A DNA stretch of 64,000 nucleotides. Source: an uncultured Granulosicoccaceae bacterium. Its GTDB lineage: Bacteria > Pseudomonadota > Gammaproteobacteria > Granulosicoccales > Granulosicoccaceae. Every line of letters starts with the position of its first letter. Positions within the stretch are counted from its first letter, which is position 1. The position numbers were made by a program, and so were the translations under genes. Positions 1-64,000 of the stretch are shown here, piece after piece. The stretch spans positions 1-64,000 of the forward strand of contig CAKZUP010000104.1 in the NCBI GenBank assembly GCA_937922945.1, read 5' to 3'. The notes under the pieces were generated by a model, which did no database searches, was not told the origin of the DNA, and saw only the letters and a program-made list of their open reading frames with translations.

Positions 1-1
1 T

Positions 2-118
2 ATTCCTGTTAGACCCAATCCGAATAAACACCCTGCATTAGCTCAACAACCACAGATTAACGTCCCTTTATGGAGGGACTCAAGCAACACGCATTTTAAC
101 AACAGAAACACTGGATAA
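2..118 (+). CDS. C-terminal fragment of an unknown protein (cut by window edge)
   Basis: An open frame runs from the first bases of the window for 38 codons to a TAA at 116-118. The peptide is rich in Asn, Pro and Gln and ends in ...NNRNTG. No domain can be recognised. The open frame is short enough to occur by chance, so this is only a possible 3' end of a gene lying to the left, perhaps in the same operon as the sulfotransferase-like gene that follows about 100 bases later. Confidence 0.35.
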   Translation: MPVRPNPNKHPALAQQPQINVPLWRDSSNTHFNNRNTG

Positions 119-216
119 CCATTGATACAATCAAGCAATATTCGAATCTTTACCTATGGCAGGTTAATTGCTTCGACTTGGTTTTAGAACCGTTTGTCGC
201 AGCAAGGATAAATCCG

Positions 217-1098
217 ATGGTGGTGATTATAGTAGGCATAAATCGTGGTGGTACGTCTGCTATTACGGCTTCACTTCACAGCCTGTGCATTCCTCTCGGG
301 GATAAGGCAAAACCACCGATTTTCGAGGACGATGTTCTGGCCGAGCTATTCAGGAGAAAAGACTGGTCTCAATTTAAGCGTGTCGCGGAAAAATACGATA
401 AACAACACGGTTTGTGGGCGTGGAAACTCCCAGATTCGATTAATATGCTAAATCGAGTTGATAAGTTGTTCAGTGATAAGAAATATATATTCGTTTTCCG
501 TGATTTAGTTGCTGTAGCCAATAGAAAAGAGGACACCCTGGGTCAAGACAAGAGTATCACCATGGCTCGCGATATTAAACGATACAGTAAAGCGATCAAG
601 CACTATGTCAAACACCCTGACTCATCCATGCTGGTTTCCTACGAAAAACTATTGACCGACACAGAATCATATGCCGTCCAATTGCTGACTTTTCTCGGAA
701 TGGATATAACAGACGAGAACAAGCAGGCCATCGCTAGCTCAATATCAATTAGTCCGGCGGAATACTCCGACTGGGCTGATAACTCGCGTCACGTTCGAGA
801 ACTTGCGATGCAAAAAATGCAAGGACATCTTGATATAGTTGATGGCAAACAGGCTGCCGGATGGGTATTAAATTCTGACAATGATCACCCGTTAGAAGTA
901 AGCTTGCAAATTGAAGGCAAAGTCGCGCAAACAACCATTGCAGATGACTACAGGAAAGATCTGATTGAAGCTGGTCTATCGGTCCACGGTAGGCATGGGT
1001 TTAAATTCGACTTGCCAGCTGATGTAGGTAAAAACACTAGAATCTCGGTAATAGACTCTGCCAGTGGTGTAGTAGTACCGCCAGTGCATATCGTTTAG
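217..1098 (+). CDS. Sulfotransferase-like P-loop protein with a C-terminal accessory domain
   Basis: About 293 residues. The N-terminus carries a P-loop-like PAPS-binding motif (VGINRGGTSAIT), followed by a segment with KYIFVFRD, comparable to the sulfotransferase 3'-phosphosulfate region, and SYEKLL, which fits the fold of bacterial sulfotransferases. Residues from about 205 on form a second domain with GWVLN and HGFKFDLP motifs; this type of module is found attached to glycosyltransferases and sulfotransferases of surface polysaccharide loci. The open frame begins at a TTG at 178, but the ATG at 217 is preferred because AAGGA lies 8 bases upstream and the P-loop follows immediately. It probably modifies a surface glycan or lipid; the substrate cannot be inferred. 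No polysaccharide genes are visible to its right. Confidence 0.7.
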   Translation: MVVIIVGINRGGTSAITASLHSLCIPLGDKAKPPIFEDDVLAELFRRKDWSQFKRVAEKYDKQHGLWAWKLPDSINMLNRVDKLFSDKKYIFVFRDLVAVANRKEDTLGQDKSITMARDIKRYSKAIKHYVKHPDSSMLVSYEKLLTDTESYAVQLLTFLGMDITDENKQAIASSISISPAEYSDWADNSRHVRELAMQKMQGHLDIVDGKQAAGWVLNSDNDHPLEVSLQIEGKVAQTTIADDYRKDLIEAGLSVHGRHGFKFDLPADVGKNTRISVIDSASGVVVPPVHIV

Positions 1099-1122
1099 CC
1101 GCTAACGTCGGCTTCTAGGTTT

Positions 1123-1350
1123 TTATTCGCCTATAGTCTCAGTCGAATGCCTTGATAGTTCTTCAAAAGACTGAAGCCACGTTTTCTTAGTTTCGGGGAT
1201 ACTTTTCTTTACTGGTTCGTTAAAGCCAGAAACGATAGTGTCAATATCAAATGTAAATCCCCAAGAAATGCTGGTTGAAAACTCCCCAATTTGAGGCTTT
1301 TCGCGGGTTTTCGGGCTCCGCTGATACGGCAATTTTATTTGTTCTGCCAC
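1123..1350 (-). CDS. Possible small protein of unknown function
   Basis: 75 codons starting with GTG, converging on the sulfotransferase-like gene. The product is hydrophilic with mixed composition (GFTFDIDTIVSGF in the middle) and has no signal peptide or recognisable domain. An AGAG lies just upstream of the GTG but is too close to be a good ribosome site. It may be a real lineage-specific gene or chance; nothing else explains these bases. Confidence 0.3.
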   Translation of the reverse strand: MAEQIKLPYQRSPKTREKPQIGEFSTSISWGFTFDIDTIVSGFNEPVKKSIPETKKTWLQSFEELSRHSTETIGE

Positions 1351-1654
1351 TCTCTACAACCACCAAGGACGCTCTCGGCTACAGCCAGCTAACGCTATAG
1401 GCCGTTCTTCAGCAATATATCCCAATTTTCTGTGATTCTGATCACGTCGTTCTGCTTATTCCAGCGGGTTTACAGAAACGTATATTTCCCGCAAATCGCC
1501 GGCAAAGGTGGTACCCGATACTGTTTCACATGGAGACGCACTTAAGCGCATTCAACGACCAGATCGACTTGAGATACACGAGATCGAAAGAACAAGATAC
1601 ACATATTAATTAACTAAATACACATTCACACTAAATCGAAAAGGATACATACTT
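1351..1654. other. Intergenic region upstream of the BON gene pair
   Basis: 304 bases without a convincing gene. It contains a near-consensus CRP/Vfr-type palindrome at 1431-1446 and a TATATT at 1481-1486 that could serve as a -10 element, although its -35 partner is poor. The last 70 bases are AT-rich and end in AAAAGGA, a Shine-Dalgarno site before the first BON gene. It most likely holds the promoter and a long leader of the BON pair. Confidence 0.5.
1431..1446 (+). promoter_or_regulatory. Candidate CRP/Vfr binding site
   Basis: TGTGATTCTGATCACG matches the consensus TGTGA-N6-TCACA in nine of ten defined positions. It lies about 210 bases before the first BON gene and on no coding strand. 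A cAMP-receptor type regulator could act here, but no promoter at a canonical distance is obvious. Confidence 0.45.
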
Positions 1655-1927
1655 ATGAAAACTCCAATCAAAACTTTTGCTGCTGCTATCGCTCTAAGTG
1701 CTCTTGTTGCAGGCCCGGCTTCTGCCATGGTTTCACAAGGTGATGTGACTCGCGACATTCTTTCAGCAGTAGGTTCCGGCTCTAACGTCATTGTGTCTGT
1801 TGATGGGGACACCGTGACTTTGCAAGGCTACTTCGCTGACTCAAGCGCCAAGAGCAAGGCACTACAAGCCGCACAGAATGCTGAAGGTATAGAGCGAGTG
1901 ATTAACCACGCTGTGAAGTCTAACTAA
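1655..1927 (+). CDS. Secreted BON-domain protein, copy 1
   Basis: 90 residues. Residues 1-24 are a Sec signal peptide (KTFAAAIALSALVAGPASA) cut before MVSQGD. The mature protein of about 66 residues is a single BON domain, with DVTRDILSAV, a central DGDTVTLQGYF strand pair and the closing EGIERVINH. BON domains occur in periplasmic and outer-membrane proteins such as OsmY and are thought to bind membranes or partner proteins. The start is supported by AAAAGGA 10 bases upstream. The gene is followed after 71 bases by an almost identical copy whose product differs only at residue 4 (Pro here, Ser there). Confidence 0.85.
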   Translation: MKTPIKTFAAAIALSALVAGPASAMVSQGDVTRDILSAVGSGSNVIVSVDGDTVTLQGYFADSSAKSKALQAAQNAEGIERVINHAVKSN

Positions 1928-1998
1928 TCGCGGCAGTACAACCAGACACTTTTTAAAACTTGAACATAAAACTAACTTAACTAACAGGCTATTTAATT

Positions 1999-2271
1999 AT
2001 GAAAACTTCAATCAAAACTTTCGCTGCTGCTATCGCTCTGAGTGCTCTTGTTGCAGGCCCGGCTTCTGCCATGGTTTCACAAGGTGATGTGACTCGCGAC
2101 ATTCTTTCAGCTGTAGGTTCCGGCTCTAACGTCATTGTCTCTGTTGATGGGGACACCGTGACTTTGCAAGGCTACTTCGCTGACTCGAGCGCCAAGAGCA
2201 AAGCACTACAAGCTGCACAGAATGCTGAAGGTATTGAGCGAGTGATTAACCACGCGGTTAAGTCCAACTAA
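1999..2271 (+). CDS. Secreted BON-domain protein, copy 2
   Basis: 90 residues, identical to the preceding gene product except Ser at residue 4. It has the same signal peptide and single BON domain. The coding sequences differ by a handful of mostly silent changes, whereas the sequences before the start and after the stop are unrelated; the similarity stops at the gene boundaries. This looks like a recent tandem duplication or ongoing gene conversion. It is the last gene before a strong terminator, so both copies are probably on one transcript. Confidence 0.85.
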   Translation: MKTSIKTFAAAIALSALVAGPASAMVSQGDVTRDILSAVGSGSNVIVSVDGDTVTLQGYFADSSAKSKALQAAQNAEGIERVINHAVKSN

Positions 2272-2310
2272 CTCGGATTGTATGAAAACATCAACAGCCA
2301 ATGCGCTTGA

Positions 2311-2343
2311 TTAAAAAAGACCGGCAATAGCCGGTCTTTTTGC
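2311..2343 (+). terminator. Rho-independent terminator after the BON pair
   Basis: A-rich tract followed by the hairpin AGACCGGC-AATA-GCCGGTCT and a T run. The flanking A and T tracts pair as well, so it could work in both directions. Confidence 0.9.
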
Positions 2344-2440
2344 ATTCGAACGTAAATAAACCCCAATCTGTTCCGGTCCAATCAACACCGAAACAGCACC
2401 CGTTCGTAATTTGCCAAAAGCCAGCTTCCACGAAAACTCA

Positions 2441-2500
2441 GCGCCAAGCAGGATCGAGCGCTAATGCAATTGCGCTCGACCATGGTCGGCGGTTCGATCC
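2441..2500. repeat. Degenerate tRNA-derived repeat, distal copy
   Basis: This copy contains a GGATCGA...TCGATCC foldback, an inner GAGCGC/GCGCTC stem and the perfect palindrome CGACCATGGTCG. It aligns with 2556-2621 at an offset of about 121 bases and, more loosely, with the 3' half of the tRNA-Ala gene. The anticodon arm is missing, so it cannot be a working tRNA. Confidence 0.65.
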
Positions 2501-2555
2501 AAGCGAAAGTTAATGAGGTGCTGAAATCCAACCCAAAAATTAAACACAATAAGGT

Positions 2556-2621
2556 TGGTGGAGCTAGGCGGGATAGAACGCCCAGTGCAACTGCGCTCGA
2601 CCATGGTCGGCAGTTCGATCC
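2556..2621. repeat. Degenerate tRNA-derived repeat, proximal copy
   Basis: On the minus strand it ends with the T-arm and acceptor 3' half of tRNA-Ala including CCA, with one change in the T loop. On its other side it carries a T-arm-like stretch in the opposite orientation (GTTCGATCC on the plus strand). The spacer up to the true tRNA repeats the spacer between the two degenerate copies (shared CAACCCAA and AAGGTT), giving a period near 120 bases. Confidence 0.65.
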
Positions 2622-2675
2622 GCGTAATCTAATGTAATGCTGAAGTTCAACCCAAGAATCAGACGTACGAAGGTT

Positions 2676-2751
2676 TGGTGGAGCTAGGCGGGATCGAACC
2701 GCCGACCTCTTGCGTGCCACGCAAGCGCTCTCCCAGCTGAGCTATAGCCCC
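2676..2751 (-). tRNA. alaW: tRNA-Ala (anticodon GGC)
   Basis: 76 bases including an encoded CCA end. The minus strand reads as a full cloverleaf: acceptor GGGGCTA/TAGCTCC with discriminator A, D-arm GCTC...GAGC, anticodon stem CTTGC/GCAAG with loop GTGGCAC (anticodon GGC), and T-arm GGCGG-TTCGATC-CCGCC. It lies 43 bases downstream of gltX on the same strand. tRNA-Ala(GGC) genes also sit next to gltX in Escherichia coli, so the pairing is an old one; the symbol is by that analogy. Confidence 0.97.
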
Positions 2752-2794
2752 ATCGAAGTGGAGCCGTGAAGATTAGTGTGCCGCGCCCGAGCTG

Positions 2795-4207
2795 TCAAGC
2801 TTCGGGAGCGTTTTCGCACACGCTAATGGCTGCCTTTATTCGCTGCAGCACAGCATCTTTGCCGATAAGCGCCAGAGTGCGGTCCATATCAGGCGAAGCG
2901 GTTCCACCGGTAATCGCCAAACGCAGGGGCTGGCCGAGCTTTCCGTAGCCGATTTCCAGCTGCTCAACCGTCTCGTTCATGGCGGCCTGTATCGACTCGG
3001 CGTCCCACGACGACAAGCCCTCAAACGCCTCACCAATCGCCACCAACACAGGAGCAGTAGCGACTTTAAACTGCTTTTTACTGGCCTTGGCATCGTACTC
3101 TGAAGGCGCTTTATAAAAATAACTCGCAGCGGCAGCCATCTCGACTAAAGTCTTCGAGCGCTCACGCAGCAAATCTGCAACATCACCCAGCTCAGGGCCA
3201 GCTGCAACATCAACACCTGTTGCCACAACATAAGGCTCAAGAGCCGCTGCCAATTCAGACTGGGGTGTGTTCTGTAGATAATGCTGACTAACCCAATCCA
3301 GTTTCTTGTTATCAAACACCGAACCCGAGCGATTAACCGCATCCAGCGAAAACAACGATGTCATTTCAGCCATGCTGAACAACTCCTGATCCTGATGCGA
3401 CCAACCCAGCCGTACAAGATAATTCAACAAAGCTTCAGGTTGATACCCGTCTTCCTGGTATTGCATAACGCTAACGGCTCCATGGCGTTTTGATAACCGC
3501 TTACCATCTTCACCCAGAATCATCGGTAAATGCGCGTATACAGGCAGCTCTGCACCAAGCGCTTGCAGAATATTAATTTGCCTTGGTGTGTTATTCACAT
3601 GATCATCACCGCGAATAACATGCGAAATACGCATATCCATATCATCCACCACCACCGTTAAGTTATACGTTGGCGTGCCATCGGAGCGCATAATAATCAG
3701 ATCATCAAGCTCGGTATTACTCACCACAATATCGCCTTTAACCGCATCTTTAATCACTACATCGCCATCGAGCGGGTTACGAAAACGCACCACCGGCTCC
3801 ACGCCTGCAGGTGGCGAGTCGGTTCTGTCTCGCCAGTAGCCGTTGTATCGAGGCTTTTGTTTATTCTTCATGGCCTCTTCACGCATGGCGTCGAGCTCTT
3901 CGCGGGAGCAATAACAATGGTAGGCATGGCCCGACTCAAGCAGCTGGGCCACCACTTCGCGATAGCGATCAAAGCGTTGAGTTTGGTAGAAAGGCCCTTC
4001 GTCGTAGTCCAGGCCAAGCCATTGCATGCCGTCAAGTATGGCTTGCACCGATTCCTCGGTTGAGCGCTCTCGGTCGGTGTCCTCAATTCGAAGCACAAAT
4101 TCACCACCGTGCTGGCGCGCGAATAGATAGCAAAATAGCGCTGTGCGAGCACCACCGATGTGTAAATAGCCCGTAGGGCTTGGAGCGAACCGGGTTCGAA
4201 CTGACAT
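2795..4207 (-). CDS. gltX: Glutamate--tRNA ligase
   Basis: 470 residues, usual for the bacterial enzyme. It charges tRNA-Glu with glutamate using ATP in the cytoplasm. The class I signatures are present: HIGG near residue 17 ([14 protein letters not shown]) and KRLSKRHGA, the KMSKS equivalent, near residue 240. The C-terminal anticodon-binding helical domain is complete. The open frame extends 78 codons further upstream, but the ATG at 4207 is chosen because homologues begin with [11 protein letters not shown] or similar; the extension overlaps the divergent phosphatase gene and resembles nothing. The tRNA-Ala gene follows on the same strand. Confidence 0.97.
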
Positions 4208-4295
4208 GAGCTGTTGTGGTTGTAGACTGACTCGCGGATTGTAGCAAAGCCCATCCGGTATACTGACAATTAGTTCGTCAAAGAAACACAATTCC

Positions 4296-5048
4296 ATGCC
4301 CGAAAACAGAGCTGAAGCGGTCCAAAAACCAACAAACTGGTTCTCGCGTGCAGCTACGGCCGTTGGCCATGTGCGAAAAATCAATGAAGATTCGTTTCTC
4401 GATGCCAGCGAGATTGGCCTGTGGGTCGTCGCCGATGGCATGGGCGGACACAGCCGTGGTGATCGTGCCAGTCAGGAAATCATTGCCCAGCTGCACAACT
4501 TCAAGCCCTCCAACTCCATCCGTGCCGATGTCGATAACATTATAGAAAGGCTGGAAAAGGCCAATACCTTTTGCCGCTTGCAACTCGACGGCAAAGTCAT
4601 GGGCAGCACGGTTGCGCTGCTCTACATACACAGGGGAATAGCACACGCCATTTGGGCAGGCGATAGCCGCTTGTATCGATTACGCGGCGGCAGCTTGCAA
4701 CAACTTACCGACGATCACAGCCTGGTTGGTGAGCTGGCCCGCTTGGGCGAACTCACTGAAGATGAGGCAGAGAACCACCCGTCTGCCAATGTGATTACCC
4801 GGGCAGTTGGCGTTAGCGATGATCTTGATTTACAAATGCGTCAGGTGGAACTGCAGCCGGGTGATCGGTTTTTATTGTGCAGCGACGGATTATTCAAAGA
4901 TGTGCAGCGCGGTGAAGTACAGGAGAATCTGGCCATGCCATCGCTTGAACAAGCACTTGATAAAATGATGAAGCTGGCGTTACGTCGCGGTGGCACCGAC
5001 AACGTAACGGCCATTGTAGTTCAACTCAGCACAGACTTTACCGTTTAA
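4296..5048 (+). CDS. PP2C-family serine/threonine phosphatase
   Basis: 250 residues forming one PP2C catalytic domain. All metal-binding motifs are visible: NEDSF near residue 30, ADGMGGH near residue 45, GSTV, the AGDSR strand, LTDDHS, CSDGL and the final GGTDNVT. It should remove phosphate from Ser/Thr proteins in the cytoplasm with Mn or Mg. It is transcribed away from gltX (88 bases between starts) and converges on clpB with 15 bases between stops. Relatives often pair with a Hanks-type kinase or a type VI secretion cluster; neither is in this window, so its substrate is unknown. Confidence 0.93.
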
Positions 5049-5063
5049 CGAAAGCTCACTCGC

Positions 5064-7676
5064 CTAATGCACACTCGCCGCACTAGGCACGAGTTCTTTA
5101 TCATCAAAAGCAAGCTTGCCATCGACGACGTTTACATAGACCTTTTCGCCAGGCTCAAACTTGCCCGAAAGAATTAACTGCGCCAGCGGGTTTTCCAGTT
5201 CCTGCTGAATGGCACGTTTTAACGGGCGCGCACCGTACACTGGATCGAAGCCTGCATCGCCGACAAAATCCAGCGCTTCATCGGTTATCACTAATTCAAG
5301 CGATCGTTCGGCCAACCGTTTGCTAAGCTGCTTCATTTGAATACCACAGATCATGCGGATGCTCTCGCGAGATAAAGGCCTGAACACCACAGACTCATCG
5401 ATACGGTTGATAAACTCCGGCCTGAAGTGTTGACCAACGATATCCATCACAGCATCTTTCATGGCACCGTAGTTATCGTTACCCGCTAGTTCCTGAATAA
5501 CGTGGCTGCCTAAGTTCGATGTCATCACTATCACCGTGTTACGAAAATCCACCGTGCGACCTTGACCATCGGTTAATCGCCCATCGTCGAGTACTTGCAA
5601 TAAAATATTGAATACATCTGAATGAGCCTTTTCGACTTCATCAAGCAAAATAACCGAATACGGTTTTCTGCGCACAGCCTCGGTTAAGTATCCGCCCTCT
5701 TCATAGCCAACATAGCCCGGAGGTGCACCAATTAGTCTTGCCACCGAGTGCTTTTCCATGAATTCAGACATATCCAAACGCACCATGGCATCGCTGCTTT
5801 CAAACATAAATGCGGCAAGCGTTTTGGTTAGCTCGGTTTTACCCACGCCTGTTGGCCCTAAAAACAGGAATGAACCAATGGGGCGTTTAGGATCGGACAA
5901 ACCCGCACGCGAGCGCCGAATAGCATCGGACACCGCTTCAACCGCTTCGCCCTGACCTACTACGTGTTTACTGAGTTCTGCTTCCATGCGCAAGAGCTTC
6001 TCTTTTTCGCCCTCAAGCATTTTGGTAACCGGAATCCCCGTCCACTTGGATACAACACTGGCAATTTCATCGCTGTTCACTTTATTGCGCAGCAATTGCA
6101 TTTCATCTTGATCAGCATCGTCTAATGCGCTTTCAAGTTTTTTCTCCAACTCAGGTATCTGACCGTATTGAAGCTCCGACATACGTGCCAAATCGCCTGC
6201 TCGTCTTGCGGTTTCAAATTCCAGGCGGACCCGTTCCAGTTCTTCCTTAACGCTGCTTGCACCCTGAACCGATGCTTTCTCCGCATTCCAGATTTCTTCT
6301 AAGTCGGCATACTCTTTTTCAACACCAGCGATATCATCATCCAGATCGGATAAGCGCCGCTTCGATGCATCGTCAGTTTCTTTCGCTAATGCTTCGCGTT
6401 CAATTTTAAGTTGTATGACCCTGCGTTCCAGCTTATCCAGCTCTTCGGGTTTGGAATCGATTTCCATACGAATATGAGACGCAGCCTCGTCGATAAGATC
6501 AATGGCTTTGTCGGGCAGTTGTCGATCACTAATGTAGCGATGCGATAATGTTGCCGCTGCAACAATAGCCGGGTCGGTAATTTCAACGCCATGGTGCACT
6601 TCGTATTTTTCTTTTAAGCCACGCAGAATGGCGATGGTGTCTTCCACGCTGGGCTCATCAACCAGAATTTTCTGGAACCGACGCTCTAATGCCGCATCCT
6701 TTTCCACGTATTGTCGGTATTCATCGAGTGTTGTCGCACCAATACAATGCAACTCACCGCGCGCTAACGCAGGTTTTAGCATGTTGCCGGCATCCATTGA
6801 ACCTTCAGCTTTACCGGCACCCACCATGGTATGTAACTCATCGATGAACAGAATCACCTGGCCTTCCTGCTTGGCCAGATCGTTTAATACCGCTTTTAAT
6901 CGCTCTTCAAAATCGCCACGGAATTTTGCACCCGCTATCAACGAACCCATATCGAGTGAGAGCACTCGTTTGTTTTTAACACCTTCGGGCACTTCGCCAT
7001 CGACGATACGCTGAGCAAGCCCTTCAACCAACGCCGTTTTACCAACGCCAGGTTCACCAATTATCACTGGGTTATTTTTACGGCGGCGTTGCAACACCTG
7101 GATAGCACGACGAATTTCATCATCGCGACCAATAACCGGGTCGATCTTGCCTTGCTCTGCCCGCTCAGTTAAATCGATGGTGTATTTTTCCAATGCCTTA
7201 CGCTGGTCTTCAGCGTTGGGGTCGTTCACCGGCTGATCACCATGCACATCTTTAATGGTCTTTTCAACGGCCTCAAGATTAGCGCCGTTTTCAATCATTA
7301 ATTTGGCCAATGAATTCTTTTTATCATCGAGCGCGGCAGTAACAAACACTTCAGAAGAAATATATTGATCACCACGTTGTTGCGATCGCTTGTCCGTCAG
7401 GTTTAGCAAGCGGTTCAATTCGTTCGATACGTGCAACTGGCCACCACTACCAGAGACTTGTGCCATGTTGTCGAGTAGCGTATCAATGCCGGCGCGCAAG
7501 CCATTCACGTTCACACCAGATTGTGCGAGTAGCGGACGCACACCGCTGCCATCCTGATCAAGAAAGGCTGCCATTAAATGCGTTGGCTCAATAAACTGAT
7601 GATCGCGCCCCAGAGCCATCGACTGCGCTTCTTGTAAACCCAGCTGAAATTTGCTGGTTAGTTTATCCATTCTCAT
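5064..7676 (-). CDS. clpB: ATP-dependent chaperone ClpB
   Basis: 870 residues. ClpB is a hexameric AAA+ disaggregase that works with DnaK to rescue aggregated proteins after heat shock. In order: the Clp N-domain (residues 1-145, [13 protein letters not shown]), first ATPase with Walker A GEPGVGKT near 205, the long coiled-coil M-domain (about 400-530), second ATPase with GPTGVGKT near 610, and the C-terminal D2-small domain. The start at 7676 gives [10 protein letters not shown], matching homologues, with AAGAGGA upstream; the frame is open 12 codons further. It is expected to be heat-induced, but I see no clear sigma-32 promoter in the 235 bases upstream. Confidence 0.97.
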
Positions 7677-7911
7677 CGGAAATCCTCTTCGGAATCTCGC
7701 CACAGGCGACATTCACATCAAATGCTGTTCGTAATGCACGGCGACTAAACTTGTCTGACTACTCACTTATGTCAACGCCAATATCCCAAAGCAACTATGG
7801 CGCTGCAAATATGGCAGTGTAAAGCCGACTTACCCAATGATCAGAACATAGAGCTGATCAGGCTTATTTCAACTCACTCGTCTGCGTTCAATGCGTTAAT
7901 TTGGTGATTGT

Positions 7912-8709
7912 TCACGCAATCCAGACAAGCGTTGCCATACGACCACTGGCTTTACCGTCGCGACGATAGGAATGAAACAGTTCAGGCTGTGAGTAGGTGC
8001 AGTATTCGCCACCCGTGATGCTAACGCGCCGATATTGCTGCAAAGACAAACGGGCCAGCGCATAGATATCAGCCATAAACTTATTCCCACCTGCCGGTTT
8101 AAATGCTTTGGCATTGTGTTTATCGCGAGCCAGAAATGCATCAACCACATCGGTTCCAACTTCAAACGCATCAGGACCTATCGCTGGACCTAACCAGGCG
8201 TGCAACTCATCTTCTTCTGAGAAATGCGCTAAACCACTTTGTAGAACTCCATCAGCCAATCCACGCCACCCTGCATGGATTACCGATACCGCAGTGCCGG
8301 TTTCATTAGTGATAACCACCGGCAAGCAATCGGCTGTACTAACAGCCAACACCTGGTTGGCTTCGCGTGTAAAACTACCGTCGGCTTCAAGCACGTTTTC
8401 CTTCTGATGGTAACAATCGATGAACGCCACATCGCGGCCATGCACTTGATTTAACCAGTGTGGTGTTTGCGGTGCATTAATGGCTTCGACCAGCAAGGCG
8501 CGGTTGCGCTGTACATGCTTTGGGTTATCGTTCACGCTCGATCCAATGTTCATGGCATTGTAGGGTGCTTCACTGACACCACCAGCTCGGGTGCTGGTAA
8601 ACACATGGATATTAGATGGTGCTGCCCAATCGGGACGAATGGTTTTCACCTTCGAAAGCGCAGCCTTGGTTGTATCAGTATTCGGGTTATCCGCAACGTT
8701 TTTCATCAT
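7912..8709 (-). CDS. pgeF: Purine nucleoside phosphorylase / YfiH (LACC1) family protein
   Basis: 265 residues. The family phosphorolyses or deaminates purine nucleosides and, in E. coli, edits peptidoglycan precursors carrying L-Ser. The zinc-site motifs NQVHG, TADCLPV and HAGWRGL are all present. It lies downstream of rluD with 26 bases between, the classic rluD-pgeF-clpB order of gammaproteobacteria, and is probably co-transcribed with rluD. The two adjacent ATGs at 8709 and 8706 cannot be told apart. Confidence 0.93.
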   Translation of the reverse strand: MMKNVADNPNTDTTKAALSKVKTIRPDWAAPSNIHVFTSTRAGGVSEAPYNAMNIGSSVNDNPKHVQRNRALLVEAINAPQTPHWLNQVHGRDVAFIDCYHQKENVLEADGSFTREANQVLAVSTADCLPVVITNETGTAVSVIHAGWRGLADGVLQSGLAHFSEEDELHAWLGPAIGPDAFEVGTDVVDAFLARDKHNAKAFKPAGGNKFMADIYALARLSLQQYRRVSITGGEYCTYSQPELFHSYRRDGKASGRMATLVWIA

Positions 8710-8735
8710 GGCTTTTTCTGTTAAATCACCGCGTT

Positions 8736-9746
8736 CTAGCTGAATTGAGCTGCGTGGTCACGCAAGGCTTGTAATGCATTATTAAAGTCATCGGGCGGTT
8801 CTGCCTGAAATTCACGTTGACGCAAATCTTCAGGGTGCGCAAGTGAAAGGCGATAGGCATGCAGAGCCTGTCGATTGAATCCTGTTATAGCCTGAAGGCC
8901 TAATGAGTCTAGTCGTGCGCTGGCGCCTCGCCGCGTATAAACCGGATCGCCAAGTAACGGGAAGCCCAGATGCGTCATGTGCACACGAATTTGATGAGTA
9001 CGGCCAGTTTCCAATTGCACCGCCACCAATGCTGCGTAATCGAAGCGCTCCAGCACATGAAAGTGAGTTCGCGCCGGTTTACCACCCTGCACGACAGCCA
9101 TGCGTTTTCGATCTTTCGGATGCCTGCCGATAGGCTCATCGATGGTGCCGGCATCGGGAATATCGCCAAGAACAATGGCCAGATACTCACGCGAGACCTT
9201 CCTCGCCTGCAGCTCAGACACCAGATGGGCATGCGCTTTAAGTGTTCTCGCTACCACGCATAAACCGGTAGTGTCCTTGTCTAAGCGATGCACAATGCCG
9301 GCGCGCGGAACATGGCGAAGACCAGGCTCAAAGTGCAAAAGCCCATTCATTAACGTGCCCCGCCGATTTCCCGGTGCCGGATGCATCACCAACGGCGTCG
9401 GCTTGTTCACGATGTAAAATTGCTCGTCGGTATGGACAAAATCGATGCTCATCTCATCGGCTTCGATTTGTGCCGCACCATTCGCCCAGGTTTCCTCCCA
9501 AGTGTCCGCCAGTGCATCCGGCGGCAGCACCAGCATAATCTCTTCGCCACCAATCAATTTGTCACTCGGACGGCGCTGTTGTCCATCCGTGGTGAGAAAG
9601 CCCCGCTTTATCCAGTCCTGTAAACGACTTCGAGAGTAGTCGGAAAACAGCATAGCGGCCACGGCATCGAACCGGCTGCCAGCGGCACCGGTTGGCGCAG
9701 TTTGCTGATAGCGCTGCTCGGTGGCGTCAGAATCGTCTTTAGACAT
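8736..9746 (-). CDS. rluD: 23S rRNA pseudouridine synthase RluD
   Basis: 336 residues. It converts uridines 1911, 1915 and 1917 (E. coli numbering) in helix 69 of 23S rRNA to pseudouridine. An N-terminal S4 RNA-binding domain (SRSRLQDWIKRGFL...) is followed by the RluA-type catalytic domain with HRLDKDTTGL, where the Asp is the catalytic residue, and RTHQIRVH. The ATG at 9746 is preferred over the more upstream possible start because residues before it overlap the bamD promoter region. Diverges from bamD, as in many gammaproteobacteria. Confidence 0.94.
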   Translation of the reverse strand: MSKDDSDATEQRYQQTAPTGAAGSRFDAVAAMLFSDYSRSRLQDWIKRGFLTTDGQQRRPSDKLIGGEEIMLVLPPDALADTWEETWANGAAQIEADEMSIDFVHTDEQFYIVNKPTPLVMHPAPGNRRGTLMNGLLHFEPGLRHVPRAGIVHRLDKDTTGLCVVARTLKAHAHLVSELQARKVSREYLAIVLGDIPDAGTIDEPIGRHPKDRKRMAVVQGGKPARTHFHVLERFDYAALVAVQLETGRTHQIRVHMTHLGFPLLGDPVYTRRGASARLDSLGLQAITGFNRQALHAYRLSLAHPEDLRQREFQAEPPDDFNNALQALRDHAAQFS

Positions 9747-9841
9747 TGATTTAGTGCGACTTTTGATTAATCGTGGGTTAACAGGCGGATAGAATGGCAC
9801 ACTCGGCCACATTGGTTTCTAATGATCCGCGGCAAATTCGC

Positions 9842-9847
9842 TATACT
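9842..9847 (+). promoter_or_regulatory. Possible -10 element of bamD
   Basis: TATACT ends only 6 bases before the bamD ATG, which would put the transcript start at or next to the start codon. No good -35 hexamer stands at 16-18 bases and no Shine-Dalgarno is present before the ATG. A leaderless message is one reading; the other is that this is a chance match and translation starts further upstream. Confidence 0.3.
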
Positions 9848-9853
9848 TTTCCC

Positions 9854-10618
9854 ATGATAAACCACACTACCAAGCGATTCGCCCTCGCGGCCGCAATTTG
9901 CGCATCACTCGTGCTCACTGCCTGCGGCAGCGCCGAGAAACAATCCGACACGTCAACTTCCGCTGAAAGGCTCTATAACCAAGCCAAACGCGCCTTGAAT
10001 CGAGGGGATTTTCTCACCGCGGTAGACACGTTCGAGACCCTGGGTGCCCGTTTTCCGTTTGGCAGTTACACCCAACAGGCTCAGCTGGATATTGCCTATG
10101 CCTATCTGAAACAAAACGAGTTCGACAATGCCATAGCGTCAGCCGACCGCTTTATCAAGCTTTATCCACGCAGCGACAATGTCGACTACGCCATCTACAT
10201 AAAGGGCGTGGCCAATTTCTCTCGGGGTGGGTCCTTCATGGAAAAGGTGTTCCCACGCGATATGGCCAAAGTAAACCAGAATTGGTTACGCGCCGCTTTC
10301 GCAGATTTTGATGCGCTGGTAAGACAATACCCGAACAGCAAATACGTGTCGGATTCGCTAGCCAGAATGGAGTTTCTGCGCAATGAAATGGCTCGTCACG
10401 AATTTATTACCGCAAAATTTTACTATCAACGCGGCGCAATGGTAGCCACCGTGAATCGCATTAACTTCTTGCTGGAACACTTCGATGGCTCCAAACACGT
10501 ACCCAATGCATTGGCACTCATGGCCAGCGCCTACGGTTCCATGGGGCAAGCCGATTTGCAGGATGACACCCTTCGTATACTGGCCCAAACAGAACCCGAC
10601 CACCCTGCACTAAACTGA
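9854..10618 (+). CDS. bamD: Outer membrane assembly lipoprotein BamD
   Basis: 254 residues. BamD is the essential TPR lipoprotein of the BAM complex that folds beta-barrel proteins into the outer membrane. The N-terminus is a lipoprotein signal (KRFALAAAICASLVLTAC) with the lipobox LTAC, Cys near residue 24. Five TPR-like repeats follow (AERLYNQAKRALNRGDFLTA, GSYTQQAQLDIAYAYLKQN and so on). The start at 9854 is chosen to give a normal signal peptide; an in-frame ATG at 9794 would add 20 residues. It diverges from rluD. Confidence 0.95.
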   Translation: MINHTTKRFALAAAICASLVLTACGSAEKQSDTSTSAERLYNQAKRALNRGDFLTAVDTFETLGARFPFGSYTQQAQLDIAYAYLKQNEFDNAIASADRFIKLYPRSDNVDYAIYIKGVANFSRGGSFMEKVFPRDMAKVNQNWLRAAFADFDALVRQYPNSKYVSDSLARMEFLRNEMARHEFITAKFYYQRGAMVATVNRINFLLEHFDGSKHVPNALALMASAYGSMGQADLQDDTLRILAQTEPDHPALN

Positions 10619-10648
10619 ATCTGAATTAGTGCCCGCCTTCGGTAGGTT

Positions 10649-10668
10649 GCCCGGTTGGGCCTGTTTTT
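10649..10668 (+). terminator. Probable terminator after bamD
   Basis: A short GCCC-GGTT-GGGC hairpin followed by CTGTTTTT, 30 bases past the bamD stop. The stem is short, so efficiency is uncertain. Confidence 0.5.
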
Positions 10669-10825
10669 CGGTGCGCCGGTAATATCGCGCTCGCACCAAT
10701 TCGGCTTAACAGACAACAAATCCTCACGCTAAGGCCTGAAAACCGCATTCTATCGGGCTTTGCGTGGTCTGAATCTTGCTCAATTACACACCATAATCCG
10801 GCTTTTTCTGTGTGTATTCTAGACC

Positions 10826-12439
10826 GTGAGCAAACCCGTTGAGCACGATGGCAATTTAGCCAACCCATTCAGGCCAGCGCTGCCCGATGCGCGTGCCATG
10901 CGTTTGTTCAGCCAATACCGGTTTTTCCTGCTCGCAGCGCTGGGGTTGGTCTACTACATTTCAAGCACTCAGAGCATACTGGGCCAGCGTGATGCTACGC
11001 TGTTTGAAATTGCACATCTGGCCTACCTCGTTGCATCGTTGGGGTTTATCTACTTACAGCGTATCGATCGGCCGTCTGCTGAGTCTCGTCTCTACCTACA
11101 ACACTATCTCGACATCAGTTTCATTTGTCTGATGATGTACGCGTGTGGTGGCGTGCAAAGTGGTCTTGGCATATTACTGATTATCACCATCGCCCTGCTC
11201 AGCCAGCTCAACACGATTCGCAACGCCTTCTTTTTCGCCTCGGTAGCGTGTGTGTTGTTGTTGCTTGAAGAGCTGATTGCAAAACTACTATTAGGCTCGG
11301 CTGCCGCTGACTTTGAACAAACCGCTTTTCTGGGGTCCATGCTGTTTTTAGTCGCATGGCTGCTGACCGTGCCTTTGCGTAACCTGAACGCCAGGCAAAT
11401 TCCCGATCAAACCCATGCCCGTGCAGCACTGGACGTAAAAGAAATTGCCAATCTCAACGAAGAAATTATTCGCGAACTTGATTCAGGCGTATTGGTTATC
11501 GATTCTCACAACCATGTGCAACTGATTAACGATACTGCAAGGGAAATGCTGGCGTGTGAATTTGCCCCCTTACCTGTTCATATTGGTCGATTAAGCAATT
11601 CGTTGCTGAACCATTTGAACAACAGCCGGCGTGGTGGCAGCAACTCCCAACCACTCACGGTTGAACCGACAGGCGTTGCGTTATTGCCACATTATATAGC
11701 GCTCTCTTCAGGTGGCATGCTGATACGGCTGGACGATCACGCACTTATCAGAAAACAGTTTCAACAGCTGAAGATGGCCTCGTTGGGCAGACTATCTGCC
11801 AGCATAGCGCATGAAATCCGAAACCCGCTGGGGGCTATTTCTCACTCTGTACAACTGTTGCAGGAGTCTGAACATCTGGATACTCAGGATCAGGAACTGC
11901 TTACTATTGCGCATAAACACACGCATAGAATTAATCGCATCGTTGAAGATGTGCTGCAACTATCCAATAGAAAACAGATACGGCATGAGTCCATTAACCT
12001 AAGTGATATCGTCAATGATTTCTGCCAGCGCTTTATCGCTGAAAATGGACTAAGCGAGCTGAACATAGCAGCACAATCGGAGCCCAATGTTTACGCATTA
12101 TTCGACCCTGACCATCTGGATCAGGTGCTATGGAACTTGTGTACCAACGCGCGACTCCACAACGGCAATGCTAATGTGACCATCAAAATTCAGTGCTGGC
12201 AGTCTCAGTACGGCACAGCCATCATCGACATTATCGACGATGGCATCGGTATACCCGATTTACACAGAGAACAATTGTTCGAACCGTTCTATTCCACTCA
12301 TCACGATGGTTCCGGCTTGGGGCTGTTCATAATAAGAGAGCTTTGCGAACTGAATAAAGCGCATATCGAATGCTTGGAACAGGATGAAGGTGCGCATTTC
12401 AGGATTACGCTTGGCACCGAGTCACAGATGGCTGCATGA
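10826..12439 (+). CDS. pilS: Type IV pilus sensor histidine kinase PilS
   Basis: 537 residues. PilS monitors pilin levels in the inner membrane and sets the phosphorylation state of PilR. The first 190 residues contain about six membrane helices. They are followed by a PAS-like linker (ELDSGVLVIDS...), then the HisKA domain with phospho-acceptor His near residue 328 (SIAHEIRNPLG) and the HATPase domain with N box (NLCTNARLHN), DDGIGIP and GSGLGLFI. GTG start at 10826. Its last four bases overlap pilR (ATGA), so the pair is translationally coupled. Confidence 0.94.
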   Translation: MSKPVEHDGNLANPFRPALPDARAMRLFSQYRFFLLAALGLVYYISSTQSILGQRDATLFEIAHLAYLVASLGFIYLQRIDRPSAESRLYLQHYLDISFICLMMYACGGVQSGLGILLIITIALLSQLNTIRNAFFFASVACVLLLLEELIAKLLLGSAAADFEQTAFLGSMLFLVAWLLTVPLRNLNARQIPDQTHARAALDVKEIANLNEEIIRELDSGVLVIDSHNHVQLINDTAREMLACEFAPLPVHIGRLSNSLLNHLNNSRRGGSNSQPLTVEPTGVALLPHYIALSSGGMLIRLDDHALIRKQFQQLKMASLGRLSASIAHEIRNPLGAISHSVQLLQESEHLDTQDQELLTIAHKHTHRINRIVEDVLQLSNRKQIRHESINLSDIVNDFCQRFIAENGLSELNIAAQSEPNVYALFDPDHLDQVLWNLCTNARLHNGNANVTIKIQCWQSQYGTAIIDIIDDGIGIPDLHREQLFEPFYSTHHDGSGLGLFIIRELCELNKAHIECLEQDEGAHFRITLGTESQMAA

Positions 12440-13977
12440 CAATGACCGCAACTGCACTCATTATTGATGACGAGCCAGATATCCGCGAACTCATAGCGAT
12501 GACCTTATCGCGCATGGGACTGGAGTACCATAGTGCTGCAAACCTTGAAGAGGCTCGCTCGCTACTGAACACCTATGAGTTTGATGTCTGTTTAACCGAT
12601 ATGCGACTACCCGATGGCAATGGGGTTGAGTTCGTGCGCTATGTGCATTCCAAAAATCCAGATTTACCCATCGCAGTGATTACCGCGCATGGCAACATGG
12701 AAGCAGCCGTTGAAGCCATGAAAAACGGTGCATATGATTTTGTCTCCAAACCAGTTGATATACAACAATTGCGTCAGCTCGTGGTGCAAGCAGTGGCCTT
12801 AAAAAACGATGAGCCAACAAATACCGACGATGCGAAGGATGCTGTATCTATTGGCGCCAGTAATGATGATAACTTCAACAGCATAGAAATCGCTCCTAAC
12901 AGTTATTCAAAGAACAGACATCCTGTCGATGAAACACAGGACTTGCACGAACTCTCGGGCCGCAATAATACCCGCGCAGCAGCATCAAGTTGTTGCAAGC
13001 TGTTGCCTGTAAACGGGCATAAATTGGTAGGCGACTCGCAACCCATGCAAAACCTTCGGCGAATGATGGCCAAGGTAGCAAGAACCAATGCCCCGGTATG
13101 GATAACCGGAGAGTCCGGTACAGGAAAGGAGCTTATCGCACGCCTCATCCACGATAACAGTCCACGCAGTTCGAACCAGTTCGTCGCCATTAACTGTGGT
13201 GCTATTCCAAACGAACTCATGGAAAGCGAATTCTTTGGCCATATAAAAGGCAGTTTTACTGGCGCGAATACCGATAAGCAAGGTCTATTTCAACTTGCTC
13301 ATGGCGGCACCCTCTTCCTTGATGAGGTCGCAGAGCTACCGCTGCATATGCAAGTCAAACTACTGCGTGCCATTCAGGAACGCAGCATTCGACCGGTAGG
13401 CGGTAGTGCAGAGATCGCTGTCGACGCACGTATTCTCAGTGCAAGCCACAAAGATCTCGCAGCCGAAGTTGAGGCTGCGCGGTTTCGACACGACTTATAC
13501 TACAGACTGAACGTGATCAGCCTGCATTCTCCAAGCTTAAGAGATCGTAGCGAAGATATTCCAGCGCTGTGTAAAAACATCATGAGCAAAATACCGGTAG
13601 ATGAAAATGCACAAAACAGTAGCATTATCAATCTGAGCAAAGACGCGTTGGATGCTCTAACTAGCTACCCGTTCCCTGGTAACGTTCGGGAACTCGAGAA
13701 CTTACTTGAGCGAGCATTGGCGTTAGTTGATAACAACACGATTTCTGCAGCAGATTTAAGCCTACCGTCCGTTGCGCGTAATGAAAGCAACGCAGATACA
13801 GACGCAAAGACAACCAGTCGTTCAAACGCAAAGCCAAGCGATGAATCCACCCGCATAATCGATGCATTAAACAATACACGTTGGAATCGGAAAGAAGCAG
13901 CGGTACTTCTTGGCCTGACTTACAGACAATTACGGTATCGCATTAAACAATTAGGCATTGATTCGGACAAGCACTGA
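12436..13977 (+). CDS. pilR: Sigma-54-dependent response regulator PilR
   Basis: 513 residues, longer than the usual ~445. The receiver domain has Asp55 as phosphorylation site (LTDMRLPDG). A linker of about 80 polar, Asn/Asp-rich residues follows, much longer than in typical PilR. The AAA+ domain then shows Walker A GESGTGKE near residue 225 and the GAFTGA loop as GSFTGA, which contacts sigma-54. The C-terminal Fis-type helix-turn-helix (RKEAAVLLGLTYRQLRYRIK) binds DNA. It activates the pilin promoter just downstream, where a sigma-54 promoter and TGTCA boxes are visible. Confidence 0.95.
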   Translation: MTMTATALIIDDEPDIRELIAMTLSRMGLEYHSAANLEEARSLLNTYEFDVCLTDMRLPDGNGVEFVRYVHSKNPDLPIAVITAHGNMEAAVEAMKNGAYDFVSKPVDIQQLRQLVVQAVALKNDEPTNTDDAKDAVSIGASNDDNFNSIEIAPNSYSKNRHPVDETQDLHELSGRNNTRAAASSCCKLLPVNGHKLVGDSQPMQNLRRMMAKVARTNAPVWITGESGTGKELIARLIHDNSPRSSNQFVAINCGAIPNELMESEFFGHIKGSFTGANTDKQGLFQLAHGGTLFLDEVAELPLHMQVKLLRAIQERSIRPVGGSAEIAVDARILSASHKDLAAEVEAARFRHDLYYRLNVISLHSPSLRDRSEDIPALCKNIMSKIPVDENAQNSSIINLSKDALDALTSYPFPGNVRELENLLERALALVDNNTISAADLSLPSVARNESNADTDAKTTSRSNAKPSDESTRIIDALNNTRWNRKEAAVLLGLTYRQLRYRIKQLGIDSDKH

Positions 13978-14035
13978 CATTATTTCAACAGCATCAGTAA
14001 CCCTACGCATTACTTAGAGTGCCTATTGCGCAGTT

Positions 14036-14082
14036 TGTCACTCCGATAACATTACCAATGTCATTAAGTGACAAAAGTGACA
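14036..14082. promoter_or_regulatory. Probable PilR upstream activating sites
   Basis: Four copies of TGTCA/TGACA in 47 bases: TGTCACT at 14036, TGTCA at 14059, and GTGACA at 14068 and 14077. This fits the TGTC-repeat sites bound by PilR in Pseudomonas and sits 100-170 bases upstream of the predicted pilin transcript start. A perfect TGAGAA-GCAG-TTCTCA inverted repeat at 14106-14121 is close by. Confidence 0.7.
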
Positions 14083-14180
14083 AATCAAACTGATAACCAA
14101 CTCACTGAGAAGCAGTTCTCAACGCAGCTATGTGCTTGTTATGAGTAGGTTTTTTGCTTCGAAAAATAAATTAATTACGC

Positions 14181-14196
14181 TGGCACAGCAGATGCA
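14181..14196 (+). promoter_or_regulatory. Sigma-54 promoter of the first pilin gene
   Basis: TGGCACAGCAGATGCA has the invariant GG at -24 and GC at -12 with the exact 10-base gap. Start of transcription is expected about 14207, giving an 85-base leader. Together with PilR sites upstream this shows pilS/pilR control of pilA. Apart from these sites, the 314 bases between pilR and the pilin contain nothing else recognisable. Confidence 0.88.
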
Positions 14197-14291
14197 CTTA
14201 ACCTAGCAAGCGTATGGACGATAACACGTCTGTAGGTTTGGCTTGACATCAAACTTATAACATTAATTTTGTCTCTGGAGATAAACCAATC

Positions 14292-14768
14292 ATGGTTAAA
14301 GTACAAAAAGGTTTTACACTAATCGAACTCATGATCGTAATCGCGATCATTGGTATTCTTGCAGCAGTAGCTGTACCACAATACTCACAGTACACCAAGC
14401 GTGCTCGTTACTCAGACGTTAAATTGGCTGTATCGCCAATTAAAAGTGCGGTTGAGCTTTGCTACCAGCGTAACGCAGGTAACCTGGATTGTAACGTGCT
14501 TAACGGTAACGGCAACACTGATATCTTAAGCCCAATTACACCTAACCAGCTTCTACGTGCAGCTTCTTCTGATCTTGTTAACACAGTAGCATTGTCAGAC
14601 AGCGGTTCTGGTGAGCCAAAGATCGACGCTACTCCTAACGTAATCGAAGGCTTCGTTGCTACAGACGTATACACCACAGTTGGTGTTGTTAAAGTAATCG
14701 TAGGTGAGAACACAGTAACTGACTGGAAAGAGCAGCAGACTGGTGGTTGCTTGAACGGTTATTGCTAA
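14292..14768 (+). CDS. pilA: Type IV major pilin, copy 1
   Basis: 158 residues. The 7-residue leader ending in Gly is cut before Phe by PilD ([16 protein letters not shown]), and Glu5 of the mature protein is present. The hydrophobic N-terminal helix is followed by a globular domain closed by a C-terminal disulfide loop (GGCLNGYC), with a second Cys pair in the middle. Good Shine-Dalgarno (TGGAGA) 8 bases before the ATG. It has its own sigma-54 promoter and its own strong terminator, so it is the likely major pilin subunit. Confidence 0.95.
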
Positions 14769-14808
14769 GATTATTACTTAGTTAGATACTACCATTACGT
14801 GTAGTGCA

Positions 14809-14845
14809 GGGGTCGGTCAGGTTAACTGACCGGCCCTTTTTTGTT
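14809..14845 (+). terminator. Strong terminator between the two pilin genes
   Basis: Hairpin GGTCGGTCAG-GTTA-CTGACCGGCC followed by six or more T. It should stop most transcripts from the first pilin before the second one. Confidence 0.92.
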
Positions 14846-14905
14846 GATGGATCGAATAATTCTTAACTCACGGACCGGGCCTTAACTAAACATGAGCACT
14901 AATAC

Positions 14906-15364
14906 ATGAAAAGCAAAGGTTTTACTCTTATCGAGCTGATGATTGTCATCGCTATAATCGGTATTCTGGCAGCTGTTGCTGTTCCCCAATATTCCACGTA
15001 CACAAAGCGAGCAGCATTCTCAGAGCTAAAATTAAGTGCAAGTATGGTTAAAAGTGCAGTAGATCTGTGTTACCAAAGTGCTGCCGGTGCTGATGAATGC
15101 AATACGGTCGCAAGCGGAACGAACGATGTGGCCGGCCAAGTTACACCAGCGCTACTACTCAGAGCCGCAGCAGCAGATCTGGTGGACCAAGTTAGCTTGA
15201 ACGGCACCACCTTCCCCATCATTGAAGTCACGGCCACAACGAATGAAGGCTTCAACGGAGAAACCTATATTCTCACTGGTACAACAAAAGGCACCACAGG
15301 CGTAGACCGCACCGTGAGTGACTGGTTAGAATCAGGAACCGGCTGCGTTGAAGGTTGGTGCTAG
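14906..15364 (+). CDS. Type IV pilin, copy 2
   Basis: 152 residues, with a 5-residue leader (MKSKG) cut before [14 protein letters not shown]. The N-terminal helix through VPQYS is identical to the first pilin and the rest has the same layout, ending in a disulfide loop GTGCVEGWC. The globular parts have diverged strongly. There is no clear Shine-Dalgarno before the ATG, and the gene lies behind a strong terminator with no obvious promoter of its own. It could be a minor, low-level or alternative pilin. Confidence 0.93.
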
Positions 15365-15604
15365 AACTAACGTAACAGAAGTTTTAACTACCGCACAATT
15401 TTCAGCAGCGAGTGCTCTACTCGCTGCAAACAAGCAACGTACACAAGCCTATGATTCACTCAAATGTGAGTGAACTCTCAAAGCATTTAAAACAAGCGAT
15501 CCGACAGAACCGTCTCTGGTTCATAGTTCTCCCTTCAGCACTTCTTAAAGTGGCCGATGTATTACATCAGGAGAACGTTTTTAGCTTATCTATAGGGTAT
15601 TGAA

Positions 15605-17311
15605 GTGAGCGACAACACAGAAGAAGTCACACTCAGCGGTCTTGCGCGTCAACTGGTTAACCAGGGGCTCGTTAGCGAAGAAGCAGCGCTCGAAGCACTC
15701 AAACATAGCCAGGAAGCAAAACAACCATTGATCAATTCATTGGTTGAGTATAGTGATCTGACAACAAAGGCGATATCCCAAGCGATAGCCACTGATTTTG
15801 GATTGCCCTGCTACGACCTGGCCACGTTGGAATCAAGCAGCATTCCAGCCGATCTGATTAAAGAGGATTTAATCACGGCGCACAATGCCGTACCTATATC
15901 TCGACGTGGTACAAAATTATTTGTCGCTATTTCAGATCCGACCAACAGTGAGCCACTTGATAAGTATAAATTCACCTCCGGCCTAAGTGTTGAAGCGGTT
16001 GTTGTAGAAGAAGACAAACTGCAGGAATTAAAGTCTCGCGTACTTGAAGGCAACTCTGCCCTTTCTGAAGGACTAGATGATAGCTTTGATCTTGAAGTCG
16101 AAGGCGGAGATGATAAAGCCGATAGCGATGACGACGGCAATGAAGTTGATGAAACGCCGGTTGTCCGCTTTGTAAACAAGGTTCTACTCGACGCCATTAA
16201 GCGAGGCGCATCTGATATACACATCGAACCCTACGAGAAAGAGTTTCGTATCCGCTTCCGTATCGATGGGATTCTGGAAGAGGTGGTGAATCCACCACTG
16301 AACATGTCTACCCGTCTAACAGCGCGTATCAAAGTTATGTCCAGAATGGATATCTCTGAGAAACGAGTACCACAAGACGGACGTATCAAGCTTAAGATAT
16401 CCAAAACCAAAGCTATCGACTTTCGTGTTAACACGTGCCCCACGTTATTTGGAGAGAAAACGGTACTGCGTATTCTCGATCCGAGCAGTGCTCAACTGGG
16501 TATCGATGCATTGGGTTACGAACCCGAGCAGAAAAAGCTCTATATGGATGCGCTGGCAAGTCCTTATGGAATGATTCTGGTAACCGGTCCTACCGGTAGT
16601 GGTAAAACGGTATCGCTGTACACCGGACTGAACATTCTTAACAAGCCAGACACTAATATTTCAACCGCCGAAGATCCAGCGGAAATTAACCTTGCGGGTA
16701 TCAATCAGGTTAACGTTAATCCGAAAGCAGGTCTTACATTCGCAGAAGCGTTGAAAGCCTTCCTTAGACAAGATCCTGACATCATCATGGTTGGTGAGAT
16801 TCGAGATCTGGAAACGGCGAGTATCGCAATAAAAGCTGCACAAACCGGCCACATGGTTATGTCTACTTTGCATACCAACGATGCCCCGCAAACACTGGGC
16901 CGCTTGATAAACATGGGTGTGCCGCCTTTCAACATCGCCACAGCAGTAAGTCTGATTATCGCTCAGCGACTGGCAAGACGTTTGTGCGATAGCTGTAAAG
17001 TGGAAGACGAATTGCCGAAAGATGTTCTGCTGTCTGAGGGTTTCTCTGAAGAACAAATCGAAGATCTTACTGTGTATAAAGCGGTCGGTTGTAAAAAATG
17101 CAACGGCGGCTACAAAGGTCGTACCGGTATCTATCAGGTTATGAAAATCAGTGAAGACATCGGTAAGTTGATTATGGCTGGTGGTAACGCAATTGATATC
17201 GCTGCACAAGCGAAGAAGGAAAAGATTCCCGACCTTAGAGATTCAGCCCTAATGAAAGTGCAGGCTGGCCTTTTGAGTCTGGAAGAAGCTAACAGGGTGA
17301 CCAAGGACTAA
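15605..17311 (+). CDS. pilB: Type IV pilus assembly ATPase PilB
   Basis: 568 residues. PilB is the hexameric cytoplasmic ATPase that drives pilus extension. The N-terminal MshE/T2SSE-N domain (residues 1-150) is joined by an acidic stretch (about 150-180, DDSFDLEVEGGDDK) to the ATPase with Walker A GPTGSGKT near 328, Walker B DPDIIMVGEIRD and the tetracysteine zinc knuckle (CDSC...CKKC). GTG start at 15605. The 240 bases before it hold no convincing gene. pilC follows after two bases. Confidence 0.96.
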   Translation: MSDNTEEVTLSGLARQLVNQGLVSEEAALEALKHSQEAKQPLINSLVEYSDLTTKAISQAIATDFGLPCYDLATLESSSIPADLIKEDLITAHNAVPISRRGTKLFVAISDPTNSEPLDKYKFTSGLSVEAVVVEEDKLQELKSRVLEGNSALSEGLDDSFDLEVEGGDDKADSDDDGNEVDETPVVRFVNKVLLDAIKRGASDIHIEPYEKEFRIRFRIDGILEEVVNPPLNMSTRLTARIKVMSRMDISEKRVPQDGRIKLKISKTKAIDFRVNTCPTLFGEKTVLRILDPSSAQLGIDALGYEPEQKKLYMDALASPYGMILVTGPTGSGKTVSLYTGLNILNKPDTNISTAEDPAEINLAGINQVNVNPKAGLTFAEALKAFLRQDPDIIMVGEIRDLETASIAIKAAQTGHMVMSTLHTNDAPQTLGRLINMGVPPFNIATAVSLIIAQRLARRLCDSCKVEDELPKDVLLSEGFSEEQIEDLTVYKAVGCKKCNGGYKGRTGIYQVMKISEDIGKLIMAGGNAIDIAAQAKKEKIPDLRDSALMKVQAGLLSLEEANRVTKD

Positions 17312-17313
17312 TC

Positions 17314-18549
17314 ATGGCAGCAATATCAGCAAACTCGTCCAAGGCGTCTAAAAACAACATTCTGTTTGAATGGGAAGGCAAGGATGCCAAAGGCCAGAAA
17401 CAGAAGGGCATGGCATCCAGCCCCAGTGCAGATTTGGTTAAGGCCAAACTGCGCCGTCAGGGTATTATTTCGCCGAAAGTAAAAAAGAAGCGGGCCAGTA
17501 AAGGCGGTGGCAAGAAAATAACCGCAGGCGATATCGCCATTTTCGCTCGGCAGCTGACAACGATGATGGGCGCTGGTGTGCCGATGGTTCAATCGTTTGA
17601 GATTGTTGCCAACGGTATGGAAAACAAAGCCATGCGTGACATGGTTATGGGATTAAAATCCGAGGTTGAGTCAGGCAGTAATCTGACCAACTCACTACGA
17701 AAATACCCTGATCAATTCGACGATCTATTTTGTTCATTGGTGGAAGCCGGTGAACAGTCGGGTACGCTGGAATCGTTACTGGGTGAAATAGCCAACTACA
17801 AAGAAAAATCTGAATCACTCAAGAAGAAAATTAAAAAGGCAATGTTTTATCCAGTTGCCGTACTCATTGTTGCTGGTATCGTAACAGCCATACTACTGGT
17901 TTTCGTTGTACCGCAATTCGAAGCCCTGTTTGCAGGTATGGGTGGTGATCTACCCGCGTTTACTCGTATGATCGTTAACGCATCAGAGTTTATGCAAGCG
18001 TATTGGTGGGTTATTGTGCTAGGCATCGGTGCAACCGTATACACGTTTATTGAATCAAAAAAGCGCTCCAGAAAGTTTTCTGAGTTTCTCGACCGTTTTA
18101 CATTGAAAGCGCCTGTGTTTGGCGACATTGTTGTCAAAGCCGCCACCGCTCGATTTGCCCGCACCCTCTCTACTATGTCTAAAGCAGGTGTGCCACTGGT
18201 TGAAGCCATGGACTCGGTTGCCGGAACCGCAGGTAACAGCGTTTTCGAAAAAGCCATACTGAAAATGAAAGATGAAGCTGCAACCGGCCAACGGTTAACC
18301 ACATCGATTGAAAACTCAGGTCTATTCTCCAATATGGTTGCTCAAATGGTAGCGATCGGTGAGGAAGCCGGATCGATTGACGATATGCTTGCAAAGGTTG
18401 CCGACTACTACGAAGAGGAAGTAGACAACGCGGTTGATGCAATGACAAGCCTTATGGAACCGATGATCATGGCCTTTCTGGGTGTCGTTATCGGTGGCCT
18501 GGTTGTTGGTATGTATCTACCGATATTCAAGATGGGTGATGCATTCTGA
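17314..18549 (+). CDS. pilC: Type IV pilus inner membrane platform protein PilC
   Basis: 411 residues. PilC couples the PilB motor to pilin polymerisation in the inner membrane. Two T2SSF domains (about 75-200 and 280-400) each begin with the motif family member FARQLTTMMGAGVPMVQSFE or RFARTLSTMSKAGVPLVEAM; three membrane helices are visible. It sits two bases after pilB and 33 before pilD, an ordinary pilBCD operon. Confidence 0.96.
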   Translation: MAAISANSSKASKNNILFEWEGKDAKGQKQKGMASSPSADLVKAKLRRQGIISPKVKKKRASKGGGKKITAGDIAIFARQLTTMMGAGVPMVQSFEIVANGMENKAMRDMVMGLKSEVESGSNLTNSLRKYPDQFDDLFCSLVEAGEQSGTLESLLGEIANYKEKSESLKKKIKKAMFYPVAVLIVAGIVTAILLVFVVPQFEALFAGMGGDLPAFTRMIVNASEFMQAYWWVIVLGIGATVYTFIESKKRSRKFSEFLDRFTLKAPVFGDIVVKAATARFARTLSTMSKAGVPLVEAMDSVAGTAGNSVFEKAILKMKDEAATGQRLTTSIENSGLFSNMVAQMVAIGEEAGSIDDMLAKVADYYEEEVDNAVDAMTSLMEPMIMAFLGVVIGGLVVGMYLPIFKMGDAF

Positions 18550-18582
18550 TATGCTTGGCAACTTTTATCGGGAAGACTCCTG

Positions 18583-19530
18583 ATGTCACTGATCGATGCT
18601 ATACAAAACAACGCCGTATTTTTTTACGGCGTTGTTGCATTTCTGGGCTTGTTTGTTGGTAGCTTTCTAAACGTTGTCATTTACCGCTTACCGGTAATGA
18701 TGCACAACGAATGGCGTGAAGCCATGGAAGAAATGGTTGCCGAAGATGCTGCAGCAGCGGCAGCACAGGGTCAATCAACCGTCACCGAACCAGATGCAGA
18801 ACCCGAAGCTGCAGAACCCGTATCTACGGAAGCCGTGGCCGCTGAAAAATTTAACCTCTCAGTACCGCGCTCACGCTGCCCTCAATGCAACAACCTGATT
18901 ACCTGGTGGCAAAACATTCCGGTGCTCAGCTACTTGATGCTGCTGGGCAAATGCCATAAATGCAAAACCCCGATATCTATTCGTTACCCAACCGTTGAGC
19001 TGGTTACCATGCTGCTTTCACTGGTGGTAGCGTGGCATTTTGGTCCGACTCTGCAGTGCGTATTGGGCATCATAACAACGTGGTTCCTTATCTCCATGTC
19101 GATGATCGACTTCGACCATCATTTACTACCCGACTCGCTAACCCTGCCACTGCTGTGGATTGGGCTTCTGGCAAGCCTGTTCCAAGTCTTCACCGACGTA
19201 GAATCAGCGGTTATTGGTGCTGCCGCCGGGTATTTGATTCTCTGGAGTGTCTATCAACTGTTCAAGCTCATCACTGGCAAGGAAGGTATGGGCTTTGGTG
19301 ATTTTAAGTTACTGGCAGCGCTTGGTGCACTGCTCGGTTGGCAACAACTGCCCATGATAATATTGCTATCATCACTGATTGGTGCAGCCGTAGGACTTAC
19401 TCTCATTGCCGTTGCTGGTAGAGATAAAAACATACCGATTCCATTCGGACCTTACCTGGCAGCAGCCGGTTGGGTTGCCATGCTTTGGGGCGCACAGATT
19501 ACCAGCGCCTATTTTGGTTTGCTCAGCTAG
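18583..19530 (+). CDS. pilD: Prepilin peptidase / N-methyltransferase PilD
   Basis: 315 residues. This bifunctional membrane enzyme cuts pilin leaders and methylates the new N-terminal Phe. The zinc-binding Cys pairs are at residues 99/102 and 124/127 (CPQC, CHKC). The aspartyl protease residues are in SMIDFDHHLLPD and GMGFGDFK. Between the first membrane helix and the first Cys pair lies an Ala/Glu/Pro-rich segment (about residues 50-88) roughly 27 residues longer than the Pseudomonas aeruginosa enzyme. Its role is unknown. Confidence 0.95.
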   Translation: MSLIDAIQNNAVFFYGVVAFLGLFVGSFLNVVIYRLPVMMHNEWREAMEEMVAEDAAAAAAQGQSTVTEPDAEPEAAEPVSTEAVAAEKFNLSVPRSRCPQCNNLITWWQNIPVLSYLMLLGKCHKCKTPISIRYPTVELVTMLLSLVVAWHFGPTLQCVLGIITTWFLISMSMIDFDHHLLPDSLTLPLLWIGLLASLFQVFTDVESAVIGAAAGYLILWSVYQLFKLITGKEGMGFGDFKLLAALGALLGWQQLPMIILLSSLIGAAVGLTLIAVAGRDKNIPIPFGPYLAAAGWVAMLWGAQITSAYFGLLS

Positions 19531-19539
19531 GACTCGAAC

Positions 19540-20139
19540 GTGCTGCTGATCGGCCTAACCGGTGGTATCGCCAGTGGCAAAACGCTGGTCTCAGATGCAT
19601 TTGCTGCACTGGGTGCGCCAGTGGTCGATGCCGATGTGCTCGCCCGAAAAGCCGTTGCTCCGCAAAGCTTGGGCTTGATATCACTAGTGGAAAGCTTTGG
19701 CGAAAGTATACTGCACAAAGATCAATCACTAAACCGCGCAGCCTTACGCGACATCATCTTTGCCGACCCGGAAAAACGACAACAAGTCGACAGCCTGCTA
19801 CACCCCATTATTCGCTCCCTGTCCGATGAACAGATAGATGCTGCGAAAAAGCTCGGTCATCCGTATTGCGTCTACGCGATACCGCTTTTGGTTGAGACTG
19901 GCCAGCAAGATCGATTCGATCGAATAGTGGTGGTGGATGTACCAGCGGAGCTGCAAATAGAACGACTGATAAAACGAGATAATAGTTCTATAGAAAAAGC
20001 GCAGGCTATCCTGGCAGCACAAGCCAGTCGCGAAGAACGTCTCGCGATCGCAGATGATGTGATTGATAATACTGGCAGTAAAGAAGAAACGCTCAAACAA
20101 GTGAGCTTATTACACGCAGCCTATTTGCAACAAAATTAA
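19540..20139 (+). CDS. coaE: Dephospho-CoA kinase
   Basis: 199 residues. It phosphorylates the 3' hydroxyl of dephospho-CoA, the last step of coenzyme A synthesis. P-loop GGIASGKT near residue 8, DADVLAR, and LLHPIIR with the lid region are present. GTG start 9 bases after pilD, the usual pilBCD-coaE order. zapD and yacG, which normally follow in Escherichia and Pseudomonas, are missing. Confidence 0.95.
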   Translation: MLLIGLTGGIASGKTLVSDAFAALGAPVVDADVLARKAVAPQSLGLISLVESFGESILHKDQSLNRAALRDIIFADPEKRQQVDSLLHPIIRSLSDEQIDAAKKLGHPYCVYAIPLLVETGQQDRFDRIVVVDVPAELQIERLIKRDNSSIEKAQAILAAQASREERLAIADDVIDNTGSKEETLKQVSLLHAAYLQQN

Positions 20140-20207
20140 ATCGATGACTCTCTATTTTTTATAAAAGAAAATCACCATTTTGCGTCATTTTCAGCTCAAT
20201 GGACGTG

Positions 20208-20624
20208 TTAGCCCGTACTCTTACCCAGCAGCAGCTCAACAACCGGTTTGTTTGCTGCTGGAAATTCAAGTTCAGTCAATTCATTCAGGTTAAACCAGGC
20301 CAACTGCTGCGCTTCTCGGCCAACAGGGTTACCACTAAATTGGCTCACTTGCCAAAAGAATAAGCGAACTTTTTTATCTTTGTAATCGTGTTCTATCTCA
20401 GTAAAGGGCGCGCACTGTAATACGTTGATACCCAACTCTTCGTTAAGTTCTCGCACCAGCGCTTGTTGCTGACTTTCCGAAGGTTCCATTTTTCCACCGG
20501 GAAATTCCCAACAGTTGCCTTGATGCTGCTCAGGCTTTCGCAAAGACAGTAAAATCTGGGTGCCAGATTCATTGAAGATGATACCGGCAACAACATCGAT
20601 AGCCTTGCTCATCACAACAGACAT
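20208..20624 (-). CDS. mutT: Nudix hydrolase, MutT-like (8-oxo-dGTP diphosphatase)
   Basis: 138 residues. The Nudix box is complete from GGKMEPSES to RELNEELGI, giving the GX5EX7REUXEEXGU pattern. The N-terminus VVAGIIFNE and WEFPGGK and the C-terminal WFNLNELTELEFPAAN closely fit MutT, which removes 8-oxo-dGTP from the nucleotide pool. Start uncertain between ATG at 20624 and 20612; neither has a strong ribosome site. It converges on coaE and follows argJ on the same strand with 35 bases between, near secA as in many gammaproteobacteria. Confidence 0.9.
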   Translation of the reverse strand: MSVVMSKAIDVVAGIIFNESGTQILLSLRKPEQHQGNCWEFPGGKMEPSESQQQALVRELNEELGINVLQCAPFTEIEHDYKDKKVRLFFWQVSQFSGNPVGREAQQLAWFNLNELTELEFPAANKPVVELLLGKSTG

Positions 20625-20659
20625 AGTCGAATCATTGTAGTATCCAAAAGAACGAACAA

Positions 20660-21871
20660 TCAGGTGCGGTATTCGGCATTGATGGTAACGTAGTCGTGAG
20701 ACAAGTCGCTGGTATAAACGGTGGCCTCAGCTTGTCCGTTACTCAATTCAACACGAATGCTTATTTCGGGCTCGCTCATTACCGCAGCCCCTTTGTCCTC
20801 GGTATAGCCGGCAGCAATGCCGCCACGCTCAAACGCACAGACATCACCAATAAACACCCGGATAGCATTCGCATCCAGATCTTCAAGCTCGGTTTTACCA
20901 ATGGCCATAAGCAATCGCCCCACGTTCGCGTCGCTGGCAAACATGGCGGTTTTAACCAACGGCGAATTAGCAATGGCATAGGCAACAGTTTTACACTGTT
21001 CGGTTGTTGCACCCTCACCCACCGATACGGTGATGAATTTAGTCGCCCCTTCTGCATCGCGAACAATCGCCTGTGCAAGATCGAGTGCCACCGCGTTGAG
21101 CGCATCGGTAAAGGCAGACCAGTCGGTATGCGTTGGGTCGAGCGCTATTTTTTCACCTGTTGCGACCAACATGCACGCATCATTGGTCGATGTATCGCTA
21201 TCAACAGTAATGGCATTGAAAGAGGTATCGACACTTTGCTCAAGCGCGAGTTGAAGATCGCTGCGTGAAACCGTTGCATCGGTAAACAGATAGCTCAGCA
21301 TGGTCGCCATGTTCGGCTGAATCATGCCAGCACCTTTTGCCATACCCGTTATTGTTATCACTTCACCGTTTATAGTAACTTGGCGAGACGTTAACTTCGG
21401 CAAGGTGTCGGTCGTCATAATGCTTTGTGCAGCTGCTGCCCAGTCCGCCCCCATACCCATGGCAGCTTGTTTAATACCGTTAAGCATGATTTCATCTGGC
21501 AGCAATTGACCGATCACACCCGTAGAAAAGGGTAATACCTGATTAGCCTTCACACCCAGACTCGTTGCAACTGCATCACAATGCTTTAGCGCCATATCGA
21601 TTCCGGGCTGCCCGGTGCCTGCATTGGCGTTACCAGAATTTATCAGCAAAGCGCGGACAGCACCATCACAGGATTGTAAATGCGCCTTCGCAACGGTCAC
21701 AGGGGCCGCACAAAATACATTGCGGGTAAATACGCCTGCGCATGTGCTGCCCTCAGGAAGATGCACTAATAGCAGGTCGTAGGAACCATTGGCTTTTATT
21801 CCGGCAGCAATGGGGGACAAACCGATTTGGTCTATCGCAATACCGGCGGCAAGTTTGAGATTAACTGGCAT
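20660..21871 (-). CDS. argJ: Glutamate N-acetyltransferase / amino-acid acetyltransferase ArgJ
   Basis: 403 residues. ArgJ transfers acetyl from N-acetylornithine to glutamate, recycling acetyl groups in arginine synthesis, and may also use acetyl-CoA. The precursor cuts itself before a conserved Thr in NMATMLSYLF near residue 190, making alpha and beta chains; the oxyanion region KGAGMIQP is intact. It lies between secA and mutT on the same strand. Confidence 0.96.
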   Translation of the reverse strand: MPVNLKLAAGIAIDQIGLSPIAAGIKANGSYDLLLVHLPEGSTCAGVFTRNVFCAAPVTVAKAHLQSCDGAVRALLINSGNANAGTGQPGIDMALKHCDAVATSLGVKANQVLPFSTGVIGQLLPDEIMLNGIKQAAMGMGADWAAAAQSIMTTDTLPKLTSRQVTINGEVITITGMAKGAGMIQPNMATMLSYLFTDATVSRSDLQLALEQSVDTSFNAITVDSDTSTNDACMLVATGEKIALDPTHTDWSAFTDALNAVALDLAQAIVRDAEGATKFITVSVGEGATTEQCKTVAYAIANSPLVKTAMFASDANVGRLLMAIGKTELEDLDANAIRVFIGDVCAFERGGIAAGYTEDKGAAVMSEPEISIRVELSNGQAEATVYTSDLSHDYVTINAEYRT

Positions 21872-21943
21872 AACAGGCTGGCAAACTTCAATGACAAAAA
21901 TTGGGGTTAGCTTATTCGCTAACCCTCATTTTGTAAAACAAAC

Positions 21944-24730
21944 TTAAGCTAATTTACCGTGGCACTGTTTGAACTTCTTGCCTGAACCACAATGGCACGG
22001 GTCGTTACGCCCAAGTTTTTTCTGGTCGCGCACATAGGGCTGGGTTGGCGCTTGAGGTTGCTGCTGACGGCTCATTGCCGCTTCTCTGGCTGCATTCGCT
22101 GCCGCAACAGCAGAAGCACCTTCATTCGACGAATCTTCGGCCGGTGCACTATCGGCTAACGCACTGGTCGCATCTTTATGTTCATAGCTGACTTCAGTTG
22201 GCATAGGCCGTTCAACCTGCGCCTGTTCAACTTGTTCAGGGTCGCGCACTTGCACTTTACTGAGCACGGTGACAACGTCCGTTTTGTACTCGTTAAGCAT
22301 TCGCGTGAACAATTCGAACGCTTCGCGCTTGTATTCCTGCTTTGGATTTTTTTGAGCATAGCCGCGCAAGCCAACGCTTTGCCGTAGATAATCCATTCCC
22401 GCCAAGTGCTCTTTCCAGTGATCATCCAGCGCTTGCAACATCACATAGGTTTCAAAGCGACGTAAACCTTCAGCACCTGCAGCTTCTTCCTTTGCTTTGT
22501 AGGAATTTTCCATTGTTTCCAGAATACGCTGCGTAATCGTTTCTTCCGGAATATCAGGGTCGGCATCTAACCAGGACTGGACATCGATGGTTTCACCAGT
22601 CATGTTCAGCAATTCTGTCTCAAGGCCAGGTAAGTCCCACACCTCATCGAGCGAACCCGGTGGTATGTAGTTTTCCACAACTGCTGGAATAATTTCTTCA
22701 CGCAAATCGGCTATGCGGCTTTCCTGCTCAGTATCATCGTTAGCCATGAGCTCATCGCGCTCTTCGTAGACGACTTTACGTTGATCATTTGCCACATCAT
22801 CATATTCAAGCAAGCTTTTACGCATATCGAAGTTATGGCCTTCAACTTTACGCTGGGCATTTTCAATGGCTTTGGTTACCCATGGATGTTCAATGGCCTC
22901 GCCCTCTTCCATACCAAGCTTCTGCATCAAACCACTAACGCGGTCGGATGCAAAGATACGCATGAGGTTGTCTTCAAGCGACAAGTAAAATCGGCTGGAA
23001 CCAGCATCACCTTGTCGCCCTGATCGGCCGCGTAACTGATTGTCGATACGCCGGGATTCGTGTCGCTCGGTACCAATAATATGTAAACCGCCAGATGCCA
23101 GGACAGCATCGTGCCGTTTTTGCCATTCAGCCTTGCAAGCCTGCACAGTTGCTTCATCGGCATCTGGGTTTTCGGCTAACTCAGCTTCAAGATTACCGCC
23201 CAGCACAATATCGGTTCCACGGCCCGCCATGTTAGTGGCGATGGTCACTTTACCGGGACGACCTGCATTCTCAACAATGTTTGCTTCGCGCTCATGCTGT
23301 TTAGCATTCAATACTTCATGATCAATATTCTTTTCGCGCAAAAGGCTCGCAAGGTATTCGGATGTTTCAACCGATGTTGTTCCAACAAGAACCGGTTGGC
23401 CGCGACCAACACACTCCTCGATATCTTCAATAATGGCTTCGTATTTCTCAGGCTGTGTAAGAAACACAAGATCTGCCTTATCATCACGAACCATCGAGCG
23501 ATGGGTCGGTATAACCACCACTTCCAAACCATAGATGGATTGAAATTCAAACGCTTCGGTATCCGCTGTTCCAGTCATGCCAGCCAGCTTGTCGTACATG
23601 CGGAACAGGTTCTGGAAAGTAATAGACGCAAGCGTCTGATTCTCTCGCTGAATGGTAACGCCTTCTTTAGCTTCTATGGCCTGATGCAATCCGTCGGACC
23701 AACGACGCCCTGGCATGGTTCGGCCAGTGAATTCATCCACAATGACGATTTCATCGTTATTGACGATGTATTCAACGTCCTTTGTGAATATGGCGTGCGC
23801 ACGCATACCCGCATTCAGGTGGTGCATAAGAATGATATGCGCCGGATCGTATAAGCTTTCGCCTTCCTGCAGCAGCCCTGCCTCTACTAATAGGCTTTCA
23901 ACTGTATCGTGGCCTTGCTCGGTGAACTGTACCTGCTTGGATTTCTCATCGACGGTGAAATCGCCTTCACCCTCTTCGTCCATTTGCCGCTTCATACGCG
24001 GCACAAGCTTATTAATGGTGGTGTATAACTCGCTGTCGCCATCGGCTGGGCCAGAGATAATAAGCGGGGTACGGGCTTCGTCTATTAAGATGGAATCGAC
24101 TTCATCGATAATGGCAAAGTTCAGGCCGCGCTGAACTTTCTGATCGAGCGTGTGCGCCATGTTATCGCGCAAATAATCAAAACCGAATTCGTTGTTCGTA
24201 CCGTAAGTGACATCGCAAGCATAGGCTTCACGACGTTGGTCACTGTCCATACCACTGACAATAACGCCAACCGATAAACCAAGAAAGTTGTACAGCTTGG
24301 CCATCCACTCCGAATCTCGTTGCGCCAGATAATCGTTGACCGTTATAACGTGCACACCTTTCTCGGTGAGCGCGTTAAGGTAAACAGCAGCCGTTGCTAC
24401 CAGCGTTTTACCTTCACCGGTTCGCATCTCAGCGATCTTGCCGCTGTCGAGCACCATGCCACCTATAAGCTGTACATCGAAGTGGCGCATGTTGAGCGCC
24501 CGAACGCCGGCTTCGCGAGCAACGGCAAAGGCTTCAACCGTGAGCGACTCAAGTGGCTCACCGTTACGCAAACGCACGCGAAACGCTTCGGTTTTGTCCC
24601 GAAGCTCATCATCGGACAAAGCCTGCATTTGCGGCTCGAGCGCCGTCATGGCTTCCACCTCACGTGAGAGCTTTTTGATCATTCGGTCGTTGCTGCTACC
24701 GACGATTTTTTTGACCAGATTACCTATCAT
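21944..24730 (-). CDS. secA: Preprotein translocase motor SecA
   Basis: 928 residues. SecA drives unfolded proteins through SecYEG using ATP. Visible: Walker [11 protein letters not shown] near residue 103, [13 protein letters not shown], helicase motif [11 protein letters not shown], and at the C-terminus a Glu/Ala/Gln-rich linker followed by the zinc-binding [14 protein letters not shown], which binds SecB and phospholipids. No secM-like gene precedes it; the upstream gene is the divergently placed M23 peptidase on the same strand, 129 bases away. Confidence 0.97.
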
Positions 24731-24859
24731 TTATTTCTAAAACCTTGAAGCCGCCATGGCGTTCTTGTGCGTCGTCGACAGTCGACGGATCGCCTGTAAT
24801 TGTATTATTGGGCACAGCTAATCGTTATTATGACACCGTAAATCGGGCCAGGGCACCGG

Positions 24860-25957
24860 TTACTGCAGGAAAAACCCCGGATCAATCGGTTGGCCGTCCA
24901 GTCTGACCTCTACATGGACGTGCGGGCCGGTTGAGCGGCCTGTTGAACCAAGCGTTGCAATTGGCTCACCCTTCTTCACTCGTGCTCCACGAGACACTAA
25001 ATTGGTGTGATTATGTGCATACCGGGTTCGGAACCCATCGACGTGCTCAAGTTCCACTAAATTGCCGTAGCCCGAGTTTTTTCCCGAAAAAGCCACGATG
25101 CCATCAGCCAATGCCAAAATGGGCTCACCCACCGGACCACTATAATCGAGCCCAAGATGCTCCACTCGTCCGCCATTGATAGGATCGACACGGTAACCGA
25201 ATCCAGAGGTTCTATGGCCCTCCACGACCGGTTTTCCCGAAATTTTCTGATCGTATGCAATGCGTCGAGTATCGAAAATGCTCATCATGATCTCGCTACT
25301 AGCAGACATATGGGCAAGGCGCCGATTTAAAAGCCCTAACCGCCCAAAACTGGATTGCTCCTGCCAGTCTAAAAGGGGTGATTGCAAATCAAATTCGCCT
25401 TCGTCGAGCTCCGCCAAATCGGCTAAATGAACAAAGACGGTGTGAAGGCGAAGCAATTCGGCCCGAAGTTGACCGATTTGACGCGTCAGCTCGGCATCTG
25501 TGCCAGTTCTTTGGGCATCGCTGAGCGTAACCGGAGTCGATGGCTGATCGTTGGCAGCACCAGCCTGAAGGATAACAATGGGCTGCTCGGTGCTCGTGTC
25601 TTTTCCTACAAGAAAGCCTCCGAGCGCACTCAAACCGACAATGGCGCACAGCATGACGATGGATCCAGGCGCATGCTTATCGGAAAGCGTATGCGTGCTT
25701 CGGGGTTTAAAACGCGAAGCAATGCGACTGAATATCCCCGATGCAGCACCCGGCTGAGCAGCTTTGGTTGAAGCCGATGCAGCGTTTGGCAACTCGCCTG
25801 ACTCGGTCACCGCATTGTTTTTCTTACTTTCTCTGGCCCGATAGGCGACAATACTTTGATTGTCAGTGCGATCCAGATCGATTTTAGCATCCGCCGACGC
25901 GTCATTCGGCATGGTCGCATCGTTACTGATTTCGGAAGAATCGTGTAATTTAGTCAT
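24860..25957 (-). CDS. Membrane-anchored M23 metallopeptidase
   Basis: About 365 residues. A cytoplasmic N-terminal region of ~100 polar residues is followed by one membrane helix (APGSIVMLCAIVGLSALGGF), a short coiled region, and a C-terminal lysostaphin/LytM domain with the zinc ligands HLGLDYSG and HVHVEV. M23 enzymes cut peptide crosslinks of peptidoglycan or activate amidases; both motif sets are intact here, so activity is plausible. M23 genes next to secA are common in gammaproteobacteria. The ATG at 25957 shares two bases with the ATG of the divergent dciA; an ATG at 25912 is the alternative. Confidence 0.88.
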   Translation of the reverse strand: MTKLHDSSEISNDATMPNDASADAKIDLDRTDNQSIVAYRARESKKNNAVTESGELPNAASASTKAAQPGAASGIFSRIASRFKPRSTHTLSDKHAPGSIVMLCAIVGLSALGGFLVGKDTSTEQPIVILQAGAANDQPSTPVTLSDAQRTGTDAELTRQIGQLRAELLRLHTVFVHLADLAELDEGEFDLQSPLLDWQEQSSFGRLGLLNRRLAHMSASSEIMMSIFDTRRIAYDQKISGKPVVEGHRTSGFGYRVDPINGGRVEHLGLDYSGPVGEPILALADGIVAFSGKNSGYGNLVELEHVDGFRTRYAHNHTNLVSRGARVKKGEPIATLGSTGRSTGPHVHVEVRLDGQPIDPGFFLQ

Positions 25958-26378
25958 GAAAAAATTCAGCGAATTAGTCGATCTTGATATCAAACAAGCG
26001 GTGCATGATGATCGTAAAATCAAGCAAGTGGTCGCACAGATTATGCCGCCGGAGAGCCTTGACCATATTCAATTTTGCCGCCTGGAAAACCGTATTCTCA
26101 AGCTCACTCTGGACAACGCAAGCTGGCTTGCTCGCATGCGATTTATCTCACGACAATTAATTGACGAACTTGGCCGCGTTGGCATCACCGTATCTGATGT
26201 TACCTGGCATGTATCCCCGGAAAAAATCAGCGCGGAACCCCGACCCAAGACACTACGAAAGCGCGCCCGCTCTCAAGCCTCAGCCAGCATTATCGCAGCC
26301 ACAGCAAACGATATGGAACCGGATGATTTACAGCGCGCTCTATTGAAGATAGCAGATCAATTGGGGCGGCGCTCTTAA
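25956..26378 (+). CDS. dciA: DciA-like DUF721 protein (helicase loader)
   Basis: About 140 residues. It matches the DUF721 family (MRFISRQLIDEL and QFCRLENRILKLTLDNASWL), whose best studied member DciA interacts with DnaB and loads it in bacteria without DnaC. The C-terminus is a basic, Ala-rich region. The start is taken as ATG at 25956, because upstream in-frame codons belong to the reverse of the M23 gene; the Shine-Dalgarno is weak (GGAAGAA 17 bases upstream). The symbol is by family assignment. Confidence 0.78.
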   Translation: MKKFSELVDLDIKQAVHDDRKIKQVVAQIMPPESLDHIQFCRLENRILKLTLDNASWLARMRFISRQLIDELGRVGITVSDVTWHVSPEKISAEPRPKTLRKRARSQASASIIAATANDMEPDDLQRALLKIADQLGRRS

Positions 26379-26500
26379 GGGGTAAAAGCGGATATCAAGC
26401 GCAGGTGATTAAACACAGGGATGAACAACTATGTGCTCAAGACGTTCGATGAGCCTGACTCCTGTGATGATTAGTTACACCGCAGCTGAGTATTCTGCAC

Positions 26501-27904
26501 ATGTCTAAACACCACATCGTTATTGGTGACGGTCTGACCGCCGCAGAGTTTGCCACCACTAAAATCTGCAACGCAGGTGATACCCTTTCCATTATCGGAC
26601 CGAACATAAACAATCTCGGCCGTGGTGTTGCTTACGCGCAAGCGCCAGATAACGCTGCCTGGAAATACGCCTACCTACTCAACTCACCCGCACGCAGTGT
26701 CGACCTTGCATTCAGCGACTGGCTCAACAGCGATTGGATTTCGATTGAGCAAAGTATGGTTAATCGGACGCCCGATTGGCTGCTGGCAGCTCAACCGTAT
26801 GTAGCCATTGGCGAAATCGCGAGCTTAAACGCACCACGCGAACTCTATGGCGACTTCTACCACCTGCAGACAATCGAGAAGCTGGCACTACTGGAAAAAT
26901 CCAACGTTCGTGTGCGCCGCATATCGGCTATGGTGCGTGATATCAGTGTTAATGCGCAGCAATTAAAAGTGCATCTTGACGACGGCAGCACATTAGCCGC
27001 AGACAGCATTGATGTCGCAACCGGTGGGCCACAAAATCAGCGCATTGCAGGCGATAACGATGAACGCAGCTTTCCAGAGCTCTTTGGGCACGAAACGCAT
27101 ATTGCAAACGCGCTCGATGCAAATGGCACTATTATCGCTATCGGCGCTAGTGCTGCAATGCTCGACTTACTCCGGTTTTGTCAATCGCTACAAGCCGAAA
27201 GCAACCTGAACTTCACCGCCATATCGCCAACAGGGCGAACGCTCGAAGCGCTTCGTCCAGGCAATACATTTACCCCGGCAACCTATGAACTGCAAGACAC
27301 CTATAAGCGTGCAGAAGATTTCATCGACGCTATAAAGCACCTGCAACAACAGGCGCTGAATTCAGGCCATAACTTTTACGAAACGCGAGTTGGCTTACGC
27401 TCATTGTTTTTAGATAAAAGCGTGAATGAATTTGTTCCCAATATTAAAGAAGCTCGAAAAGTTGCACGTCCGTTGTTCAGGCACTTTGAAGGTGGCACCC
27501 GAGACAGCATCGACGACTTTCATCGGCTGGAAAAATTAAGTAGAACAAACATCATTGCCGGCCATGTGCACAAGATTGAGCAGACTAAGGCTGGGGCGTC
27601 TGTCCACTATACAAACGAAACGGGTGAGCTTAAGCAGCTTAAGGCAAACGTTGTTGTGAATTGCGCTGGCCCTGGTAAGGAGAACCGGTTCGATGCACTC
27701 ACCACCAAAATGCTGGAGCAACAATGGATTTCAGTGTGTCAGCAGAGTCATGGTTTACTGGTGGGCGATAAAGGTCAAACCAGCATCCCGGGGATTCGGT
27801 ACCTGGGACCAGCGGTTACCAGTATTGGCGTAACCGCCCAACCAGTCCCGCTTTATGATGCATTCAGACTAAGGCGGGCTGTTCAGCAATTTAACAGCAG
27901 ATAA
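26501..27904 (+). CDS. FAD/NAD(P)-binding oxidoreductase-like protein
   Basis: 467 residues. The N-terminal Rossmann fold (IVIGDGLTAAEFA) and NAD_binding_9-type features (GRGVAYAQAP, NSPARSVDL) place it with the HcN/YdhS-like flavoproteins. The middle segment TIIAIGASAAMLDLLRF is a second nucleotide-binding stretch, and VVVNCAGPG with a C-terminal GIRYLGPAV closes the fold. The reaction is unknown. It stands alone between dciA and the convergent lpxC. Confidence 0.85.
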   Translation: MSKHHIVIGDGLTAAEFATTKICNAGDTLSIIGPNINNLGRGVAYAQAPDNAAWKYAYLLNSPARSVDLAFSDWLNSDWISIEQSMVNRTPDWLLAAQPYVAIGEIASLNAPRELYGDFYHLQTIEKLALLEKSNVRVRRISAMVRDISVNAQQLKVHLDDGSTLAADSIDVATGGPQNQRIAGDNDERSFPELFGHETHIANALDANGTIIAIGASAAMLDLLRFCQSLQAESNLNFTAISPTGRTLEALRPGNTFTPATYELQDTYKRAEDFIDAIKHLQQQALNSGHNFYETRVGLRSLFLDKSVNEFVPNIKEARKVARPLFRHFEGGTRDSIDDFHRLEKLSRTNIIAGHVHKIEQTKAGASVHYTNETGELKQLKANVVVNCAGPGKENRFDALTTKMLEQQWISVCQQSHGLLVGDKGQTSIPGIRYLGPAVTSIGVTAQPVPLYDAFRLRRAVQQFNSR

Positions 27905-27934
27905 AAAGCGTGGGAATAGTTTCAGGGCAGGCTA

Positions 27935-27962
27935 ACAATGGCAGCGGATTAGCTGCCATTGT
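27935..27962. terminator. Hairpin between the flavoprotein gene and lpxC
   Basis: Perfect 11-base inverted repeat ACAATGGCAGC / GCTGCCATTGT with a 6-base loop, sitting between two convergent genes. No T run follows on either side, so it may act as a bidirectional mRNA-end stabiliser or rho-linked stop rather than an intrinsic terminator. Confidence 0.55.
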
Positions 27963-28008
27963 CAAAGTGATTTAAATCGAACTCAATTCAGTTCGGTAAA
28001 GGGAATAT

Positions 28009-28923
28009 TTAACCCACAGCCTCTTGAGGCTGAGTGTAGGAAATAGGCGCTGTATCAACATCTTCGAAAGCCACCTCTTCCCAAGCCGCTTCGTTAACAA
28101 GTAACTCGCGTAAGAGTTGATTGTTTAACGCATGGCCTGATTTATAACCCGTGAACGAACCAATAAGGCTGTGGCCCAACAAGTATAAATCGCCAATAGC
28201 ATCGAGAATTTTGTGGCGAACAAATTCATTTTTATAGCGTAAACCGTCTTCGTTCAGGACACGGTAGTCATCGATAACAATCGCGTTATCCATGCTGCCA
28301 CCCAATGCAAGATCGCGTGCACGCAGCGCTTCGATATCACTCATGAAGCCAAACGTTCTGGCGCGACTGATCTCACGAACAAAAGAGGTTGTCGAAAAAT
28401 CCACTTCAGATGTTTGTGGCTCACCTTCAAACAACGGATGATCGAAGTCGATGGTGAATTTCACCTTGAAGCCATTGAATGGCTCGAACCTCGCCCACTT
28501 TTCACCATCTCGAACTTCAATGGCTTTCTTGATGCGGATGAACTTCTTTGCAGCTCCTTGTTCAAGAATGCCGGCAGACTGCACCAGGAATACAAATGGT
28601 GCAGCACTGCCGTCCATAATAGGTACTTCGTCGGCGCTAACGTCTACGAAGCAATTATCGATACCCAAACCAGCTAATGCTGCCATTAAATGTTCAACGG
28701 TAGATACGCGAACACCGTCTTTGCCCAGTGACGTAGCAAGCTCAGTGTCCTGCACATTCAACGGGTGACCGGGAATAACAACGGGTGGAGTGCTGTCGAC
28801 TCTTCGGAACACGACGCCGGTGTCGATAGGTGCTGGACTCAGGGTCAGGTAGACCTTTTTCCCCGTGTGTAGCCCGATGCCTGTCGCCCGGATGGTGTTT
28901 TTTAGAGTTCTTTGTCTTATCAC
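28009..28923 (-). CDS. lpxC: UDP-3-O-acyl-N-acetylglucosamine deacetylase
   Basis: 304 residues. LpxC performs the first committed step of lipid A synthesis, a zinc-dependent deacetylation. [23 protein letters not shown] and the final H/D region carry the zinc ligands and catalytic residues. GTG start with AGGA eight bases upstream. Last gene of the division cluster in the transcription direction; its own promoter with TATAAT is visible upstream. Confidence 0.97.
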
Positions 28924-28962
28924 TGTTTGATCCTAACTGCGATTAATTAGCCAAGCCCACAC

Positions 28963-28968
28963 ATTATA
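28963..28968 (-). promoter_or_regulatory. Possible lpxC promoter (-10 element)
   Basis: On the minus strand TATAAT occurs with an upstream TG (TGCTATATAAT). The -35 region is weak. The site lies about 40 bases before the lpxC start in the 200-base gap after ftsZ, allowing lpxC to be transcribed separately from the cluster. Confidence 0.5.
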
Positions 28969-29123
28969 TAGCAGCAGTTTCCATGTATTGCTGACTAACA
29001 TGCTGGCCAAGGGCCATCTGGCAAGACTCGAGTAGCCGAGTCTCACCGAACCGCCGCATGATATCGGATCGCACGGATGCGCTCCACCTACCTTAAGCAC
29101 TGGTAATCTCCAAAAATGGAAGA

Positions 29124-30377
29124 TTAATCAGCCTGTCTTCGCAAAAACGCTGGAATATCCAGGTAATCGTGATCGCCAGAGCCTGCAGAGGTTGGAATTC
29201 CGCTGCTGGCAGCCGAGCCTTGGGCCGTCTTTCTGACCACCTGTGGCTTCTCATACTGTGCGCCACTGCCACTCGCTGCACCATAAGATGCTGGTGTGGC
29301 TGGTGTATACGGACGTCCGCCTGTACTGGTACCAGCACTGCTGTAGCTGGGACCATTTGTACCAGTTGCGCGTGTGCGATCTGCCGCACCGATCTGGCGC
29401 ATGACCCGATTGGCCTGTTGTTGCTGGCCAAGCCCGGTAGCGACCACTGTCACATGCAGTTCGCCTTCCAGCGATTCGTCAATAGCCGTTCCTACCACAA
29501 CAGTAGCATCATCAGCCGCGAATTGACGGACAACATTGCCCACTTCTTCAAATTCGCCGATAGCCATATCCAAACCTGCGGTTATATTCACAAGAATGCC
29601 CTTGGCGCCAGCCAAATCGATGTCTTCCAGTAACGGACTGGCAATGGCCATTTCAGCTGCATCGGTAGCGCGTTCGTCGCCACGACCAATACCTGAACCC
29701 ATCATCGCAAGACCCATTTCTGACATAACGGTTCGTACGTCAGCGAAATCCACGTTAATTAGACCGGGGTTTGTGATCAGCTCAGCAATACCTTGCACCG
29801 CACCTCGAAGAACGTCGTTTGCCGCACGGAAGGCGTCCAACAAACTGATGTTCTTGCCAAGCACAGATAACAGCTTCTCATTCGGGATGGTGATCAGAGA
29901 ATCCACGTGTGTACGCAGCTCCTCAATTCCCGAAGCCGCAATTTGCATACGCTTGCCGCCTTCAAATGGAAACGGCTTGGTCACTACCGCAACGGTCAGT
30001 ACGCCCATTTCGCGCGCAATTTGCGCAACCACCGGAATAGCGCCAGTACCTGTACCGCCACCCATACCAGCTGTAATAAATAGCATGTCGGTGCCTTCGA
30101 TCAGATCCTGAATACGATCACGATCTTCCATCGCAGCCTGACGGCCGATTTCTGGGTTTGCACCGGCTCCCAAACCTTTTGTAATGCTCTGGCCAATGTG
30201 CAGCACGGTTTGCGCGTGCATGGATTTCAGTGCCTGCGCATCTGTGTTAGCGCAGATAAAATCCACACCTTCGATACCTGATGCCACCATATGCTGGACA
30301 GCGTTACTACCGCCGCCGCCAACACCGATAAGCTTGATTACTGGTGCATCGTTAATTGAATCAACGAGTTCAAACAT
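29124..30377 (-). CDS. ftsZ: Cell division protein FtsZ
   Basis: 417 residues. FtsZ is the tubulin-like GTPase that forms the Z-ring. The GTP-binding signature GGGTGTG is near residue 105, and the T7 loop is complete. A Gly/Ser/Ala/Thr-rich linker (about 325-395) leads to the C-terminal peptide [12 protein letters not shown], which binds FtsA and ZipA. AGAGGA precedes the ATG. It is 77 bases downstream of ftsA. Confidence 0.97.
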
Positions 30378-30455
30378 AATTACGTCCTCTAGTCACTGTT
30401 TATAAAAAAATTTGCAATGCTTCCAAATCAACTCAGCTGAGTTGATGTTGGTCCC

Positions 30456-31694
30456 CTAAAAATTGCGTTTAAACCATGCCGTCATTCTGCGCAGTATTCC
30501 CGCTTCCGATTGCGTGTCTACCGATTCATGATGACGAGGGCTTAAGCGGCTTTGCTTACCAAAAAGCAAAAGGCCTACGCCGGTTGCATGTATCGGGTTG
30601 CGGACTACCTCCGCCATCCCGGTTACATGCTGCGGAACTCCCAGCCGCACTGGCATGTGAAAAATTTCCTCTGCCAGTTCAACTACTCCTTCCATTTTTG
30701 ACGTGCCACCGGTCAATACCACTCCGGCTGCGCATGCCTCTTCAAAACCGCTGCGACGAAGTTCTGTATGGACTAGTCCAAGCAGTTCTTCGTATCGCGG
30801 TTCAACCACTTCTGCGAGTGTTTGTCGTGCTAGTCGGCGTGCCGCTCTATCGCCGACGCCTGGTACTTCAATCATTTCCTCTGGACTAGCCAGTTGTCGC
30901 AAAGCACAAGCGTGCTTCACTTTTATTTGTTCAGCGAACTGCGTGGGTGTTCTAAAGGCCACAGCAATATCGTTGGTTACCTGATCACCTGCTATAGGAA
31001 TAACAGCGGTGTGTCGGATCGCCCCATCGGTGAACACCGCTATATCGGTTGTGCCGCCACCCATATCAACAATGACCACACCCAGATCTTTCTCATCGGT
31101 GGTTAACACCGAATGGCTCGACGCCAGCTGTTCCAGAATGATGTCTTCAACTTCAAGGTTGCAGCGGCGGATACACTTGGCAATGTTTTGCGCCGCACTG
31201 ATCGAACCTGTAACCAGATGAACCTTGGCTTCCAGACGCACACCTGACATGCCGATGGGTTGTCGGATACCGTCCTGACTGTCGATAACAAATTCTTGCG
31301 GAAGCACGTGAAGAATTCGCTGGTCAGCTGGAATAGCTACTGCCTTGGCTGCATCGATTACGCGTTCAACATCATCGGGTTCTACTTCATTGGCGCGAAT
31401 AGCGACAATACCGTGAGAATTTAAACTCTTAATATGACTACCAGCGATGCCGGCAAACACAGACTGAATTTTTACATTGGCCATACGTTCGGCTTCAGCC
31501 ACGGCTTTCTCAATAGCGGTTACCGTCGAATCAATATTGATGACAACACCTTTTTTTAAGCCTTGTGAAGGGTGCGAACCCATACCAATGAGCTCAACAT
31601 TGCCCTCTTCGTCTATCTCGGCAACAATGGCAACGATTTTTGATGTGCCAATATCCAAGCCGACGATCATTTGATTTTGAGTCTTGTCTACCAT
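30456..31694 (-). CDS. ftsA: Cell division protein FtsA
   Basis: 412-414 residues. FtsA is an actin-like ATPase that tethers FtsZ to the membrane and recruits later division proteins. GLDIGTSKI, DMGGGTTDI and GVVLTGG are the ATPase motifs, and the C-terminus GILRRMTAWFKRNF is the amphipathic membrane-targeting helix. Two starts are possible: ATG at 31694, or TTG at 31700, which overlaps the ftsQ stop and has a better-placed GGGGGA. Confidence 0.96.
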   Translation of the reverse strand: MVDKTQNQMIVGLDIGTSKIVAIVAEIDEEGNVELIGMGSHPSQGLKKGVVINIDSTVTAIEKAVAEAERMANVKIQSVFAGIAGSHIKSLNSHGIVAIRANEVEPDDVERVIDAAKAVAIPADQRILHVLPQEFVIDSQDGIRQPIGMSGVRLEAKVHLVTGSISAAQNIAKCIRRCNLEVEDIILEQLASSHSVLTTDEKDLGVVIVDMGGGTTDIAVFTDGAIRHTAVIPIAGDQVTNDIAVAFRTPTQFAEQIKVKHACALRQLASPEEMIEVPGVGDRAARRLARQTLAEVVEPRYEELLGLVHTELRRSGFEEACAAGVVLTGGTSKMEGVVELAEEIFHMPVRLGVPQHVTGMAEVVRNPIHATGVGLLLFGKQSRLSPRHHESVDTQSEAGILRRMTAWFKRNF

Positions 31695-31696
31695 GC

Positions 31697-32494
31697 TCAA
31701 TTAGTTCCCCCGATAAGACCGCCTTTGGACAAAGCAAAGCCGTTGCTGTATCGCATGTCGAATCGTGCTGGCTGCCCGTTCAAAGGCACCACCAGACGCT
31801 CGTACACATCTATGAATCGTTGCAGCCGCAATTCGTGAGCATCGTAGCCGATACGCACAGTGACCCCGTTTGCCAACTCAAGCGTTTGTGACCGGCGCTC
31901 ATCTTCAACCAGTGCTTTAATCGTAACGCCAAACGGCCGTAACGCATTCTCGTATCGACGAAACGCATCCAGTACATGTTCATGACGACCTTGCGCACCC
32001 TGCAACCTTGGCAAAGACGCAAAGCTTGCACGCCACTGGTTATATTGCGGGTTGTCTCTATGCAACTGCGGTGGTTTAAACAACTCCATGCTTTTACTTA
32101 CAAGCGAATCGTCGTTATAACGTGCAGCTGGCTCGTACTCTTCAATCGTTACCATTAGTCGGCCAGGCCATATACGACGGATATGCGCTTGCGATACCCA
32201 AGGCATTAATTCAACGCTACTTCGAATGGCATCGACGTCCATGCCGTAAAATCCTAACCGCGTATGAGCCTGTACGCGCTCTCTTAACGCAACCCGATCG
32301 GTGTAATCCAGCGTGCCATCAACATCAACGTTGGTCACCGGAAAGCGTCGTGGATCGGATGCTATCTCAGAGATATACAAACCAGCTGTGACCAGAAAAA
32401 CCAAGCCTAACAGACCAATGGCCCAACGCATTGAGGCGTTCATCGGTGGTTTGCCCAGTGGCAGTACCGGCTCTGTGTGCATTACGGCGCTCAT
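31697..32494 (-). CDS. ftsQ: Cell division protein FtsQ
   Basis: 265 residues. FtsQ is the bitopic inner membrane protein linking FtsA-side and FtsBL-side divisome parts. A single membrane helix (about residues 24-43, AIGLLGLVFLVTAGLYI) is followed by a POTRA domain (VTNVDVDGTLDYTDRVAL) and the beta domain. ATGA overlap with ddl. Confidence 0.93.
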   Translation of the reverse strand: MSAVMHTEPVLPLGKPPMNASMRWAIGLLGLVFLVTAGLYISEIASDPRRFPVTNVDVDGTLDYTDRVALRERVQAHTRLGFYGMDVDAIRSSVELMPWVSQAHIRRIWPGRLMVTIEEYEPAARYNDDSLVSKSMELFKPPQLHRDNPQYNQWRASFASLPRLQGAQGRHEHVLDAFRRYENALRPFGVTIKALVEDERRSQTLELANGVTVRIGYDAHELRLQRFIDVYERLVVPLNGQPARFDMRYSNGFALSKGGLIGGTN

Positions 32495-33438
32495 GCAGCA
32501 AGCTCCTCTGCACTTAGCGTATCAGCAAGGATATACATGCACAGTTGCTCGAACGACAAACCATAATCTGCAGCGGCAATAGGAACCAGCGAGTGGCTGG
32601 TCATACCGGGCGCGGTATTGCACTCCACAAAATAAGGCTCATCGTTTTCATCGAGCATGAAATCAACTCTGCCCCAGCCACTGCAACTCAGCGCATCAAA
32701 CGCTTTCAGCGCATACGCTTTAATGCGCTGCGTTAAGTCATCGCTGAGCACAGCGGGACATTCGTACAATGTATCTTCTGCAATGTATTTGGCGTCGTAA
32801 TCATAAAACTCACCTTTGGCCTTCATGGAAACCAAAGGCAATGCCTTGTCGCCCAGAATGCCAGCCGTGACTTCCTGCCCCATCAAACGTTTCTCCACCA
32901 TAACAGGGCCGTACTTCGCCGCTTCAGCAAACGCCGGGGCAACTGACTGAGATCCGTTTACCATCGACACCCCAATGCTGGAACCTTCCAGAGTGGGCTT
33001 GATAACAACCGGAAAACCAATGTCTGTTGCCGCTTGCTTTGCCTGATCGAGCGTCTCAACCAACTGCGCCGTTGCGGTTGGTACACCGTTATCCCGGCAA
33101 ATGGTTTTGCTGCGAAATTTATCCATAGCCAATGCCGAACCCAATACTCCGCTTCCGGTGTAAGGCACACCAGCTAACTCCAGCGCACCCTGTACATGAC
33201 CGTCTTCACCGCCACGGCCATGCAGAATTAGAAACGCGCGATTAAACCCACCGGATGTAAGTACGCTGGCAATGTCTCGCCCAGCGTCTACCGCATGCGC
33301 ATCAACCCCTGCCGACACCAGAGCCTCAAACACCTGCTGCCCGCTCATTAAAGAGACATCGCGTTCAGCAGACCAGCCGCCCATCACGACGGCCACTTTG
33401 CCAAAACGATTCACTGAAGGCAGCTCTGCATCAAGCAC
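32491..33438 (-). CDS. ddl: D-alanine--D-alanine ligase
   Basis: 315 residues. It makes the D-Ala-D-Ala ending of the peptidoglycan peptide in the cytoplasm. ATP-grasp features include [23 protein letters not shown] and EGSSIGVSM, with catalytic [11 protein letters not shown]. It overlaps murC by 8 bases. murB, usually between murC and ddl, is missing. Confidence 0.97.
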
Positions 33439-34870
33439 GACGACCTCCTTTCACAAAGTATTCAGGCAATGAATTCGCAAGACTACCAACGTTACCCGCA
33501 CCCAACGTAAGCACGATATCGCCGTCTTGCAATACATTCTCCAGCGCTTGCGGCACAGCAGTAATGTCTTCAACAAAAATAGGATCTACCTGTCCGCGAT
33601 TGCGAATAGCCCTCGCCAGTGAACGACCATCAGCACCGGTGATTTTTTCTTCACCAGCGCTATACACTTCGGTTAGCACGAGTACATCCGGGAACGACAG
33701 GCTTTCGGCAAAATCTTCGAACAAATCGCGCGTACGGCTATAACGATGTGGTTGAAACACGACAACCAATCGATTGTCAGGCCAACCACCGGAAATTGCT
33801 GCAAGCGTTGCGGCAACTTCAGTTGGGTGATGGCCATAGTCATCGAACAACAATGCGGTGCCTGAATTGAAATGCAGCTCACCTGCAGCTTGTGCACGCC
33901 GACCAACTCCTGCAAAACCACTCAGTGCTTTTTTAATTGCCGCCTCGTTCACACCTAATTCGTCAGCAATCGCAATTGCAGCCAACGCGTTTAACACATT
34001 GTGCTTGCCCGGCATGTTCAGCACCACGTGCTGAATTTTACTTCCACTCTTGAAGCACACATCGAAATGCATTTCCAGGCCATGCTGCTGCACGTTCGTT
34101 GCCCGAATATCAGCCTCTTCGCTGAGCCCGTACGTTTTGATGGGCCTGGCAATACTGGGCAATACTTCACGCACATGCTCATCATCAATACACACCACTG
34201 CCAGTCCGTAAAACGGCAAGTGCATTAGAAAATCAATGAACGTCTGTTTAAGTTTGTCAAAATCTCCGTCGTACGTTGAGAGATGATCGGCATCGATGTT
34301 GGTCACAATAGCGATAACGGGTTGCAGATACAGAAACGATGCATCGCTTTCATCAGCCTCAGCGACCAACCAATCTGACTGCCCTAGATACGCGTTGGTG
34401 GATGAGCTGTTCAACTGACCACCTATAACGTAGGTAGGATCAAGTTCACCCTCAGTGAGTAAGCTTGCAACCAGACTGGTTGTGGTGGTTTTACCGTGTG
34501 TACCGGCAACGGCAATGCCTTGTTGAAATCGGAATAGTTCTGCCAACATTTCAGCACGCCGAACAACCGGTATATTGGTTTCGCGAGCGCGTACCAATTC
34601 TGGATTATCTTCCGGAACGGCTGTTGATACGACAACCACATCGACCCCGTCAACATGCTCGGCCGAGTGGCCTTGCTTTACTGCAACACCCAATGACGCG
34701 AGCCGCTTTGTTAATGCGTTACTGCCAAGATCCGAACCGCTTACGCGAAAACCAAGGTGATGCATCACTTCCGCGATGCCCCCCATGCCTACGCCACCAA
34801 TACCGATAAAATGCATCGCACGCACACGGCGCATCTGACTTTTAACCGCAGGAGAAATATCAACAACCAT
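33431..34870 (-). CDS. murC: UDP-N-acetylmuramate--L-alanine ligase
   Basis: 479 residues. MurC adds L-Ala to UDP-MurNAc. The P-loop [10 protein letters not shown] sits near residue 115. N-terminal [15 protein letters not shown], the central ADESDASF and the C-terminal domain with [10 protein letters not shown] complete the Mur ligase architecture. Start codon overlaps the murG stop by one base. Confidence 0.97.
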
Positions 34871-36051
34871 TAGTTGCGCGCCTCCTGCAATGCATCTGCG
34901 ACCACGGTGGCAGCGTCGGGTTTGTGAAGGGCCTGAGCGGCGACAGACATATTCGTTAATATCTCTGGTGATGCAATTAACTGTTCCAGCTTTTCAGCCA
35001 ATGAATTCGCGTTCATGTCGGGCTGCGGCATCAGTACAGCCGCACCCGCATCTGTCAGGAACTCGGCATTGCGGGTTTGGTGATCATCGACATGATGTGG
35101 GAACGGTATCAAAATGCCCGGTAACGCAGCGGCACTAAGTTCACTTACTGTCATGGCACCGGCTCTGCAGATAATGACATCGGCCCACGCGTACGCATCG
35201 GTTACTTCATCGATATAGGCATCGACCTTCGCCGATGTCGCCAGACTGGACATTGCATTATCCGTTTCTGTCTCGGCATATGACTGCCGCACAGCCTGCT
35301 CGTCATTCGGGCCGGTTTGATGCCAAACCTGTAAATTCAATTCTGGCTTGAGTCGCGTAAGTTGCTGCATTGCACCAGGTACCACTTCATTAAGTACACG
35401 TGCACCTCGACTACCGCCAATGATCAACACCTTCAATGAGGCTGCTTCTGCGGAAGAATCAACGGCGCTTGATGTGTCGTTTTGTGCAGCGGTCTTTTCA
35501 GTTCCTGCTTGTACAACTCGCCCACGCTTTTCAATACCCAGCGCTTCAATAGACGCTCGCACGGGGTTACCAATAGCCGTTGCGCCAACCTGCTTTGGAA
35601 ACACGTTCGGCATAGCGCTGTAGACCCGAGTAGCCAGCCGGCCCAACCACTTGTTGGTCATGCCTGCTACCGCGTTCTGTTCGTGCAACACCAGCACCCG
35701 ACGAGTCAGTAGCGCTGCAATACCCACCGGACCGGATACAAAACCACCCATACCCAAAACCGCATTGGCTCGAACATCCGACAAAATGCGCATACTCTGA
35801 ACACACGCCAGTAACACTTTGAAAGGACCTGTAATCATGCCTTTCAATCCTGTGCCGCGCAGTCCGCTCACGTTGATAAACCGAATGTCAATATTAGCTG
35901 CAGGCACAATGTGAGACTCAAGTCCCTCTCGGGTTCCAATCCACACGACCGGCACCTTGCGACTTTCCAGCACTCGCGCAACCGCAATGGCTGGATAAAT
36001 ATGACCGCCGGTACCACCAGCAGCAATAACCACAGCAGGAGTTGCGCTCAT
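34870..36051 (-). CDS. murG: UDP-N-acetylglucosamine--N-acetylmuramyl-(pentapeptide) pyrophosphoryl-undecaprenol GlcNAc transferase
   Basis: 393 residues. MurG adds GlcNAc to lipid I to make lipid II on the inner leaflet. [10 protein letters not shown] at the N-terminus binds the lipid-pyrophosphate, and [19 protein letters not shown] and [11 protein letters not shown] are family motifs. An insertion of about 25 Ser/Ala/Thr-rich residues (near 185-205, [13 protein letters not shown]) lies in the linker between the two domains, making it longer than the ~355 typical. Confidence 0.96.
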
Positions 36052-37256
36052 TTCACGCCTCCCACACTCGGACTGCGCAGTGCCCGTTCGGCATACTGCC
36101 GCGTCTCAAGTTCGATGCGCAACAGAAGCGTAAAAGACACTGCAAACACCACCGCACTACTGCCGCCATAACTCATCATTGGCAGAGTGATACCTTTAGT
36201 AGGCAGAATCCCCATGTTTACGCCGATGTTGATAAACGATTGCAAACCAATCCACACACCAATACCCAATGCCAGATAACCCGCAAAGCGATTACCCTGT
36301 TCATCAGCGATTTTCGCCAGGTTAAAGCTCTTCCACAAAATAAATCCGTATAGGAACAGCACAAACATTACGCCGACAAAACCGAATTCTTCACACATAA
36401 CCGCAAACACAAAATCGGTATGCGCCTCTGGCAAATACAATAGTTTTTGCACGCTGTTGCCTAAACCGGAGCCTGTCCAACTGCCGCTGCCAATCGCAAT
36501 AAGTGATTGCGTTAGCTGGAAACCACTGGCAAACGGATCGGAGAACGGGTCGAGAAAGCTGGCAAGACGTTTGGCTCTATACGGTGATAACACGATGAGA
36601 AAAGCACCAGCCACAGCCAGGCTCACCAGCAAAGCCATAAACTGCTTTAATTTAACGCCTGCTATAAAAAGCATCGCGCAAGCGGTTAGTACAATGACTA
36701 CCACCGCACCAAAATCGGGTTCCAGTAGCAGCAGCACACTAGCAACCAGTATTAATGACAGTGGGCGTAAAAAGCCACCAATGGTGTTCTGCACCAGCTC
36801 GCCGCGACGCACAAGATAACCGGCAAGATAAACAATGATAAAGAGCTTAACCGTTTCAGACACCTGAACTGTAAAGATACCAAGGTCTATCCAGCGCTTA
36901 CTACCATTCACCTCTTTACCGATGACCAGTACCATCGACAAACAGACCAATGAAATAATGATTAGATAAGGACCATACTTTTCCCACGCAGACAGCGGCA
37001 CTCGAAACAGCGCTACAGCTGCTGCCAAACCAATGCCCAGAAAAACCAGTTGCCGAAAAGCAAAGTAGAACGGTGAATTGTAATTTTCAGCAGCGAAGGC
37101 CATCGATGCCGAGGCAATGATCACGACACCAAATAACGACAACGTTATAAGCGCAATAAGCAACGCATGCTCACGCAACTCATTACGCGAAGTCTGAGCA
37201 ATTTTTGCAGGCGACGCTATTTTGCCCGAAGCTACTTTTGAGACAAGCATACTCAC
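36048..37256 (-). CDS. ftsW: Septal peptidoglycan glycosyltransferase FtsW
   Basis: 402 residues with ten membrane helices. FtsW polymerises glycan strands at the septum from lipid II with FtsI. SEDS-family residues in VFPVTG-like positions appear as GILPTKGITLPMMSYGGSS, including the conserved Lys-Gly and Ser-Tyr-Gly-Gly. Overlaps murG by four bases (ATGA). Confidence 0.96.
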   Translation of the reverse strand: MSMLVSKVASGKIASPAKIAQTSRNELREHALLIALITLSLFGVVIIASASMAFAAENYNSPFYFAFRQLVFLGIGLAAAVALFRVPLSAWEKYGPYLIIISLVCLSMVLVIGKEVNGSKRWIDLGIFTVQVSETVKLFIIVYLAGYLVRRGELVQNTIGGFLRPLSLILVASVLLLLEPDFGAVVVIVLTACAMLFIAGVKLKQFMALLVSLAVAGAFLIVLSPYRAKRLASFLDPFSDPFASGFQLTQSLIAIGSGSWTGSGLGNSVQKLLYLPEAHTDFVFAVMCEEFGFVGVMFVLFLYGFILWKSFNLAKIADEQGNRFAGYLALGIGVWIGLQSFINIGVNMGILPTKGITLPMMSYGGSSAVVFAVSFTLLLRIELETRQYAERALRSPSVGGVK

Positions 37257-38605
37257 GCTGCTATCTCCCGTACGGCTTGTTTAAATTTGTCGCCGCGTTG
37301 CTCGAAATTATCGAACATATCAAAACTTGAACATGCTGGAGAGAGCAACACAACATCACCCTCGTTAGCCAACGCAACGCAACGCTGTACCGCATCCCGA
37401 AGGCTTGCCTCCGTGAAAGTTGTAGTGGAGCCACTGAGCGCTTTATGCATCAGCTCGGCATCAACACCAATGAGCACTAAAGCTTTCACATGCTGCTCCA
37501 CAACACCTTGCAAAGCGGCGAAGTCAGCGCCTTTACCGATGCCGCCAGCGATCAATATTACCGGCGCTTGCATAGCGGTGACCGCTTTTTTGCATGCATC
37601 GATATTCGTGCCTTTCGAATCGTTGTACCAGCGAACACCATTATGCTCGAGCACGAACTCGGTGCGATGTTCTAATCCGTTGAAATTACCTAATGCCGCT
37701 CTAAGCGCTTGCCTGTTGATGTTAAAAGGCTCCAGCAGCGCGATGACGGCCAATGCATTGGCGACATTGTGATCACCGGGTAATTGCAACTCAGAGCGAG
37801 GTATCACTGGCTCATCGCTCCAACACAGCCAGCCATCATTTGCCGCATCACCCAAGTGATAATTTGCCTTGTTCGTCAGCAGAGAAAAATCAGCGCAATG
37901 CGGCGCGACATCACAGCCGGCTTGCACGGCTGACGATTGAACCCAGGTACGATTATCGTCCTGGTTGTACACCGCGTGCTGACACCCCTTATACACAGTG
38001 CGTTTTACCGCCGCGTAGTGCTCAATACTGTCGTACCGATCCATATGATCATCAGACACATTAAGTACGGCTGCAGACGTTGCACCGAGTGATTGAGTGG
38101 ATTCTAATTGATAGCTGGACAACTCCAGTACATAAATTTTTGCTTGCGCATCAATACTATCAAGTGCAGGTGTGCCGATATTGCCGCAAAGTTTTACCGG
38201 AATATCACAAGCTTCAAGCACATGCGCAATCCATGAAACCACGGTACTTTTTCCATTCGAACCCGTCACTGCGATAATCGGTGTCTGGCCCACTGCGCTA
38301 GCGAACAACTCTATATCACCAATAATATCGATGTCTTTTTCAATAGCCGCCTGCAAAGCCGGCAACGACCGAGGCACACCCGGACTGATAATCAGTAGAT
38401 CGTAAGCACAACAGAGTTCAGCGTTCAATTGAGTATGCACATCAGACTGCCGTAACTGTTGGAGCAACGATGCTGAAGGCGTGGATTTCTCATCGACCAC
38501 GTCGAACGAGACACCATTTGAGTGTAAGAATCGTACTACCGATTCTCCGGTTACACCCAAACCGACAACGAGTACGCGCTTGTTTTTGATTATGTCTAAT
38601 CGCAT
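37253..38605 (-). CDS. murD: UDP-N-acetylmuramoylalanine--D-glutamate ligase
   Basis: 450 residues with start at 38605. It adds D-Glu to UDP-MurNAc-L-Ala. The N-terminus is VLVVGLGVTGESV, the P-loop is GSNGKSTVV near residue 115, and NDSKGTN is in the C-terminal domain. The longer frame starting at 38692 would overlap mraY by 29 codons and is not supported. The ATG overlaps the mraY stop by one base. Confidence 0.95.
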   Translation of the reverse strand: MRLDIIKNKRVLVVGLGVTGESVVRFLHSNGVSFDVVDEKSTPSASLLQQLRQSDVHTQLNAELCCAYDLLIISPGVPRSLPALQAAIEKDIDIIGDIELFASAVGQTPIIAVTGSNGKSTVVSWIAHVLEACDIPVKLCGNIGTPALDSIDAQAKIYVLELSSYQLESTQSLGATSAAVLNVSDDHMDRYDSIEHYAAVKRTVYKGCQHAVYNQDDNRTWVQSSAVQAGCDVAPHCADFSLLTNKANYHLGDAANDGWLCWSDEPVIPRSELQLPGDHNVANALAVIALLEPFNINRQALRAALGNFNGLEHRTEFVLEHNGVRWYNDSKGTNIDACKKAVTAMQAPVILIAGGIGKGADFAALQGVVEQHVKALVLIGVDAELMHKALSGSTTTFTEASLRDAVQRCVALANEGDVVLLSPACSSFDMFDNFEQRGDKFKQAVREIAA

Positions 38606-39687
38606 TAGCGTAGCTTCAATGTCGACAGGCCAACCAGCACCAGAATTACGGTGATGATCCAGAACCGAACAATAATCCGTGGCTCTGGCCATCCCTTCAA
38701 TTCAAAGTGATGATGGATAGGCGCCATTCGGAAAATGCGCTTGCCGGTCAGCTTGTAAGAGGTGACCTGCATAATCACTGAAACTGCTTCCAGCACGAAT
38801 ATCCCGCCCATGATAAACAGCACCAGCTCTTGTCTAACCATGATTGAAATAGCACCCAGAGCACCGCCTAACGAAAGTGCGCCAACATCGCCCATGAACA
38901 CTTGTGCCGGATACGTGTTGAACCATAGAAAGCCAAGACCAGCACCAATCATGGCGCTACAGAAAACCGTCAATTCTCCAGAGCCTTTCACATTAGGAAT
39001 ATGCAGGTAGTCAGCAAATATCGCGTGACCTGCCAGATAGGAGATCAGGCCAAGCCCTGCAGCAACCATAACGGTTGGCAGAATAGCTAAACCATCGAGC
39101 CCATCGGTCAGATTCACCGCATTGCTGGTGCCGACAATAACCAGAAAAGCAAACGGGATAAAAACCCAACCAAGAAAAATATCCGCATCTTTGAAGATAG
39201 GAATGGTCAATGTCAGTTGGATGTCATCGTTGCTGGTAAAGTACACCGCGACAACAGCAACCCCGGCAACCAGTGTTTGCCATAGCAATTTTTCCCGTGC
39301 ACTTAAGCCCGCAGAATTCGACAGCATGACTTTACGATAGTCGTCTACCCAACCCACTGCGGCAAAACCTAACGTGACGAACAACACGAACCAGACTTGC
39401 CGAACAGCTAAATCAGACCAAAGCAACGTACTGATTGCCACGGCTAAAACGATCATTGCGCCACCCATGGTTGGCGTTCCTGCTTTGGACAGGTGAGACT
39501 CAGGACCATCATCGCGCACGGATTGTCCGATATTGGCCGCAGTTAACCAGCGAATTAAGCGTGGACCGAATACCAGACAAATAACCAGTGCTGTCAGAGC
39601 AGAAAATATCGCTCGTAGTGTGATGTACTGAACCGCCGCAAAGCTTGGATCGATACTCGACAGCCAGTTCCCAAGAAGTAGCATCAT
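38605..39687 (-). CDS. mraY: Phospho-N-acetylmuramoyl-pentapeptide transferase
   Basis: 360 residues and ten membrane helices. MraY makes lipid I from UDP-MurNAc-pentapeptide and undecaprenyl phosphate. Catalytic Asp motifs DDYRKV and [13 protein letters not shown], and the HHHFE cluster, are all present. Overlaps murF by four bases. Confidence 0.97.
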
Positions 39688-41069
39688 AGTGAGATCAACT
39701 CACTGGTATCGGCGGCATCAATTTCAACCAGCATCTCGTTGGCCGGGGCTTTTCCAATCAATGCATTGGCCACCCGCTCCATTCGGCTGCCGCGCGAACC
39801 TTTAACCAACACAGTAGTGTCTTGTTTGATAACAAGACGTAATGCGTCCAGCAGCGCTTCATGATCATTAAAGTGTTTGCCGTCCCCGAAAGCCTGCGAG
39901 GTGTGTGAACTTAATTCACCCAACGTAAACAACTGATCCAGGCCAGCATGCTGCGCATATTCACCTAATTCTGCATGCATACTACGCTCTTCTGGGCCCA
40001 GCTCTGCCAGATCGCCAAGCACCAGAATGCGGTTGCCACTTTTTTCTGACAACACATCTATCGCCGCACGCACCGAGACCGGGTTGGCGTTGTACGTATC
40101 ATCGATTAACACCGAGCCGTTAATACCAACCTTGCGGTTCAACCGACCGTTGACTGCCTGCATCTGAGCTAATCCGGACATAATCGCAACCGGCTGTACA
40201 TCCATACATTGTGCAACAGCGGTAGCAGCAACAGCATTGAGTCGATTGTGCCGTCCGAGCAAGGCAAAACGAGGGGATAGAATTTTGTCGCCCGTCGCAA
40301 TTTTAAGTTCAGGCTCTGGCAAGAGTCTCACGGCAACATCTTCGTCCGAACCGAACTCACGCACATGGGCGTGCTCAGCGCTTACTCGCATGTGATCGGC
40401 AAAACGATCATCGGCATTGATTACCGCCCACCCATCTTCGCTTAAGCCTGCAAATATCTCAGACTTGGCCTGCGCAACAGCTTCGATACTGCCAAAACCC
40501 TCAAGGTGTGCCTCACCAACATTATTAACCAACGCAACATCGGGCTGAACAAGTCGACTTAACAAGCCAACTTCTCCAACATGGTTGGCACCAATCTCGA
40601 TCACCGCGTATTGATGATGCTCACGCAACCGCAGAAGCGTGAGCGGAACACCGATATCATTATTAAAGTTGCCTTCGGTGGCCAACACGGGACCAAGCTG
40701 CCCCAGAATGGCCGCAATCATTTCTTTAACCGTGGTTTTGCCATTACTTCCCGTAACAGCAACCGTAGGAACCTGAAATCGTTCAGCCCACATTTTTGCT
40801 AATAAACCCAGCGCAATTCGAGTATCGTCAACTTTTAGCTGCGGCAAATCTGACTCGATGTCTTTGTGCACGAGCAATCCGCTGGCACCTTTTTCAGCAG
40901 CCGCGCGACAGTAATCGTGACCGTCGAATCGATCACCATCTATCGCGATGTATAAATCACCTGGCTGCAACGTGCGCGTGTCTATACTGAATCCACTGAG
41001 CTGCACGTCATCGCCATAGAGATCACCTTCCAGATAAGGCTGACAATCGGAAAGCATAAGCCTTAACAT
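39684..41069 (-). CDS. murF: UDP-N-acetylmuramoyl-tripeptide--D-alanyl-D-alanine ligase
   Basis: 461 residues. MurF adds D-Ala-D-Ala to the tripeptide. P-loop [11 protein letters not shown] near residue 107, and [11 protein letters not shown] in the C-terminal domain. Starts inside the murE stop (TGATG). Confidence 0.96.
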
Positions 41070-42613
41070 CAGACGGCCTCCTGCATAAAGTGCTGCACAG
41101 TTTCACGGTCACTGAACGCACGTTTTTTTGTTCCAATAATTTGATAGTCCTCATGACCTTTACCGGCTATCAGTACCAAATCGTTTTCGTTCGCAGCGCT
41201 TAAAGCGTAATGAATTGCTTCAGCCCGATCGGCAATCACCTTGGCACGCGTCGGCCGCTGCATACCAGCAACAATTTGCGCAAGGATATCTTCAGAGTTT
41301 TCAGTACGAGGGTTATCGTCGGTTACGATGACATGATCAGCCTGCTCGGCAGCGACGCCCATTGGCGCACGCTTTCCCGAGTCACGATCACCACCGCACC
41401 CGAACACCACCCACAATTCACCCGCACAGTGGTGGCGCACAGCACCAATGACCGCGGACAACGCCTGCGGCGTGTGCGCATAGTCAACAATGGCTGTTGG
41501 TTTGTTCGGGCCAGAAAACTTTTCAATACGCCCCGGTACTTGCGCAACATGGTGTAAAGCCGCACTTGAATCATTTGCCGCATGACCAAGCGCACGCAGC
41601 GCACCATGACAGGCCAGCAAATTTTCTACATTGAACGCACCCATTAAATGCGATTGCTGCTCGAAGCGCTGGTTATCATCAACCAGCACAAACTGTAAAC
41701 CCTGATTGTGCAAACTGACTGACTCTGCCTGCACAACGATTCTTCTGGCGCTATTCGCGGCATCAGTTGGCTGATCGGACACCGGATGCTGTTTCGCAAA
41801 AAAAACAACGCTGGGCAATTCAGTTTGCGCCGCCAGAGTTTTGCCCAGCTCGTCCTGACCGTTAAGTACAACGTATCGCAGGCTGGGCCAGCTGAATAAG
41901 CGCGCCTTTGCCTGTTTGTAGGCATCCAGGCTTTCATGATAGTCAAGATGATCCCGACCAAAATTGGTTAGCACCGCAACATCTATGTGCACCGCATCCA
42001 ACCGGCCCTCTTCCAACCCATGCGATGACGCTTCTAACGCAATAACCTCTGCACCTGCATCTCGCAGTTCTGCGAGCATGCGTTGAAGGGTTACGGAATC
42101 GGGTGTTGTCAGTTGCGTTTCAAGCAGCGTATCCAATCCCCAACCAAGAGTTCCGATGTACCCACAAGGCTGACCCGTCGCATTCAAGGCACTGGCAATG
42201 AACCGACACACCGATGTTTTTCCATCCGTACCGGTTACCGCTACCACTTGTACTTGCTCACTGGGGTTTTGATAAAAACGTGCAGCGATCGCACCCGCTT
42301 GTTTTTTTAATTCGGGCAAACGATACACGGCAGTGCCACTGGCCTGTAGTTGTTTGATACCGTCAGCGTGTAAGTCCCATCCAGCATCGTCTGAGACAAC
42401 CGCAACCGCACCTTTTCGCACCGCCGCTTCTGCAAAGTGCAAGCCATGGGTTGTTGCACCAGACATTGCAAGATACACATCACCTTCAGCAATCAGACGC
42501 GTGTCAAGACAAACGCCATGCACGTTGGTATGTTCAGCACCCACAAGCGCACCCACGTCAATAAAGCCGTTTAATAATTCGAACAATGACATACCGGTGG
42601 AGCTATCACTCAT
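41069..42613 (-). CDS. murE: UDP-N-acetylmuramoyl-tripeptide synthetase MurE
   Basis: 514 residues. MurE adds the third amino acid, here meso-diaminopimelate, as indicated by the DNPRTEN motif. The P-loop is GTDGKTSV near residue 115. Overlaps ftsI by one base. It is moderately longer than E. coli MurE (495). Confidence 0.96.
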   Translation of the reverse strand: MSDSSTGMSLFELLNGFIDVGALVGAEHTNVHGVCLDTRLIAEGDVYLAMSGATTHGLHFAEAAVRKGAVAVVSDDAGWDLHADGIKQLQASGTAVYRLPELKKQAGAIAARFYQNPSEQVQVVAVTGTDGKTSVCRFIASALNATGQPCGYIGTLGWGLDTLLETQLTTPDSVTLQRMLAELRDAGAEVIALEASSHGLEEGRLDAVHIDVAVLTNFGRDHLDYHESLDAYKQAKARLFSWPSLRYVVLNGQDELGKTLAAQTELPSVVFFAKQHPVSDQPTDAANSARRIVVQAESVSLHNQGLQFVLVDDNQRFEQQSHLMGAFNVENLLACHGALRALGHAANDSSAALHHVAQVPGRIEKFSGPNKPTAIVDYAHTPQALSAVIGAVRHHCAGELWVVFGCGGDRDSGKRAPMGVAAEQADHVIVTDDNPRTENSEDILAQIVAGMQRPTRAKVIADRAEAIHYALSAANENDLVLIAGKGHEDYQIIGTKKRAFSDRETVQHFMQEAV

Positions 42614-44364
42614 CAGGAACGATCTCCTGATGGCGTACTGGTTTCGGGCGAGAGCACTGGGCCGAGACCAACACGATTGTCGTCGACATCATCTGGCTCA
42701 ACATTCTGAATGCGCAGCGCGTGCGACATGACCTCAGAGAAAATAGGTGCAGCGACAACACTACCGAAATGCTGTCCGGCTTTTGGATCGTGAATGACGA
42801 CAACCGCGGCAAATTCCGGTCTGGATGCAGGTGCGAATCCTGCAAATACGGAAACATAGCGATCTTCTGCATAGCCACCAGAAACAGAACGGTGCGAGGT
42901 TCCTGTTTTACCAGCAACACGATAGCCAGGAATAGCAGCGCGATGACCGGTGCCATCGGTCACCACCGATTCAAGCATGTTGCGCACTTCCCGGGCAATG
43001 TGTTTATCAATCACGCGACGACCATCATTACTCGGCTGATCGGCAGCAATAAATGCAACCGTTGGCAATATGCCATCGTTCGCCAATGCCGAGTAAGCCC
43101 GCACTAACTGCAACGCAGACACGGAAATACCGTACCCGTAGGACACACTCGCCTGTTCGATGTGATGCCATAAAATAGGATGATTAAAGTAGCCTGCTAC
43201 CTCGCCCGGAAATTCGCTACCGGGCGAGCGTCCGAAACCAAAGCTATCGAATACCGACCACATTTGCTCCGGATCGAGCGCTGTTGCCACTTTACTCACA
43301 CCAACGTTGCTCGACTTGCGAACGATACCGCGTAAATCGAGCCAGCCATGATCCCGCACATCGTTGATTTGATATTTGCCAATGCTGTAGTAACCCGGCG
43401 AGGTATACACGATGTCATCTGGCTTGAAATTGCCTGAGTCCAGGGCCGCTGCGATGGTGAACGGCTTCATTGTGGAGCCGGGTTCAAACACATCGGTAAG
43501 CGATCGGTTGCGTTGCTGACCACCAGTTCTGTCGTTTACGTCATTCGGGTTATAAGAGGGATAGTTCGACATAGCCAGCACTTCGCCGGTATGCACATTC
43601 ATAACAACCACCGATGCAGATTCAGCGTTGTGTTCTTTTATCGCATCTATTAATGCTTGATCGGAGAAGTACTGTAGTTGCTTATCAATACTCAAGCGCA
43701 GATCTTTACCCGGTACGGCCGGCTCAATAATATCTACGCCGGTTATTTCCCTGCCTGTTCTGTCCTGTACAACGCGACGCTTACCCGGCTCACCACTTAA
43801 CCAATCGTTGTACGCAAGCTCCAATCCTTCACGACCCACGTCATCTATATCGGTAAAACCGACGACCTGAGACGCCGCCCGACCACTGGGGTAATAGCGT
43901 CGGTATTCGCGCTGCAATCCCAGGCCTTCAACATTCAGCAGCGCCACTTTCTTTGCAGGCTCGGGCATCACATGTCGCTTAATGTACATAAACTGCTTGC
44001 CCTGACTATGAGCGCGTTCAGCTTTACGCTGCAACTCACCATCGGGCAGCTCCAGCAAGGCACTCACTTCGCGCAATGCTGCCGGCTGCGCAACCAGTTT
44101 TTCAGGCACACCCCAAACAGTTTTAATCGGCGTACTAATGGCTAAAGGCTCGCCATTGCGATCGTGCATGTTGCCCCGATGCGCAGGAATTGCAACGGTA
44201 CGCAGATGACGCGCATTACCTTGATTGCGATAAAAGTCGTAGTCGAACACCTGTAGATAGAGCGCACGACCCATTAATGTCAGCCCCATTAGAGCAAACA
44301 TTAACAACACGAACTGCCGGCGCATCGTCCATCGGCTAACGGTTCTCTGAGATGCTTTGTTCAC
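42613..44364 (-). CDS. ftsI: Septal transpeptidase PBP3 (FtsI)
   Basis: 583 residues. FtsI crosslinks septal peptidoglycan in the periplasm. A short N-terminal tail and one membrane helix (FVLLMFALMGLTLMGRALY) are followed by the pedestal domain and the transpeptidase domain with STMK near residue 298, SSN and KTGT near residue 486. GTG start at 44364, eight bases after the ftsL stop. Confidence 0.96.
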   Translation of the reverse strand: MNKASQRTVSRWTMRRQFVLLMFALMGLTLMGRALYLQVFDYDFYRNQGNARHLRTVAIPAHRGNMHDRNGEPLAISTPIKTVWGVPEKLVAQPAALREVSALLELPDGELQRKAERAHSQGKQFMYIKRHVMPEPAKKVALLNVEGLGLQREYRRYYPSGRAASQVVGFTDIDDVGREGLELAYNDWLSGEPGKRRVVQDRTGREITGVDIIEPAVPGKDLRLSIDKQLQYFSDQALIDAIKEHNAESASVVVMNVHTGEVLAMSNYPSYNPNDVNDRTGGQQRNRSLTDVFEPGSTMKPFTIAAALDSGNFKPDDIVYTSPGYYSIGKYQINDVRDHGWLDLRGIVRKSSNVGVSKVATALDPEQMWSVFDSFGFGRSPGSEFPGEVAGYFNHPILWHHIEQASVSYGYGISVSALQLVRAYSALANDGILPTVAFIAADQPSNDGRRVIDKHIAREVRNMLESVVTDGTGHRAAIPGYRVAGKTGTSHRSVSGGYAEDRYVSVFAGFAPASRPEFAAVVVIHDPKAGQHFGSVVAAPIFSEVMSHALRIQNVEPDDVDDNRVGLGPVLSPETSTPSGDRS

Positions 44365-44372
44365 ACCAAACC

Positions 44373-44648
44373 TCAGGGTTGTCGGGTAATCATGACGATG
44401 CCCTTATGCCCAGGCAGCACCATTCCCAATCGATCACGAGCCGTTCGATCAACCAGCCCGTGTTCAGAAAACGTACTTTCCTCAATCTGCAACTGACTCC
44501 ATTGCACATCAAGCTCGTCAATTATTTGTTGGTTCTGACTCAGTTGCGCATAGCGCTGTCGACTTAAATGCTTGCTATAAACAACCGCTACAGCTGTGCA
44601 CACGTTAATCGCAGCCAGAGCCACAAGCACAAATGAAAGGCGACTCAT
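44373..44648 (-). CDS. ftsL: Cell division protein FtsL
   Basis: 91 residues. A membrane helix near the N-terminus (FVLVALAAINVCTAVAVVY) is followed by a short leucine-zipper-like periplasmic coiled coil (SRQRYAQLSQNQQIIDELD). FtsL joins FtsB and FtsQ to activate FtsWI. Overlaps rsmH by four bases. Confidence 0.9.
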   Translation of the reverse strand: MSRLSFVLVALAAINVCTAVAVVYSKHLSRQRYAQLSQNQQIIDELDVQWSQLQIEESTFSEHGLVDRTARDRLGMVLPGHKGIVMITRQP

Positions 44649-45574
44649 AACACACGCTCCGCTACACGCATAACAGCACTTCTGGCGCGCGGGTTTTTGC
44701 TGATCTCTTGCTCACTTGCCTTAAATGCTTTACCCAAAGCTTTCCATGGGTGCGGGTCAGATGGTGGTAACGGCAAATGACGGGGCAAATCTGCTGGTGG
44801 TGCAGGTGCACGCAAGGCGCGCTTTACCAACCTGTCTTCCAGTGAATGAAAACTGATAACAACCAAACGACCACCCACTTTTAAAACAGACGTTGCTTTG
44901 GCCAACACTTGAGTGATGGCATCAAGCTCACCATTGATATAAATGCGGATGGCTTGAAAGCTGCGCGTTGCAGGATGATGGTGTCGCTCCCACCGAGGAT
45001 GGGCCGCTTTTATAATCTCTGCCAATTGCAGAGTGCGCGTGATCGGCGCAGCATCGCGCGCTGCCACAATGGCCGCTGCTATCCTGCGCGCATAGCGCTC
45101 TTCACCATAAGTTTTAAGCACGAACACTAAATCTTCTACTCTCACATCAGCTAACCATTCGGCAGCTGAAACCCCAGTTGATGGATCCATGCGCATGTCG
45201 AGCAGCCCATCGCGAGAAAAACCAAACCCTCTTTCAGCAACATCGAGCTGTGGTGAAGACACACCCAGATCGAGTAGCAAACCATCGACATTACCCAGCC
45301 AATCGTGCTGCAGTGCAACCTCATCAAGCTGCGAAAAGTTTGCATTGGCAACGCTGAAACGTTGGTCACCTTCAAATCGCCGCTCTGCGTCGGCTATTGC
45401 ATCCGGGTCTCGATCTATCGCCAACAGGCGCCCATCGTTACCCAATTGCTCAATGATGCTGCCGCTATGCCCGCCGCGGCCATAGGTAGCATCGATATAC
45501 TTTCCGGCGGGCGCGATATTGAGCGCATCCACCGCTTCTGCCTGCAGCACCGACACATGCGTGCCAGAACTCAT
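44645..45574 (-). CDS. rsmH: 16S rRNA m4C1402 methyltransferase RsmH
   Basis: 309 residues. It methylates N4 of C1402 in the decoding site of 16S rRNA using S-adenosylmethionine. The SAM motif is DATYGRGGHS near residue 29, with LLDLGVSSPQLD and SFHSLEDRLVK further on. One-base overlap with mraZ (TAATG). rsmI at 52 kb makes the partner 2'-O methyl on the same base. Confidence 0.96.
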   Translation of the reverse strand: MSSGTHVSVLQAEAVDALNIAPAGKYIDATYGRGGHSGSIIEQLGNDGRLLAIDRDPDAIADAERRFEGDQRFSVANANFSQLDEVALQHDWLGNVDGLLLDLGVSSPQLDVAERGFGFSRDGLLDMRMDPSTGVSAAEWLADVRVEDLVFVLKTYGEERYARRIAAAIVAARDAAPITRTLQLAEIIKAAHPRWERHHHPATRSFQAIRIYINGELDAITQVLAKATSVLKVGGRLVVISFHSLEDRLVKRALRAPAPPADLPRHLPLPPSDPHPWKALGKAFKASEQEISKNPRARSAVMRVAERVL

Positions 45575-46032
45575 TAAAGCGACAGGGTCTGTATGACATC
45601 CGGCGTACTCGCCAGATCAACATCAGCAATATCTTCAGGCCAGGCTTCAGATGCTGCTTCGAACGATTCCTCGCTCCACAATTCACACTTTTTGCCCTGG
45701 CCGATTAACACTGTCTTTTTCTTTATGCCAGCGTATTCGCGCAAGGCCGCTGGCAGCAATATTCTGCCGTTGACGTCGAACTCAACCTCAGTTGCATAAC
45801 CGACATAGAGTCGTTGCATGGTTCGAATTCGAGGGTCGGTATTCGGCGCGCTCATCAGCTTCTGTTCAATTTCCAACCACTCAGGCATCGGGTAAATCAA
45901 CAAGCAATGCGACGGGTCGACTGTCACCATGAGTCGGGTAACCCCATCCTGTTCCAGGCGGTCGCGATGATGCTTGGGCATGGCAAGCCGCCCCTTCGCA
46001 TCAACTGTCAGCTTGGAAATCCCACGGAACAT
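45574..46032 (-). CDS. mraZ: Transcriptional regulator MraZ
   Basis: 152 residues with two SpoVT/AbrB-like domains (GISKLTVDAKGRLAMPKHHR and EVEFDVNGRILLPAALREY). MraZ forms rings and represses its own operon by binding direct repeats in front of it, four of which are visible here. First gene of the division cluster. Confidence 0.97.
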   Translation of the reverse strand: MFRGISKLTVDAKGRLAMPKHHRDRLEQDGVTRLMVTVDPSHCLLIYPMPEWLEIEQKLMSAPNTDPRIRTMQRLYVGYATEVEFDVNGRILLPAALREYAGIKKKTVLIGQGKKCELWSEESFEAASEAWPEDIADVDLASTPDVIQTLSL

Positions 46033-46057
46033 CGATTTATGGACTTAAAAAAGCCTT

Positions 46058-46097
46058 TGACCCCACTTGCAACCACTAAAAAGCACTGAGGGCCACT
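46058..46097 (-). promoter_or_regulatory. MraZ operator: four decamer repeats
   Basis: The minus strand reads AGTGG CCCTC, AGTGC TTTTT, AGTGG TTGCA, AGTGG GGTCA, four decamers in exact 10-base register. This is the known MraZ-box organisation (GTGGG-type direct repeats). The first repeat overlaps the -10 element, as expected for a repressor site. Confidence 0.88.
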
Positions 46098-46123
46098 ATA
46101 CGGACACGATCATGGATGGTCAA
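46095..46123 (-). promoter_or_regulatory. Sigma-70 promoter of the division cluster
   Basis: On the minus strand TTGACC, a 17-base spacer and TATAGT. Predicted transcript start about 46088, inside the MraZ repeats. The rest of the 308-base gap up to the aminotransferase stop is AT-rich and holds a perfect 18-base palindrome at 46283-46300 and no gene. Confidence 0.82.
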
Positions 46124-46340
46124 TGCAAATCGACGTGATAACGTGTTGTTTTTGCTTTAAAAGACAATGACTTAGGGGCAGAAATTGTCACTATACAAAT
46201 CAGTTAGTTAGAGCATTTATGTAGATTCGACTTGAGGAAGTTATCCGAACCTAGTCAAACTTGCGACGCTCATCACATAACGTTGCAAAATATTTTGCAA
46301 TCAACTGAAAAAAAAATGATCAAACAGGCTCTTTGACTGC

Positions 46341-47720
46341 TCAATTTACGCTCGATGAACCCAATTCCTGGAGTAATGCGTCGAGCGTCTTACCTACCCG
46401 TTCGAGTAAGTCATCGACCTCATTGGTCGAGATAATCAACGGTGGACAAAAAGCCATGGAATCCATGATATTTCGCGTAATGAAACCGTTGGCGGTGGCC
46501 TGCTTGGCCGCCATGGCGCCCAGCTGCCCGACCTTTTCCAGCGCAACCTTGCTCGATTTATCTGTCACCAACTCCATTGCGGCAATGAGCCCCACGCCAC
46601 GCACCTCACCCACTAACGGATGCGACTCGTACTGCTTCAGCCCGGCAATTAAATGCTTGCCAACTTTGCTTGCCCGTGCAACCAGATCTTCTTCTTCGAT
46701 TATACGAATGGTCTCGTTTGCCACAGCACAAACCACGGGATGGCCACCACCGGTGAACCCATGTCCAAGCACGCCTACACGATTGCTTTCATCGGCAATC
46801 GCTTCGAACACGTGATCGTTAAGCAACAGCGCAGATCCCGGCAAGTAAGATGATGTGAGTTGTTTCGACAAGGTCATCATGTCTGGCTTGATATCGTATG
46901 TCTCGCAACCGAACATATTACCCGTTCGCCCAAACCCGCAAATAACTTCATCGGCCACCAGTAAGACATCGTGCTTGTTGAGCACTGCCTGCATTTTCTG
47001 CCAATAGGTGTCTGGCGGAACCACAACACCACCCGCACCCTGAACCGGTTCGGCAAAAAAAGCCGCTACCGTATCTGGACCTTCAGCAACAATGGCATCG
47101 TCGAGCTCCCGGGCCAAGCGGCTGGCGAATGCCTGCTCGGTTTCGTTTTCCTGCATTTCCCGCCAATAGTGTGGACAAGTGAGACGCACCACGGGTACCA
47201 GGCAGTCGAAGGAGGCCTGATTGGCAGGTAAACCGGTTAAACACGCACCAGCTGTGGTAACGCCATGGTAGGCGCGGTTTCGGGTGAGAATTTTTTTCTT
47301 TTCCGGCATTCCGAGCGCGTTGGATCGATACCAGATGAGCTTGATTGCCGTATCAATCGCCTCTGAACCTGAGTTGGTGAAAAAAGCTTTACTCATGTTG
47401 CCAGGCGCGATGTCGACAAGTTTATGCGCAAGCTCAGCAGCCTGACTGTGGCCCTTGTGCGTGAACGTGTGATAGTAGGGTAACTTTTGCATTTGCTGAG
47501 TGGCAACATCGATCAGGCGCTGCTCACTAAAACCCAGCGCCGTACTCCACAGCCCGGACATAGCTTCAATGTACTTATTACCGGCGTTATCCCACACGTG
47601 AACACCGCTGCCTTGCTCGATAATCATGGGACCCATGTCGAGGTGCATGCGCGCGTTGGTATAACCGTGCAGGTGCGACTGTGCGTCGCGACCTTCAATC
47701 GAATTAGGCAACTTATTCAA
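46341..47720 (-). CDS. Class III (omega) aminotransferase
   Basis: 459 residues. A fold-type I PLP enzyme of the omega-amino acid or polyamine aminotransferase group: GSEAIDTAIKL binds the PLP phosphate, DEVICGFGRTG carries the cofactor Asp, and LSKQLTSSYLP holds the Schiff-base Lys. The overall layout (MHLDMGPMIIEQGSGVHVWDN, FFTNSGSEA) resembles putrescine-pyruvate and beta-alanine-pyruvate aminotransferases. The donor amine cannot be settled from sequence. It stands alone with its own region upstream (53 bases to the propeller gene stop). Confidence 0.88.
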   Translation of the reverse strand: MNKLPNSIEGRDAQSHLHGYTNARMHLDMGPMIIEQGSGVHVWDNAGNKYIEAMSGLWSTALGFSEQRLIDVATQQMQKLPYYHTFTHKGHSQAAELAHKLVDIAPGNMSKAFFTNSGSEAIDTAIKLIWYRSNALGMPEKKKILTRNRAYHGVTTAGACLTGLPANQASFDCLVPVVRLTCPHYWREMQENETEQAFASRLARELDDAIVAEGPDTVAAFFAEPVQGAGGVVVPPDTYWQKMQAVLNKHDVLLVADEVICGFGRTGNMFGCETYDIKPDMMTLSKQLTSSYLPGSALLLNDHVFEAIADESNRVGVLGHGFTGGGHPVVCAVANETIRIIEEEDLVARASKVGKHLIAGLKQYESHPLVGEVRGVGLIAAMELVTDKSSKVALEKVGQLGAMAAKQATANGFITRNIMDSMAFCPPLIISTNEVDDLLERVGKTLDALLQELGSSSVN

Positions 47721-47773
47721 TCGACTATCTCACCAAACTTAAGGACCCATTGAACTTTAGCAGGTAAAGCGTG

Positions 47774-49816
47774 TTATGCCCTGCGTCGAATGCCTAAATA
47801 CAGCAGGAAAAACACAACCATTGGCCAACCCATGGCACCGATAGTGACAACATCACTTTGAGTCCCGGTTTCGGGGGCCGCATCGGTGACAGGTGCATTG
47901 GTATCGCCATCGGTCACAGGCTCTTGACCGGGAGGCAACACTTCCTCTTCCGGTGTACTAACTACCGGGGTGTTTACAATCGGCTCACCTTCAGACTCAG
48001 GTACCAGTTCGGACTCCTGCTCTGGCTCGGGTTCGGGTGTGCTGGTTGACGGTCGCAAAGGCAAAACCGTCTCAACAATATTGGCCGGTATGTTCCCAGG
48101 CGTTGCAGGGTCGCCCAGTAAAACGGGGGTTTCGGGCGGCAGTGGCGTTGGCCCGGTTGGGTCATCCAGCTCGTTGAAACTTAACGGCGCTTCATTAGGT
48201 AGAGGATTAAACGCGATGGGTAAAAAACCCGCCGTGGTGGCGTCGTTAAGCGCAACGGGGTTTGGCGGCGCTTGTACAGCTGCCCAAGGGTCGCGACCGT
48301 AGATCACATAGCTGTCGCCCTGGCCTGACGCACCAACGATGATATCGTCTCGTCCATCGGCATTGAAATCACCGGCTTTTCGGGCGTAAACACCAAAGTA
48401 ATCTGTCGTGCCAATGCCATTAATGCGAAAGCCGTTATCACCATCAAGGTCGGCTAAATTAAAACGTGCAGGAAAACTGGTGGTAGTACCGTAGATAACA
48501 TAGATTTGCCCAACGCCTTTACGACGCGGATTAATGATCGTGTGTGAAGCACCGATTAATAAGTCGTCAATACCATCGTTATTAAAATCACCCGCACCAT
48601 CAACCGATGTGCCCGCCAAATCACCCCAGATTGCCTGATCGACTTCTATCGGAACCACTCCGCCTCGGATGCCTCGCGCAACGAAACCATTACTACCGTT
48701 CAGACTTTGCTCGGTAACAATTGCCACCCCGTTGAATTGCCCGCCAAACAACACATACACCTCGCCCGGGTAATCGCTCGGCGACCCGAATGGTCCTTTA
48801 CCAGGGGCACTTATTGCAATGTCGGTAATGCCATCATGATTTAAATCACCGATTCCGGTTACCGCGCTACCAGCAAGATCCTGAATGTTACTGCCCTTGA
48901 AAACAAAGCCATTGCGACCGTCGATATCGCTCAAACTTATGGCAGACGGAAAACCGCCAGCACGACCATAGAGAACATAAGCCTCGCCTACTTCGGCACT
49001 GGTTTGTTGTGTTTTGTTCGGCGCACCAATCATGAAATCGTCTACGCCATCGTGATTAAAGTCACCAGCAGCACCGACAAACTTTCCGCTACGATCTTCC
49101 CGGTTGGTACCAAGCACAACAAAGCCATTCGAGCCATCCAGATCGGCCGGACGTAAGATGGAAGGGTATGCAGCTCGTTGACCAAAGATGACATAACTGA
49201 CGCCCGCAGCTGGCAAACCGTTAGCACCGCCGGTAGGGTTACCAATTATAATGTCGACGATGCCATCGCCGTTGACATCGCCCGCATCGCTGACCGATGT
49301 TACGGGCGAATCGAAACTAAACCCGTTACGACCGTTAAAGTCATCTGGGCTTATGGTGCTGGCAAATCCGTCGCGCTTACCAAATACAACATGAGCACCG
49401 CCCAAGCTGCCGACCAACACATCATTAAAGCCATCATCGTTCAAATCGCCAATACCGGATACATACGATAAGTTCACCGAATCGTGAGCGATGTTGAATC
49501 CATTGCTACCGTTAATTTGCTGAATATTGAGCCTGCCGTTACTGCCGTTGGTTGGACCGAACACGACGCGAACACCACCCACGCCTGAACCGATAATAAT
49601 ATCGTCCAGACCATCACCATTGACATCGCCAACCTGATCAACCGGCCCGCCGCGATCCATAATGAGGTGATCGTTCTGGCCGAAGAAAATAAGCTCTTCA
49701 ACAGGGTCTAAAGGTTGTGCAAAGCCCTGGGAACACTGCAATAACCATAAGATTACAGCCGTAGCAGCCTTGCCAGAATAACGATGAGACTGTTCAGGTT
49801 GTTGAGCAAAATTCAA
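47774..49816 (-). CDS. Exported seven-bladed FG-GAP (integrin-like) propeller protein with membrane tail
   Basis: About 680 residues. A signal peptide (AATAVILWLLQCSQGFAQ) precedes seven FG-GAP repeats, each with a calcium-binding Asp loop such as GDVNGDGLDDIIIG, GDFNHDGVDDFMIG and GDFNADGRDDIIVG, enough for one complete seven-bladed propeller. A Pro/Glu-rich stalk (about 565-650) leads to a C-terminal hydrophobic segment preceded by Gly and closed by Arg (GWPMVVFFLLYLGIRRRA), like GlyGly-CTERM or similar sorting signals. The start is taken as TTG at 49816 because GGAGG stands 8 bases before it; an upstream TTG at 49852 has no such site. It follows the next gene by 36 bases and is probably co-transcribed. 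Function unknown; adhesion or matrix binding is plausible. Confidence 0.82.
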   Translation of the reverse strand: MNFAQQPEQSHRYSGKAATAVILWLLQCSQGFAQPLDPVEELIFFGQNDHLIMDRGGPVDQVGDVNGDGLDDIIIGSGVGGVRVVFGPTNGSNGRLNIQQINGSNGFNIAHDSVNLSYVSGIGDLNDDGFNDVLVGSLGGAHVVFGKRDGFASTISPDDFNGRNGFSFDSPVTSVSDAGDVNGDGIVDIIIGNPTGGANGLPAAGVSYVIFGQRAAYPSILRPADLDGSNGFVVLGTNREDRSGKFVGAAGDFNHDGVDDFMIGAPNKTQQTSAEVGEAYVLYGRAGGFPSAISLSDIDGRNGFVFKGSNIQDLAGSAVTGIGDLNHDGITDIAISAPGKGPFGSPSDYPGEVYVLFGGQFNGVAIVTEQSLNGSNGFVARGIRGGVVPIEVDQAIWGDLAGTSVDGAGDFNNDGIDDLLIGASHTIINPRRKGVGQIYVIYGTTTSFPARFNLADLDGDNGFRINGIGTTDYFGVYARKAGDFNADGRDDIIVGASGQGDSYVIYGRDPWAAVQAPPNPVALNDATTAGFLPIAFNPLPNEAPLSFNELDDPTGPTPLPPETPVLLGDPATPGNIPANIVETVLPLRPSTSTPEPEPEQESELVPESEGEPIVNTPVVSTPEEEVLPPGQEPVTDGDTNAPVTDAAPETGTQSDVVTIGAMGWPMVVFFLLYLGIRRRA

Positions 49817-49852
49817 TTTATTGGCCTCCGTATTTCCAATCAGCAAATACAA

Positions 49853-50443
49853 CTATTTGGTGACGATAGTGACATTCATTAAATTCGCACGATCGATAGC
49901 GTCGGTTTTCAGGAAAACAAACACTTTTACCGTGTCGTTGCCACCGGCCCATGTCGTGGTCAGTAGCTGACCCTCAGGTACATCTTGAGTGCTTGGCTCT
50001 TTACCGACCATCACGTTCATCCGATCAAAAATGGTTTGAGCATCATCCTGACCATCGAGCACCATGGTGCAGCTGGTAGCAACGCCCGTTGCCATATCAG
50101 GAAAGGTATCGATAAAACTGTCACTGGGTTCTGACTGAACAATGCCAAGCCGATAAATACGCTCTGCCAGTCTGATATCCCAACCATCGAGCAAGGATGG
50201 GGTTTTAACGGTTGTGAACCGCTGCAAATCTTCGCCTCCCATAGGCACCCAGGCAAAGCGTTTGGCCATGTCCTGTATTTTCTCAACCTGCGGTACTTGC
50301 GTATAACAGATTTCGTTGAATAGATAGACAGGGTCGGTTTCGTTTTTCTGATCGCTTGGCGTGGATGCTTGCTGGGCCAGTGCAGACATCGACCAAAGGC
50401 CGAGAACACCACACAGGAACACAGTTTCAATTGATAGTTTCAT
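49853..50443 (-). CDS. Small secreted protein of unknown function
   Basis: 196 residues. A Sec signal peptide (FLCGVLGLWSMSALAQ) is followed by a soluble domain with one Cys near each end (NEICYTQVP, TSCTMVL), suggesting a disulfide. It has GEDLQRFTTVK and WAGGNDTVKVFVFLK, with no motif I can name. Upstream of the propeller gene by 36 bases with the same strand, so the two may work together at the cell surface. Confidence 0.72.
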   Translation of the reverse strand: MKLSIETVFLCGVLGLWSMSALAQQASTPSDQKNETDPVYLFNEICYTQVPQVEKIQDMAKRFAWVPMGGEDLQRFTTVKTPSLLDGWDIRLAERIYRLGIVQSEPSDSFIDTFPDMATGVATSCTMVLDGQDDAQTIFDRMNVMVGKEPSTQDVPEGQLLTTTWAGGNDTVKVFVFLKTDAIDRANLMNVTIVTK

Positions 50444-50810
50444 TATTTGAGTCTACTGTTAAGTCGCTCGGTCCAGGCGCTATTCTGCGCTATCAATGCA
50501 TGACAGAGCAGTAATCGGAACAGTGTAATGAAGTCGTCTCCAATGGTTGTGCGACAACCTCAATTTCCGGGCAATTTCGACACGAGCAAGTGAGCGAATA
50601 AGCGTATATTGTGACGCAGTACCGGATTGTCGCCCATTATCGCTTGGTTAGCGGTGCTTATAGGGGAAATACGATTAACTGGCAATCAATCGGTGATACG
50701 CAGCCTCTGAAATGAGGCTACGTTTAATGCGTAGTGCATGATGCGTAATGCGTGATGAGTAGTGCAGCGCTTTCGACCTTTCGATCGAAAGTCAGGTTAA
50801 ATAGATAAGA
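50444..50810. other. Intergenic region with hairpins and short repeats
   Basis: 367 bases without a gene. It holds the hairpin AGCCTC-TGAAAT-GAGGCT (50702-50719), a degenerate tandem stretch based on ATGCGTAGTGC (50725-50765), and the perfect palindrome CTTTCGATCGAAAG (50778-50791) 20 bases past the lipoprotein stop. The palindrome could be a terminator without T run or a site for a DNA-binding protein. The part before the secreted-protein gene is presumably its promoter, but no strong match is seen. Confidence 0.5.
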
Positions 50811-51458
50811 CTACTCGCAGGCTTCGTACTGCACAATGCGTGTTACAACCAGCATTTCAAGCACCGCTGTTCCGACAATCAAGTCACCGTTGACAATGTT
50901 ATCAACAGAAAAACTGCCATCACCCAGGCCGTGATCCTGCGACCCTGTCAAAATACCCTGGCCGTCGAAAAATACCGTATCGTCTTCATCCGTCGCAGAC
51001 GCCGATCCCCAAGTGAAATTACCGCTTACTGGATTGGCAAAGTTTTGAAATTGTGGCGCAGGATAAGCCTCAAACACACCTTCACCGGTACATGGAAAAT
51101 CAACGTTGAAATAGGCATTTTCAACCAGATCTTCTAAACCCGGAAACGCATTTCTTATTTCATTACCAGCAAATACTTTATGTCCACGTGGTGCATCAAT
51201 ACTGGTGACATCCAATGTTGTAATTTCAGCCAACACGTTAGGAACAGCACCCGGGTTCGCACCTTGCGCGCCTGCTCCGCTAGTTGTATCGCCACCAGTT
51301 GTTTCACCGCCGGTCTCGCCTGTGGTCTCGCCTGTGGTCTCGCCAGTTGTTGCGTCTGTAGTGCCATCCTCATCGCTGCCACTGCTACTGCTACTGCTAG
51401 AGCAACCAACCACCCCTAGCATAATCAGGGGTATCAAAATCGCCGAAAATTTATTCAT
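50811..51458 (-). CDS. Lipoprotein with Thr/Gly/Glu repeats, unknown function
   Basis: 215 residues. The signal peptide ends in the lipobox VVGC, so Cys19 is likely lipidated. A run of Ser, then TTGE-type repeats (about residues 35-65, TTGETTGETTGE) form a flexible linker, and the C-terminal ~145 residues form a globular domain with FNVDFPCTGEGVFEAYPA and a final Cys. No family recognised. The linker repeats at DNA level are 12-base units (GCCTGTGGTCTC) that could change copy number in frame. Confidence 0.75.
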   Translation of the reverse strand: MNKFSAILIPLIMLGVVGCSSSSSSSGSDEDGTTDATTGETTGETTGETGGETTGGDTTSGAGAQGANPGAVPNVLAEITTLDVTSIDAPRGHKVFAGNEIRNAFPGLEDLVENAYFNVDFPCTGEGVFEAYPAPQFQNFANPVSGNFTWGSASATDEDDTVFFDGQGILTGSQDHGLGDGSFSVDNIVNGDLIVGTAVLEMLVVTRIVQYEACE

Positions 51459-51492
51459 TACATTTACCTGTTGGCTACTCGCCGTTATCGAT

Positions 51493-51514
51493 ATTCATAC
51501 GTGCGCGTATGAAT
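51493..51514. promoter_or_regulatory. Palindrome upstream of the lipoprotein gene
   Basis: ATTCATACG-TGCG-CGTATGAAT: 9-base perfect arms with a 4-base centre, 35 bases before the lipoprotein start. It suits a dimeric repressor site or a 5' leader hairpin. The remaining bases up to rnpB (51515-51675) show no gene. Confidence 0.5.
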
Positions 51515-51675
51515 CCTGTAACGCCATGTTATTCGCTGTTTATCGTCTCGAACAGCAATAACAGCGATTCTTAACCTTTAGTCTAGCCAGACGGGAGTTG
51601 AAGAAATCAAGAAAGGAGAATCGGCATAACCGATTGGCCGCCATCAGCGGCAGATGTGAGCAACCTGAGAGAAAA

Positions 51676-52032
<357 letters not shown>

Positions 52033-52120
52033 AACGACATGGTACACCGTTACGCGATTAGCGTGTCTCAACAATGCGTCAGCAAGCCACTGTAGTATCA
52101 GCGGTCAAGCAAAACGAGCC

Positions 52121-52969
52121 TTATTCAGCGTTATTGATAACAACGCCTATTTCGTAGGCAAGCTTCCTCGAAGCACCGGTTAACTCACTCGCGACTTTCG
52201 CAGCGGTTTTCAGCGGCATATGCTTGAGCAGCGTCACCATGGTTGAATTTATTTCTTCATGGTCAGCCACATCAGTTTGTTGCGCACCAGCCAACACCAA
52301 AACGAACTCACCGCGTTGTTGCTGCGGGTCATCAAGCAACCGCTGTAAGACATCAGCACAAGGCGCACGAAAAACAGTTTCAAACTTTTTGGTCAGCTCG
52401 CGGGCCAGGGTTAACTCCCTTTCAGCACCGAACACGTCAGCGATATCGGCAAGACTGGCAAGGATTCGGTGCGGAGATTCGTAGAACACCAGCGTACAGC
52501 TTTGTTGTACCAGAGCTTGTAACCAGCGTTTTCGGGCCATGGATTTTGCCGGTGGAAACCCAGCGTAGAGGAATCGATCGGTCGCAATTCCAGCAACGCT
52601 CAGCGCTGCGATTAATGCGCTGGCACCAGGCACTGGCGACACGGATATGCCGGCAATCTGACACGCTTGAACAATCCGATAGCCCGGGTCGTTAATGAGT
52701 GGCGTGCCAGCATCGCTGATGATCGCAACCGAGCCTTCCGATTCCAGCTGGGCAATAATCGCATCCGCTCTTGCAGACTCGTTGTGCTCATGCAAAGAGC
52801 GCATAGGCGTGTCAATGCCGTGATACTGAAGTAACGGGCGGCTGTGTCGAGTGTCCTCAGCGTAGATACAACAACACGATTGAAGCGTTTTTATGGCTCT
52901 TCCTGACAAATCGTCACGGTTACCAATTGGCGTCGCCACCACGTACAGAGTATGCTTTAGGTTTGTCAC
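52121..52969 (-). CDS. rsmI: 16S rRNA 2'-O-ribose C1402 methyltransferase RsmI
   Basis: 282 residues. It methylates the ribose of C1402 in 16S rRNA, complementing RsmH. YVVATPIGNRDDLSGRA, EDTRHSRPLL and ISDAGTPLINDPGYR are family motifs, and PVPGASALIAAL binds the cofactor. Divergent from lpoA with 23 bases between starts, as in E. coli and relatives. Confidence 0.96.
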   Translation of the reverse strand: MTNLKHTLYVVATPIGNRDDLSGRAIKTLQSCCCIYAEDTRHSRPLLQYHGIDTPMRSLHEHNESARADAIIAQLESEGSVAIISDAGTPLINDPGYRIVQACQIAGISVSPVPGASALIAALSVAGIATDRFLYAGFPPAKSMARKRWLQALVQQSCTLVFYESPHRILASLADIADVFGAERELTLARELTKKFETVFRAPCADVLQRLLDDPQQQRGEFVLVLAGAQQTDVADHEEINSTMVTLLKHMPLKTAAKVASELTGASRKLAYEIGVVINNAE

Positions 52970-52992
52970 ATCGGCTACTTGATAAAACGCAT

Positions 52993-54921
52993 ATGCCTAA
53001 CAGAAGTTTTTACACAGCGCTGCTATTTTCGTTGGCACTACTCGCTGGGTGCGTATCCGCACCAAAACAACCGACCAACCCATTCAATGGCAGAGTAACA
53101 GAGAGCAAAGCCCTGCGGATGCTTAACAGGGGTAAAGCCGAGGAAGCAGCAGATTTCTACTCCAACCGGGCCAAACGTGCCACGACAGCTGACGCTCGGC
53201 AGGAATATCAGCTGATCGCTGCAGAAATTCTGTTTGATCGCGCGATGCTGGAACCTGGGCTTGTGAAACTGGCCGATTTACCAGAGGTTATGGCAACCCA
53301 GGACTTACAACACCGTCGTGACATCGTGGCGGCGAAAAGCCTGATGTTCAGCGACCAGCCGCAAGAGGCGATTGCCGCACTGCCAGACCCAGCCACCATC
53401 GCATCCTCACTAGACCGCGCCAGAGTCTATGAAACTCGGGCGCAATCGTTCAACCGTCTGGACGACCCAGATAATGAGCTCGTTGCCAGAATAGAGCTGG
53501 AAAATGAAGTGTCGGATGTGAACATTATCGACCAGAACCACCAGCAAATCTGGGCGATGTTAACCACGCAGCCAGTGTCGCGATTGCGTACGCTCACCAC
53601 CAATGTTCGCGGAGACACTTATCAGGGGTGGATTGCGTTGGCCATGGTTAACGCCGATTCAGGCAGCAATCCACAACTTCGTTCGCAGAACCTTGATCAG
53701 TGGAGCGAGCTGTATGCCACGCACCCGGCCAACAGTCGCTTCCTGCCACAAATTTATGCCAGTGATTCAACCGGCGATTTCGCCACAACATCCGACGGAA
53801 TCATTAACAGCATTGCGGTATTGCTGCCATTGTCAGCAGATCGTATGACCAGTGTTGCAGGCGCTATCCGCGATGGCATCGTAGCCGCTCATCAATTTTC
53901 TGATCGACTCGATACACCCTCGCTGCGTTTTTACGACGTGGGCGCGAACCCCGGTTATGCCAGAGCGGCGTATGAAAATGCCATTGCCGATGGAGCCGAT
54001 GCCGTTATAGGGCCACTGCGCAAACAGGCTGTCTCGGCGATAGTGACGTTGCGCGATACCACTATTCCAACGGTTACGTTAAACACGGTCGATGCCTCAC
54101 TAACCTACGGTAGCGGCCCGACCAGCATCATTCAATTTGGTCTGGCACCAGAAGATGAAGCGCGTGCAGCTGCATCTCGCGCAATTGGATTATCGTTACA
54201 GAACGCCGTTGTGCTGCAAGCCGACGATTCACGTGGCGATCGCGAAGCGCGCGCATTTCAGGACGCCATGTTCGCTTATGGCGGGGATGTAGTCCACGTG
54301 GCCGTACTACCAAAAGATGAATACGACTATTCGCAACAAATCAGAGACGCGTTGCAAATCACGCAAAGCGATGCGCGATTTAAACAGCTCTCAAGAGCCA
54401 TCGATTCGAAATTATTCTTTGAACCCGACATTCGACCAGACGTTGATGTCATCTTTCTTGCGATCAGCTCCGAACAAGCCCGCTCGGTTCGACCTCAGTT
54501 GGATTTCTTTCATGCGGTCGATGTGCCAAGGCTCGGTACCTCACGCGTTGCAGGTTCCGATGACGACATTAAGAAAAACCGCGATCTGAATTCCATTTTC
54601 TATCCCGATGCACCTTGGGTGCTGCGCAAGTCAATGCAAAAAGACCCTCTGCGTCAGCAGATTCTGGCCAATTTCCCCAATGCCGACGGCGCTTATTCAA
54701 AACTCTATGCGCTAGGCGCAGATGCATATAAGGTGATTAACAACCTGTCCGAGCTTGGTCGTGGCGGCAGACTGGAAGGATTCACGGGTGATCTTGAACT
54801 GTCTGGTTCGGGGTATATTCGCCGCCATCTCGATTGGGCCCAATACCAGGAGGGCGTATCCGTTGGGGTTAAGCGGGTTGATGCTGAGTCGCTACCTGAT
54901 ATTCGCTCCGGTGGCAGTTGA
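52993..54921 (+). CDS. lpoA: Penicillin-binding protein activator LpoA (LppC)
   Basis: 642 residues. An outer membrane lipoprotein that activates PBP1a from outside. The lipobox is LAGC (signal RSFYTALLFSLALLAGC), so the start at 52993 is preferred over an in-frame ATG at 52927. An N-terminal TPR-like region is followed by a type I periplasmic-binding fold (SIAVLLPLSADRMTSVAGAI, AVIGPLRKQAV, GEDA-like ALGADAYKVI). Divergent from rsmI. Confidence 0.92.
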   Translation: MPNRSFYTALLFSLALLAGCVSAPKQPTNPFNGRVTESKALRMLNRGKAEEAADFYSNRAKRATTADARQEYQLIAAEILFDRAMLEPGLVKLADLPEVMATQDLQHRRDIVAAKSLMFSDQPQEAIAALPDPATIASSLDRARVYETRAQSFNRLDDPDNELVARIELENEVSDVNIIDQNHQQIWAMLTTQPVSRLRTLTTNVRGDTYQGWIALAMVNADSGSNPQLRSQNLDQWSELYATHPANSRFLPQIYASDSTGDFATTSDGIINSIAVLLPLSADRMTSVAGAIRDGIVAAHQFSDRLDTPSLRFYDVGANPGYARAAYENAIADGADAVIGPLRKQAVSAIVTLRDTTIPTVTLNTVDASLTYGSGPTSIIQFGLAPEDEARAAASRAIGLSLQNAVVLQADDSRGDREARAFQDAMFAYGGDVVHVAVLPKDEYDYSQQIRDALQITQSDARFKQLSRAIDSKLFFEPDIRPDVDVIFLAISSEQARSVRPQLDFFHAVDVPRLGTSRVAGSDDDIKKNRDLNSIFYPDAPWVLRKSMQKDPLRQQILANFPNADGAYSKLYALGADAYKVINNLSELGRGGRLEGFTGDLELSGSGYIRRHLDWAQYQEGVSVGVKRVDAESLPDIRSGGS

Positions 54922-55024
54922 GCTTATTTAACCAACTAGTTTAGTTTGCCCGTTTATTTACTCGTTTAATTTACTTGTTGAATTTCATCTAGTTAAACTC
55001 ATCGCAATTGACAAGGAGGTCAAT

Positions 55025-55453
55025 GTGCAACTCACAGAGTTCGGTCGTTCGATTGAAGACATGGTTTGTCAGTTTCTGCAAAGCGAAGGCCTGGAAACTG
55101 TGCAGAAAAACTATTATTGCAGGCTCGGTGAAATCGATCTGATCATGTTCGATAACATCAGCCACACACTAATATTTATCGAAGTGCGTTTTCGCGCCAG
55201 CGGATTTCATGGCAACGCAACAGAAACCGTTGACTGGAAGAAACAGCGCAAACTCAAACGCACCGTCTTGCACTATCTGCAAAAGCTTGGCGACGCCCGG
55301 CAGTTAGCGCGAATTGATGTGGTGGGAGTAAGCCGATATAGAACAACAGACGATTGTGATCAAAACACGCAAGCGTTGCCACTGGAAAACGTATCAGTGC
55401 ACCGGGTGAACGAGTTTCAACTCGTGTGGACTCAGAACGCCGTGCTGGACTAG
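55025..55453 (+). CDS. yraN: YraN/UPF0102 family nuclease-like protein
   Basis: 142 residues. The fold is related to Holliday-junction and restriction endonucleases: GEIDLI and FIEVRFR carry the acidic and basic residues of the active-site pattern. Strong Shine-Dalgarno AAGGAGG before a GTG start. It follows lpoA after 103 bases that are AT-rich with GTTTATTTACTCGTTTAATTT repeats. In E. coli, diaA and dolP follow; here sspB does, on the other strand. Confidence 0.88.
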   Translation: MQLTEFGRSIEDMVCQFLQSEGLETVQKNYYCRLGEIDLIMFDNISHTLIFIEVRFRASGFHGNATETVDWKKQRKLKRTVLHYLQKLGDARQLARIDVVGVSRYRTTDDCDQNTQALPLENVSVHRVNEFQLVWTQNAVLD

Positions 55454-55529
55454 GCCAACTCGACCTTACTGCTCGACCTTGCTGCTGGATATTGCTGTTG
55501 GACAGGATGCAAACGCACAGAACGCCAGA

Positions 55530-55931
55530 CTACTTAACAATTTTTAAATTCGGTCGTTTAATCTGGCTTGGCGCTGACGATTTCTCGGTGCCATTACCCG
55601 GCTCTGGATCGGGCGGTGTTTCATCTTGCTCGCCGAACATCATGCCCTGCCCATTCTCTCGCGCGTAAATTGCCAACACGCTGGATACGGGTACGTTGAC
55701 ATCCATGGCTGTCCCACTGAAGCGTGCATTAAAGGTAATGGCGTCGTTACCCAGTACCAGAGAATGCGTTGCTTCGGGGCTCACGTTTAAAATGATGCGA
55801 CCATTTTCAACAAACGCACGAGGTACTTCCACCGACTCGTTGGCGGTATCAACCAACATGTGAGGCGTCAGATTGTTATCCACTATCCACTCATAGAGCG
55901 CACGGATTAGATAAGGCCTATTGGATATCAT
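55530..55931 (-). CDS. sspB: ClpXP adaptor / stringent starvation protein B
   Basis: 133 residues. SspB delivers SsrA-tagged proteins to ClpXP. The SspB core (PYLIRALYEWIVDNNLTPHM) is followed by a flexible tail ending in RPNLKIVK, the ClpX-binding motif. ATG overlaps the sspA stop (TGATG). Together with sspA next to petABC this is a standard gammaproteobacterial order. Confidence 0.95.
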   Translation of the reverse strand: MISNRPYLIRALYEWIVDNNLTPHMLVDTANESVEVPRAFVENGRIILNVSPEATHSLVLGNDAITFNARFSGTAMDVNVPVSSVLAIYARENGQGMMFGEQDETPPDPEPGNGTEKSSAPSQIKRPNLKIVK

Positions 55932-56551
55932 CAACCCAGTTCTCTTTCACGGTTGGTCAAACTCGCCTGAAAGCCAGGACGATCAAACACTCGCTTGGTG
56001 TATTCAACTATGGGCGCGGCGGCGGCGGGTAACTCAACACCATAGTGATTCAATCGCCACAGTAATGGCGCAAGCGTCGCATCCAGCATGGAAAAATCGT
56101 CGCTCAAAAAATACGGCATAGCTGCAAACACATCTGCTGCTGCCGTTAACGATTCAGCCATTTGGTGCCGAGCCGTTTCAGCCAGCTCGCCTCCAGCTTC
56201 CAACGCTGGTAAGAAAGCATACCAGTCTGATTCGATTCGAAAAAGTGCCAATCGCGTTCGCGCCCGCGATACCGGGTCGACAGGCATAAACGGCGGATGC
56301 GGGTAGCGCTCATCCAGGTACTCTACTACCACTCGGGCGTCGTATAGAACCAGATCTCGATCGATCAGCGTTGGCAAGCTGTTGCTGGGATTCAGTTGAA
56401 CGAGATCTTCAGGTTTATTGTCAGGGTCGCACGACTCTATCTCGGCCTGAATACCTTTTTCCGACAGCACAAGACGCACCCGATGGCTATGAATGCAATC
56501 CGGGTCGGAGAACATCGTCATTACCGCTCGGCGATTACCTGATGCTGTCAA
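55931..56551 (-). CDS. sspA: Stringent starvation protein A
   Basis: 206 residues. A glutathione-transferase-like protein that binds RNA polymerase and alters promoter use under starvation. The thioredoxin-like N-domain (TMFSDPDCIHSHRVRLVL) and the PHPPF motif at the domain boundary are present. TTG start at 56551 has AGGGG seven bases upstream; ATGs at 56521 and 56515 are alternatives that would remove 10-12 residues. Confidence 0.93.
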   Translation of the reverse strand: MTASGNRRAVMTMFSDPDCIHSHRVRLVLSEKGIQAEIESCDPDNKPEDLVQLNPSNSLPTLIDRDLVLYDARVVVEYLDERYPHPPFMPVDPVSRARTRLALFRIESDWYAFLPALEAGGELAETARHQMAESLTAAADVFAAMPYFLSDDFSMLDATLAPLLWRLNHYGVELPAAAAPIVEYTKRVFDRPGFQASLTNRERELG

Positions 56552-56587
56552 TGTTAACCCCTGAAATAGTTAGTTAAGTACAGCAAA

Positions 56588-56609
56588 ACCGCCAGGCAAG
56601 CCTGGCGGT
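56588..56609 (-). terminator. Terminator of the bc1 genes
   Basis: Hairpin ACCGCCAGGC-AA-GCCTGGCGGT followed on the minus strand by TTTTGCTG. It lies 14 bases after the petC stop. Confidence 0.82.
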
Positions 56610-56622
56610 ACACGTGAGAAGC

Positions 56623-57435
56623 CTAGACGACGTCTTTCCAGTACTCTTTTTTCAGGAAGTACGAAATAATCGTCAACACAAGCAGAAACAGCATGACGAT
56701 CATACCAATGCGGTGCCGTGTTTGCTTTATCGGGTCGGCCATGTACGACAAGAATGTGGTGATGTCTATGATAAGCGAGTCGTATTCCTGCGCAGACATC
56801 GTACCTTCAGTGACCTGATTGAAGCCGACAAAGTGCCTGTCTTCGCCCTCGCCTTCGTATATGGGCTCCTGCCAACCTTGTTGCTCCCACAATACATGCG
56901 GCATGGCAGCACCCGGATAGACAAGATTGTTAACACCCACCCCACCTCGACTGTCGTCTCGATAAAACGTCTTCAGATAGGTATAGATCCAGTCTTCACC
57001 ACGAGAACGCGCCGTCAGGGCTAAATTCGGTGGAACAACTCCAAACGCCTTTCGACCGTAATCGGTAGACATGTTATTGCTCATCAATGAGCCGACTTTG
57101 GTTGTTTCACCCGCTTTATCGGTAGTAAAAATCAGATTGTTGACAACATCGTCTTCGCTCAAGCCAAGATCTTTTGCCAGCCGACTGTAACGCTGATAAT
57201 CGGCAGTATGACAGCCCATGCAGTAATTCACATAGGCTTTGGCACCGCGCTGCAATACCTTTTTCTTACTGGTGTCGATTTGTGGGCTTTCCAGCGGAAA
57301 GCCACTACCTGCGGCCTGAACCGGAGACACCGCGCACAACATCAAAGGCGCTGCGGCGGCAACGGCCAGACCTATCTTTCGTGCTTTCGCTTTTAATGCT
57401 TTGGTTTTCACTGTTTTAGTCAGGGCTATCATCAT
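56623..57435 (-). CDS. petC: Cytochrome c1 of the bc1 complex
   Basis: 270 residues. It carries a covalent haem via CMGCH near residue 74, passes electrons from the Rieske protein to cytochrome c, and has an axial Met in GAAMPHVLW. N-terminal signal peptide (GLAVAAAAPLMLCAVSPVQA) and a C-terminal membrane anchor (GMIVMLFLLVLTIISYF). Overlaps petB by four bases. Confidence 0.96.
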   Translation of the reverse strand: MMIALTKTVKTKALKAKARKIGLAVAAAAPLMLCAVSPVQAAGSGFPLESPQIDTSKKKVLQRGAKAYVNYCMGCHTADYQRYSRLAKDLGLSEDDVVNNLIFTTDKAGETTKVGSLMSNNMSTDYGRKAFGVVPPNLALTARSRGEDWIYTYLKTFYRDDSRGGVGVNNLVYPGAAMPHVLWEQQGWQEPIYEGEGEDRHFVGFNQVTEGTMSAQEYDSLIIDITTFLSYMADPIKQTRHRIGMIVMLFLLVLTIISYFLKKEYWKDVV

Positions 57436-58685
57436 GTTACTCGCTCCGGCAATGGTTTATTTTTCTCAGACCTACTGACGAAAAATAACCCCACAAAAAA
57501 GCCAAAGTAAATCAACGAACAGAGGCGCGAAATAAACGTACCTGTTGGTGTAGGCGCTTGCATACCGAAGTAGCCAAGCACGATAAACGAAATAGCAAAC
57601 GAGAACAGCAGAACTTTGTAAGCCATTGAACGATAGCGAATCGAGCGAACCGGGTTGCGATCGATCCAGGGCAAAAAGAACAGCACAAGTATGGCTGCAC
57701 CCATTGCCATTACACCCATCAGCTTGTCGGGCACTGCACGCAATATGGCGTAAAACGGTGTGAAATACCAAACCGGTGCAATGTGTTCAGGCGTTTTCAG
57801 CGGATCGGCCGGAACAAAGTTAGCGTGTTCGAGAAAGTAACCACCCATTTCAGGGGCGAAGAAAACGATCGCGAAAAACACCAGGAAGAAAACACAGGCG
57901 CCGAATAAATCCTTGACCGTGTAGTACGGGTGGAACGGGATGCCGTCGCGAGGAATGCCTTCAGCATTCTTGTTCGCTTTGATATCGATGCCGTCGGGGT
58001 TGTTGGAACCCACCTCATGCAGCGCCAGAATATGCGCTACTACCAGTCCGATAAGTACCAGAGGTACCGCAATAACATGTAATGCGAAAAATCGATTCAG
58101 GGTTGCATCAGAAACGATGTAATCACCTTTCAACCACAGCGTTACCGCGTCACCAATGCCAAACGGTATGGCACCAAACAACGAAATAATAACCTGAGCA
58201 CCCCAGTAGCTCATTTGGCCCCAAGGCAACAGATAGCCCATGAAAGCCTCTGCCATGAGCACAACATAGATCAGCATGCCAAATATCCATAACAGCTCAC
58301 GCGGCTTTTTGTAGGAACCGTAAAGCAAGGCGCGGAACATGTGCAGGTACACCACAACGAAAAACAACGAGGCACCAGTTGAATGCATATAGCGAATAAG
58401 CCAACCGAAGTTAACGTCGCGCATGATGTATTCAACCGATTTGAACGCTAGTTCGCCATCTGGCTTGTAGTTCATGGTAAGGAAAATACCGGTTACGACC
58501 TGAATGATCAGAACCAATAAAGAGAGTGCGCCAAAGTAGTACCAGAAATTAAAATTCTTTGGTGCATAGTATTTGGTGACGTGCTCCTCGAGCATTTTGG
58601 TGAGCGGAAATCGCTCATCAATCCACCCTATCAAGCCGCCATTACCGCCGCTCTGGCCACTGCCATTACCCTGTGTACTGCTCAT
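57432..58685 (-). CDS. petB: Cytochrome b of the bc1 complex
   Basis: 417 residues, eight membrane helices. It holds two b haems through His pairs and the Qo and Qi quinone sites. The Qo motif is PVWY instead of PEWY, as seen in many beta- and gammaproteobacteria. A flexible Gly/Ser/Asn N-terminus precedes IGWIDERFPLTKML. Overlaps petA by four bases. Confidence 0.97.
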   Translation of the reverse strand: MSSTQGNGSGQSGGNGGLIGWIDERFPLTKMLEEHVTKYYAPKNFNFWYYFGALSLLVLIIQVVTGIFLTMNYKPDGELAFKSVEYIMRDVNFGWLIRYMHSTGASLFFVVVYLHMFRALLYGSYKKPRELLWIFGMLIYVVLMAEAFMGYLLPWGQMSYWGAQVIISLFGAIPFGIGDAVTLWLKGDYIVSDATLNRFFALHVIAVPLVLIGLVVAHILALHEVGSNNPDGIDIKANKNAEGIPRDGIPFHPYYTVKDLFGACVFFLVFFAIVFFAPEMGGYFLEHANFVPADPLKTPEHIAPVWYFTPFYAILRAVPDKLMGVMAMGAAILVLFFLPWIDRNPVRSIRYRSMAYKVLLFSFAISFIVLGYFGMQAPTPTGTFISRLCSLIYFGFFVGLFFVSRSEKNKPLPERVT

Positions 58686-59332
58686 GCCGCTGCCCCCTGG
58701 TCTTCACCAATCAAGATGCGATTATCATCCATATACATATACGGTGGAATCTCAAGATTGGTAGGCGCTGGAACACCAGAATAAACGCGTCCGGCCATAT
58801 CAAACTTTGAACCGTGACAAGGACAGAAAAATCCGCCTTCCCAATCACTGCCCAAATCGGGCGCAGCCAGCTCAGGTCGGTATGTCGGCGAACAACCCAG
58901 ATGGGTACAGATACCAATCACAACCAGGTATTCGTCTTTGACGGCACGGGTTGCGTTCTGCGCATAGGCCGGCTGCTGCTCTTCGACCGAATCAGGGTCG
59001 CTGAGCTGATCGGCAACAGAATTCAACGAGGCCAGAGCCTGTTCTGTACGGCGAACAATCCAAACCGGCTTGCCGCGCCACTCTACCGTGAGCAACTGAC
59101 CCGGTGCCAGCTTACTGATATCGGCTTCCACAGGCGCACCAGCCGCTTTGGCACGTGCGCTGGGTGACATAGATGCGAGCATAGACACGCCCAGCGCGCC
59201 TGCGCCAAGCCCACCCACTGCAGACATTCCGCCCACCAGAAGGCGACGGCGTTTGGGGTCCAACCCTTCCGTTGATATGGAACTATCAACAGCAGCCCGA
59301 CTTCCGTCGGCCGCGTTTTTCTTCGCACTCAT
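58682..59332 (-). CDS. petA: Rieske iron-sulfur protein of the bc1 complex
   Basis: 216 residues. The N-terminal Tat signal (PKRRRLLVGG) and membrane anchor are followed by the Rieske domain with CTHLGC and CPCHG, two Cys and two His holding the 2Fe-2S cluster. Start supported by GGAG. First gene of petABC; probable promoter lies in the 148 bases upstream. Confidence 0.97.
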   Translation of the reverse strand: MSAKKNAADGSRAAVDSSISTEGLDPKRRRLLVGGMSAVGGLGAGALGVSMLASMSPSARAKAAGAPVEADISKLAPGQLLTVEWRGKPVWIVRRTEQALASLNSVADQLSDPDSVEEQQPAYAQNATRAVKDEYLVVIGICTHLGCSPTYRPELAAPDLGSDWEGGFFCPCHGSKFDMAGRVYSGVPAPTNLEIPPYMYMDDNRILIGEDQGAAA

Positions 59333-59480
59333 GCGACAACTCCACTTAATACTAGAATTCGTTGGTCAGGGCTGTTTCGATTGCAAGAATCACCCCGCCG
59401 ATGCAACCCACAAGATTACCACACAAGCGGGTCGAATCAGGCGATCGAGGGCAATTGTTGTCCTCGGATTTAGTCAGATT

Positions 59481-60239
59481 TCAGGCCGGATTGTCGACGT
59501 CAATAAACTGATGAGTTAACTGTAGTTGTTCCGACAAATTTTCGCCAAGTGCCTGCACACCAAATCGCTCGGTTGCGTGATGCCCTCCGGCAATGAATAA
59601 CACCTGATTTTCACGGGCTTCATGCGTGGTTTGTTCGCTTATTTCCCCACTGATATAAGCGTCCACACCCAATTCCACCGCCTGCGGCAAAAAGCGCTGC
59701 GCGCCTCCAGAACACCATGCAACCCGCTCAATGGGTCGGTCGCTACGCCCCACAGCGGTGACTCCACGCCCTAATACACCGGCAATATGACGAATAAAAT
59801 CAGTATTCGCCATAGGTCTGGGGAGCCTGCCATGAAACAACAAGCCCTCAGTACCACTTGCGGCAACTCGGCCTTCAACCTCGAACCCGAAGCGTTTTGC
59901 CAATTGGGCGTTATTGCCGAGCTCAGGATGAACGTCTAGCGGCAGATGATAAGCCAATAACGACACGTTGTTATTGAGCAATGTGCGGATACGCTTGAGC
60001 TTCATGCCCGTGAGTACAGGTGATTCACCGCTCCAGAAGTAGCCGTGATGAACCAGTACCGCATCGGCATTTGCATCGATTGCGGCTTTCAGGAAACGGC
60101 TGCTGGCCGTCACACCGCTCACAATATGATTTATTTCTTCGCGACCGGCCACCTGCAACCCGTTTGGGCAATAATCGGTGATGCTGCCGATGTCGAGCGT
60201 TCGGTTGATATAATCAACCACGTGGTCACGTTGTTCCAT
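59481..60239 (-). CDS. NIF3-like (YbgI/DUF34) protein
   Basis: 252 residues. The NIF3 family forms toroidal hexamers with a di-metal site; HHGYFWSGE holds metal-binding His residues, and HHATERFG near the C-terminus completes it. Biochemical role remains unsettled in the family. Divergent from the DegS-like gene, 38 bases apart. Confidence 0.9.
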   Translation of the reverse strand: MEQRDHVVDYINRTLDIGSITDYCPNGLQVAGREEINHIVSGVTASSRFLKAAIDANADAVLVHHGYFWSGESPVLTGMKLKRIRTLLNNNVSLLAYHLPLDVHPELGNNAQLAKRFGFEVEGRVAASGTEGLLFHGRLPRPMANTDFIRHIAGVLGRGVTAVGRSDRPIERVAWCSGGAQRFLPQAVELGVDAYISGEISEQTTHEARENQVLFIAGGHHATERFGVQALGENLSEQLQLTHQFIDVDNPA

Positions 60240-60277
60240 ATTTGATCGTTCAAGCTAAATTATGGGAGTAATTTACA

Positions 60278-61402
60278 CTGAAAAAGCTGTTTTTTATCCT
60301 GCTTTGTATTTTGGGCGGCGTCGGCGTGGGGCTGGGATTGTTTCACACAGTGCCAGCACTCAGCGACTTGCCCACCTCGCTGAGCAATGGATCGACTGCC
60401 ACCACTGACGCCAACGAAACTGTCCGCTACTCGAAAGACTCTTACCACCAAGGCATCATGAAAGTGGCTCCGTCGGTCGTCAGTCTGTATTCGAGCGAAA
60501 CCATATACAAGTCGCCCGTGCAGGTTTTTCAGGGAGACGAACAAATTCCAACGATTGCGCCGCGGGAAAGACGCAGCACGAGCCAAGGTTCTGGCGTAAT
60601 AATCGATTCATCAGGGCTTGTTCTGACCAACTGGCATCTGCTGGAAAAAGCCGATGAGATCAATATCGTGCTCAGCGATGGCTCACTCCATACCGCTCAA
60701 ATTATCGGCAAAGATTCAGAAACCGATTTAGCCGTGGTGCGCATTGCGGCAGACAATCTTCCCGCTGTTGATATTACGTCGGATATCAGCTTGCGGGTGG
60801 GCGATATTGTGCTGGCCATTGGCAATCCGTTTGGTGTGGGTCAAACCATCACTCAGGGGATCGTCAGTGCAACTGCCCGTCGCGTTGCTGGAGCAAGTGC
60901 ATGGCAAAATTTTGTTCAAATTGATGCGGCGATAAACCCCGGTAACTCGGGCGGCGCCTTAATCAATCCAGACGGCGAGCTGGTTGGAATCAATACCGCC
61001 GTTTTTCTCAGAGATAACGGCGCGGAAGGCATTGGCTTTGCTATTCCAGCCAAGCTTCTGCGACAAGTCGTGCCTCAACTCATTGCCAATGGTCACATGA
61101 TCCGCGGCTGGCTGGGCATTGGTGCCGATGACTTGCAGATGTATCCCGGCCTGAATAAAAACGTTGATAAAGGCGCTGTTATTACCGGGGTGCTAGAAGG
61201 TAGCCCTGCACATCTTGCTGGCTTGAAACCCTACGATGTCGTGATTGCTGCTGCCGGTCAGCCGATCAATAACGCCAATTCACTGTTGCTGCTGATATCC
61301 GGCAGAGCACCCGAAACCGATGTCTCGTTAACGGTACTGCGCGACGGCGAAGAGTTGCAAATGCAGGCCACACTATTAGAGCGACCTGAATTCAATCAGT
61401 GA
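60278..61402 (+). CDS. degS: DegS/AlgW-type periplasmic serine protease
   Basis: About 374 residues. An N-terminal membrane anchor (KKLFFILLCILGGVGVGLGL) is followed by a trypsin-like domain with His120 (TNWHLL), Asp150 (DSETDLAV) and Ser224 (PGNSGGAL), and one C-terminal PDZ domain. DegS cuts RseA to start the sigma-E envelope stress response. No ATG, GTG or TTG is available before the anchor; CTG at 60278 lies 9 bases after GGGAG and starts the anchor properly, so a CTG start is proposed. The TTG at 60311 would delete the positively charged end of the anchor. Confidence 0.92.
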   Translation: MKKLFFILLCILGGVGVGLGLFHTVPALSDLPTSLSNGSTATTDANETVRYSKDSYHQGIMKVAPSVVSLYSSETIYKSPVQVFQGDEQIPTIAPRERRSTSQGSGVIIDSSGLVLTNWHLLEKADEINIVLSDGSLHTAQIIGKDSETDLAVVRIAADNLPAVDITSDISLRVGDIVLAIGNPFGVGQTITQGIVSATARRVAGASAWQNFVQIDAAINPGNSGGALINPDGELVGINTAVFLRDNGAEGIGFAIPAKLLRQVVPQLIANGHMIRGWLGIGADDLQMYPGLNKNVDKGAVITGVLEGSPAHLAGLKPYDVVIAAAGQPINNANSLLLLISGRAPETDVSLTVLRDGEELQMQATLLERPEFNQ

Positions 61403-61411
61403 TTTCCGAGC

Positions 61412-63661
61412 TTAGCCGGAACGATTATCACGGTGCAGCTTTAGCGCAGAAATAAGCTGCATAAATGACAGCACGAACAAACTCGTTTTAGACAAGGACC
61501 CGCCCGAGGCAGACTCAGACGCGGAACCGGTTATCGCCGAAGTATCGTTGCTCGACAGAATCAAATGCTCTGACGATATAGACGACGTATCGATAGAGTA
61601 AGACACAATGTTGTCGGCCGGATTAAAATCCACTGTACCCACGGTACTTAATTCAGCTGTAACCAGAGCTGATGAATCACTTTGACCGGGTTGCGCACTG
61701 AATTGCAGTAAGCGTTGCTCACCAGCACCAAGCTCAGTAATGACGCAGCTTGCACTGGTGGGTGAAACCTCATGGCAACCAGCCGGATAGTCAAGCAAGC
61801 CTGCGTAGCTGGTTTCAAGCGTTAGCGTGGCATCAACACTAACGCTCGAATCAAGATTGGTCATGCTAAATTGCACCCCGCTACTGGATTCGCTGGCGTT
61901 CAATGCAACATCCACCGCATTACTCAGGCAAGACTTACTGCGGGCACCCGAAACAGAGTTACTCGAACAAGCGCTAAAATCAACTTGTGTGCGGGTAGAA
62001 ATATGCGGCCACATGATTTTTGTGGTGTCCTGATTACAACTCGTGTCCGAATCATGCAACGAACCGAGCGAATGCCCAAGCTCATGCGTTAAAAGCACCT
62101 CGCCAATAGCGCTCGGTGTTGTTATACCGACGTCGTAACCATCGGTTCTGCACAAAGTATCAATCCAGGCCAGGCCCAGAGTGGTGTCGGTGCGCTGTTT
62201 TCCAGTGAACAGATACGTGAGTACGCTATCGTTGAACAGCGTGCGATTGTCCTGACGATAGCCGCGGAAATCGAGAAGATACGATTCCAGCGTGCTGGGT
62301 GTATTCAACAAAGGGTTAGCATCGTTATCACTAAATACTTGCACTTCATCTATGGCCAACGCAAGGCCAAACTGACGATAGATACCGTCGGCCACGTTAA
62401 GCTGATTAAGCGCAACAACCAACCCATTACCTCCATGATAACGATCGAACTCTGCATCGATAACAATGGCAACCGGGACCACGCGCAAATCACTCTTGGC
62501 TGTAGCTACCGAACTACCGCCATTCGCAGCTCCCAAAGCCGGCGGTGCTACAAGTGCATCTTTGCCAACGCCTATCTCGGTTGAAACAGCATCAACAACA
62601 CCTGCGGCGCGGTTTTTCGCGCTGCGCGGTTTGTAGTAATCCAACGTACCTATCAAGGTGCCAGGTTGCATCGTATAAGTTTGTCCGAACGCAAAGGCCA
62701 ATCCGCTAATGGTATCGTCAACCACAACCGCTCTAACCCACGACTCAGCATCGCCTACAACCTTGCCAATAAACACACCTGCAACAGGTGGTGAGCGGTC
62801 TAACATTTGCCCATCACGCCACGCAGTATTACGAGTGAGCGGGCTTGGCGTCAGCGTAAATTCCAAATCAACACCATCGACATTCACACCGATACTCAAA
62901 TCACCCGAATCGAGCGTTTGCCTTGATCGCATCCGACTCGCTGATGAATCCCGCTTGTGCATTATGTCGAGTCGTCGATCGGCACGTTCGTACCAATAAC
63001 GCGACAGCACATTCCCGGAAGGCCAGCTATAACCAAACGGTAAACTGTACGCGGTGTGTCTATCGCGCAGCGCTTCAAGTGCCTGCTTGGCCTCGTCGGT
63101 CCGACCCAGCTGCTCTAACGCAATCGCGTTCAAGTAGTCGGCTGAGTCCTCATAAGATGATTCGGGAAAACGTTGGTGTAGTTGCTCAAGCGTTGCTCGT
63201 GCCGCATTGAAATCATAGCGATCCATAATTTGAATGTACGCTTTCAAATACAAAGCATCATCGGCAAGTGTACTGTTCTGATACTGCTGCAGAATAAAGT
63301 CCAGCGCACTCAGCGCCCCTACCGCATCGCCTTCATCACGTTTATCCAGCGCGTTCAGATAATGACCTAATTCAACCAGTGCATCATCCGACTCCTGCAA
63401 TACCGCTATTCGTGTCTGGACTGCGGATAATTTTTCGAAGCCGGGGTAATACGCTTGAAGCCTTCTAAGCAAGGCCAACGCATCCTTATACGATTGCGTT
63501 TGAATGAGCCCAAGCGCTTGTTCATAATGCTCCGCCGCTGGCGTTTGCAGGAAGCTGGCTTTATCTACATTATTCGCCTGAGCTTTATGCACAAACCCAA
63601 AGGCCAAACACAGCACAACAATAATGCGTACGCCATGTAGCAGCTGGAAACAGACATTCAT
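61412..63661 (-). CDS. Secreted TPR-like / reprolysin (M12B) metalloprotease fusion
   Basis: 749 residues. A signal peptide (IIVVLCLAFGFVHKAQA) is followed by about 190 residues of TPR-like helices (AAEHYEQALGLIQTQSYKDA and LYLKAYIQIMDRYDFNAARA), a linker, and then a metzincin domain. The zinc motif HELGHSLGSLHD is near residue 525 and the Met-turn KIMWPHIS near 550, so the catalytic site is intact. A C-terminal beta-sandwich of CARDB type (about 580-700) ends in a Gly/Ser tail and a hydrophobic segment with a basic end (SLFVLSFMQLISALKLHRDN). Unusual architecture; substrate unknown. Convergent with degS by nine bases. Confidence 0.83.
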   Translation of the reverse strand: MNVCFQLLHGVRIIVVLCLAFGFVHKAQANNVDKASFLQTPAAEHYEQALGLIQTQSYKDALALLRRLQAYYPGFEKLSAVQTRIAVLQESDDALVELGHYLNALDKRDEGDAVGALSALDFILQQYQNSTLADDALYLKAYIQIMDRYDFNAARATLEQLHQRFPESSYEDSADYLNAIALEQLGRTDEAKQALEALRDRHTAYSLPFGYSWPSGNVLSRYWYERADRRLDIMHKRDSSASRMRSRQTLDSGDLSIGVNVDGVDLEFTLTPSPLTRNTAWRDGQMLDRSPPVAGVFIGKVVGDAESWVRAVVVDDTISGLAFAFGQTYTMQPGTLIGTLDYYKPRSAKNRAAGVVDAVSTEIGVGKDALVAPPALGAANGGSSVATAKSDLRVVPVAIVIDAEFDRYHGGNGLVVALNQLNVADGIYRQFGLALAIDEVQVFSDNDANPLLNTPSTLESYLLDFRGYRQDNRTLFNDSVLTYLFTGKQRTDTTLGLAWIDTLCRTDGYDVGITTPSAIGEVLLTHELGHSLGSLHDSDTSCNQDTTKIMWPHISTRTQVDFSACSSNSVSGARSKSCLSNAVDVALNASESSSGVQFSMTNLDSSVSVDATLTLETSYAGLLDYPAGCHEVSPTSASCVITELGAGEQRLLQFSAQPGQSDSSALVTAELSTVGTVDFNPADNIVSYSIDTSSISSEHLILSSNDTSAITGSASESASGGSLSKTSLFVLSFMQLISALKLHRDNRSG

Positions 63662-63685
63662 ATCGTGGTTATCCGAGGCTACCGA

Positions 63686-64000
63686 TTATCCGTTGGCTGC
63701 TGGTCGTTCGCCATGCGCAACTTTGCCGTGATCGAAAAAATTAAGCACATCACGGCATTTGGCCAAGGCTTGTTCAATTTCTTCCGCATCCGGTTTAGGT
63801 TGTTGCTCCAATGTGTCCAGAATTCGGGTTTGCTGCCGTGCTTCTTCGATCTTGACTTGCATTTTTTCAACAGCACGATTTAACGCATCAGTTAATTCAG
63901 CGAACTCACGAGCATCTCCAGAACGCAAACGCACATCCAGGTTGCCATCACCCAGCTCATTTAACGCACGTCGAATGGCCAGTAACGGGCTACCCAGCTT
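63686..64000 (-). CDS. C-terminal part of a HAMP-domain sensor (cut by window edge)
   Basis: 105 codons from the window edge to the stop at 63686. The segment LGSPLLAIRRALNELGDGNL then VRLRSGDAREFAELTDALN fits a HAMP domain, followed by a coiled coil and a short charged C-terminus. The N-terminal membrane part lies outside. There is no kinase or methyl-accepting domain after the HAMP, so it is either a stand-alone HAMP membrane protein or a truncated sensor. Confidence 0.72.
   Translation of the reverse strand, partial: KLGSPLLAIRRALNELGDGNLDVRLRSGDAREFAELTDALNRAVEKMQVKIEEARQQTRILDTLEQQPKPDAEEIEQALAKCRDVLNFFDHGKVAHGERPAANG

Follow-up and report, generated by a model that had tools for sequence, protein, structure and literature searches.

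A two-unit tandem array behind tRNA-Ala(GGC) in a Granulosicoccaceae genome and its proposed reading as a tRNA 3'-trailer repeat

The tRNA-Ala(GGC) gene in the 64,000-nt stretch of Granulosicoccaceae DNA analysed here (the window) is followed on the minus strand by two tandem units of about 120 nt (2675-2556, then 2555-2438). Our preferred explanation, held with moderate confidence, is that they form an array of tRNA 3'-trailer repeats that would be transcribed together with the tRNA, trimmed, and gained and lost by recombination. This trailer-RNA reading is the most likely one; its main rival is a neutral by-product of recombination. The same layout is found after other tRNA genes, in near and in distant bacteria, and the array is therefore not a dying tRNA copy but a recurring, poorly understood attachment to tRNA genes. 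The units are a divergent variant of a kind already known from the Escherichia coli tyrT repeats and their RtT RNA, whose layout they share.

ARAGORN placed a single tRNA-Ala(GGC) gene at 2676-2751 on the minus strand (Rfam tRNA, 62.7 bits), so that downstream of it means lower coordinates. Upstream, on the same strand, lies gltX (2795-4201; assigned from the open reading frame and its relatives), the closest relative of which is the gltX of a Granulosicoccus MAG (75%). In brief, each unit starts with a spacer of 54-55 nt, followed by an inverted T-arm, the 12-nt palindrome CGACCATGGTCG and a small hairpin; tRNA sequence then takes over, with the junction within the T-loop in each unit. Unit 1 comprises a 54-nt spacer (2622-2675), the inverted T-arm copy (2605-2621), the palindrome or hairpin B (2598-2609), the hairpin module CAGTTGCACTG (2583-2593) and a copy of the last 22 nt of the tRNA, up to CCA (2556-2577; direct repeat D2). 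Unit 2 has a 55-nt spacer (2501-2555), the inverted T-arm copy (2484-2500), the palindrome (2477-2488) and the hairpin CAATTGCATT with a degenerate tRNA tail (2438-2472). Apart from the palindromes, which have no strand, all these parts were read on the minus strand. Past the array is a symmetric, terminator-like palindrome with a T run (2314-2341; inverted repeat I3), which would leave the array flanked by the tRNA and a possible terminator. At this palindrome the terminator scan gave no hit.

Direct repeats were found between 2465-2500 and 2586-2621 (94%) and between 2555-2579 and 2675-2699 (96%). The inverted T-arm copy is 17 nt long and is complementary to the T-arm stretch GGTCGGCGGTTCGATCC at 94% in unit 1 (inverted repeat I2) and 100% in unit 2 (I1), reading GGATCGAAC[T/C]GCCGACC in both. 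By simple 4^-17 arithmetic, about 3e-8 occurrences of a given 17-mer would be expected in ~550 nt, and none of 200 shuffles of the downstream DNA contained any copy of the 22-nt tRNA tail at five or fewer mismatches. The T-arm-like stretch in opposite orientation and the palindrome, which occurs twice, had both been described in a first-pass annotation and are borne out. That annotation also had the degenerate copies keep the acceptor, which holds for unit 1 (1 mismatch in 22) but not for unit 2, where no copy of the last 22 nt lies within five mismatches and the core ends in GCGCTGA, not CCACCA. The anticodon arm is indeed absent from the units, but its place is taken by another hairpin (CAGTTGCACTG or CAATTGCATT). 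The spacers of the two units are similar by eye, as had been proposed, but the repeat search did not group them into a family.

Plain decay of tandem tRNA-Ala genes, one of the origins first suggested, would account for the tRNA-Ala sequence at the end of the units. In 23 gltX loci, exact copies of the tRNA-Glu tail at 100-170 nt do look like ordinary tandem tRNA genes, a judgement made collectively and not locus by locus. In the window array, however, ARAGORN and Rfam found only the one tRNA and no second tRNA gene, and by eye no unit contains the acceptor 5' strand or the tRNA 5' half. The order of inverted T-arm and hairpins is the same across many species and behind other tRNAs. Decay was expected to leave a sequence occurring nowhere else and varying freely between strains, which is not what we found. 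The recurrence of the layout refutes decay as the whole story, and we consider it barely credible as an explanation. We also considered that the core might be a shortened tRNA keeping the anticodon arm (GTGGCAC in G020), and dropped this since the same hairpin is present in a tRNA-Leu array. An integron-like or CRISPR-like array was considered from anatomy alone.

A dispersed tRNA-derived repeat, the other suggestion of the first-pass annotation, was likewise given up, as its own genome contains no other copy of the array. Searching the whole genome with the array gave only its own locus below E 0.3, including the match of its inverted T-arm to the tRNA; three other places matched at E 0.36-0.67. 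The sequence CARYTGCRYTGCGCG has three exact places in this genome (G000), two in a tRNA-Leu array and one elsewhere in sequence that is not unit-like.

We examined the tRNA-Ala(GGC) loci of 36 family genomes. In 12 of them the tRNA tail is repeated downstream (G000, G005, G007, G009, G012, G013, G020, G021, G023, G024, G025 and G028), or in 13 genomes if G011 is counted, where the unit lies past an island and on another contig. In four genomes the trailer is shorter than 100 nt and was not judged (G001, G015, G019, G029); two further tRNA-Ala loci of G019 had no tail copy listed. Six g1 genomes with full trailers have none (G002, G003, G006, G008, G017, G018), which counts against the trailer-RNA reading. 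Presence and unit number differ among close relatives. Copy numbers are minimum values, as in several cases the contig breaks off within the array or next to it. G023, a closed genome, had the unit only at tRNA-Ala among the contexts scanned (32 plus 10, partly overlapping).

G021 and G025 fall in one supported clade of four in a gltX tree of 21 rows (in the remaining genomes gltX was not found beside the tRNA). Their cores can be aligned almost throughout, while 33 of 55 spacer positions are alike against a shuffled mean of 30.9 and maximum of 36, which is chance level. The core is thus conserved over the spacer in this species pair. The two tRNAs differ by a swapped T-stem pair, and matching changes are present in the inverted copy, its hairpin partner and the tail copy. 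These observations, and the fact that related species and other tRNA loci show the parts in this order too, support an organised element built from tRNA pieces, as had first been proposed, and argue for the trailer-RNA reading.

The main rival holds that tandem duplication at tRNA tails and foldback copying (template switching) between inverted T-arm copies produce and homogenise the units with nothing selected and no RNA function. We regard this as possible but clearly less probable. It is favoured by the variable presence and unit number among close relatives and E. coli strains, by tRNA-derived parts that change together with the tRNA, and by G006, where the DNA right after the tRNA CCA resembles the DNA after the unit of G007 (25 of 29 aligned letters). 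It accounts less well for non-tRNA parts of the core that are conserved where spacers are not, and for a layout that recurs at different tRNAs in distant families.

Tail copies resemble the identity blocks of att sites, and a third explanation is that they are footprints of, or decoys for, integrases that cross over in the T-loop. In G010 a tyrosine integrase gene (L120 1719-2693, G010:C121; Pfam Phage_integrase and Arm-DNA-bind_3) directly follows tRNA-Ala(GGC), which marks this tRNA as a site of integration in the genus, and in G011 an island lies between tRNA and unit. Island attachment-site remnants share with the window units the repeat of a tRNA 3' end, but the latter are gene-free, about 0.1 kb long, and carry an inverted T-arm and a conserved hairpin core. 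No integrase was noticed among the open reading frames at 1-6000 of the window (by eye, with Pfam run on four proteins). No integrase or element genes lie between the tail copies, which at 120 nt apart leave room for the unit only. We therefore consider this explanation improbable. The end of the G011 island that carries the tRNA-Ala tail and the displaced unit adjoins a locus (L156; G011:C266:12600-14394, reverse) with repeats of about 35 nt and unlike spacers, resembling a CRISPR array.

The window's genome has 28 tRNA matches, and one further array was found among them, after tRNA-Leu(CAG) (L184, G000:C192:1-1638, positions 142-350). Its two units have a variable-arm copy and the hairpin CAGTTGCACTGCGC, and the hairpin CAGTTGCACTG is common to the Leu and Ala arrays of this genome. 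The tRNA-Leu(CAG) gene was found in 41 of 48 family genomes, and reading 30 loci gave Leu arrays in G013, G020, G027 and G035 and a degenerate one in G032. The order in Leu units is a variable-arm copy, which by eye follows the variable arm of the host, then a hairpin and the tail.

A covariance model (R1) was built from nine Ala cores; it matches unit 2 of the window at 2438-2500 with 62.3 bits, unit 2 being among its training sequences. R1 also matched a unit after tRNA-Phe in G006 and one in G027 after a tRNA end at a contig edge that is Phe by eye. Over 17 nt, the inverted arm of the G006 Phe unit is a slightly better fit to Ala than to Phe, and an identical sequence, GAACTAGGCGTCCCC, is shared by the Phe-end unit of G027 and the tRNA-Ala unit of G028. 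Against 369 genomes of the class, most R1 matches were 33-nt tRNA-Ala tails themselves and were discarded; a match in G182 (L350) was judged not to be a unit. Units at tRNA-Ala ends in other families were found in three genomes, G098 (at least five units), G107 and G236. In the latter two the spacers read by eye as intrinsic terminators. A tRNA-Glu(TTC) array in the Gammaproteobacteria isolate Ww184 (L098 6552-7200) has units that begin with an intrinsic-terminator-like spacer and end with the tRNA-Glu tail. Where such spacers precede the core (L098, G107 and G236, by eye), the cores would be little transcribed, which speaks against the trailer-RNA reading and for the by-product. Outside one species group the inverted arm is degenerate, and tRNA-Val(TAC) fits the arms of Ala units nearly as well, which also weakens the trailer-RNA reading.

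The closest known system is the 178-bp tyrT repeat of E. coli with its RtT (RttR) RNA (RF00391). Both arrays consist of tandem units directly 3' of a tRNA and on its strand, with a spacer, an inverted T-arm ahead of internal hairpins and a host tRNA tail to CCA, the latter clear in unit 1 (1/22 mismatch) and not in unit 2 of the window. At the tyrT-tyrV locus of E. coli K-12 the units carry both the inverted T-arm and the host tail, and this shared layout argues for the trailer-RNA reading. Spacers change faster than cores in both systems. In E. coli this was judged by eye from the RtT unit that separates tyrT from tyrV (L281 1564-1695), whose core is similar to, and whose spacer is unlike, those of the three units after tyrV. 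The window units differ in being shorter (~120 against 178 nt), in their internal block, and in the hosts known for Granulosicoccaceae units (Ala, Leu, Phe). RF00391 had no match in the window at the gathering score, and neither the Ala nor the Leu array gave one up to E 10. This counts against the trailer-RNA reading, and since the RtT model failed, we do not file the Granulosicoccaceae arrays as RtT members, though they are RtT-like in anatomy.

RtT itself is not specific to tyrT. RF00391 matched in 80 of 369 class genomes, 23 of them over the cut-off and often in tandem. We examined 61 matches, namely 20 loci and a further 41 rows picked going down the list, for the most part one from each array. 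A tRNA of one of ten kinds lies upstream on the same strand in 51 of them; in the other 10 the stretch has no tRNA. The hosts are Gln(TTG) (11), Tyr (9), Gln(CTG) (8), Ser(GCT) (7), Ser(GGA) (6), Ser(CGA) (4), Ser(TGA) (3) and one each of Glu, Arg(CCT) and Arg(CCG); in 38 of the 51 the unit tail is strictly closest to the host tRNA. A near match to an RtT unit was found in 4655 of 5426 E. coli genomes, at 1 to 9 places each. Using the 43 of 51 hosted units defined by tail match or core length, we saw no homogenisation of RtT cores within a genome across hosts, median identity being 0.67 in all three classes (six same-genome pairs). Host specificity of the inverted arm was weak: the T-stem/acceptor strand was strictly best for the host in 19 of 43 units (6 ties), and V+T5+loop in 8 of 43 (8 ties). 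PMC4986893 describes RtT RNAs of Actinobacillus, seen on Northern blots, that lie near tRNA genes for Asn and Lys, mentions RtT at "many other tRNA operons", and cites an effect on the stringent response; PMC8092127 reports RtT as upregulated in the cold in Thioalkalivibrio. Apart from PMC4986893, our literature search, for which Granulosicoccus was not itself a query, listed no paper on arrays in this genus or on RtT across tRNA types.

Folding the sequence as RNA, as the first-pass annotation proposed, gave mixed results. In nine Ala cores the named structure is 86.6% paired, with covariation of 0.107 against 0.043 in shuffled alignments. Helix 2, the palindrome, is paired throughout (100%, 9/9 sequences) and shows one both-sides change. 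Helix 1, formed by the inverted T-arm and the T-loop copy, has 83.5% pairing and no such change, and helix 3 has 66.7% pairing. The pairing and covariation, taken with the Actinobacillus blots, support the trailer-RNA reading. Against it, single units folded at p<=0.01 in no more than 5 of 15 Ala cores and in none of 7 Leu cores, helix 1 lacks a both-sides change, and the inverted T-arm pairs with the real T-arm when tRNA and array are folded as one strand, which in this model would be a possible interference. Hairpins are many by eye in the spacers, but as a group, the window's unit 1 spacer included, their z-scores do not differ from those of 55 control trailers (Mann-Whitney p 0.60). This too counts against the trailer-RNA reading, and spacer hairpins were dropped as a feature.

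According to the trailer-RNA reading, the window array would be transcribed together with its tRNA, ordinary tRNA 3' processing would trim each CCA end, and the units would be released as short structured RNAs in the manner reported for RtT of E. coli. The inverted T-arm may pair with the T-loop copy of its own unit, closing it, and such pairing would keep it off the T-arm of the real tRNA. Recombination between repeated tRNA tails would change the unit number. A role in amino-acid limitation is suggested only by analogy with what is reported for RtT. The recurrence of tails or units at 12/36 Ala loci, at Leu and Phe, at Ala in other families and behind tRNAs in 51/61 RtT matches fits this reading. 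tRNA 3' trailers can act as small RNAs; 3'ETS-leuZ is cut from the 3' end of a tRNA transcript, but is not known to be repeated or built from tRNA pieces.

More speculatively, and with considerable doubt, RtT and the Granulosicoccaceae arrays may be one broad class of mini-elements that colonise tRNA genes through hairpin modules inserted in the T-loop of a duplicated tail. Their ends would be rewritten to match the host tRNA and internal modules would pass between hosts, as the sharing of GAACTAGGCGTCCCC (Phe end and Ala) and CAGTTGCACTG (Leu and Ala) suggests. With these arrays, a peculiarity of a single E. coli locus is extended to further tRNA hosts and to a family missed by the Rfam model; the common feature is the layout of inverted T-arm, hairpins and host tRNA tail. 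They also give a search rule, a host tail copy with an inverted T-arm some 40-70 nt after CCA, and make it testable whether such units function as RNAs cut out of tRNA transcripts or arise by recombination and follow the tRNA sequence.

Elsewhere in the window, two nearly identical 90-aa BON-domain proteins are encoded in tandem (1655-1927 and 1999-2271), a pair recently duplicated together with its upstream DNA. Rfam placed a bacterial RNase P RNA of class A at 51673-52032 on the minus strand.

Follow-up and report, generated by a model that had tools for sequence, protein, structure and literature searches.

Why would a zinc protease of a marine gammaproteobacterium carry TPR repeats in front and a sorting-like tail behind, and what would such an enzyme do in the cell? 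The question is raised by the window, a stretch of 64,000 nucleotides from an uncultured Granulosicoccaceae bacterium (contig C104). On its minus strand, the stop-free open reading frame 61412-63661 encodes 749 amino acids. It is a genuine gene. Its full-length relatives share 31 to 66% identity with it, those that could be named coming from uncultured Granulosicoccaceae, and the TPR-protease is kept in 45 of the 48 sampled genomes of this family (both the TPR and the protease parts being required, and the window's own genome being counted). A protein with both parts is absent from the two genomes of genus g6 and from one incomplete genome.

We built an AlphaFold model of the full chain on a 27-sequence alignment (mean pLDDT 81.6, pTM 0.76). 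Its order is a signal helix, a TPR superhelix (34-240), a beta domain, a disordered linker, the protease, a beta sandwich, a disordered segment 698-724 and a C-terminal helix 726-745. The layout described in the original prediction, in which TPR repeats and an M12B domain are followed by a sandwich and a sorting-like tail, is uncommon but real. The model also contains an element missed there, an ADAM-like prodomain between the TPR and the protease. The features discussed below are the following.

61412..63661, minus strand: whole gene, TPR, ADAM-like prodomain, M12B protease, beta sandwich and GlyGly-CTERM-like tail (profiles, AlphaFold, orthologs)
63572..63661, minus strand: signal peptide, residues 1-30, with a hydrophobic core and AQA/NN-type cleavage (judged by eye from the sequence; predicted helix 2-27)
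62939..63562, minus strand: TPR domain, residues 34-241, with the closing signature RHT...WP..N..SRYW..RA (Pfam, ortholog alignment, AlphaFold superhelix)
62669..62935, minus strand: prodomain-like beta domain, residues 243-331, cysteine-free (ADAM17 zymogen match; sequence)
62489..62626, minus strand: disordered linker, residues 346-391, with near-invariant D368 and P373 (pLDDT mostly below 55; ortholog conservation)
61928..62488, minus strand: M12B zinc protease domain, residues 392-578 (Pfam, structure search, ortholog alignment)
62051-62086, minus strand: zinc motif HELGHSLGSLHD, residues 526-537 (ortholog alignment)
61574..61924, minus strand: beta sandwich, residues 580-696, with invariant C629 and C639 (AlphaFold, ortholog alignment)
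61415..61507, minus strand: GlyGly-CTERM-like tail, made of SGGS, the hydrophobic helix 726-745 and a basic end (alignment, AlphaFold, tripartite test)
63686..64000, minus strand: HAMP membrane protein of about 209 amino acids, its start lying beyond the window at about 64315 of contig C104 (HAMP profile, 2.1e-7; 24 bp upstream of the protease gene)

The protease is of the M12B (adamalysin/ADAM) type by profile, zinc motif (HExxHxxGxxHD), Met-turn and fold. Pfam places Reprolysin_5 at residues 392-563 (1.8e-14), and the Reprolysin profile scores 53.9 bits against a cut-off of 20.8. In the structure search the adamalysin fold is matched at Z 20 to 27. Snake-venom and ADAM proteases are the best solved relatives. 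The zinc site and the Met-turn, already read as intact from the window's letters, are invariant in the 27 aligned orthologs: this holds for H526, E527, H530, H536 and D537 of the zinc motif and for Met550 of the turn. No relative has lost the site: of 50 TPR-protease ORFs, 49 contain HExxHxxGxxH, and these are all those complete enough to show it; the remaining one is cut by a contig end. The same genome holds a second M12B protease without TPR (L039 5449-7620), carrying HEIAHNLGAVHD and a hydrophobic tail, and genus g4 has M12B proteins of about 980-1014 amino acids with extra parts (G047:C113, G040:C166, G044:C102).

What precedes the catalytic domain is best understood from its fold. In a structure search that bore mainly on the parts behind the TPR, the zymogen of ADAM17 came closest (8snl; Z 27.2, rmsd 3.4, 318 residues), covering residues 231-582 of the model; lone protease domains rank below it at Z 22. 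Since the zymogen match over this range beats the lone domains, we assign the piece between TPR and protease as an ADAM-like prodomain. It is recognised by fold alone, no Pfam propeptide matching the 749-residue protein. No cysteine was found in the sequence of residues 243-391; with neither prodomain nor linker providing one, the classic cysteine switch is absent. The disordered linker 346-391 is likely the region cut upon activation. An aspartate switch at D368 is a conceivable candidate; the close ortholog L007 has a valine at this position. Behind the protease, profile searches to E = 1 revealed no disintegrin or cysteine-rich domain, its place being taken by the beta sandwich with two conserved cysteines. 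The sandwich itself is predicted as originally described; its identification as CARDB found no Pfam match, and the name was dropped for residues 580-696 for lack of profile support.

The chain ends with SASGGSLSKTSLFVLSFMQLISALKLHRDNRSG. We examined such ends with a tripartite test: a Gly/Ser motif, a hydrophobic stretch and a basic end. Of the window's 44 ORFs, only the one for the 749-residue protein satisfies it, and among 51 protease tails 38 do. Shuffled versions of the protein's own tail pass in 0.85% of cases; the pattern is not due to chance. G720 and G721 are near-invariant or invariant across three families. In searches with the GlyGly_CTERM model (TIGR03501, cut-off 15.5 bits), run with filters that drop weak matches, the window protein is not among the matches listed. 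Only two of the 27 orthologs match at all, below the cut-off; one ortholog reaches 11.8 bits, and a distant ortholog from family f61 passes the cut-off with 19.2 bits. Some orthologs continue with long stretches after the C-terminal helix, unlike classic GlyGly tails.

The genome also encodes the matching machinery. Its rhombosortase scores 151 bits against a cut-off of 84, and the gene divergently adjoins gspG, gspK and gspL of the type II secretion system (T2SS). A rhombosortase above the cut-off is found in 47 of the 48 family genomes; the distant orthologs' genomes have one too. In another genome (L088 1030-2751 and 2896-3516), a gene whose M12B product has a GGGGS tail stands divergently beside the rhombosortase gene, and the two look like a dedicated pair. 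For VesB of Vibrio cholerae, PMC6219818 describes a rhombosortase that cuts the protein at its GlyGly-CTERM motif, the addition of a glycerophosphoethanolamine-containing group and transport to the surface by the T2SS. With a signal peptide, a GlyGly-like tail and the rhombosortase and T2SS genes all present, the envelope role put forward for the protein is likely.

We propose that the gene probably encodes an M12B zinc protease of the cell surface that starts out as a zymogen and passes through rhombosortase and the T2SS; its catalysis, cleavage, location and activation we infer from sequence, predicted structure and analogy. The signal peptide would take the protein out of the cytosol, and the C-terminal helix would hold the precursor for a time in the inner membrane. 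The tail would then be handled by rhombosortase and T2SS as in VesB, which by analogy would bring the enzyme to the surface. Throughout, the ADAM-like prodomain would keep the protease inactive until the linker, at about residues 346-391, is cut. A different fate, with the tail serving as a simple membrane anchor or some other sorting signal and the protease acting in the periplasm at the inner membrane, we regard as improbable: the window protein's own tail misses the GlyGly model and its 20-residue C-terminal helix is long enough to span the membrane, but the conservation of GG across three families, the near-universal rhombosortase of the family's genomes, and a prodomain and conserved cysteine pairs that fit export speak against it.

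On its downstream side the gene converges, over a gap of 9 bases, with a DegS/HtrA-like gene (window 60311-61402; DegS model score of 286.9 bits, below the cut-off of 422.95), in line with the convergent degS neighbour that had been pointed out. This order is kept across the genus, as is the whole block from DAHP synthase to Nif3. The conservation of the entire block explains the degS order without a functional link, and we do not count it as one.

Upstream, on the same strand and as originally noted, lies the HAMP gene. Its product has two transmembrane segments and is built of two long helices and a HAMP domain (structure model of low confidence, pLDDT 67.8 and pTM 0.37); a profile search found no kinase, cyclase or methyl-accepting output domain in it. 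At every assessable locus of the genus (25 of 25) and of genus g2 (3 of 3), a HAMP gene directly precedes the TPR-protease. It again stands beside a TPR-protease-GlyGly gene in two further gammaproteobacterial families, f52 and f61, one of which has a highly diverged HAMP-like protein, first noticed by inspecting the upstream gene.

The association extends beyond the protease. A second HAMP gene of the same genome, 46% identical, directly precedes the gene of a probable lipoprotein of 339 residues that combines an ASH/choice-of-anchor-D-like Ig domain with the same TPR module; such TPR-lipoprotein loci have an adjacent HAMP gene in 16 of 16 assessable cases. In another class, 3 of 4 loci show the HAMP-TPR pair with an exported enzyme of another kind where the protease would stand. 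At these loci (L081 1-2892, minus strand; also L082 and L083), the HAMP gene is followed by a TPR fused to a large barrel-like domain, by eye perhaps a glycoside-hydrolase-like barrel. In a class-wide scan of 274 genomes, those with strong HAMP matches and those with strong TPR matches were the same four; one family member, G031, has neither.

Trees of both components give a consistent picture. Within the family, the HAMP tree separates lipoprotein-linked from protease-linked HAMPs, and the TPR tree joins the lipoprotein and sulfatase forms (98% SH-aLRT), groupings expected if the pair was duplicated together. Judged from these sequences, the HAMP-TPR pair apparently duplicated as a unit. The trees are of the 'quick' type with long branches among the distant rows; two placements, that of the f198 HAMP rows within the protease clade (branch length 6.68) and that of the f61 row in each of the two trees, we read as long-branch joins and left unused.

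Genera g3, g4 and g5 have no HAMP gene beside the TPR-protease, and g4 genomes contain a single HAMP copy. Since the protease gene of g3 has kept DAHP synthase and DegS as its neighbours, this genus has probably lost the HAMP gene. On account of the three genera we reject the view that the protease must have HAMP as its partner: the pair is common and old, yet dispensable for the protease.

The TPR domain itself is recognised by Pfam, above the profile's cut-off, as TPR_6 at residues 135-168 (9.7e-8). It scores 27.9 bits with the BamD model TIGR03302 (cut-off 81.4) and 31.3 bits with the YbgF model (cut-off 90.1), too far under the cut-offs for either family name to be retained. Its closing signature, RHT...N..SRxWFxRA in the form common to the TPR modules of the protease and of the HAMP-linked lipoprotein, goes beyond ordinary TPR residues. 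The same module is also fused to a sulfatase (PF00884, 1e-50 to 6e-56) in L042 2405-4516, L043 699-2825, L044 1956-4115 and L045 1620-3752; these TPR-sulfatases are apparently lipoproteins and have no adjoining HAMP gene.

What, then, is the TPR for? We tentatively favour a docking module whose likeliest partner in this genus would be the upstream HAMP protein, which may retain the precursor at the inner membrane or serve as its sensor. Contact between the two is a possibility that falls somewhat short of an even chance, and it overlaps with the other readings of TPR and HAMP weighed here. In a wider form, which we hold equally tentatively, HAMP and exported TPR would form a module of two genes. 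The HAMP protein would sit in the inner membrane and accept the TPR domain of its exported partner; across at least two classes within a single phylum, varied effectors (an ADAM-like protease, an Ig lipoprotein, other enzymes) would have been plugged onto one dock, either for a hold during sorting or for signalling their state inward.

HAMP domains are signal relays, and the pair could instead be a sensor, the exported TPR serving as a co-receptor read through HAMP into the cytosol and the protease being one of several fused outputs or inputs. The variety of exported partners (protease, Ig-TPR lipoprotein, the enzyme of the other class) agrees with such a sensor, and so do the co-occurrence of HAMP and TPR genes in the class scan and the trees that fit duplication as a pair. 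We nevertheless find it doubtful, as the HAMP protein has no output domain of the kinds named above and the proteases of g3, g4 and g5 do without a neighbouring HAMP gene. Those same genera, by retaining the TPR-protease, lend some weight to the original idea that the repeats pick the substrate or fix the enzyme at the envelope (BAM, peptidoglycan) independently of HAMP. The resemblance of the repeats to BamD and YbgF/CpoB and the TPR-sulfatases without HAMP point the same way, whereas scores far under the BamD and YbgF cut-offs and a closing signature of their own, common to the HAMP-linked lipoprotein, make it a rather unlikely account. For the docking reading, it matters that the TPR adjoins a zymogen prodomain: with this neighbour, a role in docking the precursor is just as likely as one in selecting the substrate.

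Altogether, the observation behind the original prediction holds, and its interpretation does so in part. The envelope role stands and the HAMP link is backed more strongly than had been claimed, by conserved adjacency, a second pair and the HAMP tree; the CARDB name falls, and the role of the repeats has changed.

Had the architecture already been described? Within the open-licence papers searched we found none on it, nor any such system under TPR with M12B/reprolysin, bacterial ADAM-like prodomains, or HAMP with TPR and T2SS. GlyGly-CTERM M12B proteases are a known kind, and the TPR-zymogen is a new combination of known parts. The HAMP-TPR module is apparently undescribed, and its recurrence offers a testable function for HAMP proteins without an output domain.

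Among known proteins, BamD (YfiO) and YbgF/CpoB share the repeat type. The window protein differs from them by scores far below their cut-offs, a protease form without lipobox and its own closing signature. The SVAGG family of GlyGly-CTERM proteins (NF038115), whose name implies that members carry this tail, matches every one of the 27 orthologs within the protease core (best 7.4e-8); at 22.3 bits against a cut-off of 150, and with a match limited to that core, the window protein is not a member. To VesB and the other GlyGly-CTERM/rhombosortase/T2SS substrates (PMC6219818, PMC3237569) it is linked by the tripartite tail and by the rhombosortase and T2SS genes of its genome. VesB, however, is a serine protease, whereas the window protein is a predicted M12B zymogen with TPR.

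The closest likeness is to the ADAM17 zymogen (PDB 8snl, 9o54) and M12B enzymes at large: the fold of prodomain and zinc protease, which matches across some 300 residues (Z 25 to 27), HExxHxxGxxHD, the Met-turn and a C-terminal membrane helix. By analogy only, each also shares its cell with a rhomboid-family protein, which is iRhom in the case of ADAM17 and the product of the rhombosortase gene here. Unlike ADAM17, the window protease has no cysteine switch and no disintegrin or EGF part that we could find, and it carries TPR in front and a bacterial sorting tail. A whole ADAM zymogen core, prodomain and catalytic domain together, is encoded in a bacterium that also encodes a rhomboid-family processing enzyme, and the arrangement known from animal work on ADAM17 and iRhom becomes accessible here to simple bacterial genetics.
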